From Halichondria panicea (Eukaryota > Porifera > Demospongiae > Suberitida > Halichondriidae), in NCBI RefSeq assembly GCF_963675165.1, contig NC_087380.1:1008303-1072302 (forward strand): a stretch of 64,000 nt of DNA, given 5' to 3'. The notes beneath the pieces were generated by a model. It was not told the DNA's origin. It saw nothing but the letters and a program-made list of their open reading frames with translations, and searched no databases. Made by a program: the position numbers and the translations under genes. Below are positions 1 to 64,000 of the stretch, piece by piece; the first letter of the stretch is position 1; every line of letters starts with the position of its first letter.

Positions 1-326
1 GCGTTTCTCCTCTGCTACAGTAGTGCATTACTCGTTCATTAATGAGCCACGCCTTCAGCACTTGAACTCTGCAATATGATTGGGCTGCAAAATTTCTGCA
101 GCAGGAACAAAACCTTACATTGCAGTGGTGCCCAGCCCCACACAGGCTTGAGTGGCATTCACTTTTTTGACAACGAAATCATCGGATTCTTGAGTGGCAT
201 TCACTTTTTTGACAACGAAATCATCGGATTCCTTAGATTCTACTTGAGTGGCTTCCATCTTCTAGCAGCTGTACTGAATACACTGGACTGGACAGAGAGA
301 ATAGAGAATATAGAGAGTCTGAGAGA
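1..326. other. 5' flank of the CCP/Ig receptor gene
   Basis: No gene is assigned here. An open frame at 76-339 runs through a duplicated 42 bp unit and overlaps the receptor start codon, so I treat it as upstream or 5' UTR sequence and not as a protein. Confidence 0.5.
147..230. repeat. 42 bp direct tandem duplication, two copies
   Basis: Units 147-188 and 189-230 are identical by eye; a degenerate third start (ttgagtggc) follows near 243. The repeat lies just upstream of the receptor start codon. Confidence 0.85.
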
Positions 327-3059
327 ATGGCTACCGTAACTCTATTTTTTTGCTGTCTGCTGGGAAGTGTTTCTCTTGTGTATGGGCAGGCTCCTTTGAG
401 TGAGTTGATATGCAGTGCAGTGCACAGTTGCTTATAAGAGTTAGAGTATAATTTATCTCTATTGTATAGCTTTTTCAATTAATGTTTACATGCATGGAGG
501 GTGGTTTTCTGTACTACAATAATAGACAATATCATATATATAGCTATCTATATAGCTATAGACATCAGGTGTTATATGTTGTATAACATGTACAGCCCAC
601 CTGGCAGCAGGCAATGAGCCCCTTCCCATTGACCACACTGGAGAGATCATCTCATTCTCTGATATTGGAACAGGAACTAATGAACCATTTCCCTGGTATT
701 GCTTCACCCAGAACACTACTAATGTGGAGTGGCAGCTTCCTAATGGGACTGCAGTGGTAGCAAGAGTAGGGGTTCCAGTTGGGGACGAACTGATCACTAG
801 AGCTGTTAATGGAGGCCTTTTTCTGCTTCGTGGTACCACACACTTCAGTCCTGATGGAGAACACTGCTGTGTGAGGATTGGCACTACACAGAGGCTGTGT
901 GTCACCTTCAGTGAGTGCTGACTATATAATTATTGTTTATGTCCAATACTAACTCCCACCCCCCACAGCTCCCTGCCCCACACTGAGCCCCCTCACTGAC
1001 ACTAATGGAACGATATCATACAATGCAACCAACAACATGGCCACCTACACCTGTGACACTGGGTACACCATCAGTGGAGCTACTCCGATAACTTGTATGA
1101 GTGATGGTACTAGTGCTGGTACCTGGTCTCCACCACCACCTACTTGTACAAGTAACTATATATAGTAGGTAGTTAGTGTGTGTTTATTTTTCCCAACACA
1201 GTCGTCACCTGCCCTGTCCTAACCTCCCCTACCAATGGAGTCTTGTCCACCACTAGTCGGGACTACCTCACCATTGCTGCATACAGCTGTGATACTGGCT
1301 ACATCCTCACTGGTACTGCTGCTAGAACATGTCAAGCTACTGGTGAATGGTCAAGAGTGGCACCATTTTGCTCACGTGAGTTAGACTAAAGGAATGGTGG
1401 GTTGGGAGTAATGCTGACTGAGCATCTCCCTACAGCTGTTGACTGTGGTCCCCCGACTAACCCCTCCAACGGAGCAGTGGACAAATCCACTGGAACGACC
1501 TTTATGATGACTGCTACCTACACCTGTAACACTGGATACAACATTGTTGGCAGTGAGAGCAGAACTTGTGGAGTAAATGGAACAAGTGGAGCAACTACAC
1601 TAACTGATGGAGTTTGGAGTCCAGCTGCACCAACTTGTGAAAGTATGTTATACCAATGTGTTGTGGCCTCACATGATTTCGAACAGCCTTAATACTGAAC
1701 CTCTCCAGTAAGTGTTGGTTAATGTGTTATTTTATAGTTGTCAACTGTGGTTCCCTGGACGCCCCCTCCAATGGAACAGTGGACACATCCTCTGGAACCA
1801 CTTACCTCCGAAGAGCTAACTACACCTGTAACCCTGGATACACTCTGACTGGTGGAGAAGGGACTAGAACATGTCAAGCTAATGGAATGTGGAGCTCTAG
1901 TGACCCTGCCTGTGAATGTGAGTGTGACCTACACAGCTTCAATACTACTCATTGCTCCCCTGCAGTCATTGTCCTGTCCATTGGAGGCACTGTCTACACT
2001 AACAACACAGCTCTGTCCTTCTCCCTCATTGGAGAGGGCTCCTCTGCCCTCACCTGTCACACTGAGCTATCCACCTGCTGCAGGGAACAAGACAACCCTA
2101 ATGGAGGGGCTCTCGGAGGATGGAGAGGACCAGATGGAGGGGTCAGTGTACCTTCAGAAGCTGCTATTGGAACTACAGCTGAGGGATTCTACGTCACCAG
2201 AGGCATCAGCACTATCAGCCTGAATCGCCGTTGCAGTGAAACGAATGCAGGAGGTGTCTACTGCTGCACTATTCCCAGAGCTGGTGGTATCACTCAAACA
2301 TTCTGTGTGGACGTGCAATGTGAGTGACAGTGATGGTGTGTATACTTTGATATAGTGTTCCTTGGCTTCCAGCTCCTATATCCGAGCCACCACTCACTGA
2401 GCCAGCAAGTACATACATTACAGTTACACTGGGAGTGTTGCTAGCAGTTGCCGTGGCAGTCATTATTGTACTGATAACTTTCGTTATTATTGGAAGAAAA
2501 CAGCTAACACAAGCAAGGTGCATGTGAGTGGTTGAAATATTGATGGTTAGTTGAAAATACTGCCACAGAAATCAACTCAAGCAAGCACCCAATTGCAACC
2601 AGAAGGCCTCTTATGAAAATGTCACCGTAAACGTGGGTGTCTCCCCCACAGCTGTTGAGCTAAGTGAGTGTCCAGCGGCTGAACAACATTATCAACTCAA
2701 GCAAGCACCCAATTGCAACCAGGAGGCCTTTTATGAAGATGTCACCGTAAACGTGGGTGTCTCCCCCACAGCTGTTGAGCTAAGTGAGTGTCCAGCGGCT
2801 GAACAACATTATCAACTCAAGCAAGCACCCAATTGCAACCAGGAGGCCTTTTATGAAGATGTCACCGTAAACGTGGGTGTCTCCCCCACAGCTGTTGAGC
2901 TGAGTGAGTGTCCAGCGGCTGAACAACATTATGGTACCTGAGCCTAATGAGTAAATTCCAAATAAATAAATAGTTGCTACAAATTATCCAACTCCAGATA
3001 TGTACGTGTCAGGGGGTGGACAGGAGAGAAAAGAAGAGATTATCTATGACAATGTTTAA
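327..3059 (+). CDS. CCP (sushi)/Ig-like single-pass receptor with tyrosine-motif tail
   Basis: Spliced model: 327-399, 596-910, 969-1151, 1202-1375, 1436-1642, 1738-1917, 1966-2319, 2373-2523, 2569-2903, 2998-3059; 677 aa. The ATG opens a signal peptide (MATVTLFFCCLLGSVSLVYG). Exon 2 is Ig-like. Exons 3-6 each encode one CCP domain with the expected four Cys and late Trp. Exon 7 is a second Ig-like domain. Exon 8 holds the membrane helix (ITVTLGVLLAVAVAVIIVLI). The tail carries YENV, YEDV, YEDV and, in the last exon, YDNV, all candidate phosphotyrosine sites. Extracellular domain exons are all phase 1, the usual mark of shuffled modules. The 48 nt intron 1918-1965 is a multiple of three and could be retained. 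If the last intron is retained, the protein ends HYGT instead. A surface recognition or adhesion role is inferred; no orthologue is recognised. Confidence 0.8.
2573..2932 (+). repeat. 120 bp coding tandem repeat, three copies
   Basis: Copies 2573-2692, 2693-2812 and 2813-2932 each encode 40 residues that include a Tyr-Glu-(Asn/Asp)-Val motif. Copies 2 and 3 are almost identical; copy 1 differs at a few bases. Each copy also contains the same potential splice donor (aagtgagtg or gagtgagtg) in the same phase. Confidence 0.9.
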
Positions 3060-3382
3060 TACAAACATCATTAATTCAGTATACTTAATTTTATACTACA
3101 ATTGTTTTTATTACGCAATCTTAAAGACTGCATGTTCATACATGTAATTATATATAGCAACTCAGTATAACTGTTATTATAGTCATGCTTCGATCTATTA
3201 TTGTTTGTTGAGTTGTTTTTCCCACTTACAGTGCTTCAACATAACGTAGCATACATACAACTATTATATACAAAGCAAGAAGCGAAACAATTTGTGTCCA
3301 TCTATAGTAACAGAGTCACAGAAGGTGTTGATACGTATAGTTCTGCATGTGTGTGTGCATGAACAAAGAGACGGCTAGTGAG
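3060..3382. other. Convergent 3' flanks of the receptor and PUF60
   Basis: AT-rich sequence of 323 bp between two convergent stop codons. No gene is seen; it should hold both 3' UTRs. Confidence 0.6.
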
Positions 3383-6300
3383 TCAGTGTGACAGGTCGTT
3401 GGCATCAAACTTCTCCTGATCGTAAAGCTCCGCCTTTATCATCCGTCCTCCAAACCATCGACCATGGAGAGATTTAGCAGCTGCTACAGCCTCTGTAATA
3501 ACACAGGAGTAGGCTGAACAATATTATGGTACCTGAGCCTAATGAGTAAATTCCAACTAAATAGTTGCGATAAATTATCCAACTCCAGTTATTTACAAGT
3601 ATTACAAGTATGAAATGGCCCCAAGACTAGCGTCTAGATTATAATTGACTGTTGATTGGTCTGGTATGTGTGTTCCTTCAAATACTCTATGGTTATAGTG
3701 TCCCATATCACAGGGACATAACCATATAGTATTTGAAGGAACACACATACCAGACCAATCAACAGTCAAATACTATTTAGTATTTGAAGGAACTATACCT
3801 GACTGTTGATTGGTCTGGTATGTGTGTTCCTTCAAATACTATATGGTTATGTCCCTGTGATATGGGACACTATAACCATAGAGTATTTGAAGGAACACAC
3901 ATACCAGACCAATCAACAGTCAAATACTCTAGAGTATTTGAAGGAACACACATACCTGACTGTTGATTGGTCTGGTATGTGTGTTCCTTCAAATACTCTA
4001 TGGTTATAGTGTCCCATATCACAGGGACATAACCATATAGTATTTGAAGGAACACACATACCAGACCAATCAACAGTCAAATACTCTAGAGTATTTGAAG
4101 GAACTATACCTGACTGTTGATTGGTCTGGTATGTGTGTTCCTTCAAATACTAGAGTATTTGAAGGAACACACATACCAGACCAATCTGGAGTCAATTATA
4201 ATCTAGCCGCTAGTCTTTAGATAGATTATATAGATATATAATTATGATAGGTCTCTTTAAGGCTACATGTACTAAACACATATTTAATTTTTTATACTGG
4301 ATTATGTGCTCTTAAACCAGTTCTTTTAGATTTTGCGATATAATTATGACAGCCTCTTTAAGAGCTCCTATTTACTTTAAAAAATGGACACTGTAGATTC
4401 AAGTTATGAAGGATTCAAGTTATGAAGGATTCAAGTTATGAAGGTAGCCACTGAAGCAGCACAACCACTGAAGCAGCACAATTCTCTTACTAGCACTTCA
4501 TAGTTATTGTACACATACACTCTCACCAGCTGTGACTGAGAAAAGGACGAATATCTTGATAATAACATCAGCATTGTCTTCCATGCTCTGTCGCTCCTGG
4601 TAGATAATGACCCTCTCCACACTGCCGTACTTAGAGCACTCAGAGGTCACCTCTTCTTCAAGGTCGTCGTCAAGGTCTTCCATAGTTACCATGTCGTTGA
4701 GCACCAAAACACGGGACTAGAGTGTGGTGTGTGTGTGTGTGTGGTGTGTATGTGTGTGTGTGGTGTGTATGTGTGTATGTGTGTGTATGTGTATGGTGTG
4801 GGGAAAGTTGTATAGAGGAAAATTGTCAAACTTGGGATACAATATCATGAGCTCTGGGGGGACCTTTTGATTACACAGCACTGTACATTTCTTAGCCAAC
4901 CAGCTCACCTCTGTTTTCCTGGACAGCTTCTTCATGATCATGAGGCGAGCGTTGCTACCAGAGATGGAGACGTTCTCCTCTGACTGTAAAGTATTGCTCT
5001 CTGGGTTAGTGATGACAACAGCCTTCTCGGCCATCACGTCATCTCTCTCCTCCTCCACCTTAGACTGAGCCAGGGGCATCGTCACATTCACAGTTTCTAT
5101 AGTGTGTGTGTGGGTATGGGCAGTGTGGGTGGGTGGTGTGTGGGCAGTGTGTGTGTGTGTGTGTGTGTGTGGGTGGTGTGTGTGTAGAGGGGGGTAAGGG
5201 TAGGCACACACCAACACCCAGGCATAAATGAAGTAACTCTGTTTATAATGCTTAGCAGACAATTTTTTGAGTACACTAGACAATTGAGATGCTGTTTCTT
5301 CCCCATTACCACCGACCCTAAACTCTGAGCAAACTAACTCGATCGATCAGTACACGCACACACACAACATAAAGAGCTAGTACATGTTATATAGAGCTAT
5401 ATTATAGATACTTACCGTCGCTGTATGACATGACATCAGTGGGGATTATACCAGCCATGGCTGTGAGGGAACAAGGGAACAAAGAGAATACTAAATACAA
5501 ACCTCAGTAGCCGTGCAGCTAGTACGTTGTGGTAAGCTATATGTATGTCATCCATTTAATACTGTAACGGTGGGTGTATTGTACTTACAGTCTCCTCCCA
5601 TGCCCAGGCCGAGTATCCCTGGCAACACGGGGGCGGCATTTGGAGGGTAGAGTGGAAGTGGAGGGGTCAGTGCCTGGGGGATAATTATATCACATGATAA
5701 TCACATGACATGCAATTACTATTTAGAAACTGGGATTGAAACAATAAGAATTATTACTCCCACAATAATCACAGTGACAGTGATTAGCCACTTGATAACT
5801 AGCTAAACTTTAACGAAAGCATCCCACCACCCACTCACACACACCCTCACCCTTCCCACTCTCAGGAACTGTCCGCCCAGGTCAAACAAGTTCATGGAGG
5901 CAATGGCATCAGCTGCACTCTTAGCGTTCTCGTAGTCGATATAGCCCCACCCCCTGTGCTTGGCCGGGTTAGTGTCAGGAGCCAACTCCAACTTCTTGAT
6001 CTTCCCAAATGCCTCAAATACACTGCAAGTGGAAGAACCAGAGCTAATAAGGTAATGGAAAAGTTATAATTATTATCACACTGTATAGAGTCTCTAGCAT
6101 GCGTTCAATCCATTCCATTCACACTGGAGGGTTGAATATCTTTCAATAGCCATAACTTGAGTATTGTTGATCCAATGTCAAAATTTTTCTGATTTTCTGA
6201 AAGCTTAGAAAGAGACCTTTCAAATGATGTGTTTCAATCCAAAACTTTGTCGGGTCCATAATTTGGCATTTTTTCCTTTGGACCATGGGCTAATCCATGG

Positions 6301-7882
6301 TATGGCCAAATTGGCAAATACTTTTATCACTCGAATATGAACTTTGATGACACCATTTAAAAGGTCTCTTTCTAAACTTTCAGAAAACCATAAAATCGTT
6401 GAAATTGGATTTACAGAATTCAAGTTATGGTAGCTGAAAGAGTCCTCGAACCAAAACAATTATTGATAAGTTATGGCCAATCACACACTGTTAATAGACC
6501 CACAAGCCCCTCCCTTTATCAGTTACTGCACATGTACCTCTTAACGTCTTCTGGGAGAAGGTCAAGATGAATGGAAGCCACATAGATCCGTGGGTACTTG
6601 GTAGCCTCCTGCTGAATCTGAGCGATGATGGGGGCAGCCTGAGGCACGTTATTAGGGCGACCAACCTGGGAGATAATAATTATACAGTCAGGCACACTTT
6701 AGAGTTGGGTCTGTAACTAAGAGTTCCAAAGGTCCAAATTCAACTACATGGTTGATGATTTTCTGAAAGCTTAAAGAGCTCTTTCACGTATGCTCAAATC
6801 TCAAATTTGGAAGGAGTCAAAATTTACTATTTCAGAAAGGTAAAAACAGGCCGAAAATCGACTTTGATTTTTAACACATCATTTGAAAGGCCTCTCTCTA
6901 ATAAGCTTTCACAAATAATGTTATTGTACCAACGGAACTAAAGTTGTGGCTGATCAAAGATGCTCTTGGAACAATAACAATGTTACGTCCCTGACCCCTT
7001 TCACAGACCTTGATATTCCGTCCACCCATGACAACACCGTTCATTTGCTCCAGTGCCAGTTGTGCTGCCTCAGCTGTCTCGTACTCAACGAAGGCATAGC
7101 CTTTGTGTTTCATAGCAGCCGTATCCACAGAAAGGTTGACAGACTTGAGGGTTCCAAACGGACAAAAGGCAGTCTTGACTGTTTCTTCTCCAATCTCAAA
7201 GTTGATGCTACCCACATAGATCCTGCAGATGAAGAGGGGAAGCAGTCACCATTAGATAGGCCTTTCAAAGGGGTAAAAACCCAAGTGGTAGCCATTTTTA
7301 ATTCAATCAACACACAAATTTGCCTCTTTAATCTATGCCATTTAAAAGTACCATGGGTACATACATCCAAGGACTGGAGACTGGTTATCTACACATTATA
7401 GACACCTTTAATAGTTCTACCTGGTCATTAATAGCAACGCTCTCTGTTTGTTGGCCGCCTCTTGCAACTGCTGCATCTGGACCACCTGCTGCTCAGTGTG
7501 TCGTTGTTGTTGCTATAGGAACGAATGGGTCAAATCTGATTGGACGGACCGTAATTATATACACTCACAAACTTGGACGAGACGTCGGCACAATATTTCT
7601 TGGCCATGGCTAGATTCTGTGTTTGTTGTGGGTTGAGTGCGGAGAGTACAGCTGGTTGTATGAGCGGTCCAGTCTGCTCAATCTCAACCTCTACATGTAC
7701 GTGGGAACAAATAGTGTATATTTAAACTGATTTTAATTAATGTGGTTGTATTTTTATTGGAGTGCTGTAGATTTACCATTTGATTCGGCCACATCCCAGC
7801 CTTTTCTTCTCTTCCTCAGCTTTGGTTGATCAGCTACAGGTGCAGGGCTAGGGACGTTCTCCTTCTGTTCTGTGTCTGTCAT
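3383..7882 (-). CDS. PUF60: Poly(U)-binding splicing factor PUF60 (half pint/FIR)
   Basis: Eleven coding exons on the minus strand: 7882-7777, 7690-7569, 7512-7421, 7222-7009, 6665-6538, 6022-5851, 5673-5589, 5460-5416, 5096-4909, 4716-4527, 3492-3383; 483 aa (human about 559). RRM1 occupies roughly residues 108-180 ([36 protein letters not shown]), RRM2 about 220-290 ([35 protein letters not shown]), and the C-terminal UHM domain starts about 385 and ends [16 protein letters not shown]. The linker [20 protein letters not shown] matches the family. The Ala-rich middle of vertebrate PUF60 is shortened, which explains the length. Known role: nuclear factor that aids U2AF in 3' splice-site recognition. 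Introns carry a large palindromic element, a copied fragment of the neighbouring receptor gene and two copies of an interspersed repeat. Confidence 0.95.
3512..3588 (+). repeat. Copied fragment of the receptor 3' end inside a PUF60 intron
   Basis: This stretch closely repeats 2917-2997 of the receptor gene (tail of the last cassette, stop codon, final intron and its acceptor) with small differences. It starts 20 bp upstream of the last PUF60 exon. Confidence 0.8.
3623..4217. mobile_element. MITE-like element with nested palindromic copies
   Basis: The termini 3623-3649 and 4191-4217 are inverted repeats of about 27 bp with one mismatch (aagactagcg at the left end). The interior is built from several alternating copies of one segment (ttgattggtctggtatgtgt and its reverse complement), giving nested hairpins. 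No transposase is present. I do not see a convincing target-site duplication. Confidence 0.75.
4387..4490. repeat. Short tandem repeats in a PUF60 intron
   Basis: Three copies of a 16 bp unit (gattcaagttatgaag) are followed by two copies of cactgaagcagcacaa. Confidence 0.8.
6120..6470. repeat. Interspersed palindromic repeat, copy A
   Basis: Member of a family whose halves mirror each other: left half cataacttga, gattttctgaaagcttag, aaagagacctttcaaatgat; centre ggaccatgggctaatccatgg; right half in reverse order ending caagttatgg. It lies in a PUF60 intron. Other members are at 6715-6960, 12946-13205, 14820-15415 and 36010-36320. Confidence 0.75.
6715..6960. repeat. Interspersed palindromic repeat, copy B (degenerate)
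   Basis: Degenerate relative of the family at 6120-6470, recognisable by gattttctgaaagctta, atcatttgaaaggcctctct and aagttgtggc. It lies in a PUF60 intron. Confidence 0.6.
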
Positions 7883-8021
7883 CTTCTCTCTAGACGTTGT
7901 ATACACGTACACGTGGAATGTTGTAAAGCTATTGCTATAAAGGAAAGGTCGTCGTTAGAGCAAACTGTTTGTGGTAAACTAGTAATTAGTTTGTTGTGTT
8001 GACGATTATTACCCACTGAAA
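7883..8021. promoter_or_regulatory. Bidirectional promoter region, PUF60/AGBL4
   Basis: Only 139 bp separate the PUF60 start codon (minus) from the AGBL4 start codon (plus), so both 5' UTRs and core promoters must fit here. A tataaagg motif lies near 7935. Shared control is an inference. Confidence 0.5.
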
Positions 8022-8500
8022 ATGGCTGCACTAGAAACAGAGCCTCCGGCTCTTGCAGCAGCTAGCCAGTCTCCTGTGTCTCATTCCAAAGATCCATTCG
8101 TTGGCAACGTGTCCAAGATATCTCCACATCATGGAGGGAGCTCAAAACAGAGTTACAAGAAAGGAAACTTGATATTTGATGCTTGTTTTGAAGGGGGTAA
8201 GTTAGTTCTGTTGCTAGGCAGCCCCACCCCCCTTTTATTTTCTCTGTGTGTGCAGGCAATTTGGGGAGAGTGGATCTCATTAATGACTTTGAGTATGATC
8301 TATTTATCCGACCTGACACCTGCAATCCTAGGTACACGTGTGGAATATCCAACTTTCACAGCTGCAAACTGAACAAATAAATATTTCTCTCGTTTACAGG
8401 TTTAGAATGTGGTTCAATTTCACAGTCTCAAACGTTAAATCAGACCAGGTAATTCCATCCCTATTCCAATATCAATATCTGTATACCAATTAATCCCCCC

Positions 8501-8545
<45 letters not shown>

Positions 8546-11206
8546 CACTACATTTTGTAGAGAGTGATATTCAACATAGTCAACTTCAGTAAGACCAAGA
8601 GCCTCTACAGAGAGGGAATGTCCCCCCTCGTTAAGTCCACCTCTCGTCCCCACTGGCAACGCATCCCCTCTAAAGCCGTGTTCTACTATCGCTGCCCCGA
8701 CCATCAGAAGAACTATGTACTCTCCTTCGCATTCGCCTTTGATAAGGAAGAAGACATGTATCAGGTGAGCTAGGGCTGTGTTTTTTTGTTAACAGTATGT
8801 TCCATTCTCAAAGAAAAAGCGTGGGGGTGATTTTTCCTAAATTGCCTGTTTTGGTAGCTATCTCTGAGTGCTCATAACTTGAGTTAGGATTGTGCATTTT
8901 CACAATTAAAATATGCATTTATCTAATGATGTGCTTAGATCAGTGGTGTTTGTATTCTTCTCCTCATTTTAGCTAGCTAATAGTATAGTGTGTTGCTCTA
9001 CTCATTGTAGTTATGCCCATTATACCAGTTGTGAGATGCAACAACCCCATCAAGTGTCGTATCACTATAGCGCTAGTGTCAACTGCTCCCTTCCCTCCCT
9101 CCATTGCAGTTCTCCTACAGCTTCCCCTACTCATTCACAAGATTACAAAAGCTATTGGACAAACTCGAGATGAAAGGTCTGGATTACTTCCAAAGGGAAA
9201 CCATCTGTAAAACTGTGGTATGTTGAAGTCTACTAGCCTGTTGGATAATAGTTGCTAATTACATGATAATTATAACAGTCCACACAGCCTCACAACTTAC
9301 ACTCCCCACACACACACACACACTCCTCACAGCAACAGCGGCCGCTAGACCTCCTCACAATCACCCACCCACGCAACCTGGACCCGTCATCACGGGCCAG
9401 GATGGTGTTTATTACAGCGAGGGTCCACCCAGGGGAAAGCCCCGCTTCCTACGTGTGTCAGGGACTCATGGAACACCTGATGAGCGACACACTCGAGGGA
9501 GAGCTACTCAGAGAAAATATCATCTTCAAAATTGGTAATTTTTGTAAATTTTCAATTCTTTGTTACACCGATTTTGTTGGTTTTATTGATGCAGTACCAA
9601 TGTTGAATCCTGATGGAGTGTACTTGGGCAATTATCGAAGTTCTCTGATGGGCTTTGATCTCAATCGGCACTGGGCAGACCCCTCCCCCTGGGCCCAGCC
9701 CACAATCACCGCCACCAAGAAGCTCGTCATGGAGTACGACCAAGACCCTGTGAGTATGCGGAAGAAATATATTATACTGAAGTGTATAATTATGTGAATA
9801 GAAAAATTATTGTGTCATTCATCTTTGTGCAGAATATCGATCTGGACTTCTACATTGACATCCACTCTCACTCCATACACACGAATGGTGGGTTGTTTGA
9901 AAACGTATCTCCAACAGCTTTAGCCTCGGTCCCAGGCCAATTTTTCTTTAAAACGAAAGTTGGGCTGGGAACGAGGCTAGAACTGTATGCTATCTACTAG
10001 ATGTGTATTGTTATACCCACCATTCCTGCTGCCCCCCCCCCCCTCAGGATTCATGTATGGCAATGTGTATGATGAGGAGGAGAGGTTTGAGAGACAAGCT
10101 GTGTTCCCCAAGCTACTGGCCAAGCATGCCACTGACTTCTCATGGGTAAGAAGAGTGGCAGGCAATTGCTTTGTAGGGTACTTTCATTGTTTCTGCAGAA
10201 TAAGACATCGTTCAACAGAGATGCTATCAAGGCAGGGACTGGAAGAAGGTTGGTATTCCACTAATGTACCCACTAACCACTCACTCCCCCTCTCTCTGGG
10301 TACACAGGTACCTGGGGGACTGCCTCTCCCCACAGACACACTGCTACACACTAATGTACCCACTAACCACTCACTCCCCCTCTCTCTGGGTACACAGGTA
10401 CCTGGGGGACTGCCTCTCCCCACAGACACACTGCTACACACTAATGTACCCACCCACCACTCACTCCCCCTCTCTCTGGGTACACAGGTACCTAGGGGAC
10501 TGCCTCTCCCCACAGACACACTGCTACACACTAATGTACCCACACTAACCACTCACTCCCCCTCTCTCTGGGTACACAGGTACCTGGGGGACTGCCTCTC
10601 CCCACAGACACACTGCTACACACTGGAGGTCTCTTTCTTTGGCTACCTGGCCTCCCACAGTAGCACTGACGTCACCACTCCCTACACTGAGGAGGCCTGT
10701 ATCCATTCCCACTTTACCTGTACTAGCCATGCATAAAATTAATTATACCTGCGTATACAGCACAGCCATAACCGTAGCTACTCTCTATGTATAATTATTA
10801 CACTAGTTATGTATGTATGTGTTAACATAACTACGTGTAGTCCTTTGCATGCCCTGCACGTTCTTACGCTGTATGTCATGTGATTTCGTACTTAGCTCTC
10901 TGTATATCTGTATATTACACTAGTTACTTACGTATGCAATCTGATTAAGTATGTCATGTGATTTCGTACTTAGCTCTCTCTGTATATCTGTATATTACAC
11001 TACGTATGCAATCTGATTAAGTATGTCATGTGATTTCATACTTAAGCTCTACATATCTGTTTCCGATATAATGATCCCCTTGACTGATGCGCTCACCAGA
11101 TCTGAGACTGGGTCAGAACTTAGCAAAGACCTTCCTGGATTATTACAACCTCACACACACAACACCCACTGCCTCAAAGGAACAGTTAGACTCTCAGCAA
11201 TCATAG
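8022..11206 (+). CDS. AGBL4: Cytosolic carboxypeptidase 6 (tubulin deglutamylase)
   Basis: Twelve exons: 8022-8196, 8256-8331, 8400-8448, 8561-8764, 9110-9217, 9333-9534, 9595-9749, 9833-9887, 10048-10145, 10199-10248, 10580-10698, 11100-11206; 465 aa (human CCP6 about 503). N-terminal domain has [18 protein letters not shown] and [19 protein letters not shown]14 zinc-carboxypeptidase features: VHPGES (His236, Glu239 zinc ligands), NPDGV, FDLNRHW (Asn295, Arg296), DIHSH (His334 zinc ligand), FMYGN, and TLEVSF with catalytic Glu407. The last exon restores the family signature after [22 protein letters not shown], then a short tail. Known role: removes glutamates from tubulin and other polyglutamylated proteins in the cytosol and cilia. 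The exon at 10580 is preceded by three duplicated copies of its own 5' end and acceptor. Reading past 10698 would give a false stop, so the 10698 donor is required. Confidence 0.95.
8510..8544. repeat. (CA)n microsatellite in an AGBL4 intron
   Basis: Nearly pure CA run just upstream of the exon 4 acceptor at 8560. Confidence 0.9.
9922..9978. repeat. Short palindromic element, AGCCTCG family
   Basis: The ends agcctcggtcccaggcc and ggctgggaacgaggct are imperfect inverted repeats. The same ends occur in the near-perfect palindrome at 21877-21928. It lies in an AGBL4 intron. Confidence 0.65.
10263..10622 (+). repeat. 90 bp tandem repeat that copies a 3' splice site and exon start, four copies
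   Basis: Each unit holds the intron end (ctctctgggtacacag) and the first 47 bp of AGBL4 exon 11 ([15 protein letters not shown]). Units begin near 10263, 10353, 10443 and 10533. The fourth has a 2 bp insertion (cacactaac) and alone continues into the rest of the exon. Units 1-3 stay open together but run into a stop at 10546-10548. Confidence 0.9.
10869..11045. repeat. Tandem repeat of about 72-78 bp, three copies
   Basis: The phrase tatgtcatgtgatttcgtac recurs near 10872, 10950 and 11022 with similar flanks. It lies in the last AGBL4 intron. Confidence 0.8.
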
Positions 11207-11382
11207 ACTCTGGCTTAATTCATAATTAGTTATATACATTATATATAGCTATTAAATTTGAACTATTATCATTTTTTATTCTTCACATTACATTATATTG
11301 TATTGTAGCAATTTCATTGAAGTCGTACATCAAAGTTTTCGTGTAGAAATGATTACAGACATGGGTACAATAAATTTATACA

Positions 11383-13746
11383 TTACAGTTCATTGTGTAG
11401 CGGTAAGCATTCTCCACTTGAGGGGAAATTCCCCTTGCTCTCAAGGACCCCCCAGGGAGCACACACCCAGGGGTCATTAGTAGCTCTCTGCCAGTCATTC
11501 AACTTCTTCTTTAGTGCCTCGAGCACCTCTCTATATTTCTCCTCCCCGGCTAGATTGATCAATTCCGTAAGATCTGCGTTAACATCATACAGTTCCCATT
11601 CAGCGCGATAGTAATACTCTTGCAGTGTTTTGAACCACTTAGTTGGCAAATTATTCGCAGTGCGATTCAGAAGATCTTGAAATGTCGGGGATACGTAGAA
11701 ATCTTGGTCAATCATAAAAGGCATTTTGTAGTTTAAGTTGTGTATCAGCTTGTACTGCTGTGTGCGTACAACTCTCATTGGATAGTACATAGTGACCTCG
11801 TGGAGATTATGACTAGCGTAGACGCTTTCCCAGCCGTGGTCCGGTTCCGATTCTAGGAGGGGGAGTAGAGACTTGCCTTGCAGTGTGACTGGATTCGGGC
11901 CGAAAAGCGTGTAGTTTGGGAATGGGATTGAAAACCAGTCGAGGACAGTTGGCACAATGTCCGTGAGGCTGACCATAGCTTCACTGCTTTGGCCCGAGCG
12001 TTTCGTTGAGAATGGACTTGAGACAAGCATAGGTTCTCCCATTCCAGAATCATAAAGATTAGTTCGTCCGTTTGGAAATGGAATTCCGTTGTCCGATGTA
12101 TAAATAACCAATGTGTTTTTATCGAATCCAAAATCTTTGAGTCCCTTCAGAAATAGTCCGACACCTTGATCCAATCTACTGATGGTTTTGTACTGAGCAG
12201 CCAGGTCACTTCGAGCAGCTGGTGTGTCTTGTACAAAGTACGGCACCAGCACATCGTCTGGGCTGTACTCCACTGGGCTCCAGTCTGGAATCAAACCTTG
12301 GCCAGATTTACCATCCCCAAATTTCTCACAAAATTGTCCAAATTCCGGATTAGTGGATCCACATCTGTGGGGATCATGAAAACCAATGTAGAGGAAGAAA
12401 TTAGAATTTGATAGTTTGGCTTGAGCGAGAAAATTGAAAGCTAGTATTTTCATGAGTGTGATGTTTCGTCCGACTTGGTTTATGGGAAAGTGTTCTTCTG
12501 TGTATGAGTATTGAAATGGGTAGACATAGTCTGGCGCAACGTGCTTCTTGCCAATGATGCCGGTCATAAAGGGCTTGCCAGAGCTGGGGTCTGCAGAAAA
12601 CATAGGTAGTAGTATAATAGATGAGAACTGCTAGTAACAAAACTATTCCTCAAAAAAACATTTACAAAAGCACAACAAGTGGTACTATAGCTGGTCCCTA
12701 GTTCAATCAATGGTTTCAGGACCCTTTCAACTGCCATACATGTACATCAATGGTTTCAGGGCCCTTTTAATTGCCATACATGTACATCAATGGTTTCAGG
12801 GCCCTTTTAATTGCCATACATGTACATCAATGGTTTCAGGGCCCTTTTAATTGCCATACATGTACATCAATGGTTTCAGGGCCCTTTTAATTGCCATACA
12901 TGTACATCAATGGTTTCAGGACCCTTTTAATTGCCATACATGTACCTTGAATTCCGTGGGGTCTAATTTCAACACTTTAAGATTTTCTGAAAAACACCTT
13001 AAAATGGTGTTATCAAATCAGTTATTTGCCAATTTGATCTCATACCATGGATTATATATAGCCCATGATCCAAGGCCGAAAATCAACAAATTGTGGCCCC
13101 GACAAAATTTTTTAAGGTTTTGGATTTAAACACATAATTTGAAAAGTATCTTTCTAGAATTTGTCGGCATTGGAATCAACGGTAGTAAAGTTATGGCTAT
13201 TCAACTATAACCCCCCCCCCCCCCCATGAGCACGATGTCATTACAATCACACTCGCCCAGTGTGTTGTTGAGGATGAGAGGTAGACTCTGCACTTTGTCG
13301 AATGAGTGAAAGTGATGGTAGGAGTGCTGCAGTCCGTACATCCCGTTCTCGTGTTGGGGAAGCCCTGTTAAAATGGCCGACCGACTTGGAGAGCAGCTAC
13401 TGACAGACGTGTATGCATTATGGAAGATTAGACTCCTCCCAGCTAGCTCGTCAAGATGAGGCGTCTTGCACTTGTCGTTTCCGTAAAATGAACTCTCAAA
13501 TCCACCATCATCTGCGACTATAACTAGTACATTCCGACCTTGATCAGGTTGCAAACCCAGGGCAACGGAGAGGATACCTGTATTAATAGATGGGACGATA
13601 AAAGCGATTCATGAGTTTACCTGACCAGTAGATCTATACCAGTCAGCCTCTTACTAACTAAATTGTATTTAAGGGTTATTATAATTATTACACATAGTGG
13701 CACACAGTCTCTAGCTAGAGAGATACTCACAGAGCAGTAAGAGCAT
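11383..13746 (-). CDS. SGSH: N-sulfoglucosamine sulfohydrolase (heparan N-sulfatase, sulfamidase)
   Basis: Three exons: 13746-13731, 13577-13251, 12590-11383; 516 aa (human 502). A signal peptide MLLLLCILSVALG spans the first junction. Asp28-Asp29 of VADDGGFES are metal ligands, and CSPSR at 67-71 is the sulfatase signature whose Cys67 becomes formylglycine. Family blocks follow: [79 protein letters not shown] and the conserved end PLHNEL. Known role: lysosomal removal of N-sulfate from heparan sulfate glucosamine; the human gene is mutated in Sanfilippo A. An AATAAA on the minus strand (tttatt at 11275-11280) lies about 100 bp past the stop. The end of exon 2 (TLGE, then Y) is the least certain junction. 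The gene is convergent with AGBL4, 176 bp apart. Confidence 0.95.
12710..12945. repeat. Tandem repeat of about 40 bp, six copies
   Basis: Unit contains atcaatggtttcagg, then cccttttaattgccatacat. It lies in SGSH intron 2, and its phrases also start the flanks of the neighbouring palindromic repeat. Confidence 0.9.
12946..13205. repeat. Interspersed palindromic repeat, copy C
   Basis: Same family as 6120-6470: ttgaattccgtggggtc, gattttctgaaaaac, a centre with taccatggattatat and cccatgatccaaggcc, then aagttatggc near 13190. Inside SGSH intron 2. Confidence 0.75.
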
Positions 13747-13897
13747 TGTTAATGTTGTAGCCAAAGAGGGGGTGGGGCTGATTTGCTTGGAAACACTTTG
13801 TTCTAACGACGACCTTTCCCAAAAATGTTTGAGCCAAACAATCAAGACCAAAATAATTAAGTGACATGATGGAGGAATACATGCACACATTGTTTGT

Positions 13898-15990
13898 TTA
13901 TCTCTTAGCAGCTAATGACTGGAGCAGTTTTTCCCTGAGTCTCTGTTCCACCATATCTCCCACTGCCTTGGTATTGTAGCCACTAGCTGAACCATCACTC
14001 CTCACGACTTCTTGAAGCATAGTATTCATTACAGTGCCTTCTTCTTGGTACTGCATCTCCTGCTCTGGTCCACTATTGTCTCCCTCAGTAGCACTGTCTT
14101 TATCGCAATGTGTTGCTTTCTTGAGAGCAGACTCTAAAGCTCGTTGTCTCAGTTCCATCTCCAATGCTTGATTCACGTCCTCCGTTAAATCCTCGGCTTC
14201 ACTGTCAGAACTAGCACCATCTTCTGTTGCATGCTTGGTTGGCAATTGTTCTGAGGTATTATTCAATGGAGAAATTACTGGTGCTTCTGATGTAACAGTT
14301 GTCACAGTATTACTGTCCATAGGATCTTCGATCTCTTCAGATTTATTGTTACATGGAGTGTCTTTATTAGCGCCTTGTTCATCATCACTGACATCGCTCA
14401 CGGCAATTTCTATGTCCATCTTTAGAGCCTCGGTAGTATCCTCGGTAGTATCACCGGTCTCCACTTCACCAGTCCCCACTGTCTGACTGGCAGAAGAGGA
14501 TTGCCCTAGTAGCTGCATTATTGTCTGATTGAGGTCAACCTCGGGAGGGGAGTCAGTAGTCTGGATAACGGAGATGATATCTTGCTCGCTCATGGACTGG
14601 AGCTTGGTCAGACAGAGCGCCTTCACACGCTTCATCTTGAGACCCTACACAAACAAACACAAGGTGTGGATAAGTATTGCAATCAAGTAGCTTAGAATTA
14701 TCACTCAATCTAAAGCTTCAGATCAACACAAGGAGATCCTGTAACAACTGTAGCAAATTTTGTGTTTACTCCTAAGTGATATGAATCAAATTGCTAATTT
14801 CGACCAAATACGGCCAAATACCATGGTATGTAGTTGAACATCTTTCAGCAGCTTTAACTTTAGTACCGTTAATCCAATGTCAAAAATTTTGTGATTTTCT
14901 GAAAGCTTAGAAAGAGACCTTTCAAATGATGTGTTGCAATCCAAAAATTTTTTGGGGCCCTAATTTATCATTTTTCGGCCTTGGACCATGGGCTATTATT
15001 CATGGTATCGCCATATCGGCAAATACTTTTATATCTCAAATACGATTTTTGATGACACCATTTGAACTCTTTTTTTCTAAGCTTTCAGAAAATCCTAAAA
15101 AATTTGACATTGGATCTACGGAATTTAAGTTATGGCAGCCGAAAGAATCCCCCCAAACCATTGAATATTATGCCCATGCATGCAATAGTTCAAGTGAAAA
15201 ATGCCAAATTACGGCCCCTGGATTAAAAAATATCATTTGAAAGGACTTTCAGGGACCTTGTTTAATCACAATCACCGAATGGTTCTCAGAAATGCTCGCC
15301 AATACGCAATCTACTCCACCTTAAGCACGTCTGGATTTAAACACATCAGGACTCTTTCTAAGCTTTCAGAAAATCATACATTGGATCAACGATACTAAAG
15401 TTATGGCTGTTAACTACACCTCCCCCCGTTTAATCAATCACTGAATGGTTTCGATACTTTTCAGACCGCTCGCTTATTTATTAAACACATTGTCCAACAA
15501 TACACAATCTTACTTCACCTTAAGCACGTCCGGAAGCATTCCCGACACATCCCCCGGTCCAAGTATAGTGAACACCTGGTCCAACAGCTGCCTACGATCA
15601 GACACATAGTGCTCCAGGCCCTGAGGCACTCTCACTGCCCCAGACGCCACCAGTTCAGCTAGCTCAGTTACAGTGCGTACTTTCAACCCAGACGAAGGGG
15701 CTTTCTTGGACGACTTGGAATGTCTGTATTGGAAGGACCGAACTTATAAATTAGGAGATTAGCTATAAAACACGTGCTCAGTATACAACCTGCTTCTTTG
15801 CAGCAAAATTCTAAAACAATACATCTAGATCAGATTCAATTTATGTAGGCACTTCTCACTTGGATTTTTGTTTTCTAGAGGAGTTTGTTGAATCTTTCCT
15901 TTTCTTCCTCAAGTCTTGTCTGTCCTTGTCAGAGCTCCTGCGTTTCCTTGGAGGCCGAGGAGGGCTCGCTACTCTGGATCTGGTAGCCAT
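13898..15990 (-). CDS. CAAP1: Caspase activity and apoptosis inhibitor 1 homologue
   Basis: Three exons: 15990-15860, 15723-15519, 14644-13898; 360 aa (human CAAP1 about 361). The N terminus is very basic (MATRSRVASPPRPPRKRRSS), as in the human protein. The conserved core reads HYVSDRRQLLDQVFTILGPG, then MLPDVLKGLKMKRVKALCL, matching the family's YISDKKEML and MLPDVLK blocks. A long acidic, Ser/Thr-rich linker follows. A second conserved block, ALEMELRQRALESALKKA, sits near residue 285 and matches the human ELEMRARAIKALMKA region. The human protein is reported to restrain caspase-10 and intrinsic apoptosis; function here is by homology only. CAAP1 lies 151 bp downstream of the SGSH start on the same strand and is divergent from ERMP1. 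Confidence 0.88.
14820..15180. repeat. Interspersed palindromic repeat, copy D
   Basis: Near full-length copy of the family in CAAP1 intron 2: gattttctgaaagcttagaa, aaatgatgtgtt, centre ggaccatgggctattattca, then aatttaagttatggcag. Confidence 0.8.
15181..15415. repeat. Interspersed palindromic repeat, copy E (rearranged)
   Basis: Continues directly from copy D with partial blocks of the same family (aaatatcatttgaaaggac, ctttctaagctttcagaaa, actaaagttatggctg). Confidence 0.6.
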
Positions 15991-16213
15991 GTACACGTAC
16001 GTCAGATCGATGAATGTGAAAAGGGTCGCTTACTTTATTTACAATTAATGATTATCAGATTAAATGTTTGAATATTTGACGATCTTTATCGTATTAATTT
16101 TAGGAAATGGTTAGCATAATCATAGATAGTAGAGGAAGTTTATGATTTAATTATGATTAAAATTATGCTGTGGTAATATAATTATTGCGTGCAGATCATT
16201 TGTACATTAAAAG
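15991..16213. promoter_or_regulatory. Bidirectional promoter region, CAAP1/ERMP1
   Basis: 223 bp between divergent start codons, very AT-rich. No clear TATA box is singled out. Confidence 0.45.
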
Positions 16214-19200
16214 ATGAAGTCAAGTATCAGGCAGAGGAGCGGCGTTTCTGCAGCCAGTAATGGCAAACACAGGAGGAAGGTCTCCTGGAACCCCGACATA
16301 CCTATAAACCAGCAGGCTGCATCTGTGACCAGCTTGGAAGACCCTCTACTCTCTGGACCACTTGTATTCCTCTATGTGCTGCTGCTCTCACTGCTGTGTG
16401 CTGGATCACTGTATTTGTACACATATCTTCCCAACCCAATTGCTAAGGGACAGCCAAACGATTTTCTAGCTGCAAATTCTCGTGCTCACATGGAAGACAT
16501 TGTTCGACTAGGTATACGCCACGTAGGCAGCGAAGCCAATGAAGTGCACACGAAAGCTCTTCTCCTCAAGAAAATCGACGAGCTCAAAACAACGGCAAGC
16601 GATAAAGTAAAAATTGAAGTCTCTGTGCAAGAAGTCTCCGGAAGTTTCTACATTGACTTCCTCGGTGGGATGACACACATCTATCAGAACATCTCAAACA
16701 TTGCCGTTCGTTTATCGAGGAAGTCATCAAAAGAACCGGAACATTCGTTTCTCATCAACTCGCATTATGATTCTGCTCTGGGAACTGTGGGTGCCAGTGA
16801 TGATGCTGTCAGTTGTGGTACAATGCTTGAAGTCATACGCTGTCTGTCCACCGAACCACATCCTCTGTCTGGTGACAACTCTCTTATATTTCTATTTAAT
16901 GGAGCAGAAGAAGTAATTTTAGTGGCCTCTCATGGATTTATCACGCAACATCCCTGGGCTAAACAGATTCGTGCATTTCTGAACCTTGATGCTGCCGGAG
17001 CTGGGGGGAAAGAGATAGTGTTTCAGACTGGTCCAAATCACCCCTGGCTAGCAAGACTGTATGCTAGGGTGGTCCCACATCCTCATGCATCTGTTGTAGC
17101 ACAGGAAGTGTTTCAGTCTGGTGTCATACCGTCTGATACTGATTTCAGGATATTTCGTGACTATGGACATGTGCCTGGTATTGATACAGCTTACTTCATC
17201 AATGGATACGTCTACCACACAGAGTGAGGGGGATTACTGTACTAGCTGTACTGTACTGTACCAGAGGAGGTACGACATCCGCGTGTCAAAGGAAATGTTT
17301 TAGACACACATTCCTTAGGTCAAAGTTCAATATAATAAGGAATGTGTGTGTTAAGACACGCGGATGTTGTACCTCCTCTGGTACTGTACTAGCTGTATTT
17401 TATTGTATTGTATCCCAGTGGGAATTAGCATGTGTTTTTGACTTCTCTCCATGCAGTTATATAACATTATACTCTTAATTTGTCTACATATAATTGTTGT
17501 TCCCACCTCCTCCACACACTCCACACTCCACACACTCCACACTCCACACACACACACTCCACACACTCCACACACTCCACACACACACACTCCACACACA
17601 CACTATACACACCCAGGTATGATGTTCCCTCGGCCATACCGGACGGCTCCATACAGAGGGCAGGTGAGAATGTGATAGCAATCCTCAGAGAAGTAGCCAC
17701 CTCCGAACAACTGGCCAATCCCAGCGAGGAGGACACTAACGGGAAGGTGAGAGAAATAGTACACTCATAGATTCTAAACCAACCAAACAAACCAAACATC
17801 TGCATTGAGTACTTCTACAACTTTATAAGCAGAAATGCTCCTCTAATTGACCTCAAATGTGTAGACTGGTGTCTAGTGTACTATAGTGTGATCTCACTGT
17901 ATACACTGTTAGCTAGTAGTTGGCTTGTGATAATTTTTATTTTGCATTTCAAGTTTTATTGTATTTTTTCTCAGGTTGTTTTCTTTGATATTATGGGACT
18001 CATGACTGTCGTGTATCCGTACCGCATGGGACGGGTCCTCAATATCACCATGGTAATAATCATACTTCTGTCCGTGTGGCTAGGAACTGGATCAAATGGA
18101 GACAAAGGTATTAAAAAATGATTGTATAGTAAGTGATAACTTTTAATTATCAGTTACAATGTATTAATTTCGAAACTTCCAGTTTTTTTAAATTAATTGC
18201 GATTATCTTGACTTCAGTTAAACCTTCGCTTTGGTTTGTTGTCAAGACTATGATCGTCATGGTGATCTCCTGGCTGGCCGCTATTGTCATGGCGATAATG
18301 ATTGCCCTGTTTCTAAGCAAGCTAGGGCGTGGTATGTCGTGGTTTGCCTACCCGCTAGTCACATTGCCCCTGTATGGAGTGTCTGCTGTCCTGGCTATAG
18401 GAGAGACTAACGTGCAGTGGATGAAGTGGGTAAGTACTAGCTAGCTGGGTATACCAACACAGTGTTGATTGCATGTACTGTACTCAGGTGTGATGTTTTT
18501 GTTTCCAGTAATATTTCTGTTTTCTGTATAATTATGGACTACTGATATTGTAGAGAGAGATAATTGTATTTACATTCACTTGTATTGTCACCCCTATGTG
18601 TATTACATTCACTATAATATTGCAACTCACACACACACACACACGCCCACACACACACACACACACACACACACAACACAGAACCGCGGTATGCCTCGTG
18701 TTGCCATGGAGAAGGCATCATTCCTAGCGGCACAACTCCTCACCTCATTCCTCCTCCTCTCAATGACAGCCCTCGGACTTTGCTCTGCCCTCCTGCCGCT
18801 TATACTGCTAATCATCCCCTTTATATTCAGAACCTTTCTTCTCGAGACTCTCATAGTCTCAGAGCTCACAAAAGGTCGCGACCTTTCCTTGTACGGACTT
18901 GCGTACACTCTGTGTTGTTTGCTCAGTACTGGTCTGCCTTTAATGCTGACAGTGCAACTTGACATGGCAGTAATGTCGATGTTTATACCTCTCACGGGGC
19001 GAATGGGATCAGAGGTACCTCCGGACCTCGTGATAGGTGTGGCCACTGCAGTACTGGCCTGTCTGCACTCTCCACACACTGTGAGGGAATAATCATATAT
19101 ACATAACCTTTCTCTGTGAAGTAGTATACTGCATAATACTATACTTAAATAGTGGTTCCTGTCATAATATGCAGCCAAGCATAATTATACTGACAAGTAC

Positions 19201-21528
19201 AGTCTACTAATTGCATTTTAATTTGTATTTGCCTTGAGGCAATTGAGAATTAAGTCGGTTTTATATGGTATCACTGGCTAAAATTAAGGTTTCATTTCAA
19301 TTAAACTTTGTATCCCTCCCTCATGCACGCGTGTGTGTGTGGTGATATGTACACTCTCCACATGTTGTGAGGGAATAATTATATAAACATGACCTTTCTC
19401 TGTGAAGTACGTATACTATACTTAAATAGTTTTTCCTACAAGTTATAGTCAAAAATATGCAGCCAAGCATAATTATACTGACAAGTACAGTTTACTGATT
19501 GCATTTTAATTTGTTTGCCTTGAGGCTATTGTGAATTAAGTCCGTTTATATGGTATCACTGGCTAAAGTGTTTCATTTCAATTAAAGTCTGTATCCCTCG
19601 CATGTACAGCTGTGTGTGGTGATATTTGCATCCAGTGCCAGTCTCAAGAGGTGGTCTGGAGTAGTCTTGTTGGCCATATTCAGCCTGTTCCTCTTCCTGG
19701 CTGCAACAGGCTACATACCTCCCTATTCTCTGTCTGACCCCAGCCACCCTAGACCAAAGAGACTCTACCTACAGGTATACGTCGCTGTGAGGCTTCACTG
19801 TTTAATTCTCTCAAAATGTTTCTTTACAGTAGAGTCGTTCTTCTTTTAAGTCTGGTTTGTGTTGCTCCCGAGGCACACTCCAGGGCTGTGTGGACCCTGG
19901 CTTGCATGTTATGATCTTGTAACCCCGGGCATGTAGCTACAATAAATGCATGTAGTGTGTGTGTGTATTCTTCTTGGCTAGATTAAACCACTACTTAGAT
20001 AATTATTACATCCATTGCCTGCCAGTTTGGCATGTAATATGTAGTATGTGATATAGGTATTTCAAAGGCATATAATTATCATTGGGTTGAGTTGGCTGCT
20101 TAGAAACGAGAGATATGTGTTGATTTGAAAAAATGAAAGCAGAGAAAATATTTCATTGATTGCTACGGCTTTTTATTATCACCTACCAACCATATGTACA
20201 TACGCCCACACAAACCACCCCCTCACACACAGCACACGGATAAGACACTGTACAATCTCGACGGCTCAGTAAACGCAACAAATTCATTTGTCCTCATCTA
20301 CCCGTTTGACTACCTCGGCTTGACACCTGTGATTGAAGTGACTCCAATGTTCAGGGAGGCCACCCTCTATCCATGTGAGGGCATCTACTGCTCTGAACCC
20401 ATCTATATACCCGTCAAGCACATGGCAAAGTGAGTGTGTGGGTGTGTATGTGTAAGTGTGGAAGAAGTGAGGGGTGTGTGGAAGAAGTGATATGTGTGTG
20501 TGGGCGTGGGGTGCTAGTCTATTTATTGTCTGAAGCTTCCATTTATAACTATCGCTAAAACCATTCCCACTCTCTCCACTGCACAGGGAGGCGTACCAGC
20601 TTCCTGGCCCTCCCCTAGATCATCTGGTGATGGGGAAGCTGAGCGTGGTTAGTGTTAGTAGTCATGGGGATAGGAGAAACACTACCTTCAGTGCAAAATG
20701 TGAGTAACCTAGCGTCTATCATAATTATGATCAATAATACACCGCCCACACACCCGCCCACACCACACACACACAGTCCCCCTCAGAGGCACCATGTACA
20801 TGGCTCCTGTTAAAGGTCGTATAATGACATCATGGTCCCTGGAGGCATTTGTGCCCCCCACCACCACATGCCCTGGCAGCTATGAGAAGGAAGGATGCTA
20901 CTTCATTTTCCTGTCCCGAGGTTTTGGAGAGGGAGAGTTCACATTCTGGATTGAAACAGAAGTGTGTTGTCACTATTACTCTAGTTATGGAGTTTGTCTT
21001 GTGTTAGCGTTCATAGTACTACCATTTTCATGCGACTCACTTGGAATTTTGGGGCATATATAAATAAAACTATTTGTAACCCTAAGCCGTGTACATAAGT
21101 AAACCACTCCACTATCTATCTTGGTCTTGTGTAAACTATTGCACATATCTCAAGTAACTTTATCATTTGCCCCAGCTTCCAAGTTAGCTGTACAGCAGTA
21201 CCTGCTATCAATACACTTCCTTGTAACAACATCATGTCCATGTTGGGTCCAGTGTTAAGTACTTACTACCTTGGTAATGATGCATTCGGATTTGTCACCT
21301 TAGTGTACTATCCTCTTGAGCTCTCATAATCATCTTCCACAAGATTTATTGCCCTTCCTTCCACAGGGCGACCCCGCCATGGCAGAAACCATAGAGATAG
21401 CGTATACGTCTCAGAACCTCGACCCTCCCCTCTCACACACTCCTCGTCTACACGAGCTCCAGTCCTCTCTGCCAGAGTGGGTCACTTGCATTTCATGGAC
21501 ATCCAAATACTTGCGTTGGATATTTTAA
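16214..21528 (+). CDS. ERMP1: Endoplasmic reticulum metallopeptidase 1 (M28 family, Felix-ina)
   Basis: Ten exons: 16214-17223, 17617-17746, 17975-18107, 18218-18429, 18682-19080, 19610-19774, 20233-20429, 20587-20699, 20777-20961, 21367-21528; 901 aa (human 904). One membrane segment lies at about residues 49-72. The M28 domain carries likely zinc/catalytic residues His184 (SHYDSA), Asp196-Asp197 (GASDDAV), Glu232-Glu233 (NGAEE), Asp259 and His335 (YHTE). FQSGVIPSDTDFRI is a family signature. Exons 3-6 encode several more hydrophobic helices and exons 7-10 the lumenal C-terminal domain. Known role: ER membrane peptidase with ties to ovarian follicle organisation and ER stress. An intact second copy of the last exon lies at 26635. 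Read-through of intron 9 would add an alternative C terminus whose stop at 21061-21063 overlaps AATAAA (21062-21067). Confidence 0.95.
17258..17384. mobile_element. Hairpin element in ERMP1 intron 1
   Basis: Arms 17258-17287 and 17355-17384 are inverted repeats of 30 bp with one mismatch (gtaccagaggaggtac at the outer end), with further short inverted matches inside. The flanking tgtactagctgta phrase is repeated directly on both sides. It begins 34 bp after the exon 1 donor. Confidence 0.75.
18630..18680. repeat. (CA)n tract ending at an ERMP1 acceptor
   Basis: CA repeat that runs directly into the exon 5 acceptor (acacaacacag|aac). Confidence 0.9.
19072..19640 (+). repeat. Diverged tandem duplication (about 285 bp) in ERMP1 intron 5
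   Basis: The stretch from the exon 5 donor (tctccacacactgtgaggga) to a phrase like the exon 6 start (gtgtgtggtgatat) is repeated from about 19356 to 19620 with scattered changes. The duplication therefore copied a donor and part of an acceptor/exon border; only the outer ones are used in the model. Confidence 0.75.
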
Positions 21529-21850
21529 ATTGAATTGAATTGATTTTTAGGCCAATATTATTTTTAGGCACAACTGATTTAAGTTTTGTTTGATTTAATG
21601 ATTTATTTTTCTGATTATTTGTCTGATTACGGTGAATTGAATACGACCCGACCCCTTGCGTTATATATACATGTACAGGAAAGGAAAGGGTGATATAATA
21701 ATACGTAATGTACATTGGAATGTGATGTTGTTATTATAGGCCAATGTGTACAGCATGCTGTTCTGTGCTTATCAGGCTTCATCTAATTAGTGGTCTCAGT
21801 TAATTAGTGTGCCTGATGTGTATGGCCATCAATAGTCTGTGAGCTCGAGG
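21128..21850. repeat. Segmental duplication, copy 1 (contains ERMP1 last exon)
   Basis: Direct repeat of 26391-27160 with high identity by eye, including intron sequence, exon 10 and about 300 bp of 3' flank. The two copies are about 5.26 kb apart. Confidence 0.85.
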
Positions 21851-21876
21851 CTGTCATCTACACGTAGGGGAGGCGT

Positions 21877-21928
21877 AGCCTCTATCCCAGGCCGAGTTTT
21901 CGCGAAAACTCGGCCTGGGATCGAGGCT
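21877..21928. repeat. 52 bp near-perfect palindrome without loop
   Basis: The inner 38 bp (21884-21921) are perfectly self-complementary around TTCGCGAA; extending to agcct and aggct adds one mismatch per arm. The ends match the element at 9922-9978. Confidence 0.85.
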
Positions 21929-22899
21929 AAGGGGAGGCATGCTGCAATCAAAATAATAATTTTGGTAAAGGTCGACACAGTAACACTTAAAAGTGTCTTT
22001 TCATTTTCATTACTACACCAACCATTGTAAAAATTAATGTTCAATAATGTTTGTATGTTCATTATCATAATTATTGTTCAGTTTGCAGTGCTCTTGCACA
22101 CCAGAGACAGAGAGAGAGTCCTCCCTCCATGCAGTGTGACAGCCAGCACCGTCGCGAGTATGTAGCACTGCATCGCTGGCCCCCCGCCCATCCGCCCATG
22201 GGACCATCTGGGATATCTGTAGCAAATGGTTGTGATATCTCAATTGAATACAGTTAAGGTAGCAATAACCAACCTAGAGGCTGTCCCAGTCCAGGTTATT
22301 AGAAGGTAGTCTGGCCACGAGACTAATTAGTTACATCCAGGTGGTTAGAATTTGCTATCCAATGGAGATTCTCATGTAGGAGTTGCTGTTGCCTACAGGG
22401 ACAAAGCATCGTGTATATACATGTAGGGTATCATACGCACACCCACCTAACATGAGGGTGTGGCCATCATGTGGGTGTGGCCACAGTTGTAGTAGGGTGT
22501 GGTCTGACCACTCCCCCTCCAGAGAACCAGTAGATCGAGTTCATTTTTCATTTACAGTATGACAAACGAAAAGGAAATGAAAAATGATGGGGCGCCCCAA
22601 AAGTATGATTGTGATGAGTTATGTATGATGGTTCATTGCAGCAGCTAGCTGTGGGTACAAGGGAGAGGGGTTAGCAACATGCATCATTAATACACAAAAG
22701 GACAATAAGAAGTTAGCAACTGCTGCCTCCTACAGATCAAGACACACAGCTATCTATAAGGAAGGACAGATTACACACTCACTCGTGGTTGAGGAGGAGG
22801 ACATTGTTGCTTATTCCATCAGTGTTTGTGGGATTTGGTGATGTACATCAGTAGATATGCTTGACTTCAGTATGTGACGTGGTGGATACTCCCTCCAGT

Positions 22900-24620
22900 G
22901 CAGTAGGTCCCCCGGAGCCAGAACCATGTAGTGTGAAGGGTAGGGTTAGGACACATACGTAGTACTACCTCATACATGGAATTACAATACACAAGGCTTG
23001 AACTGTATAATAATAAAAATTATTATTATATAAAAGCTTATAATTATTATTTAGAATTAATTATCAGACCACCACAACCAATATACGTAGATGTCACCAG
23101 CAGTCCCTCTACTGTCAGATGTAATATGGAGTTTTTTCTCTATATAGAAATTCCGCCAGTTGTCCTCCAGAGCTAGAACCATGTAGTGGGAGAAATAGAT
23201 TATTAGGGGGTACATGCATGCATGGGGTTAGGTACTCATGTCTTGTCATGTAACACACAAGGCTTGTTACTGTATAAGGCTCAAATAAGAATAATTGTCA
23301 GACCACAACCGATATAATTATGTAGATTCTTGATAGTGAAATGCCAGTGTGTCGAATAAAAACGAGTTCTTTCTAGAGATTCTGCCAGTTGGTCCCCAAG
23401 AGCCAGCTAGAACTCTATAATGCATGTATGACACCAGGGGTAGAGGTTAGGACACAGAGCACACACATGTACACAAGGCTTGCTACGTAACTAGCTGTAT
23501 ATAAGGCTCAATATTATTTTAAACTTGTTAGACCACAACCGATATATAGATTCTTGTTTGAAATGCTGTCGATCCAGTGTCGGATATAAACGAGTCTTTT
23601 ATAGAAGTTCCGCCAGTTGTCATCCAGAGCTAGAACCATGTAGTGGGAGAAATAGATTATTAGGGGGTAGGGTGCATGGGGTTAGGTACTCATGTCATGT
23701 AACACACAAGGCTTGTTACTGTATAAGGCTCAAATAAGAATAATTATTATTTAGAATAATTGTCAGACCACCACAAGCGACATGTAGATTCTTGATAGTG
23801 AAATGCCACAAGTAGTTCGTCCAGCATGTCGAATAAACGAGTCTTTCTAGAAATTCTGCCGGTTGGTCCTCCAGAGCTAGAACCATGTAGTGGGAGAATT
23901 TGGTTAGAATAGGGTTATAGGAAGTATACTATAGGTACGTCTGAAGCACACAATACATGCAGCTGGTGAGTGGTTCTACAGGGATGCAAGGTTTGAAAGA
24001 GACAGACTATAGTAAAGCAGTTGGTTGTTGGGGTAGGACACATCAGTAGTAATCATACATGTACGAATATACACAAGGCTTGATAGAATGGTGTAAGGCT
24101 CAATATATTAATCGTTAGACCACAACCGATATGTAGGTTCTCGATATGCTGCCAGTATCCAGTGTGTCGGACATAAAAGAGTCTTTTCTATAGAAATTCC
24201 GCCAGTTGGTCCCCTCCAGAGCAAGAACCATGTAGTGTAAGAAATAGATTAGGACACATCAATATAGTACCAGGAGTGCCTGATAGTACTCATACATGCT
24301 AATATACCAGGCTTGCTTGATAACTATCTAATGCCAAACTACAACCCATAATAATCATGTAGATTCTTGAAATGTCACCATCTGCAGTGCAGGGTGTCAG
24401 ATCTGCCAGTTGGTCCCCCAGAGCAAGAACTATGCAGTGCGAGAAATAGATTATTAGGGGGTAGACATTAGTAGACACGATTTAAGGCTTGATAACAGTA
24501 CGTATAAGGCTCAATATTTAGTTATAACTATTAGACCACAACCAGTCTGTGCGTGAGTACCACCATCTGCAGTGTTGATAGCCAGTGTCAGTGTCAGTGA
24601 TGTTAGTAGAAATGTTCCAG
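22900..24620 (-). repeat. Degenerate tandem array with a recurrent minus-strand short frame
   Basis: Seven clear units, marked on the plus strand by ccagagctagaaccatgtag or close variants at about 22921, 23176, 23410, 23633, 23880, 24225 and 24427 (spacing 202-345 bp), plus fragments after 24540. On the minus strand most units start a short frame MVLALE(D/G), often continuing with NWRNFY. Examples are about 39-45 codons long. The same place looks like a 3' splice acceptor (tttctcccac, then ttctag). Whether it is coding is unknown. Confidence 0.65.
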
Positions 24621-24805
24621 ACTTGACTTCATAAGTAGTGGATAGACTTCAGTACTTCAATATAGTTCAGATAGACTTCATTAGTTCACAATAGTTCAGT
24701 AGTGGATAGACTTGACTTCAATATTCCACCCAGTGGTCTCGTGTTGTCAGATCTGTAGAAATAAATCAGCATGTATTATTGAAAAGTCGCACAAGACAGC
24801 TTACA

Positions 24806-24985
24806 CACACACATGCATGACTAGACACACGTGCATGGCTAGACACACGTGCATGGCTAACACGTGCATGGCTAGACACACGTGCATGGCTAGACACACA
24901 TGCATGGCTAGACACACGTGCATGGCTAACACGTGCATGGCTAGACACACGTGCATGGCTAGACACACGTGCATGGCTAGACAAG
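24806..24985. repeat. Minisatellite of 14/18 bp units containing CACGTG
   Basis: About ten head-to-tail units of gctagacacacgtgcatg and a shorter form gctaacacgtgcatg. Confidence 0.9.
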
Positions 24986-25460
24986 TGATAGCTAGCTCAC
25001 TGCTTGATCAGTGTAGCCAATTCTCACCATTTAATTAGTCAGTGCTCAAGAGCAGATACTGCCACTTGTTGTGATATACTGCTGTCACAAAAATGAATAA
25101 AGATACTGACTACTGTGAGGGGCCCCTCTCTAGCATAATAATAATGTCTGATATAAATGAGATGACTGTCGAGTGCTTTTTGTTGTTGTTGATTGTTCGT
25201 TTTCGAATTTCGTGTTGTGATGAACACTATCTATTCGTGGCTGGGCGCGGGCGTATATAAGAATCGAATCGAATAAGAGCAATTGTTGAGCTTTAGTGGA
25301 CATTTGCAGCTGTGAAAACAAGACCACACGAGGGTTAGCAATAATACATGAGCAAGCAACAGCTCTAAACTATTACTGTGTACTGTAAAACATTATTTGG
25401 TGACTCCTTGATCCTATAGCTAGCACAGACAGACACAGACACACACAGACGCACACACAC

Positions 25461-25640
25461 CTGCAAGGTTTAGAGGTGGAGTAGCGCTTCTTGAGATGTA
25501 GAGACATGTTGAAGAGATCACTTCACTTTTGCAGAGACTCAGAGATGATGGGCAGTCACATTGATACTGCAAACTTGCTGCAAATGTGAGGTTCAGCTTC
25601 TGCTCTTCAGCATTTTATATAAATTAGTGCGCATGCGCCA
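25461..25640 (-). promoter_or_regulatory. Possible orphan minus-strand promoter and first exon
   Basis: Read on the minus strand: GCGCATGCGC (25629-25638, the consensus of NRF1), then a TATA-like TTTATATAAA (25614-25623), then ATG at 25507-25505 opening MSLHLKKRYSTSKPC and a possible donor at 25460 (AG|GTGTGTG). No downstream exons could be joined with confidence, although the tandem array lies on that side. Confidence 0.35.
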
Positions 25641-25797
25641 TAGATGTATAGGGGTGTGGCTAAATTTTAGGGGAGGGGCTGCGAAGGTGCGCATCAAATA
25701 GAATAGTAAACAAATCTGTTGGCCGGTGTGTCATAAAATTTTGGGCCCCCACGTGTTTAGGCCCCCCGGGTCTAGAAATTTAAAATTTTGGGACCCC

Positions 25798-25860
25798 GGG
25801 CCTAGAATGTTAACAGTTTAGGCCCCCCAGGGGGTCCAAACTGTTAACATTCTAGGCCCC
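25798..25860. repeat. GC-rich hairpin
   Basis: Arms 25798-25827 and 25831-25860 are inverted repeats around a 3 bp loop (gttaacagtttagg against ccaaactgttaac), with long C and G runs. Related CCCCGGG-rich sequence lies just upstream (25740-25800). Confidence 0.8.
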
Positions 25861-26390
25861 CCTCTTCTGCTATCCTACGATAGAAGAAGGAAATCAAAGA
25901 GATATTATAATATGGTAAGGTTAGCTCTATTAGTCGACAAAGCTCAAAGAGACTGCATGCATGCAAAGACTCTGTATCAAAGTAGCAAAAATGTTTGCAT
26001 TATTATTCTATTATGGAATTCAAAGTGAAGGAAGATTTATCAAGTTACTCATGCTTTACCTATAAGAGTTAAATGCTTTGATGCAGCTCTGCAATGTTGG
26101 ATCTGCCTGTAAGACAATCGATGTTGTTGCATAGCTATCGACATATTTGCAACTTCGTGCTTACTTTCTCAGCCAAATTTCAGGACAAAAAGGTATAAAA
26201 CACACAATTTCAGTGCAAAGACAACAATTCATATCTTCCTCCATGTTTTCCTATACATAGAAGATGTAAATTGTTGTGGGGATGCTCCAATAGCATCACT
26301 GGCTCAGCTCTCAAGTAATGTGGAATCAAAGATAGAAGTCAAGAGAGAAACTGTTGTATCATGGTGGAATCACAATAGCAGTTTCCTTTC

Positions 26391-27160
26391 AGGACATATC
26401 TCACAAGTAACTTTATCATTTGCCCCAGCTTCCAAGCTAGCTGTACAGTACAGTACCTGATATCAATACACTTCCTTGTAACAACATCATGTCCATGTTG
26501 GGTCCAGTGTTAAGTATACTTACTACCTTGCCTAATGATGCATTCGGATTTGTCACCTTAGTGTACTATCCTCTCGAGCTCCCATAATTTTAATTATCCA
26601 TCTTCCACAAGATTTATTGCCCTTCCTTCCACAGGGCGACCCCGCCATGACGGAAACCATAGAGATAGCGTATACGTCCCAGAACCTCGACCCTCCCCTC
26701 TCACATACCCCTCGTCTACACAAGCTCCAGTCCTCTCTGCCAGAGTGGGTCACTTGCATTTTATGGACATCCAAATACTTGCGTTGGATATTTTAAATTG
26801 AATTGAATTGATTTTTAGGCCAATATTATTTTTAGGCACAACTGATTTAAGTTTTGTTTGATTTAATGATTTATTTTTCTGATTATTTGTCTGATTACGA
26901 TGATGAATTGAATACGACCCGACCCCTTGCGTTATATATACATGTACAGGAAAGGAAAGGAAAGGGTGATATAATAATACGTAATGTACATTGGAATGTG
27001 ATGTTGTTGTTATTACAGGCCAATGTGTACAGCATACTGTTCTGTGCTTATCAGGCTAGTTCATTTAATTAGTGGTCTCAGTTAATTAGTGTACCTGATG
27101 GTGTACGGTTTCGTGGCAACTAGTGGAGACAATAGTCTGTGTGAGCTCGAGGCTGTTGTT
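26391..27160. repeat. Segmental duplication, copy 2
   Basis: Second copy of 21128-21850. Small indels separate the copies, for example an extra aaagg in the short repeat near 26950. Confidence 0.85.
26635..26796 (+). pseudogene. ERMP1: Duplicated last exon of ERMP1, frame intact
   Basis: Acceptor (ccttccacag), 162 bp frame and stop match ERMP1 exon 10. A handful of substitutions are seen, including GCA to ACG (Ala to Thr) in AMAET, Glu to Lys in HELQ and Ser to Leu near the end. Because it has the same phase and a good acceptor it could serve as an alternative terminal exon of ERMP1, or it may simply be a decaying copy. Confidence 0.6.
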
Positions 27161-27164
27161 GTAG

Positions 27165-27170
27165 TATAAA
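27165..27170 (+). promoter_or_regulatory. TATA-like box of the somatomedin-B gene
   Basis: TATAAA within gtagtataaaaaaagaga, 50 bp upstream of the start codon. Position is close for a TATA box, so the 5' UTR would be very short. Confidence 0.4.
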
Positions 27171-27219
27171 AAAAGAGATATCTCAACTTCAAGTAGCTAT
27201 ATACTGTACTACAGATATT

Positions 27220-30200
27220 ATGCAACAGTTGCTAACAGTCTCAATCACTCTGCTCCTCTGCACTGTCATATATGGTGAGCTAAGAGAATGGATACCAGTG
27301 TGTACAATCCATGCAGTCTAGTTACTATAGAGCTACAAGCTGGCTAGCTAGAACATTGTGTACATGCAAGCAAGCAAGCATGCAGAGTATTATTTTGTGC
27401 ATACTATTAGATTTGCTTGATATGTTTATTTTCTCTGTGTGTACAGGGTATAATCCAAACGTACACACACACACACACTGCAGTTCAACGATGCAGTGCT
27501 CAGTCGTGTGTGGCGGCCGGCTACACTAGCTGTTGCAACCATAACGATGACCCTAACAACTGCGAAGGACGACCTCTCGGCTTCTGCTTCTGTGACCCTA
27601 GCTGCACAGAATATGGTGATTGCTGCGACGACTTGGCAGACGTCTGCAACCCAGCGAAAGGTCATTTCAACCTCCCCACTCTCAACAGTCTCTACATAAT
27701 TATAAGACCACTTACCCCTAAAATTGATCTCTTAGTTTCTACGCTTGGCGCTTTTTGGCCGGTGGAAGCAATCCTAATTTTTCAAACTGCAAAATGTGTT
27801 CTTTGGAAGATAGACTTGTAGGCTCTAGCATTATACCATGTTCTATGAATATCATTATATTATAATTTTTGCAGCTCTATTCATATTGTGAGGCAGCCTC
27901 TTAGGCTACATGTATATGCAATTTGGTTGCTACTAATTTTATATTGCTCTTTTTTGTTTCTCCAGATGCGCTGTATGCCTCCCTCGAGCCCCAGGCAGTG
28001 TACACCACAACCCTCTCCTTCCAGTCTGCCATAGTCCATTGGGTATCAGTGCCATACATCAATGACTCGCACGCTGGCCAATCAGATCTCATCTACACCC
28101 TCCATCTGAGCACACCACCCTCTGAAGTCACATACACCAGTCCGGTCATAACCCGACTGTCCAATCATACCAGCCACAATGAAGTGTACTCAATGCCATT
28201 ATCAAACCTTGAGCCAGACACCAACTACTCTTATAATCTGACAGCCATGACTTGGTATGGAGATCTTCAGTTTAAGATTTCTGGCAACTTTCGGACCTTG
28301 GACCCAAGTAAGTCCATGTACAGTGTGTCCCTGGTCCCTTGTTTGGTACAATAATTATAGTGTGTTCTTCGTTCAGCGATTGTTTTCTGGTCCAAATCTA
28401 CGTTTTCCGGTGGGCTATATAAATTATCAGTGGGTGTTTTTTCAGCCTACCTCTTGTGCTGATAGTGTAGTCACGGTTTTGATAGCATAATTTAATTAAT
28501 ATCTTGGCTGTTTTCATAGTAGAGCCATGCTGTCTCGCTGGTGCTAGTCTTTGATGCCTTGTAAGAAGCTCCTTTGAATGTATGTACTTGCCACTTATTA
28601 ACAGATAAGAACATGAGAATTGCCTCGGGTATTCCTTAATTGTATAATAATTATAATTACGAGAAGTGTTGGATATATTATTGGATGCTATTTGTGTTAA
28701 GTTTTCCCTTTGATCTCTCTTGTGATATAAATACTTTCACTGCTGTGCACATGTCGCTGCTAATCACTCTTTCTCTCACGTGATAATGATTTGTGGTGAC
28801 CTCCTATTGTCCCCTGAGGCTGTTGCACCTTAGAGTTGTGTTTGTCTGGTTTCACGGAAACCCACTATTTCCCCGTGCAGGTTCTTTGAGTGTGGGGGAG
28901 CTACAACTGTCTGTGCTGACTTCATCGTCTGTACAAGTTACCTGGTCTCCGCTGGCGCTGTTGCCAGGGGTGACGGTAGTAGGTCATGTGATACGTTATC
29001 AAGAGCTACCCCTAGGACAGGAAACGTCACTATCAATCAATCAAGTCTCCAATTCATACGAGGTCATTGGACTAAAAGAGGGGGTGGTCTACTCGTTTGT
29101 TGTCATGGCAATCATATTGGAGGAGAGTGGGCGTGTGCTCCCAACTGGAGAGTGTACAAAGAGCGAAATTTTCATATCAGGTCTGTCATTAATTGAATAT
29201 TAACATTTTTTTGTTTTTGTAGAGCTTTGTAGTATTATAAGCAGCTCGAAATTGTTCAACCTTTCAAAGAATATTCAACAATAATTATTGTCCCATATTT
29301 TCATCCAATGTACTGCAGGCTCTGAAGTGCTCCAGTTGACGGCTGTTGGTTCCTTCTCCGCTCACTGCACTCGCTGGGAGGTAAGGAGTATTGTGAGCTG
29401 TGCATCTGTAACTGATCACAGCTTTATTTAATATACCGGGTTGAAAATTGCACAAGTTTTTTTGCATACATCGCAAATGAAAGACACACAAAAAGTACAT
29501 AAGCATCAACTGCATGCGTGCATAGTACATTATACAATACAATACAAGGCTAGTAACATTATCATTCCCTATTGTTTAACTGAGCATGGAAACCAGGCCA
29601 GTATAGGTATTACGCTACGCTACAGACATCATTGTGTGCAATTGTCTGGGTAGACAAGGACAGCAGACACATCAGTATATGTGTACATGTATAGCTGCTA
29701 TGGGAAATACTGAGACTTGCAGACAGGTACCTAAGTGGTAACTATGGTTACAATACTTTGATAGTATTTGCGAAGCCCAAGAATCCCATAATAAAACTGA
29801 GTTACCACAATTTGTACCTTTATCTTGTTGTCAAAGCTGCATATACATTTCTAATAATTTGATTATACAGCTAGACCCATATCAACGCTCTGTCCCATTA
29901 CAGACAGCTGATGAAGAAGCTCTACTCTCAGCCATCAGCTCCACTGTCCTTAGTAGAATAAGAGGGTCACTGGATCCAAACTACCCCTCAAGCAATATAC
30001 GTGACGGTTACATCATCTGCCACTCGCCCACCCCCACACACAGACTAACATACAGGGCTCGGATATTAGCCACTGCTGACCTTTCGATCACTCGTTTACT
30101 TCGTCTACTACAAACCTGGTCCGATAACGAATTCGTCATAGAACAAAATACGATGTTAACCACACCCCTAACCACACCTATTTTGTTATTGGACTCTAAT

Positions 30201-31475
30201 TGCCCCGTGTCGGTCAGAACTATGGCCTACCCCCTGTGTGAAGCAGTTGACCTTTCGACCCCTGTTGCACTGGAGAGTGGGTGTGTGAGTGTGCCGATAT
30301 TTGTTGCATCTCTTGTAGCGTTGTGTTTGTTCCTGGTCGTCATTACCATGGTGATCATCGTCTGCATACTGGTGTGGTCGCAAGGCACGAAAATAAAAAA
30401 GTAAATATTTATAGAAAATCTATTATTATTTCTCGTTGTAGATTAGTGTAGACACACACACACGCGCACACGCACACGCACGCACGCACACACACACACG
30501 CACACACACACACACACACACACGCACACACACACACACGCACACACACACACACACACACCAATTAAGGCATTGCGTGTATGTATACGGGACTGTGTTG
30601 TTGTTATTGGTGTGTCCATGTAGTGAGGTCATTGTATGTAACGCAATGGTGACCTGTCACTATTTAGAAGTAACTTGTATACACAATTTATATACAAGGG
30701 CTAGACAGTGTGTGGGCATTGCTCAGGGTAGACTACACAGTACACCGCCCATACATTCTCTGGCTGATAGCCCATCTATCTTAATTGAATCTTACTGGCT
30801 ATTAACTCCTATGGCAACCAAGGTGGCCCGTGTACATGTACTGGAGTTTGCAGAATCTTTGCAGTAAAAGCATAGAACATTCCTTATATGGATTTTGTGT
30901 ACACTGTGGTTTGTTGTACTACTTAAATGAACGCACAGTGCACAACACTTTTAATCATGTGTTGCAAAGATCAAGATTCTGCAAACTCCAGGTATGCACA
31001 GTATGCTTGCTATCACTAAGATTATAGTTGCTTGCCTAAATTGTGGGCAAATTCACGACTTGATATTCAGCAAGTGCAGTCTAGTCAGTCATCAGCGAAT
31101 GGTTCGTGATCTTTTTTTTTTGTGGCTGGTGAGATTGTCATTTGCATGGATTGATCACACTTTTTTTCCCGTCTTTACAGTTCTGTGACGGGTGAAGCCA
31201 GACAAGATCCACCGCCTGCCCCCTTGTCTCTCTACAACCTGTACACGCCCACTCCAGATACCGTGGCAACCCGACAAGCCCCAAACGGCCGCCCCCTCGC
31301 TCTCCGAGTGACTAGCAGTGCAAGCTCTGGACCGACTACCACTCTACAAGGGGGTGTGGCTTTAGCGGGTGTGGTCTCAGGAGAGCTGGCGCGAGAGTTT
31401 AACTCGTCCCAGAGCCTAGAAGAAGAGACTCAATCAGAACCTGTTGTTACTAGTATGGTTGTGACAAGTGTATGA
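27220..31475 (+). CDS. Somatomedin-B/FN3-like type I membrane protein
   Basis: Seven exons: 27220-27274, 27484-27660, 27966-28307, 28881-29180, 29319-29380, 29871-30400, 31181-31475; 586 aa. Exon 1 is a signal peptide ([19 protein letters not shown]). Exon 2 is one somatomedin-B domain, recognised by its eight-cysteine pattern including [16 protein letters not shown]. Exon 3 and exon 4 each look like an FN3 module ([31 protein letters not shown]). Exons 5-6 add an unassigned extracellular region of about 150 residues. The membrane helix is at about 454-480 ([20 protein letters not shown]), followed by a 105-residue Ser/Thr/Pro-rich tail. Without the last splice the protein ends just past the helix (KIKK). 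An AATAAA follows at 31599-31604. No orthologue is recognised; adhesion or receptor function is inferred. Confidence 0.78.
30451..30561. repeat. (CA)n/(CG) microsatellite
   Basis: Long CA run broken by CG dinucleotides, in the last intron of the somatomedin-B gene. Confidence 0.95.
30841..30991. mobile_element. MITE-like element, family CTGGAGTTTG, copy 1
   Basis: The ends ctggagtttgcagaatcttt and tctgcaaactccag are inverted repeats. The interior (ccttatatgg, ccacagtgcacaac area) is shared, in opposite orientation, with 50933-51086. Confidence 0.75.
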
Positions 31476-31476
31476 A

Positions 31477-31507
<31 letters not shown>

Positions 31508-31806
31508 TAGTGTGTTTTTAGTGTGTAAACCAAGAGTTGTGCTTTTATGCTTTTTTACAGTAAAAAATTTATATTGTCATTTGCACCGAACGAATTAAAA
31601 TAAAATTATTGGTACGTCAACTAAACTATTAATTAATTATTGGCAAGAATAACCCAAATTAATGTAATAATTAATTCATTGTAATTTAATGGTTGTAAAG
31701 TTTGGTGCCGTGCCATATTCATAGACTCAACTGCATGCTGGTTGCTATGGCTACAACTCATACTCTTAATTGGAACATCAAATTCATAATTTAACAAATA
31801 TCGTAA

Positions 31807-33769
31807 TTAAATTATATCGTTATGTCCATTGCCAGCAATTGCTTTTGGTGTACTAGTCACAAAAATGTCACTTTTAAATCCTTTTGGTATCTTGTACTCA
31901 GTCACATGACTACCAGGTGCCACGCCCACTTGTGAACGGCTGGACGGTCTTTGTACCCGTACTGGCGAGGAGACGGTAGTAGTAGTATTGGGAGAAACAA
32001 ATATTGCAGACCTTTCCGACACGTTCGAAATATTAGATTGGCTTTCCGTTGATAAAGGGGTGTGGTCAACAATCGAGCTGGGTGCAATTTGACCACGGGA
32101 TGGGGTTGAGGCACTTGGTACGCCACTTCCTCTTATTCTTTGCTGTCTCTTTAAACCTTGACCCACGTCCCCGTACTGTGCATTGGTGACTGCCACTTGT
32201 CCAATCTCACGTAACCACGATGAGTAGTCGTTCTCGTTGTATGCCAGCAGATCCAGCACACCCCCTGATGTCATAACCCAGAACACGTATTTGTGCAGAG
32301 CCTCTGTAATAGGGGGAGGGGCACTATCACACAACCTCACACATCAATTATAATTATAAGTTCCTTCTAACCTTCTATATAAGATTAATTCATCAATAAT
32401 TATTACCAAAGCCTTTCATAAGAACTCAGGGACCTAGCGTTAATTAGATCATGTTTGCCATAAATACTGCAATTTGATTGGCTAAAGGAAGTGTTCTATC
32501 CAACTTAGAAAATCATGTACTTACTTAGAAAATCATGTAGCAAAGATTAGATAAGAACATTCAAATCTGATTGGCTAAATACTCTGGTTGCTATGATCTA
32601 AAATGCTTAGACACTGTTTAGGAAGTTTCCACGTGATTTAGAAGTCCTCAGGGCTAGTAGAACCCTCACTGCATTCGGGATACTACAACTAGCCCTTTGG
32701 GCTTCTAGAAACTTCCTAAACAGTGTCTAACTATTATATAGATCATCTTTGAACGGCCATAACTTTAGTTTTGTTGGTCCAATAATGTTAATTTTATGAT
32801 TTTCTAAAAGCTTATAATTATTAAAAATGGACCAACAGAATTGTTGCATGCCGAGTTAGGGTTGATGAACTCCTAGGCCCTCCTCTCACCTGGCGAGTAA
32901 CCGGGTGACAGTTTGACTGCATTGCTGGGTCCCTCGTTGACCTCGAGTATTGTAGCCACCTCTACATTCTTGTCCCCCCTCTCCTCACTCCAGGACACTG
33001 TGCCTTGGTCAGGTGACAGTCGGAAGAAGTAATGCCTGAGTGGATCTGAGGGAGAGAGTTAGTATATAAGAGATGACGGGGTCTTGGACAAAAACGCAAG
33101 CCTATATAATATATTTATAGCCTTTGGTTTTGATACTTCTTCGGGTCTTACGTATAATTATGAATCTAAAGCACAATCAAAATATAAATTGATCCATACA
33201 CTTATAGATACTGTATTTAATATTAATTTTTTGTTGTGTGTGGGTTACCTGTTTTATCATTGACGAATCTGCCGAGGTAGCCACCTCTCACCACGTCCAC
33301 ACCCCCACCACTCACACTTGTCACACTCCTCACAGAGGCAGCTGTCCCCGGCCGTTCTGCAAAATGAAAACACATTCCAGAAAGATCGTAATAATTATTA
33401 CAATAATACAATGTTTCTACTCACCAATTATTGTTGATTGGTTAGAAACCAGTGATGTCATACTTTTGTTCAGAGCACCCCCAGTATGTGACGCTAGACT
33501 AGCCACACCCCCTGACAATTGCCCGAAGCTAACGCCTCTGCTCAATAGTGACTCCACACTGGTTGAACGAGATGCTCTAGCGAAATCAGCAATGGCTGTT
33601 CCATGGCATGTCAGTAAAGCCACGACGTAATCCATTCCTTTTAGACGAGCATAGTCCAGTGCTGTCCGGCCAGTCGAGTCAGTCTGAGTGGCGTCTGCTC
33701 CACGGCCAAGGAGGAGGGCACACACGTCGACACGGCCACAGGCAGCAGCGTAGTGGAGGGGAGTGCGGC

Positions 33770-33832
<63 letters not shown>

Positions 33833-36800
33833 TGTGGGGTGTGTGTGGGTGTTGGAGGGGTGGAAATGAGGAACTGGTTTTCAGATTATGCAGAGCATAG
33901 GGTTACCAAGTGATGGCATACGTGGTACTAGCAATCAAATGATGTCTTTTAAGACGTAGATTGATCAGATAATTATTGGTAAGCAAAATTCATATCAAAT
34001 TATCGAACTAAGTACCATTTTGTCAGTGTCATAGATGGCATCTCCCCTCATCTTGAGGATGACCTCACAAGCTGTCATGGCTCCTTGCTCTGAGGCAAAT
34101 AAGATGACTGTTCTCCCTTTGTGGTCCTTGAAGTAGGTCATGTCTGGTTTAAGTAAGAGCTGGAGACACTGCACTCCCTCGCGGTGAACACCCCTGTGTG
34201 TGTGATGTGTGGGTGTGTGGGGTGAGTGTGTGATGTGTGGTGTGGGTGTGTGTGTGTGATGTGTACGGGGTGTGGATGTGGAGTGTGTGTGTGTGGTATG
34301 GGTACACACACGCACACCAGAGTTGTATGCAAAAGAAGCCACCATATATACAACAAACAAAATATTCCAGACATTTCACAGTTATGGAGTGAGACTCACC
34401 AATGCATGGCGGTGTATCCATCATCATCCTTCTCCTCCCTATCCGCCCCTCTGCCCAGGAGGTATGAGGTGACCCCTGCGTTGTTATTGTAGGCTGCCCA
34501 CATTAGTGGAGTCATGCCAACATCATCAGTCACGTCAATGCCAAGCTCAGAATCATGCTACATGTGGAAGAAGATACAAAACTTGAAAATTTGTCTGTGA
34601 TTATTACCACGAAATTTAAACCTATTCGACATTTCTAAGGCTCGTTTTCGCTACAATCTTTGAATGCACAACTTAATTTAAAGTCAGCCAATATTGCTAG
34701 TGTACACAGTATAGCCATACAGGCTCTGTACACTATAATAAGTTCGATCAGCTTTTTGCTTTTCAAGTGAGGTAAAAATGGTTGTATAATTGTTGTTGGT
34801 TCTTTAACTCACTTTCAAGAGGGTAGCGATGACCTTTGGACTCTTTGGTATGGTCGCCCAATGGAGTGGCAGTCGTCCCTCAAAGTCTCTCACGTCAGTA
34901 CGAGCCCCGTTGAGTATCATGAGCTCAATGAGTGCCACGCCCCCTACTGACGAGGCCAGGTGCATCGCCGTGGAGCCATCAGAGGACTGTACAAGAGAGG
35001 GAGCACTGTAGCTAGTGAATACTGAGCTCCCCATCCCCCTAGGAGGGAGCACTGTAAAATAGCTAGTGAATACTGAGCTCCCCATCCCCCTAGGAGGGAG
35101 CACTGTAAAATAGCTAGTGAATACTGAGCTCCCCATCCCCCTAGGAGGGAGCACTGTAAATAGCTAGTGAATACTGAGCTCCCCATCCCCCTAGGAGGGA
35201 GCACTGTAAATAGCTAGTGAATACTGAGCTCCCCATCCCCCTAGGAGGGAGCACTGTAAATAGCTAGTAAATACTGAGCTCCCCATCCCCCTAGGAGAGA
35301 GTGAGGGAGCTGTATCGTACTACTAGAATGTTTTGCGAGCATCAGACATTGTGAACTTTGCACTGGATCAATTCGCAACAATAAAATCCGCAAAACCTAA
35401 ATTATTACACACGATCCTTGCCAGAACGCCTAGTTAGATAGCAAAGGGTCAAATTTTCTGCTCATTTGCAAAGGTTTTTCACCAGCAAAATATTCTAGTA
35501 ATACGGTAGTAATACGGTATATTGTAAGATACCAGTGAACAGCCCCCCCCCCCATAGGAAAGACTGGGGGAGAAAGGGGAGAGATTATGGGATCAGAATG
35601 GAGCAATATATATGGCTTACCTGTTTGTTGACGTTAGCCCCCTCCCTGATAAGAGCATCGGCACATGACAAGTGGACACCAGTCAAGTGTATACTGTAGA
35701 GTGGAGATCACATGACTAGAGCTAAAAACGTCAATTTTTATATAGTTGTTGAAGGATGTTTAACTACCCCCCCTGCGTTTAATCAATGGTTATAGGACTC
35801 TTTCAACTGAACAAAGAAGGAGAGGACGTACGTACCAGTACATGAGTGGTGTCTGCCCGTTGTGGTCAGGCAGATCCACATCGTGGCCCAGGTTGATGAG
35901 GGATTGGAGACGCCGCAAGTTGCCAGACCTATAGTGAGCAAATAAAATCTAGTTCTAAAAATATCAATTTTATATGGTTGTCGAAGGATGTTTAACTATC
36001 CCCCCCCCTGCGTTTAATCAATGGTTAAGGGACTCTTTCAACTGCCATAACTTGAATTCCGTGGATCCAATTTCAACGGTTTTATACTTTCTGAAAGCTT
36101 AGAAAGAGACCTTTCAAATGGTGTCTTCAAAGTTCCTATTTGAGAGATAAAAGTATTTGCCAATTTGGCGATACCATGGATAATAGCCCATGGTTCAAGG
36201 CTGAAAAATGACAAATTATGGCCCCAACGAAATTTTGGATTTAAACACATCATTTGAAAGGTCTCTTTCTAAGCTTTCAAAAATGTTGACATTGGATAAC
36301 GGTACTAATAGCCCATGGTACTTTTGGCCTTGATAATCGTACAAGTCTCACCTTGCTGCCAGATGCAGAGGTCCCGGGCCGGATGAGGATAGAGATGCAA
36401 TGGAGAGAGGCCCTGGGCCGGATGAGGATAGAGACGTAATAAAGGGGGTGGGTGGTGCCTCCGCAGGTATCCTGTTGGTATCAGTCTCTGGGGGGAGGGG
36501 ATCTTCGGCCAGAGTAGAGGTGTGACTGTCAGTGCGTGTCAGGCCGCTGCTCAGTGTGGAGGGTGGGAGTGAGTCGGTGGGTGGATCACTTAGGAGGAGA
36601 TCTGGTGGACACAAGGAATGTACAACCAGTTAATACATAGGCCTTAAACCAATCAGTTAATATAAATTAGTTAATATAGGTCTTAAAATGTTATGGTCTG
36701 TATTACGTACTAAAGGGATATGCACTCCGGATCTGTATTATTGGTATGATATAATCACAGCAGTGTACTAGGTGTACTGTGCCATAGCTACTGTACCCAC

Positions 36801-38724
36801 CACTGAGTCCCTTTGGTTGACTGACTCCGTACAGAGGACAGGATGGTACTAGACCCATGCTACCAGGTGGGCGGTGGATGGTATAGGGGGGAGGGGCTCG
36901 TTCACGCTTGCTTGAGAACACAAACCCTGTGTGAGTAGATACATAGCGTATATTAAGTGTTTATTGATCACTATGAGAACCTGTGAGGTAAGGGCTGAGT
37001 GGTGACTTGAGCATAGGTAGCTGTTGCACCATCTCATTTCCATCAACTGGGAAGAAGAAAAAAAATAATATGAAACTGCATGTGAACAAGAGATTGATAA
37101 ACAAGAATAAGGCCAGTGCTTGGGGCCAGAGAATTCAACTGTGGGGTAGAAAGACTACACACACGGGAGAAGTGAACACACTACAATCACCTTACACACA
37201 AGATAACAAACAGTACGAAATATTCTTACCAATAGAGGTTGTCTCTATCAATGGAGGTAGCTTGAGGTCCCTCAACACACCCCCACCACCAGGACCACCA
37301 GGACCACCACCACCAGGACCACCACCACCACCAGGACCACCAGGACCACCCTCTCTCATGGCAGACGGCAGTGACTGTGGCAGCTGTACAGTGTTGTCTC
37401 TTGTCGGGCGAGTTTGACCCTTCAACGGTTCTTGAGTAGATGCTGCAAGTGTGTTCGTATCGTCCACAGCTTTTCGTGCAGGAGGGAGAGATAAAGTGTC
37501 CTCAACTGTAGGTGAGGTCTTAACTCTGGACTTAGACTTCGGCCTATCATTTTCGACTGTCGTGGTTTTGGCCGAGGCTGCTGAGAACAAATCAACTGTT
37601 TCAATGTCTTCTGGTTCAACTACTGTAATCAAATCATCCATAGATGCTGTTGTCATTGGTAACTGTTGATAAGTAACAGCTGTCTCTTGAACGGACTTGG
37701 GTAAAACCCTTTGCAGAAAAGTTTCTCCAACTTCAATCGGTTCAACTGTTTTCGGTGTGCCCATTTTATTTATGGGTAGTCGAAACGTTGAAGGTGATGG
37801 GGAGTGTAGTACTTCCTCTGATTCTTGACTGATAGTCGCTAGGCTCTCTTCGACTGTTCTGATCTTGGACTGAGTGTGGGTGAAGTACGAACTTCGTTGT
37901 TCCTTAGGTGCTGGACTTACGGGGAGAATTAGACCACCCCCTTCAATTAGGAGGGTGTCGGCTTGGATTTGGGGGAGGTCAGAGTTCATTGTAGCGTCCA
38001 TGTGGCTGTCTACTTCAGTCTCGCTAGATATCATACTTGAATTGGCAACGTTCTCTGCAATTGGTTTATCGGTCCAGCCATTTTGTGTGGGTGTTCTCAA
38101 TTCTGCCGATTTGCTGTAAAACACTCGAGTAGCGGTTGTGGGAGTACTAGTGACCTCATCAGTGTCGTGGTTACTAGGCCCAGTCACTGGCACCACTGGC
38201 ACCACTCTACTCTTGGATGCTGTCACGTAGGTCCGTCTCTTCTGTGTTGATGACTCCACCATTTTATTGCCTCTTCCTCCAGATCCTGCTGAGATTGATT
38301 TCCTAGACACATCTTTGCTGAGTTCTTGCTCTTCTGTAGTTTGTGTGCCATAGAAGTGGGATGGAACTTCAGTAAGAGTAAAGGGAGTGCCTTTATCAAC
38401 TGGAAGGCCGGGCAGATTGCCCGGGGCGATTTTCCTGGACCTCACAGCAGCAAAGGGGGGTGGGGCTGCTTGATCTTGTTGTTTTATCACCTCTCCTGCA
38501 GGTGAAAACACCTCTTCTTCCAGCGTTGACTGCCCGCTCCTGCTCGTAAAGATGTCCATATTCACTGTGTAGTCTTGTGCTTCAGTGTCTGCTAGCTTGC
38601 CCTTTTGGTCCGGGGCAATGCTCACCCTGCGTTTCATCCATGATCTGTGTGTGTGCAGAGCCTGCCTTGCCTGCTCCAGCGTCTCCACAACGCTCAGTCG
38701 TCGAGTACCCATCAGATCATTCAT
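31807..38724 (-). CDS. Ankyrin-repeat and PH-domain protein
   Basis: Thirteen exons: 38724-37230, 37046-36981, 36926-36801, 36601-36352, 35928-35836, 35693-35621, 34986-34813, 34557-34400, 34193-34016, 33770-33425, 33356-33249, 33045-32890, 32303-31807; 1239 aa. Exon 1 encodes about 498 residues of low-complexity, Ser/Thr-rich sequence ending in a Gly-Pro stretch (GGPGGPGGGGGPGGGG). Ankyrin repeats run from about residue 640 to 930 (GPLHLAARSGNLRRLQSLIN, DGSTAMHLASSVGGVALIEL, VGMTPLMWAAYNNNAGVTSY, GRTPLHYAAACGRVDVCALL). After a linker, exons 11-13 form a PH-like fold (PLRHYFFRLSPDQGTVSWSE; ending YSSWLREIGQVA, about 1020-1105). The tail is disordered. Cytosolic scaffold or membrane-adaptor function is inferred. 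No named orthologue is recognised; it is not an ARF-GAP or OSBP protein, since neither domain is present. Confidence 0.82.
32607..32730. mobile_element. MITE-like hairpin with 22 bp terminal inverted repeats
   Basis: Ends 32607-32628 (ttagacactgtttaggaagt) and 32709-32730 are perfect inverted repeats; inner arms (cagggctagt and actagcccttt) continue the pairing. It lies in the last intron of the ANK-PH gene. Confidence 0.8.
32745..32850. repeat. Fragment of the interspersed palindromic repeat
   Basis: Contains ggccataactttagttttg and gattttctaaaagctta of the family described at 6120-6470. Confidence 0.5.
33771..33832. repeat. (GT)n tract abutting a minus-strand acceptor
   Basis: GT run that reads (CA)nCAG on the minus strand and directly forms the acceptor of ANK-PH exon 10. 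Confidence 0.95.
35000..35299 (-). repeat. 50-51 bp tandem repeat, six copies
   Basis: Unit carries gagctccccatccccctagg and ends gcactgtaaa(a)tag. On the minus strand each unit contains an acceptor-like ctattttacag. The three units nearest exon 7 are in frame with it, encoding LPPRGMGSSVFTSYFTV repeats, but the distal 50 bp units break the frame. Confidence 0.9.
36010..36320. repeat. Interspersed palindromic repeat, copy F
   Basis: Good copy in an ANK-PH intron: ctgccataacttgaattccg, actttctgaaagcttagaaa, centre taccatggataatagcccat, then aaggtctctttctaagcttt. A second 60 bp piece of its leader is at 35750-35815. Confidence 0.8.
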
Positions 38725-38954
38725 TGTAGAGATAGCTCTATTATAGAATAGCTATCTAACTCCTACGTCCTCTGACTAGACGACGTAGATCTATATTAAA
38801 AAAGAGGCGAGACTACTGTCCATGTATATTTTTTGAGAAAACAATTTTTAGGAGAGAAAGGGACGATTCATACCAAATTTGTAGAAGACTATATATATAG
38901 GCCTTTAATATTAGCAATAATTAGCACAACAAATATTAATAATGACACAATCAC

Positions 38955-40469
38955 TCAGTTATCATTGTCTTCTTCTTGGCTGCCTCCCCACCACTTATAC
39001 ACAGCATTAGAAGCTGAAGTCCAGGCCCGGCTAACGGCCTCCGTTACACGCTCTGTTGTCACGGCAATGACCTCCTGAGTCTGCTGAACCACTTCTTCTC
39101 GCGACCCAACATTAAGTCCGTAATCACTCGCTTGAGCTAAAAATCTTCTCTTTAAATCGCTAATAGACAATTCTCCAGTGCACATGTGCATAGGAAGTGT
39201 TTGTGATAAAATGTCTTTTGTCATCACATCTTTCACTTCAGCCTTAGGTTCTTCAGTGGTAATGGTGCGGTCCTTTCCAATTTTTTGCAGCCATGATTTA
39301 TAGACTGGGCTCTCACACCACACACGCATGAAGTCAGAGTTGAATTCATCCTTGGCTGCATCATCACCTTCAAGTGATGTCTTTAGTAGAGAAATCAGAT
39401 AGTGTTTAAATTGGACCCGTATCCAATCGTTACTGCCCAGCCAATCAGATTGGTTCGCTTCTCGTTCACAAATTGTCTCAGATAAAATACTACAAAATCG
39501 CAAATCAGCAGTTGACAAGTGCAAGCACGGTTTAAGTGAATGGTCGTGGACAGCAACAATCCCTGTGGACACATCAGCGAAAACATCGCATATTTTGGAC
39601 TGTTGTTTTTCGAAGAGAGGATTAACCACACCAGCCAGGACACACGATGATGGCCTCTTCAGCTCCTCCATTTGCTGCAGGCAAAGGTACGGTTGAAATG
39701 ATTGCGAAACAGAGAACATATTTAGCGACAACAGATCATCGACTTCAATTCCAGTATAACTCTCCAGTGACTTTGGGAACAGCGATAAAATGCTGAGGAC
39801 GGATTTGCTGGCTTTGATCGAGGTTGGGGCAAATAAAACAACTCTTTTTCCCACCAGTAGAGCCTTGAACATTTGTAGTAGTCTGTGCTGAAACTGTGTG
39901 ATCACATCCCCGAGCGTTATATCCAAATAAAGGGAAGACACGATTTGCGACGAACTGCTCAGAGATGAGTTGATATCGTTGTATGTTTCACGAAGAATTT
40001 GCATATTTGAAAAGTCCTTTGCGTTGAAGAAAGCATGTGTTACGAGACTCAGTTTCGCTTCAATGAACTCAAACACTGGATAACGGGAGATCACACAGAT
40101 GCTTTTCTGCACGGTTGAACGGGTAATTTCGTCGTCCATTTTCTTTAGTTTATTGGCTTCGATTTGTCGACAGCAAGCCACTCCAAAAACAGATTGTCCA
40201 GGATGGTCGAGATCTGGCAGTGTGAAGAAGACGGATTCTTCCTCAAAGTTATGGCAGCCATCTGGAAGAGCCAAGTGGGGCAAGTTCCTCCATGGAGACT
40301 GAGTTATTGACGTTGTTAGGCTTTCTTGCACTTGGCTTGTGAGGAGTAGGGACGGGTGAGAAAACTCGATGGTGGAGCCTTTCTGATGGTGAAATCCAAT
40401 CACTAGAATATGCAACACAGGAGTAGCTAAGTCGCTCACATTCTCCAGTACTGCATTACTGGTAGCCAT
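38955..40469 (-). CDS. AVL9: AVL9 homologue (late secretory pathway, DENN-like)
   Basis: Single uninterrupted frame of 504 codons plus stop. The N terminus VLHILVIGFHHQKGSTIEFS, then LPHLALPDGCHNFEEESVFF, CCRQIEANKL, QKSICVISRYP and LVTHAFFNAKDFS match AVL9 closely. The second half has FQPYLCLQQMEEL, the STADLRF motif and GSNDWIRVQFKHYLISLL. The long acidic insert of the vertebrate protein is missing, which accounts for the shorter length (human about 648). Known role: yeast Avl9 acts in exocytic vesicle traffic from the Golgi; the human protein affects cell migration and polarity. An intronless copy among intron-rich neighbours suggests either intron loss or an old retrocopy that replaced the parent. 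The 231 bp between its stop codon and the ANK-PH start hold no gene. Confidence 0.92.
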   Translation of the reverse strand: MATSNAVLENVSDLATPVLHILVIGFHHQKGSTIEFSHPSLLLTSQVQESLTTSITQSPWRNLPHLALPDGCHNFEEESVFFTLPDLDHPGQSVFGVACCRQIEANKLKKMDDEITRSTVQKSICVISRYPVFEFIEAKLSLVTHAFFNAKDFSNMQILRETYNDINSSLSSSSQIVSSLYLDITLGDVITQFQHRLLQMFKALLVGKRVVLFAPTSIKASKSVLSILSLFPKSLESYTGIEVDDLLSLNMFSVSQSFQPYLCLQQMEELKRPSSCVLAGVVNPLFEKQQSKICDVFADVSTGIVAVHDHSLKPCLHLSTADLRFCSILSETICEREANQSDWLGSNDWIRVQFKHYLISLLKTSLEGDDAAKDEFNSDFMRVWCESPVYKSWLQKIGKDRTITTEEPKAEVKDVMTKDILSQTLPMHMCTGELSISDLKRRFLAQASDYGLNVGSREEVVQQTQEVIAVTTERVTEAVSRAWTSASNAVYKWWGGSQEEDNDN

Positions 40470-40537
40470 CTTTTTAGAGGGAGGCGTGGTTGACCAGCCT
40501 TACGCAAATTAATGTTTTTGTTAATTAATTAATTAAA
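40470..40537. promoter_or_regulatory. Very short bidirectional promoter, AVL9/FGGY
   Basis: Just 68 bp separate the divergent start codons, with a run of TTAATTAATTAATTAAA next to the FGGY ATG. Transcripts probably overlap or have extremely short leaders. Confidence 0.5.
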
Positions 40538-43500
40538 ATGGCGGCTGCACCTGGAGATCATCAAAATCCTTCTAGCTGCTCAAACCACTACTATATTGGT
40601 GTGGATGTCGGCTCAGGCAGTGCAAGAGCTGGACTGTTCACCAGTGGAGGCCAACTAGTGATGCATTGCAAAGAGGATATCAAATTGTGGAAAAATGACA
40701 ATCATTGTGAGCAGTCATCAGAGGACATTTGGAGATCTGTTGTAGCTGCAATAAAGGTACGCACAGTACAATGCATGTCTCACTACCGTATAGCGGGTTA
40801 TTTTCGAGGCAATAAATTTTTAATTTTGACGGATTGCTCGAACTAAACATTTTGCGAATTTTTTTCGAGGTTCGAGGTCAATCCTTTAAAACTCAATCAA
40901 AAAATAACCAGCTATACAGTTATTAATTTGGAACAGTGTAGTGATGGATTAAATCGCAAAAATGTATTGTATAATTTTCATTTGTTTGGTTAATGATCAT
41001 TACCATATCCAGGGTGTATGCAGTGAGGTAAGCCACACTGACTGCATTGGCGGTATTGGCTTTGATGCTACCTGCTCTCTGGTTGCCGTGGACACTATGG
41101 GAAATCCAGTTACCGTTAGCCCCACTACAGAGAAAGAAAGAAACGTAATATTCTGGCAAGACCACAGAGCCGTGGAAGAAGCAAATGAAATTAATGCAAT
41201 GCATCACCCTGTCTTAAGATTCGTGGGGGGTAAAATCTCTCCCGAAATGCAACCCCCCAAACTTCTCTGGCTCAAGAGGCACCTCCGTGAAGAGTGCTGG
41301 ACAAAAGCGGCTCATTTCCTAGACTTGGCTGACTATCTAACGTACAGAGCCACTGGGAGTACCTCAAGGTGTGTTTGTGTAACCACGGATACTGGGGGTT
41401 GTTGGTATGATAAAGAGAGAAAACTGTATATGTATAATTACCATAATTATAACTGGTAATTTCCGGGGGACAATATATTCGTGGTTTTCGTGGTTGGAGT
41501 TCAGACCACAAATACCACGAATGAAGCGACCTTGCCTACCTTTACCTGCAGTGCAAGCAGCAACTACAAAAATATTATCCACGAAGTGACTAAATATTGC
41601 TCAACCACCAATGTTTTGCTCCCTACCGGCTATAATATATGGCAACTATAATTATATTGAAGGTTGCGTCTTAAGCGTAAGCACTTGTACTGATTCCCAG
41701 TTAGAGCTGTTGGACAACTACAACTGTCGTTAAGCTGTCCCACTTCCACTACTATACAATAATAATACGTGTTCCTCCCTTCTCTGAAACTTAAGCTCGA
41801 ATCTTGTACTTTAAAGAGAATGCCCTCAGTGCATGATGCCTTCAGTGCATGATGCCTTCAGTACATAATGCCTTCAGTACATGATGATGCCTTTAGTACA
41901 TGATGCCTTCAGTACATGATGCCTTCAGTACATAATGCCTTCAGTACATAATGCCTTCAGTACATGATGATGCCTTCAGTACATGATGCCTTCAGTACAT
42001 GATGCCTTCAGTACATAATGCCTTCAGTACATGATGCCTTCAGTACATGATGCCCTCAGTACATAATGCCCTCAGTACATAATGCCTTCAGTACATGATG
42101 CCCTCAGTACATATGCCTTCAGTACATGATGCCCTCAGTACATAATGCCTTCAGTACATGATGCCTTCAGTACATGATGCCTTCAGTACATGATGCCCTC
42201 AGTACATGATGATGCCTTTAGTACATGATGCCTTCAGTACATGATGCCTTCAGTACATAATGCCTTCAGTACATGATGCCCTCAGTACATAATGCCCTCA
42301 GTACATAATGCCCTCAGTACATAATGCCTTCAGTACATGATGCCCTCAGTACATAATGCCTTCAGTACATAATGCCTTCAGTGCATGATGCCTTCAGTAC
42401 ATGATGCCCTCAGTACATAATGCCCTCAGTACATAATGCCTTCAGTACATGATGCCCTCAGTGCATAATGCCTTCAGTACATAATGCCTTCAGTGCATGA
42501 TGCCTTCAGTACATGATGCCCTCAGTACATAATGCCCTCAGTACATAATGCCTTCAGTACATGATGCCCTCAGTACATAATGCCTTCAGTACATAATGCC
42601 TTCAGTGCATGATGCCTTCAGTACATGATGCCTTCAGTACATGATGCCTTCAGTACATGATGCCCTCGGTACATAATGCCCTCAGTACATGATGCCTTCA
42701 GTACATGATGCCTTCAGTGCATGATGCCCTCAGTACATAATGCCCTCAGTACATGATGCCTTCAGTACATGATGCCTTCAGTACATGATGCCCTCAGTAC
42801 ATAATGCCTTCAGTACATGATGCCCTCAGTACATGATGATGCCTTCAGTACATGATGCCTTCAGTACATGATGCCTTCAGTACATGATGCCCTCAGTACA
42901 TAATGCCTTCAGTACATGATGCCCTCAGTACATGATGATGCCCTCAGTACATGATGCCTTCAGTACATGATGCCTTCAGTGCATGATGCCCTCAGTACAT
43001 AATGCCCTCAGTACATGATGCCTTCAGTACATGATGCCCTCAGTACATGATGCCCTCAGTACATAATGCCTTCAGTACATGATGCCTTCAGTACATGATG
43101 CCCTCAGTACATGATGCCCTCAGTACATAATGCCTTCAGTACATGATGCCTTCAGTACATGATGCCCTCAGTACATGATGCCCTCAGTACATAATGCCCT
43201 CAGTACATAATGCCTTCAGTACATGATGCCCTCAGTACATGATGATGCCTTCAGTACATGATGCCTTCAGTACAGAGCTCTAAGAATGTTGTATGACAAT
43301 GAAGTGTGTACATATTACTATAATTATTACAATGAAGTGGGTGGATCAAAGTGTTTCTAATCACGTACGTAGGTCACTTTGCTGCCTGGTATGCAAATGG
43401 ACGTACATTGGACACTCACCCGGTGGTCAGTGATGCATGTCAGACTGTAACCTGATCTATTAGTCGATGATGCTATATGGATTGATGATGCTATATGGAT

Positions 43501-44713
43501 TGATGATGCTGTATGGATTCTTGTATGATATCAGCTGATCAGTGGTCAGAGAGCGTCAGTGACACTGGGCTAGCTGACTGTAATATTATCTGTAGGTAAA
43601 TTAGTGTCTGAACCCTTACCAAACACTGACCACTGATTAGGTTAGACTCTCTTACCCCATACCAAGCAGCTTCAGAGCTTGATGGAATCTATATAGTATA
43701 CTGATACATGCAAAGCCTTTTCGTTAGAAGGATATCTCTTGTCTTTGCTACCAATATCTTCTTGTATACCAGGAGCACATGAACTCCTACTTTAATACCT
43801 AGTTTATTTGCTAACTATTAACCTATCTCCATTAATTAGCATATTCACCAAAATCAAAATAAGAATATCTAGACCGGTGATTGCAACGTCCTCTTATTGC
43901 GTGTCCATTATTGTGTCTACAGAGGCTGATCTTGTCCGAGGGTGGAACGATTCATTCTGGCATTCGATTGGTCTATCGGACTTAGTGGTGGAGGGATACT
44001 CTCGTATCGGTACAGAGGTCATGACCCCTGGCTCTCCAGTGGGGTGTGGTCTCACAGTGGGTGTGGCTAAAGAGCTCGGACTTCCTGTTGGCCTACCTGT
44101 GGGTACGGGGATAATAGACGCACATGCTGGTGGACTGGGTGAGTGATACGGTACATTTTCTTGAGATTAACTGTTATAATTAGAGCACTGAATTGCAAAC
44201 CCTCGGGGGGGGGGGGGGGGGGGGGGTTATTTTGGGGGTTTAATGTTATGGCAGCCAAGTGAGCAAACTCAGAATACACAGACACAGACAGACTGACTGA
44301 CAGACAGACAGACAGACAGACTGACAGACTGACTATAACCCACAAAAAGCGGTGGCCAGGCGTGCCTTGGTTTATTCATATTCATAGCAATTAATTTTGT
44401 TCTCTACAGTGAAATGTCAGTCTGTTGCAGAATTTGATTATACATGCGTACATCAACTATTTACAAAAAATTATACAAATTATACTGTACAGTATGAGTG
44501 TATGGCTTCATGACAACGCGCAACACGACTGGAGGCATGTACTCACCCGCTACCCACTTACTTGCCAAGCACTGGTTGCCTAGGCAAACACTGGATGTTC
44601 TTATTGTCATTAGCACTTGCCCAGGATGGTAATTAGAGTGGAAGTCATGTTCATAAATTAAGTGAAGCCAGTTCTGTGATTTCTTGGAAGGCCATGATTA
44701 ATTGAGTGTCACG

Positions 44714-44781
<68 letters not shown>

Positions 44782-47700
44782 TTGAATTTCCCTTTCCCCA
44801 TCACACAGGTATGATTGGTGCACGTTGTTCTGCCGATAGCTCAGAGTGCACTTTGACCTCTAGGTGTGCCATTATCGGAGGAACATCATCTTGTCACATG
44901 ACAGTGAGTCAGTTTGTGTAGTAGATCACCATGCCAACAACGGTGGCCGTAATAAAGAGGTGGCCATGATACTTCAACACACAGAGATTTGGTGACCCAT
45001 TAACCTGGCTGTATTATAGAGGGTGGCCTGATTATAGGGGATGACATACGATGGCTGCAACATCTGCTGTTGTTGACCAGGAAATATGGTTGTCTGTTTG
45101 TCTGTGATAATTGTCTGTTTGTCTGTATTGCATATCATCACGTCACGACTAGCCACCATTGTGGAGCAGTTACCGCTGATCCCTATAATTAGATTAAGAT
45201 GAAATAACCACAACAAACAAACCTAACAGTCACGGTGGGATGCACGCACAGTCAGTCAGTGATGAGGTCATGACCACTACAAAGCCCAGTAATTAGTTGA
45301 GGCCATTACTGGACATGTTGTTTAAAATCCTTAGAGTACACTAGTTTTGGAAGCCCACCCACTCACTCTTCAAATTGCTCTGTTTCCCAAAACATATCTT
45401 CTTCCTATGAATACTTCCAGTTGTCTATACTATCTCTGTGGCAACACCTGTGTTCTATATATACATACACCTGTGTATAATCTAGCTCATATTATTGACG
45501 ATTAACATACCATATATGGTCATATCTTGCCTATCAACAAATTAGACTCACGAAAGAATTCAATACATAAATATTATAGTTGCCATTGCTAAATCCCAGC
45601 CCACGTCCCCTAGAGTTGTATCGTGTTACCGATAGCTTAGTGACCAATCATAGCGCCTGCATGCTCAAATTACTTGCCTTGTTTAAATGTATATCATCTG
45701 TTAATGTCGTAATTTGTTATAATGTATTAGCCAGCTGGATCGTCCACCCACTGTTCCTTAATAAGTATAAGATTATGAAAACCTCAGTTAGCTTAGCTTG
45801 TCTGGCACTGTTGTGATTACGTGGTGAGTTGATATTACTTTACGTGTACTGGAAGCTATGTTTCATGGAAGCTATGGCTAAGCATGTAACAACTATGTGT
45901 ATAATTTATCGTTATCACTATGTATGGAAATAAGGCATTTTTGAAAATGAGATTTGGGGAAATGACAATTAATTTTACGGAAAGTATAATGTGTGTAGTT
46001 TCGTGACCTTTACTGTAATTAAGTGAGTGGGTGGCCAGATGGTTGGAGGTTGGGTTTGTATATAATTATCGATCACTCATCACATCGTACAGTGCACTAG
46101 TACAGTGTGTGCTAGGCTAGATGCACTCAAGGAAGGAATGGATGCACTAGCTCTACTGGTTGGTTGCTATTTGCTTTGTCCCTTGACACCCTCACCCTCC
46201 ACACACACACACACACACCTCCCCCTCCACACACACACACACTCCACACGCACCTCCCACTCCACACACACACCTCCTCCACCCCTCACACACACACAGA
46301 CTTCGTGTGACCCTATCTTTGTGTCTGGTGTGTGGGGTCCCTATTACTCTGCCATGTGTCCCGGCTACTATCTCAACGAGGGGGGTCAAAGTTCATCCGG
46401 CCAACTGGTACGTAAGTGCATGTACTCTACCGCTCATGATCCATTAATTGCGGCCATAATATAATTATACATATGTGGGGCGGTCGATTGTAAATGCTAT
46501 TCTCAGAAATGATTTTACCTAGAAAGTATAACCTTCCTAAGTTGCTGTTATTACTTTGTTTGTCTTTTAAGATTCACTGTCTTTCAAAACTGATGGCTTC
46601 CCATTTACCTAGCAGCAGGTAGTGGAATAGTTGGTTTCTTGGAACCGGTTGTGTGTGTGTGTGTGTGTGTACCCTAGTATACTACTGGAAGGTTTGCTAT
46701 TCAGCATTAGACTACCTTTTCCTCTCAAAGCGGTAGCGATTGTATCAACTGGTTTTTCTTGTTTTGAGTAGAGTCAACCATTGCTCCTATTAGTGTGAAG
46801 GTAGCTAGCTCTAGTTTCTTGGAACCAGAACTAAGTTCCTGTGTGCATACCTCAACCAGGCCAACCTGTATCATAGCAACTAATTAGTTTAATTTCTTTT
46901 TGTTTTCGTACCACCCTCCAGCATCCTAGTAGAGTTACTATATTAGTGTATGGTGCTCGTGTGGTTTCAGAACTATTGCTTCTGTGTGCTATATTATCCT
47001 GCAGCCTAATAACTATAGTGTTCTTTTTTTATGATTTTCTAACCACTTCAAGTGTTGTGTAATGAAGGTTGTTAGGGTGTTGGGTGTCCGTGAAGAGTGT
47101 TTTATGTGTCTCTGTTGGGAGTATCTATTTCTTAGTGATATTAGTGTGAAAGCCAACTAATGAGATGATTAGTGTGGAAGCCAACTAATGAGATGATTAG
47201 TGTGGAAGCCAACTAATGAGATGTGCCAGTATTTGGAACTGAGATAGAGTTACTCATGTATTGCATGTACTGTACATGCTCAAATCTACAACACTCATTA
47301 GCCAAGATAAGTGTTCCTGTCTGTGTGCCAAGGGTGGGCTAGAGGTTAACATGATGCAATTAAGTTTAATAGCTAAATCTTCCATGTACATGTACACACG
47401 TCCGCTGAGATCAACCCACAATGTAAACTCTTCTGCCGGAATGACCTCACACCAAATGAATGTACGTCCGACCACTGAGAGAACCCTTCCATCTGTTCCC
47501 ACACGATTTTTCTTTTATCTGTGGGAAGAAGTAGACTTTCTGTCCGCCCTTTATTCAAATGAATTCCACTGAATGTCCTGATGGCTTCTCATCCTCGGTT
47601 TATTAGTTATCTTCCAGGAAATCAACCATTCATCAAGTGTCTTCTCATTCCTCCGCCACTATTGAAGCATTATTATATTCTTCCCTTCATATTCATTTTA

Positions 47701-50700
47701 TTTGTCAAGATGTGGTTAGACCCGCCAGTAAGGTTGCCTCCATTGATTGACTGGCTGCCTAGTATTATAATGATACTGGCTTCTCTGTTTTCACTGGGGA
47801 TATGGTAATTACCAGTTCTAGGAACTGGGCTATTATATCTCTGTGTAGGTGTGCCAAGTAACGGTGATGCAAATTAATAATATTGGAAGTAACGGTGATG
47901 CAAATTAATAATATTGGTGAGGCCGCTAACCGCTGTCTGTAATGTCCCTTTTCTCAAAGTGCTGTTGTGGTTACGACGTATACGCTGTAGCTGGGCACCC
48001 CACTAAGTCACCCCTGCATGGAGGGTAATATCCTTACTTAGTCCCTTTATCTCTAGGTCTGTGTGAAGTCACTAGCGTAACCTGTATAACCTGTTTGACT
48101 GGTCTGCAATATCCTAGTCAGATGTGAAGAAATCATGATTGTGTAGCACACATAATAAGTTTGTAGTCTGTCAATAAAACTTGTAACATAAATTGCAACG
48201 TGACTTTATATAGTCAGGGTGTCATACAGGGGGAAAGGGATATCCCCTCTACATGTACTTCAAAATCATGTATGACACCCTGACTATATTAGTCATTAAT
48301 TGCGTGAAGTATGGCATGTTGCACTCCTGTGGGCAATAAGCTGGTATGTGTAGTACATACATGTTATCGAAATGATTGACTGCACTAATACTTGGAATGT
48401 CCTCAAACTTGGGATATGCCAGAACACAGTTTCTAGTTCAGTGTGCGGGGGGACTCATTGTTCTGTGTTAATGGTTTATTTGCTAAATAATTTCCTGTTC
48501 TTGTCATTAAATTAAGAGTAATTGTAAGAATTCATTTCAATTAGGGGAAATGATCCCCCCCGCCCCCGCATTCATCACACAAATTATAATTTTTAATTTT
48601 TAATTTCACAGATTGATTTTATCATTGACGGCTACCATCCTGAAGTGCTGAGTCAGCTAAACGAGAGAGCATGCATCAGGTGATCTAGCACATGATCTCA
48701 ACGAGAGAGCATGCATCAGGTGATCTAGCACATGATCACAATAGGTCCGGAATGATAAGACAATTGGAACCGTGTACATGTGCTGTACATGTACACGGTT
48801 CCTTTGATAGCTGCTCACATTCTATTGACCGTGAGGTTCGATGCTCCAAATTTAAGCATTTGTCATTTGCCACACCTTGTTTCAGCTGTAGCTGGAATCT
48901 AAACGCCATAGTGTGACATTCTTGCTCCACACACACACACACACAAACTCAACACACACACACACACACACACTCCACACACACACACTCCACACACACA
49001 CACACACACAAACTCAACACACACACACACACACACACACTCCACACACACACACTCCACACCCACACACTCCACACACACAGTGGTCGCACTAAATACC
49101 AAGAACTGGAAGAGGAGGTTTTAAAGATTTCTGGTGACCAAAACTCATGCTTCCTAACAAGAGACCTCCATGTCTACCCAGACTACCATGGCAACAGATC
49201 ACCCCTAGCCGACCCTGAGCTACGCGGCATGGTGAGTGGGCGTGAGTGGGCGTGTGTGTGGAGAGGGGGAATCTACGCTAATGAGCTAGGTTTATACAGA
49301 ATCCCCTGTGCTTGGGTTTATGCAGAATCCCCTGTGCTTGGGAAACTAACGATGGAAGAATAGCAAGTGCACTTTGTGTTTGTCTACCAGCTGCTGGTTC
49401 TATTTATTTTCATTGCTTCTCACAGGAGCCCACCCCCTCCTCTCCTTGCATGTCTTTGTGGGTGGTCTTTGTTGTTGTGAGGTAGCTAGTGGTTTTGGCT
49501 GGTCTGCCTAATTCCCCCCGTATAATAATTATAGCTAGTCATTTTGTAAATATGTGGTGAAATAGTTGGTTTTCCCCGTGTCTGTGGCCCTAGCTGACCT
49601 TAAGCTACGCGGCATGATGAGTGTGTGTGTGTGTGTTGGGGGGGGGGGGGGGGGAGACTACGCTAATGAGCTGGTAATGTTATAAAGCCCCTGGGTATAT
49701 GCAGAATCCCCTGTTTGGAAAATTAAGCACTTTGTTGTGGTACCCACCCAGGTGTGTGGATGTGTGGTGTACGCGTGTGTGTGTGTGTGTGGGGGGGGGG
49801 GAGAAGACTAATGACCTGATAATATTAAATTAAAAAGCCGGATATATGCAGAATCCCCTGTGCTTGGGAAATTAATCACTTTGTTGTGGTACCACCCAGG
49901 TGCTAGTTCATTGCTTCTCATAGTATCTCACCTCCTCTCCTCTCTTGGTATGTCTTTGTTGTGTCATGAGGTAGCTAGTGGTTTGGCTGCTCTGCTTTAT
50001 AACCGGTACATAATAGCTTAATTAGTGAGACATGTGATGGTGTGGTGGAATAGTTGGTTTCGCCCATGGCTCTTTGCGTGGGCGTAGCTTTTGTCACGGA
50101 CATCACATCACGTCTCTCCTCACATGTCGTTGTTGTGTTATGATCGAGGTAGCTCGTTCATAGAAATAAACTTAATTATAAATCATAGCTAGCTTAATTA
50201 GAGTAAATATTTAGATCAACTCCTGAACGCTCACGTAGGGTTGGGCACCACTGCAATGTCAGGTTTTGTTCCTGCTTTGCATCTTGATTGCAGAGTTCAA
50301 GTGTGAAGGCGTGGCTCATTAATGAACGAGTCAGTAACTAGAAATTCTCTTTAGTCAAATCAAAATGCAACAATAGCAGACAAGCCAGCTTGATCCAGGA
50401 ACACGCCAGGTCAGTTAGAGCTAGTGGCATGCACAAGTGACTCCTGTAGAGCATTCTAACTGAGCTTTGCGGTTTCCCCCACTTGGGATGAATCATAATC
50501 ATGCTTAGCCACACTCTAAGTACCGTTGGAACACAACCCTATGTGAGCGTCCAGGGCTCTGTCATGCACTAGCTCCAACCCTCCTTCACATATTGGTGTA
50601 GTGGTGTTGTGAGGTAGCTAATTCCAAGCGGTATTATGATTGCTACAGCTAGCTTAATATAGTAAATGTGTTGGAATAGTTGGTTTCCCCCGTGGCTCTT

Positions 50701-53200
50701 GCATGGCTAGCTTTTGTTTGTCATGCATCACACCACTGTCTCCCTTCCTTTACATGGATTCATCTTTGTAGTTGTGCTATGCAGTAGCTAGTGGTTTACC
50801 TAGTTCCTAGAAATATATTATTTAGTAGCACATGTTTGGTTTTCCCCTGGCCCCATGGATAGTTTATGTCCCCTGTCAACAGAGCTAGGTGTCACGGCAC
50901 GCCTGACCAACTCTGGTACAACTGTTTCCAAGCTGGAGTTTGTAGAATCTTTGCAACATGAATAAAAAGCATAATTATGGGATATGAACACTCAGTAGTA
51001 CAACAGACCACAGTGTGCACACAATATCCATATAAGGAATGGTAAAGCTTTTACTGGTGTTGTTGCAAAGATTCTTCAAAGTCCAGTGTCAATGGCTGTG
51101 TCACAGGTCAGCGCCTCTTACCCCACACAGAGCTAGAAATGGCTACTATATAATGGAGGGAGTGGAAGTGACGAATGCTATTAATACCTAAAATCGTAGC
51201 TAGGGCACATGTAGCTAGGGCACACGTAGCTAGGGCATACACATGTGCACACACACACATCTGCTTGTTGCCAGGCTGTTTTCTGTTTGTGCAAATGTTT
51301 TGAATCACAACAATCCATAATTAGGATGGAATTTTTCACATGACATGTTGTGAATATCATTGTTTTTTGCACATGACAACTTTAGTACCAATAAGTGACT
51401 GATAATTATATTCATAGGTCTTTAATGAATGTAGATTGTTCTAGAATAAACCACTAAAAGCCGTGAATATCATTTTGTGGTTGATTTCAATGAGGTAATA
51501 TCTACTGAATACCAGCTTGCTGTTCTATAATTATTTGCTCCCAATTTTTCCTTTTATAGCTGCTACTAAATTTAATCTGCAAGTTGAATATTCATTCAAT
51601 ATGTTGTTGTGCCAACATTTTATTAGAGGTCCTTAGCTTCTGTTGTTATGTGGGCAATTGATAATTGAATGATAGAGTTTATTATTATATTTATTATTTT
51701 CATGTTAAAGCTAGGGGGGCGTGTGTGTGTGTGTGTGGTAGGTGGGTGGCTTGTGTGTGGGGGGGGGCTTGTCTCCATCACATGATCTCTCACATGCTAC
51801 TGTGTGTGTGCAGAGGAGGTCCGACATGCGTGCACGAATCACTACAAGTTCAGTGCATTGATGTCAGTGATAATGTCCAGGCCAAATGCACTAGCACTTG
51901 TAGTGATCCCATGTACACATGTCCTCCTCCTCTAGCTCTGGTGTGTGTGCATGCACTGATTGTAGTGATCCCATGTACACATGTCCTCCTCCTCTAGCTC
52001 TGGTGTGTGTGCATGCACTGATTGCAGTGATTGTTGTAATAACAATGGTTGCTTTGATGGTGTGAACCAGTATCTACGGTGGTCCAGTGGTTGGAACTAA
52101 CTGCATTGTTCCACCACTTGTGGGGCTTGCACTAGTCTTATCCACCACAGCTGATTAGTTCATGACAACCCAGGTATGGAGGAGATCTCCTCTTACTAAT
52201 TTACAGTGTATATTTTTCGTTCCACCGAATACTAATCCCCCTCCCCCACACACACACCACACACACACGCCCACACACACACAGGTCACAGGGCTGACTC
52301 TAGTGCACTCCATATCAGACCTGGCCAGACTCTATCTCGCTACCATCCAATCTCTAGCTGTAAGTCAATTCCTCACTAAGCCGATTTTTGCTGCTGCATT
52401 TAATTTATACTGTTTGAAAGCTAGTATCTACGTTGCCTTTACAATGTCAATTCGGTTGAAAATCGATTTGCTTTTAAATTAGCTATTTTGATCGTTTTTT
52501 ACCACTACCTGAGATTTCCCCCCAATGTTGTGGCTGGCATGTACTTCATCACCAATTAATGTTGACAGGAAAGCACAAATTATAATTTGTACTTTGTACG
52601 TATGATATGTTATATACAAATGAGGTCACTAAACCAGGCTGACCTTTTAATTAATTTGTATCAATGATCATCCAGGGAGGCAGTATGTGTGCTCTCACTT
52701 GATGGGCTGTATTTATTAGTTGTTTTGCTCTCTAAATTCTCCTAAAAAGGTCCTGGAAGCTAAGGATGGTTGTTGCTATAGCTAGGTGTGCTGGCTCCAT
52801 GGTGTTTGTGTGTGTGTGCACATACCTCAACGCCTACTACTCTGCCTAGCACCATTCATATCAAGTATCTATCTTCAATTACCAGCACTGCCTCCACTAG
52901 ACACTGCACGGGCTATACTATAACACCTGTATACTGTACACACAGCTATACATACTCTGGCTGTGTAGCTCTGGATATATGTATACATGTACTTTTATGG
53001 CAGCATTTCTAGAGTACTTATCAGCTAGATTCTGCAAGTTTGTAATTTGAAATAGGTACAAAAATTAATTTTACAGTACAGTAGAACCTCGCTAATCCGA
53101 ATAGAGCCGGACCAGATCCCATTTTTCAGTTTGCTATTTTGTCCGGATTTGCAAGGTTTCAGACTAAAGGGGATTAGCGAGGGTCTACTGCACCAGTACT

Positions 53201-53264
<64 letters not shown>

Positions 53265-56200
53265 GTGGGTGTGGGTGTGGGTGTGTGTGTGTGTGTTGTT
53301 GTGAGAATTCTCTATTGTTTTAGTGGACCTTATAATATTTGAACTGGCACTTTCATTTAGGACTCATTCCAACCTTTGGCTTCTTTTTCATATACCGCAC
53401 TTGGGCTCTGTATCATAGCAGCTGTGTGGGTTTAACTACCGTAAATTTAACTCTGCATTCCTCATAAACTTCCTTGCCTCGAGGGCGCACTGATCATAAT
53501 TTTTATACTAGATCTACACAGCCAAAAATAAGCTAGACACGTGTTAACAAGGGCAGGACAGATGGGTGGACAGGACAGATGGGTGGGGCTCGCTAAACAC
53601 CAGGAAGGGTGGGGCTCACTGCTTGGACATTGACAAGTTACCAGCGTAGAGCTAGAAGCTTAGCACTGGCTACAAGCTTGCCGTTCGTTTTCAATAGTTT
53701 TTGAGACTCTTAGCTAGGGTGAGGTAGCTTAGGTAGCAAGCATTTTTTTCCATTCCAGTGGGTAAGCCCTGAGGCCAAGACATTATGTTGTCATAAATTC
53801 GAATGTAGTTGACAATAAGTAATGTATGTAACATTATTATGGTTGACTAGTCATGTCAAAAAAATTAAAAATTAAAAAAGGAATATTTGATAGATTCCTC
53901 ATCGCCAGTAGTTACAGCGTGTTTGCACTTATTTACTTACCAGATATACAACTCATACCTCCAACATACACCGTGTCTCTTGTTGTGGTGACCATTATCT
54001 AACGCTAGTGTATATAGTTCACATGGTATTAGCAACAATGATAATGGCTTATTTCTCACTACAAAGGAATATGAAATTCCTCATCGATTAAGCGCATATC
54101 CTGTTAGAGGGAAGTCCCCCTCCTCTGTCCTGTACCCAAGGGTCATTAACCTCAGTCCTTTAATTACCATAGTAATTTCATTGCGTGTTTACTTCCATTT
54201 CTCTTTCACTTCATTTGCCTTCCTTTCTCATGATGATATTTCCACAGTGTCTAGGGGGCTGTAAATATCTCCATAGTAACGTGATTATCTAATAATGTGT
54301 AATATAGGGAAATTACCCAGTGGTCTCAATAGAGAGGGAGGTGGTCTCTTTAGGGAGGTCAATAGTGATAGCATTGTAGGGACAGTACTGAGTGGTCTCA
54401 ATAGAGAGGTGGTCTCTTTAGGGAGGTCAATAGTGATAGCAGTTTCATAAAGCTAGAGCTAATTATATAAGCATTATCAATTTTATCTCAGCTGTAACAG
54501 GATGTATGCAAATAAAACCATGTATGGTATGAATATGCCTCATGCTCAGCGGATGCTAGTTACATCTCTCTTGAGAATTAGAGGCTCTAATAGAACTACA
54601 ATAGCTACTCGGAAGCTGTAGTGTACACTTTTCTTGATTATCCAATAATTTCATTTCCACTGTCCGTTGTATATTAGTTTCATTATTGCTGTATTATTCT
54701 AGTAGTTCTAAATTTAGAAGTTTTAGCCGCCACCAGTGTGTCTTGTGCCATAATCCCCCTAGATTGATCTATGTGGCTGATAAGTTCGATCAAGCCATAC
54801 ATGGTCATGTGGCTTTTGCCGCGTACATTCTCTGTGTGTCTACTATAGCTGTTACTTGTCAGTGAAAGTTCACTATATATATCGAGACTTAGCATAATGG
54901 AAGCTCACGTGTGTACAGCTGATTTCACGGTTGTCTATAGCGACGTGTTTTTGATGTGTTTATGGTTTCGTTACCCTCCACGCGCCCACTCATACACCTA
55001 CCCACACCCGGCTATGTACACTCTTGATATCATTGCACCTCCCACACACTCTGGTATTGGCAGTCAAATGGTGTGTGTTTAGGGTATCTGATTTCAGTTG
55101 CTCTTGTGGAGACATCTCTTATAATTATAGTGTTGTTGCTGTTTTAATTAATGTTGTATAGAAATTGTTATTCTAAACATGAGTTACACACACACACACC
55201 TCAAACACCTCACACCCCACACACACACACCACACCCACACACACACAGTACAGTACTCGGCACATCCTTGAAGCCATGCAGAGTGAAGGACACCATTTT
55301 AAAGAGCTGCTCCTCTGTGGAGGTCTGAGCAAGAACAATCTATATCTCCAGGTCCAGGCAGATGTTGCTGGTATGTAATGAATTATTTCCTAGCAACAAT
55401 GTTATGTTTGAAGTGGTTTGAGTAAACACCAGTACCTATGAATTCACCACAAATTTAACAAACAAATGAATCATTCTTCACAGTCCACTTCCAATAATGT
55501 ATTAATCACATGCAATATTTGTATTTGGGTGTGTGAAAGTAATGAATAAATGGTAATTAACAATTAATGTCTGGTATGTAACCCTGGTTACTGGATGTGA
55601 CTGGTTGCTGAGTGTGATGTCAAGTGGAACTTTGGTTACTTAGATCCCTGTATTTAGCAGGGAACTATGAGCTATAGTACCGTACTATTAGGATTAACTA
55701 TATAATAACATATTGTGTTCCTCATCCCTCGAGCTTTGGGACACTATAACACATAGATACCTCTTGCCCATGTTCTAACTATAACATAATAATTATAATT
55801 ATATCTGCATACATTCCTAATTGGGGTCACATGAGGTTATCTGGTGTTGTCCCCTTTGGTTACCACTGACAACTCTGACCCTTGTCTGATTGCTTATCAA
55901 TGCCATTGTTAGGAGTGAATCACTGACTGTTGTGATACTTTTGACCCAAGTCAGGATGCTAGATCTCCACGTTCCTCCCCAATATTCATAATCTACTCAA
56001 TTTGGTTTTTGTTGGTTATACTTTTACCATACAAAACGGTCCATTCTTTAATATAATAATTTTCCCAGTTTAATATCAAATGGTTTCTTTATAGAGGAAA
56101 GTACAGTTGTGGGTGTTCTCAGTGGTCACATTCCTAGCTGTCAATATTTGCACCACCGCTCATTATCCTATTATCTGGCCAACGGTCAAACGCCCACGCA

Positions 56201-57817
56201 GTCATCAACAACTATCAAGTGGTGTCAATTTTCATGTAGACGGCCTATTTTGGTGACGGTCATTTAATAGCGTGTTTTGTCTACCGTGGTTCAATGCACA
56301 TTATAATGGTCGATTAGTTACTTTCAAAGTTGCACTTTTTTGGATAGCTTTTCATACAAGGTGTTACAAGCATGCTTGCTTTCTCTCCACTATCTATGGC
56401 TTAAATAGAGACTTGTGGCTCACCCACCATATTTGAGATAACCTGCTTTCAAGGTGTCTCTGTTTCTAGCACCCCCCCCCCCACACACACACGCACGCAC
56501 GCACACACACACACACACACACACAGGCCTCCCTGTGCTACTGACAGACTGCAGTGAAGCTGTTCTCCTAGGCAGTGCAGTACTGGCGGCTGTAGCTAGC
56601 GGAGTACAGGTCAGCCACACTGGAAGCCAACTAAGAGCCACTGCATAAGAGGTTCTATTGTCATTGGCCTAATTAAGACCTTGTGGTTTGCATGTGCTTA
56701 ATAATTATAATGGAGTAATGTGCGGAATAACTACAGTAGAGTAATTATAGTAGCAGAGTAACTCTTTTCAAGGTCGAAGGTTTTTTTGAGTCAAATGACC
56801 ATCTATAGGTTTCACCTTTGGTGGTCCCATGAGAGCTTGTTTGTTTGAAAGGACATTCTTATGGTTAAGTGTGGGTTGAAGGAATTGAGCATATTTGGGG
56901 ATGGAATATTTGTAAAGCCTTCCAAAGGATGCACTGTACTCCCCCACATGCAAACACAAGTAGGAACACTACTGCATGCAGTGTTCAGGAACACGTCAAT
57001 GAGTAGTACATTTAAAGTACCGATGTTTGTAACTTATGTAATCCAGCAAATTATTTTGTATTAGTTTACATGTAAATTACAAAATTTTAAATGCTTAGAG
57101 TTGGCTCTGTAACTGAAGTTGTGATCAATTTAAAACCTTAGAAGGAGCCCGTTCAGATGGTATGCTCAAATCCCAAATTCGAAACAGACAGGAAAACACT
57201 ATGACACCATGGGCTATAGCCTCTCTAAGCTTTTAGAAAATAAACGTTATATTGGACCAACGGCATTATAACGTTATGGCCATTAGATACTCTATTTAAG
57301 TCCCCTTCGTTTTAAGTTGGCTCTGTAACCCGACTTCTGCTTGTATGTCACTGCATGGCATATACCTACAAGTGCTACTGTACGTGCATGTACATTCAAT
57401 ATTCAAATTACCCAACTCATAATTCTACTAGTATTTGACTTGTTTCTCTTCATTTGTAGTTGCAAGAGGCCATGGCAACCATGAGCAAAGTTTCTCTGGA
57501 TACTTCCGTGCAACCAAACAAACAACCAGAAATTGTCAAGTAAGCAGTAAACTCTATTGTACTTTAGCTCTCTTTTAGGTGCACGAACTTTGACTGCACA
57601 CGTGACATCCTAAATAATGATTACAACTGTGCAGAATTAGTCCCCCAACCTTGATATCCTGTATTTCTAGCCCCCTTATTTTAAGTGGAAATGTTAGGAA
57701 TGATATCCTCACATTTACTGCCCTTGCCCTTGCAGATACCATGACAACAAGTACACCGTATTCAAGGAAATGTGCAGCGATCAAATCAAGTACAAGAAAA
57801 TGATGAAGGACACATGA
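40538..57817 (+). CDS. FGGY: FGGY family carbohydrate kinase
   Basis: Thirteen exons: 40538-40756, 41013-41368, 43373-43425, 43923-44138, 44809-44903, 46300-46407, 48612-48679, 49084-49231, 52285-52359, 55250-55370, 56527-56609, 57460-57539, 57736-57817; 567 aa (human FGGY 551). The N-terminal phosphate-binding loop reads [17 protein letters not shown]. Other family blocks: [58 protein letters not shown] (the 53 bp exon 3, found by this match), [72 protein letters not shown] and [10 protein letters not shown]. Known role: ATP-dependent phosphorylation of a sugar; D-ribulose-type substrates are reported for this subgroup. The introns total over 15 kb and hold most of the repeats of the right half of the window. 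Confidence 0.94.
40786..40916. mobile_element. Possible small palindromic element in FGGY intron 1
   Basis: Ends gtatagcgggttatttt and aaaataaccagctatac are imperfect inverted repeats; inner blocks (cgaggc, ggattgctcgaac, gttcgaggtcaatcc) also pair. Begins about 30 bp past exon 1. Confidence 0.6.
41456..41640. mobile_element. MITE-like element, family GGTAATTTCCGGGGG, copy 1
   Basis: Begins tggtaatttccgggggaca, then ttcgtggttttcgtggttgg, and ends taccggcta after gactaaatattgctcaac. The second copy is at 62240-62390. In this copy a 40 bp stretch (gaagcgacc to caactac) appears inserted. Confidence 0.75.
41821..43275. repeat. Large 16 bp minisatellite, about 90 copies
   Basis: Unit ATGATGCCTTCAGTAC. 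Two positions vary independently: ATGATGCC/ATAATGCC and CTTCAG/CCTCAG. A minority have GTGC for GTAC, and some junctions carry an extra ATG. It fills much of FGGY intron 2. Confidence 0.97.
43426..43922. other. FGGY intron 3
   Basis: About 500 bp without a gene. It contains three short tandem copies of tatggattgatgatgc (43470-43515). The open frame starting 43808 merely runs into exon 4. Confidence 0.6.
44203..44236. repeat. Poly-G tract
   Basis: About 22 consecutive G, then ttattttggggg. Other poly-G runs occur near 49638-49654, 49790-49801 and 62257-62272. Confidence 0.9.
44711..44777. repeat. (CA)n microsatellite upstream of FGGY exon 5
   Basis: About 33 CA units, 31 bp before the acceptor. 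Confidence 0.95.
44904..46299. other. FGGY intron 5
   Basis: 1.4 kb without a recognised gene; mostly AT-rich unique sequence that ends in CA-rich sequence feeding the exon 6 acceptor. Confidence 0.6.
47143..47224. repeat. 28 bp tandem repeat, three copies
   Basis: Unit gtggaagccaactaatgaga with ttagt linkers; the first copy has gaaagcc. Confidence 0.9.
47854..47916. repeat. 31 bp duplication
   Basis: aagtaacggtgatgcaaatt followed by aataatattgg occurs twice in direct succession. Confidence 0.9.
48208..48289. mobile_element. 82 bp miniature inverted-repeat element
   Basis: The ends atatagtcagggtgtcatac (48208-48227) and 48270-48289 are perfect 20 bp inverted repeats around a 42 bp centre. 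It lies in FGGY intron 6. Confidence 0.85.
48660..48739 (+). repeat. 40 bp duplication of an exon end and its donor
   Basis: The last 20 bp of FGGY exon 7, the donor (atcag|gtgatc) and 20 bp of intron are repeated at once. Use of the second donor would add 40 nt and an immediate in-frame TGA. Confidence 0.85.
48766..48802. repeat. Short perfect hairpin
   Basis: Arms ggaaccgtgtacatg (48766-48780) and catgtacacggttcc (48788-48802) with a 7 bp loop. Confidence 0.85.
48930..49083. repeat. CA-rich tract ending at the FGGY exon 8 acceptor
   Basis: CA runs with interspersed ctccacac and aactcaacac, directly joining the acceptor cacacacag|t. Confidence 0.9.
49232..50830. repeat. Degenerate tandem repeats in FGGY intron 8
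   Basis: Phrases such as agaatcccctgtgcttggg, ttcattgcttctca, atgtctttgttgt and gaggtagctagtggttt recur every 300-400 bp, four to five times. One unit (49590-49630) even contains a decayed copy of the exon 8 end, gctacgcggcatgatgag, with the donor GT lost. Confidence 0.65.
50933..51086. mobile_element. MITE-like element, family CTGGAGTTTG, copy 2
   Basis: Ends ctggagtttgtagaatcttt and agattcttcaaagtccag; the interior matches the reverse complement of 30841-30991. Confidence 0.75.
51087..52284. other. Distal part of FGGY intron 8
   Basis: No gene recognised. Contains three short copies of gtagctagggcacac-like sequence (51195-51240), a 63 bp duplication and a CA-rich end feeding the exon 9 acceptor. 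Confidence 0.55.
51896..52021. repeat. 63 bp direct duplication
   Basis: tgtagtgatcccatgtacac through gtgcatgcactgat occurs twice in a row, nearly identical. Confidence 0.85.
53079..53190. mobile_element. Tigger/pogo-like MITE
   Basis: Ends cagtagaacctcgctaatcc and ggattagcgagggtctactg are inverted repeats with two mismatches. This end type is typical of pogo/Tigger-class non-autonomous elements. TA flanks the left end; the right flank is CA. Confidence 0.75.
53203..53297. repeat. (GT)n microsatellite
   Basis: Long GT run with GGTG variants. Confidence 0.95.
54317..54433. repeat. Imperfect direct duplication in FGGY intron 9
   Basis: gtggtctcaatagagaggga, then ggtctctttagggaggtcaa and tagtgatagca, occur twice; the second copy is slightly shorter. 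Confidence 0.85.
55371..57459. other. FGGY introns 10 and 11
   Basis: About 2 kb apart from exon 11 at 56527-56609. Intron 10 ends in C- and CA-runs at the acceptor. Intron 11 contains a degenerate member of the palindromic repeat family (about 57085-57300: aagcttttagaaaataaacg, acgttatggcc). Confidence 0.55.
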
Positions 57818-58343
57818 TTAGACGAAATTAGTGACTACATTATTTTCGTTGTTTCATGTGTGGCCCGTGGTTGTGTACGTGATGCTTGGGTTCATCTTGT
57901 GACTTGTGATATAATTTTTCTATGACAATTTGTGATGCTATTTACATAGAGAGATTCTAGACCTTGGCCTGGTAGTACACTAGGTCAATTATGACGAATT
58001 ATGACGCACTTACTCATTGATTCACACGTTGCTGCGGTCGCTTGAAATAGACACCAATTATAATGGCATTGAGATTCCTTTTATGGCTTTTAACCGCAGG
58101 AATGCATTTTAGTTCCGTTAGGTCACCAAAACCACAGTGCTGTAAAAATAGACAGGCAAGCATAAATAATTAAATCAACTCAAGTTCGCATATAAAGCTA
58201 GATATCCCACCGAGAAAATCAATTTCACAAACTAATCAGCCTTGCTAAGTAGAGCTGACCGTAATAGATTATTGCAAAGAAGAGTTTGCAGAGACCATTC
58301 TCAAGTGTGCATAACAAGAAAGCCACAACTCCTTTGTTCAGAG
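57818..58343 (+). promoter_or_regulatory. JUN promoter and 5' UTR region
   Basis: 526 bp between the FGGY stop and the JUN start. TATAAAG lies at 58191-58197. Upstream, TGACGCA (58000-58006) and TTACTCA resemble CRE/AP-1 half-matches, as expected for an autoregulated JUN gene; this is a motif reading only. The frame is open upstream of the ATG, but the first ATG is at 58344. Confidence 0.5.
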
Positions 58344-59384
58344 ATGATGTCAGTCAACCAACACGGAAGCCTTTATGATCTGCAGGACGATAGATTCTCC
58401 AGCTCACCAAGATCTGATTTTTACCTGGACCTACAGCAAGAGAAGCTCAAGCAACTAAAGCCACACTACTCAATCGCCTCAAGTCAATCCCTCAACCTTT
58501 CACTCAACACTCCCGATATCACTACCCTGCTCTCAGACGTTGCAGCTCAGAGCTCGTCCATAACTACTCAAGCTCCCACACCTAATTCATTCTTTAGAAG
58601 CCAAGTAACACAAGAGCAAGAGATGTATGCTCAGGGATTTCTCCAGGCTCTCGATGAACTCCACACAACTGTGAGTGGACCCAGAGACCTAGTGAGAGCT
58701 CCAACTGCAGTTACTCTACCACAGCAAGAGATGCCAAGACAGCCCGCTGCTGGCAACCACCATAAAGTGATCTCAAGTGCCCCTGTGGTACACCATCATC
58801 TACCATCACCACCAATTGCAATTGGTTCGAACCCAACCCTCGAAGCAGTGTCACCGTACGTGACAGCCACTCTCGATTTCATTCCCAACATCCCCTCCTC
58901 CCAGCCTGAAGCCACTTCCGCATTTATGAGTCGAAGCGGTTCGACTAGTCTGAACTACGCTACAAACTCTTACCCTCACTTCAGCAACCTATACCCTGGA
59001 AGTCAAGCAGTGGACGCTTACAGTGGCTACAACACAGCCATTAGCAGTGCCGCTCACATTATGCCTGCTCTCCCCTCATCCCAAGTACGAGATCTTCAAA
59101 ATGTGGTCCCGGCCGATATGCATACCCAAGAACAGATGAAAGAGGAGAGGAAGAAAGCACGCAATCGAATGGCTGCTTCCAAATGCCGTCTCCGAAGACT
59201 GCAACGAGAATCTGAACTGCAAGGAAAAGTGAGGGTCCTGAAAGAACACAACCAAGAACTAAACTCTGAGGTCACTGATCTACGAGACCAAATAACCAGT
59301 CTGAAGCGTGCTCTGATCCAGCACATGAAGGGCGGATGTCATGTTAATTTCCCTGAGGGCTATGTATTAGACTCATCTGAGTAA
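58344..59384 (+). CDS. JUN: JUN-type bZIP transcription factor (AP-1)
   Basis: Single exon of 346 codons. The first ATG is at 58344 (MMSVNQHGSLYDL); upstream frame has only non-ATG codons. The N-terminal half has a Jun transactivation block: LNTPDITTLLSDVAAQ, TTQAPTPNSFFRSQ, then QEMYAQGFLQALDELH, parallel to c-Jun's TPTPTQF and EGFAEGFVRALAELH region, with TP sites suited to JNK. The bZIP is at about residues 265-330: ERKKARNRMAASKCRLRRLQ is the DNA-contact region with the invariant N..AA..CR, followed by a leucine zipper (LQGKVRVLKEHNQELNSEV). Absence of introns is a feature shared with c-jun. Nuclear; binds TRE sites as homo- or heterodimer. The C-terminal HVNFPEGYVLDSSE is lineage-specific. 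Confidence 0.93.
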   Translation: MMSVNQHGSLYDLQDDRFSSSPRSDFYLDLQQEKLKQLKPHYSIASSQSLNLSLNTPDITTLLSDVAAQSSSITTQAPTPNSFFRSQVTQEQEMYAQGFLQALDELHTTVSGPRDLVRAPTAVTLPQQEMPRQPAAGNHHKVISSAPVVHHHLPSPPIAIGSNPTLEAVSPYVTATLDFIPNIPSSQPEATSAFMSRSGSTSLNYATNSYPHFSNLYPGSQAVDAYSGYNTAISSAAHIMPALPSSQVRDLQNVVPADMHTQEQMKEERKKARNRMAASKCRLRRLQRESELQGKVRVLKEHNQELNSEVTDLRDQITSLKRALIQHMKGGCHVNFPEGYVLDSSE

Positions 59385-60306
59385 TTTTCTATGTTTTGTT
59401 GAATGTATGTATGTTTCTTTTTTTCTTTTTCACAATACTAGACACACACATTGGACGTTTTATACTTTATTACTGACCTGTATAACATTATTATTGACAA
59501 TCCTAAATCTTTGTATGACTATAGAATATTGAATGATTATTTTACATTGGTTATCACTGCTTCCCAAATCTGCCTGGTAAAACACATGCCATCTGATGTC
59601 ATAATTGGAGTCAATGAAGTGACCTCTCCGGAAGTCATATGTTAAAGTTCATTGTGCCCACATCCTGACTTGAGAGTACATTCACGCACCACAGCTAATC
59701 TATTCCCTAAGCAACGCTCCACAGTGCCAGTAACTACCATAGCAACTTTATTGTGGGGCACAAGTGGATAATAGCAACCATACCTTAGCTTCTAAATCTC
59801 CAACTATGCATAAAATTAATTGTATAGTGTCCACACACAACACACACCAATCGCTCTACCCCTGCACGCGCGCGCACCGGGTATTATATATATATATATA
59901 TACACAGAGTCAGCATCTATCACTGGACGAAAAGTTAAATATTTCCTGCTACAGTGCAGGCCTGAAATCCTGCACTTTCTCGAAGAACATCACATTTCCT
60001 GACCCGTCCTGTAGCAGTATAGGGTACAATTTCCTGTAGACTTACGTATACACCTATCCTGCAAAACTTCAGGATAGGTGCAGGAAATTGTGCCCTGTCC
60101 TGTACATCTCAGGAAATTTAGCTTTTTGCCCAGTGTATATAGAACATGCAAATCATGCAAATGTTTCGAAATGTTTTGCAAGATACCACAAGCAATATTG
60201 GACACAAGGGGAAAACACAATTTAATAAATTCATGTACACACACACGAGTAATGTATTAAGAATCAGTTTTTAGAGTCACTGTCTCCAGTAGTTCAAAAA
60301 CAGGCT
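59385..60306. other. Convergent flank between JUN and the His-rich gene
   Basis: No gene seen. 59940-60120 is rich in short inverted repeats built on cctgca and aggaaattt (for example cacctatcctgc and aggataggtgcagg), which could be a decayed palindromic element. Confidence 0.55.
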
Positions 60307-60639
60307 TCACAAGATCACACAGCATTCTCCGCCATTGTTGTGATGGTGATGATGATGTCCGTGATGGTGGTGTGGAGGGTGGTGTACTGGCTCCGGGAAG
60401 TGGGTGTGGCCATGTCCATGATGGTGGGCCTGTCCATGTCCGTGATGGTGGGCCTGTCCATGTCCGTGATGGTGGGCGTGGTCATGTCCGTGATGGTGGC
60501 CATGGTGGGGGATGAGGTGGTCCCGCTCATTGTGAACTACGTTAGCTTCATGTCTCAGATGGGAGGCAGCTCCGAAATGGCCGTGTCTTGCTTCCTGCAG
60601 AGAGTGTGTGTGTGGTGTGTGGAGTGTGTGTGTGTGCGC

Positions 60640-60683
<44 letters not shown>

Positions 60684-62533
60684 AAGTGTGTGTGAATATA
60701 GTGACATCCTCATTAAGAGGTTTCCTTTGAAGGCTTCCTTTGAACTATACCCTATATTAACAGATTGGTGGCTCAGCTGGTACATGTAACTTCATTACTG
60801 TAATGAACTGTTTGCATACAAAGTTGATCTCAACAGAATAAAAACTTCATCCCAAGACAGCTTCCTAACAACACGTGTCAGATGGTATGATTACCGTAAT
60901 AAGGGACAAATGGTAGAAGAAAACAAGATAATAAAATTAATTTTCAGTATTATGCTCCATTTCACCTTTATTACAACTTTGCACGTACCAGGTATAGCTG
61001 TATATAGTATAGGAGGTGACAAATCCACACCACCTAACTGTCCCCGCTTTATCTTAATGTCAGGCCTCATTGCACATGTACACGTCAGATGCTTTAGGGA
61101 CTAATAGGCTTACAGCACTAACCTTTAGAATCATGTGATTACTGACCTCTTTTAAAAAAAATTGTTTATATAAACTGAAATGCTGATACTTCCAACCATC
61201 AACTCCAATGTTTTGACATCTATATAGTTACGGTGCATCTACCCTCAATATTATAAAATACCCTGCACGGCTGCTACAAGTATACAAACTATCGACAGTA
61301 TGCTTACACAACGTGAGTTTCTCTTTCAATAATTAGGGAAATCAGGCATACCCTTGCCTGTGCAACTTCCAAATGTAGCTTTCAAAATTATCCTAGGCAA
61401 TTGGGAAAACGATACATGGATGTATAAAATCTTATGAAATGTCAACCACCCACTTCATAACATAGGGAAACGCTATCAGTGACATCATGCATAAAAATAA
61501 TCCTTCAACTCTCCCTAGTGGCCTTGTGAGTGTACACTAAACTTTAAACAGAGCAGCATTTTATAAAACAACATTAGATGCTATAACGTACACTGCTGTA
61601 TAAGTTATGCACACAACTCTATGGTTCTCATAGCTAGAGAGAAGCGACATAATTCAATTGCCAATTTCTCCTATTTAGACATTACCCAGCTGGGGTAGCA
61701 CTGTACAATATTTCAGTTACCATCGAAATCAAATTAGGGTACATCCTGTTGGCACACAGAAACCACTCAATGGCAGAAGCACTTGCTCTGTGTGGTTTCT
61801 TAGTAACAGAACTCTTACACACCAAGTACATTGTAATGTGAGCTCCACCACTGAACCACCTTGTGGTTATTCTAGTGCATTTTTCTTTTTGTGGGAATTA
61901 ATTTCGATGATAATTATGGCTGCTAGCTCATACAAAACTATGGATTTATTAGGGGAGGCTATAAAGAGGGACTAGTGAACAGGGGTTGTTTACCTCTTCC
62001 ACACTGAAGGTACAGGAAAGGTGATTATGAAGGTCATATATACATAACCTACTAAAGGTCAAAGGTCCCCTAACAATATACACTACATACTCACAAACAA
62101 TAAACGTAAAGGTCATTTGAACGACAGATTGCTTAGTCATAATTATGCAGAACAAAGGATGTACACACTCGAGGTCAACTAGCTACAGAGTACATTATCC
62201 TGTTAGTAATTTGACTACACAGTACATACCATATACATGTAGCTGATAATTTCCGGGGGGGGGGGGGGGGGGACAAAATATTCGTGGTTTTCGTGGTTGG
62301 AGCTCTGGCCACGAATATTTTATCCACAAAGTGACTAAATATTGCTCAACTTTCAAATGTTTTCCCCCCGAAAATTACCGGCTACATGTATACGGTTACT
62401 TCTATAGCCATAGAACTGTACTGGAGGTATTAATATTCAAAAAGCTCTTCGAATTTAAAGTATAAGAGTATAATCTCACCTCCCTGGCCTCTCTCCGGAG
62501 AGCTTGTTCCTCGTGACGTAGTGCTCTGTTCAT
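60307..62533 (-). CDS. Small histidine-rich protein with C-terminal CaaX box
   Basis: Two coding exons, 62533-62480 and 60594-60307; 113 aa. The first part is a charged helix (MNRALRHEEQALRREAREEA), then RHGHFGAASHLRHEANVVHN. From about residue 47 the protein is dominated by His: HHGHHHGHDH, three copies of AHHHGHGQ/H, and later HHHHGHHHHHH. It ends NNGGECCVIL, where CVIL fits a CaaX prenylation box (final Leu favours geranylgeranyl) and the preceding Cys could be palmitoylated. The start is the first ATG of an exon whose acceptor at 62548 implies an upstream, probably non-coding exon; the frame upstream of the ATG is open for only four codons here, so a longer N terminus is not excluded. A membrane-tethered metal (Zn, Cu or Ni) binding role is inferred. 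I recognise no named family. Confidence 0.7.
60601..60690. repeat. (GT)n tract abutting a minus-strand acceptor
   Basis: GT/GC run next to the acceptor of the His-rich exon (CA-rich on the minus strand, ending ctctctgcag). Confidence 0.9.
60691..62479. other. Intron of the His-rich gene
   Basis: 1.8 kb, AT-rich, no gene recognised. Contains the MITE at 62240-62390 near its 5' end. Confidence 0.55.
62240..62390. mobile_element. MITE-like element, family GGTAATTTCCGGGGG, copy 2
   Basis: Starts ctgataatttccggggg with an expanded poly-G, then ttcgtggttttcgtggttgg, gactaaatattgctcaac, and ends cccccgaaaattaccggct. The terminal inverted repeats pair (taatttccggggg with cccccgaaaatta). Confidence 0.8.
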
Positions 62534-62547
62534 GTCTCCACCAGCTT

Positions 62548-64000
62548 CTGCACAGGACAAACACACACACACACACACAGAGTTAATACATTGATACTCA
62601 ATACTATATACATGCATCTCTGGGTGTAGTGGTTCATTCTAAACAGGCCACCATTCTTTATAGTGTGACAGACACACACAGTTTACTGTATACAGGGAAT
62701 CAGGAAAAACACACACACACACACACAAAGCTTTCACAGGGAATGATATAACCAGTTGACTATGTTCCCACAGTTTCCATACGGTATTATAATTACTAGC
62801 CAATTATGTTACACAGCAACAAAACTTGGAATTAAGTGAATGACTACCTTTGAACTTAAGTACTAAAGAGCCTAATAGCCTAATGAGGTGAAGCAGCTAC
62901 AAAGGTTAGGGGGGGAGAGAAGCTTCACATGAATGAATGCAGTCTACTGAAAGGCAGCCAGGAGGGAGACAAGAGGAAGACAGGGAGACAGGGAGACAGG
63001 ATACATTTGTATAGATATAAAACGTACAACTTCTGGAAGTGTAGGTAAGGAAGTGGATGAACACTAATCAATTAAAAAGTTGTCTGAAATTGATGAGTGG
63101 GGGTTCAAATAAGCTCAATAAGCTCAGTGGGAATGCTGAGGCTACGATAAGTGCCAAATAGGTTGGAAGTCATAATAATGCATCTAGAATGTGTATGCAC
63201 AAACACACATGCACCGCTATACACACAATGACAACAGTGAAATTCCTCCAAGGGTAAACTCCACTGAACTTAACCAAAACTTCCCTTTAAAGAGCCGCTA
63301 CCATATTTGAATTGTACAAGGCATGTGCATTTAGCTTTTACAGAGCTTGTACTTAGCTTGTACTTAGCTTGTACTTCGCTTGTACTTCGCTTGTACTTCG
63401 CTTGTACTTACTTACTTGTAGCTTGTACAGAGCTTCAGGCACTTTAATACAATGCTCCAGATTGCTTTGCTGATACCATGCACATGCGCTAAGGAGAACT
63501 ATCTTATCACTATAATCAATCATACATGCCTAAGAAATTAAGTCTGGTGACCAACTGTTGATTAAGCTGAAAACAACACCATAACAAAGCTAAGGTACGT
63601 CACATGAATTAAACCCCAATTATCATATCATATAGCGGGCGGACGATATCTTTTAGAACATTTTTATCTTAATAATTGTCGTATCATTAAAACACCATTC
63701 TCCATGGATAGCAATTTTTTATCTACTGAGCCATGCAACGTGTGTGCATCCAACAAAGTGCATAGAACCTCATAATTTTATAGGGTAACTCTACACCACT
63801 GCACACGCACTTACTGAGCTCTCTATTGAATGCAGGCTAGGACGGTGCAGCTCAGTGGATCGACCAGAGAAGATACTGCCCTCAATGTAAAACGGTAGCC
63901 TCTACACAGGCTCTCCTTTTTCTGTTCTTTATCACAATCGTTCAATAAGATAAAATACTGTATTATTCGTTCAATGAGATAAAATACGGTATTAATTGGA
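62548..64000. other. Right-end region, no confident coding gene
   Basis: Mostly AT-rich unique sequence with short CA runs. On the minus strand a strong donor-like site (CTCA|GTAAGTGCG, near 63811) follows a stretch at 63811-63895. This could be a 5' UTR exon of the His-rich gene; it has no ATG, and its only open frame would end in the wrong phase for coding. Confidence 0.4.
63335..63430. repeat. 11-12 bp tandem repeat
   Basis: About seven copies of agcttgtactt/cgcttgtactt, flanked by agagcttgtact and agcttgtacag. Confidence 0.9.

Follow-up and report, generated by a model that had tools for sequence, protein, structure and literature searches.

On the minus strand of the window, by which we mean the whole stretch of 64,000 nucleotides analysed (G000:C4:1008303-1072302), lies a predicted gene with two coding exons (Table 1). 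Its splice sites match the consensus and join the exons in phase 0, and the coding length of 54 + 288 bases corresponds to 113 codons plus a stop codon; the coordinates given in an earlier note for a 113-residue minus-strand gene proved to be exact. There is a single in-frame ATG, which supplies residue 1, the only Met of the protein. Transcription and splicing of the gene are predicted from these signals. Should the possible 5' UTR exon ending at 63815 be used, the start would stay at this ATG, because an in-frame TAG lies upstream at 63839-63837, within that exon. Taken as a helix, the first-exon peptide has a hydrophobic moment of 0.73, a single value with no control run beside it.

Several other elements were seen in and around the gene. 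The intron contains a MITE-like palindrome at 62228-62396, with 33-base arms that are 88% complementary and an inner 17-base inverted repeat, and also a CA repeat near the acceptor. Upstream, an 11-base tandem repeat of 7.3 copies occupies 63331-63410, which would lie in a first intron should the guessed UTR exon exist. On the plus strand, an open frame of the Jun-type bZIP class (window 58236-59384; Pfam Jun and bZIP_1 both over cut-off) stands tail to tail (convergent) with the window gene. Jun and, by eye, further open frames of the window point to an animal as the source of the DNA.

Table 1. Coordinates of the predicted window gene and of its two paralogs. Positions are those of the window unless preceded by L006.
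Feature	Position	Strand	Remarks
Window gene, predicted two-exon model	62533-62480 + 60594-60307	minus	consensus splice sites, phase 0
Possible 5' UTR exon end	63813..63839	minus	donor CTCA/GTAAGTG, exon end 63815; consensus guess, by eye
Probable 5' UTR portion of first coding exon	62534..62547	minus	after acceptor CCTGTGCAG; consensus only, by eye
First coding exon, MNRALRHEEQALRREARE	62480..62533	minus	ATG at 62533; 18 codons
Intron, 1,885 bases	60595..62479	minus	GTGAGA donor, CTGCAG acceptor; phase 0
Second coding exon	60307..60594	minus	end of helical-looking segment, His tail, CCVIL and stop
24-base tandem array, 4.2 copies	60400..60499	minus	codes (A/G)HHHGH(G/D)(Q/H)
CaaX box codons	60310..60321	minus	TGT GTG ATC TTG (CVIL); preceding TGC = Cys109, 60322-60324
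Paralog A exons	L006 4662-4703, 4825-4920, 4981-5343		model from consensus splice sites
Paralog B exons	L006 5592-5633, 5699-5794, 5850-6132, 6191-6417		model from consensus splice sites

His accounts for 40 of the 113 residues of the protein (35%). The earlier note had given about 35 percent for the second half; the figure is right for the whole protein, while the second half (residues 57-113) is really richer, with 27 His in 57 residues (47%). In residues 47-103 the count rises to 33 of 57 (58%). Within the tail, the 24-base array runs from a degenerate GHHHGHDH through AHHHGHGQ, twice exactly, to AHHHGHGH, and the AHHHGHGQ units noticed before are thus present in two exact copies besides these two variants. 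Among units 2-4 three columns vary, each at a third codon position in the His frame, and one of these changes turns Gln into His; adding the degenerate first unit brings in two variable second-position columns.

CA/TG repeats, the source of HTHT frames, abound in the window. It contains 19 frames with a 50-residue stretch of at least 25% His, the frame of the window protein among them. The other 18 reach 26 to 40% His and, judged by eye, consist of CA repeats or resemble repeats; they are mostly HTHT, with one HQDH frame at 37266-37439. The best 50-residue stretch of the window protein is 56% His and comes from a different (24-base) repeat. A microsatellite artefact was rejected as the origin of the tail, because its repeat is other than HTHT and the variation among its units, read in the His frame, falls mostly in third codon positions. 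That the whole gene is a non-functional, chance open frame in a microsatellite-rich region is, in our judgement, very improbable: the CA repeats do yield His-rich frames, but here the splice sites are in phase with a single in-frame ATG, the variation falls in third positions, a CaaX box ends the frame, and the N-terminus resembles a constrained pair of paralogs (see below).

The C-terminus of the protein reads NNGGECCVIL, and its only two Cys residues, 109 and 110, both lie within CCVIL. The window contains 485 stop-to-stop frames of at least 50 residues; Cys stands at -4 in 19 of them, and two of the 485 end in C-a-[VILMA]-L, namely the window protein and a frame made of TG repeats. CVIL at the stop codon has the form required by GGTase-I, C-a-a-L with an aliphatic a2; the anatomy first proposed for this protein, a His chain together with a CaaX box, was right. 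CVIL is the natural end of rice CaM61, and GFP-BD-CVIL is described as an in vivo geranylgeranylation reporter (PMC3886798). According to PMC1175975, farnesylation of CVIL is also possible, the linker of CaaX substrates is hydrophilic, about 11 residues long and either small or flexible, and GGT1 substrates tend to carry Lys or Ser at -1. The linker of the window protein, HHHHHHNNGGEC, fits partially, by eye, to the pattern as far as that source gives it, and has neither Lys nor Ser at -1.

The same five residues end human and mouse UBL3, for which CCVIL is described as the membrane anchor; mutation of C114 in UBL3 lowers membrane localization more than mutation of C113, and mutation of the first Cys lowers covalent modification of partners more (PMC10511055). 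A UBL3-like gene was also found in the genome under study, on C16, where an exon ending ESRCCVIL (L027 2486-2547) follows two exons matching PF13881. These exons scored 19.2 and 19.1 bits against a cut-off of 23, and one of them reached 21.3 bits (E 0.0003) on a separate search; with these sub-threshold matches and the tail as its basis, the gene is called UBL3-like. By eye, its last 18 bases differ from those of the window gene at two positions. We regard the CaaX call for the window protein as strong at the sequence level, because CVIL is the tail of a geranylgeranylation reporter, CCVIL anchors mammalian UBL3, and CCVIL ends the UBL3-like gene of this genome. Prenylation of the protein is predicted, and 14 matches to the prenyltransferase family (PF00432) were found at three places of the genome, on C7, C9 and C10, at the level of the family rather than of GGTase-I.

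Searches with the window protein returned no Pfam family at E up to 10, no NCBIfam family at E up to 1, and no sequence match at E up to 0.1 among solved structures. Four scans of prokaryote and viral collections gave 180, 240, 68 and 413 pattern matches and no confirmed relative. In the open literature, the titles and abstract beginnings inspected describe no His-rich protein that is prenylated or carries a CaaX box, and the print record may hold one. The window protein thus appears to belong to no described family within the databases, collections and open papers covered here, and orthologues may be widespread in other animals and present among deposited sequences. A role in silica, comparable to that of sponge glassin, was considered because the genome looks sponge-like; it is unlikely, as no signal peptide is apparent by eye.

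Relatives were sought in the genome itself (131 Mb, 39 contigs). A weak DNA match led to 893-895 kb of C13, where a tandem pair of His-rich genes is located (G000:C13:893161-894916, equal to L006 4662-6417). Paralog A has 166 residues, of which 51 are His, with nine exact VQPHGHGH units; paralog B has 215 residues and 31 His, and its His-rich stretch is followed by a Pro/Tyr-rich tail (PPPQGAPYQPPPQ..., ending YPPSSYPGYP). Ungapped comparison of the N-terminus of the window protein with paralog B gave 15 identities in 40 positions and a score of 73, which was reached by 0 of 20,000 shuffles of either side. The gapped comparison with paralog A scored 58, matched by 56 and 31 of 20,000 shuffles. 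When the genome is searched with the window protein alone, the C13 pair is not recovered, and the similarity therefore rests on targeted comparison.

Between paralogs A and B, the first 69 codons gave a dN of 0.17 and a dS of 2.7 (NG86; dS near saturation), and this N-terminal segment is therefore constrained. In the array of paralog A, the three variable columns among the nine units are all third codon positions. It can be seen that the C13 pair is like the window gene in its N-terminal segment, clearly so for B and less so for A, in its long His-rich tail and in intron phase, which is 0 for the window gene's coding intron and for introns 1 and 2 of both paralogs; intron positions relative to the alignment, judged by eye, differ. 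The pair also differs in being longer, in having other repeats, and in that neither modelled protein has a Cys or a CaaX box, in contrast to the window protein with Cys109/110 in its CaaX box. No two of the three members have the same repeat unit (AHHHGHGQ; VQPHGHGH; mixed H/G), yet all remain rich in His, consistent with composition being what matters.

Judging from the modelled sequences, paralogs A and B look soluble, and the lipid-anchor signal is peculiar to the window protein among the three members found. Because both C13 paralogs are without a CaaX box, anchoring is not a trait of all of these members. Orthologues devoid of the terminal Cys had been named in the earlier note as a ground for giving up its prediction. 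Both paralogs are devoid of it, so the anchor is no general feature of the family; being paralogs, however, they are not the orthologues that the note had in mind. Protein searches of the genome for other paralogs gave 5 + 4 matches, all within the C13 pair, and one further match of the gene to itself. Another genome search with the window protein gave its own two exons and three weak frames with stops; one of the three, L014, was inspected and consists of simple-repeat frames. These protein searches scored the best candidates only, and diverged members may be missed.

Membership of the family in DUF1771 (PF08590) was rejected, as the scores fell short of the cut-off or did not rise above shuffles. 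The match of a 140-residue piece of paralog B to DUF1771 was faint (residues 12-63; E 1.5; 9.6 bits, cut-off 28.7), no match was obtained with the window protein or with the N-terminal 74 residues of paralog A, and the similarity to the genome's own DUF1771-like frame was at shuffle level. Four frames of the genome match DUF1771, none over the cut-off, and two of them were inspected. L017, by one motif, looks like a gene of the N4BP2/Smr type. L018 resembles, by eye, a short frame of a membrane protein and may be an amplified gene; L018, L019 and L020 (G000:C14:2153-2199 kb) are three equal-scoring weak matches within 46 kb.

One possibility is that this is an ordinary lipid-anchored protein whose N-terminal segment is the functional part and whose His tail is only a spacer expanded by repeat slippage. 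The segment common to paralog B beyond shuffles is indeed the N-terminal one, and the His array is a 24-base tandem repeat; however, high His persists in all three members despite different repeat units, and the variable columns in window units 2-4 and in the units of paralog A are third positions, so that we find this improbable. Little credit is likewise given to an adhesive or condensate scaffold, in which the His tails of the family would phase-separate or bind proteins and the window member would recruit the condensate to the membrane: the long low-complexity Pro/Tyr-rich tail of paralog B and the free variation of repeats among members speak for it, but the window protein has no Pro/Tyr-rich tail.

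The reading that we favour, with a rough probability of 0.4, is that geranylgeranylation holds the window protein, as a disordered His brush, at the cytosolic side of a membrane, where it would buffer Zn-type metals. The protein would be cytosolic and consist of a short helical N-terminal segment and a disordered His tail of roughly 60 residues. A geranylgeranyl group would be added at Cys110 (CVIL), probably followed by trimming and methylation, with perhaps acylation at Cys109. The lipid anchor would place the His chain as a brush on the cytosolic face, and the brush would bind and buffer transition metals of the Zn type (Zn, possibly Cu or Ni) with low specificity. The window protein would then be the anchored one of the three family members found in the genome. 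Membrane side, disorder, helix and metal binding are all predictions from the amino acid sequence. Three stretches lying upstream of the window gene and of the paralogs contained no metal-response-element core (TGCRCNC); this absence says little because less than one core is expected in each stretch (0.76, 0.54 and 0.05 from shuffles).

Hisactophilin of Dictyostelium, a lipidated protein with 31 His, is described as binding actin and membranes with pH-regulated switching (PMC13405390). For the mature window protein, the model charge was +0.1 at pH 7.5, +2.3 at 7.2, +13.5 at 6.5 and +24.8 at 6.0, with one pKa of 6.3 for all His and no charge coupling. From this rise of the model charge from about zero, the main rival is a pH-driven membrane switch: the lipid would hold the protein near the membrane, and acidification would protonate its 40 His, giving a polycation that acts on acidic lipids or actin in the manner of hisactophilin. 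We consider it unlikely. Cytosolic pH rarely drops to 6.5, a geranylgeranyl group is permanent whereas the myristoyl group of hisactophilin is sequestered and released, and a folded core is not evident in the sequence of the window protein.

Buffering of Zn and Cu is usually ascribed to soluble Cys-rich proteins and folded chaperones. If the favoured reading of a lipid-anchored His chain is true, weak binding sites of high capacity would be positioned directly at the membrane. The three genes would also offer a test case for the gain or loss of lipidation in one gene family, since a single genome holds proteins of similar N-terminus that either carry or lack the anchor.

Among known systems, hisactophilin has an N-terminal myristoyl group, which needs an N-terminal Gly, and a folded beta-trefoil core. 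The window protein is likewise His-rich and has a predicted lipid signal, but the signal is a C-terminal prenyl one, the tail is of low complexity, and the protein begins Met-Asn, with Asn at residue 2 and no N-terminal Gly for myristoylation. With UBL3/MUB proteins it shares the last five residues, CCVIL, and so the C-CaaX tail that they require; only the tail is common, however, and no ubiquitin-like domain was detected in the window protein because no Pfam family matched. HIPPs, in turn, are described as metallochaperone-like and likely membrane-associated proteins that combine a metal-binding part with a C-terminal isoprenylation site, have HMA domains and are said to be unique to vascular plants (PMC10459601). 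The window protein resembles them in the isoprenylation motif, given here by CVIL, and differs in having a His-rich chain with no Pfam match in place of the HMA domain, in an animal-type genome. The earlier statement that no described family has this design therefore stands as regards membership, for none was found, but is too wide as regards design, HIPPs and hisactophilin being described and close. Tentatively, the three genes may be an animal His-brush family, one member of which acquired a CCVIL anchor and would act as a membrane-tethered, low-specificity buffer of metals (or protons), a convergent counterpart of the plant HIPPs with a disordered chain replacing the folded HMA domain.
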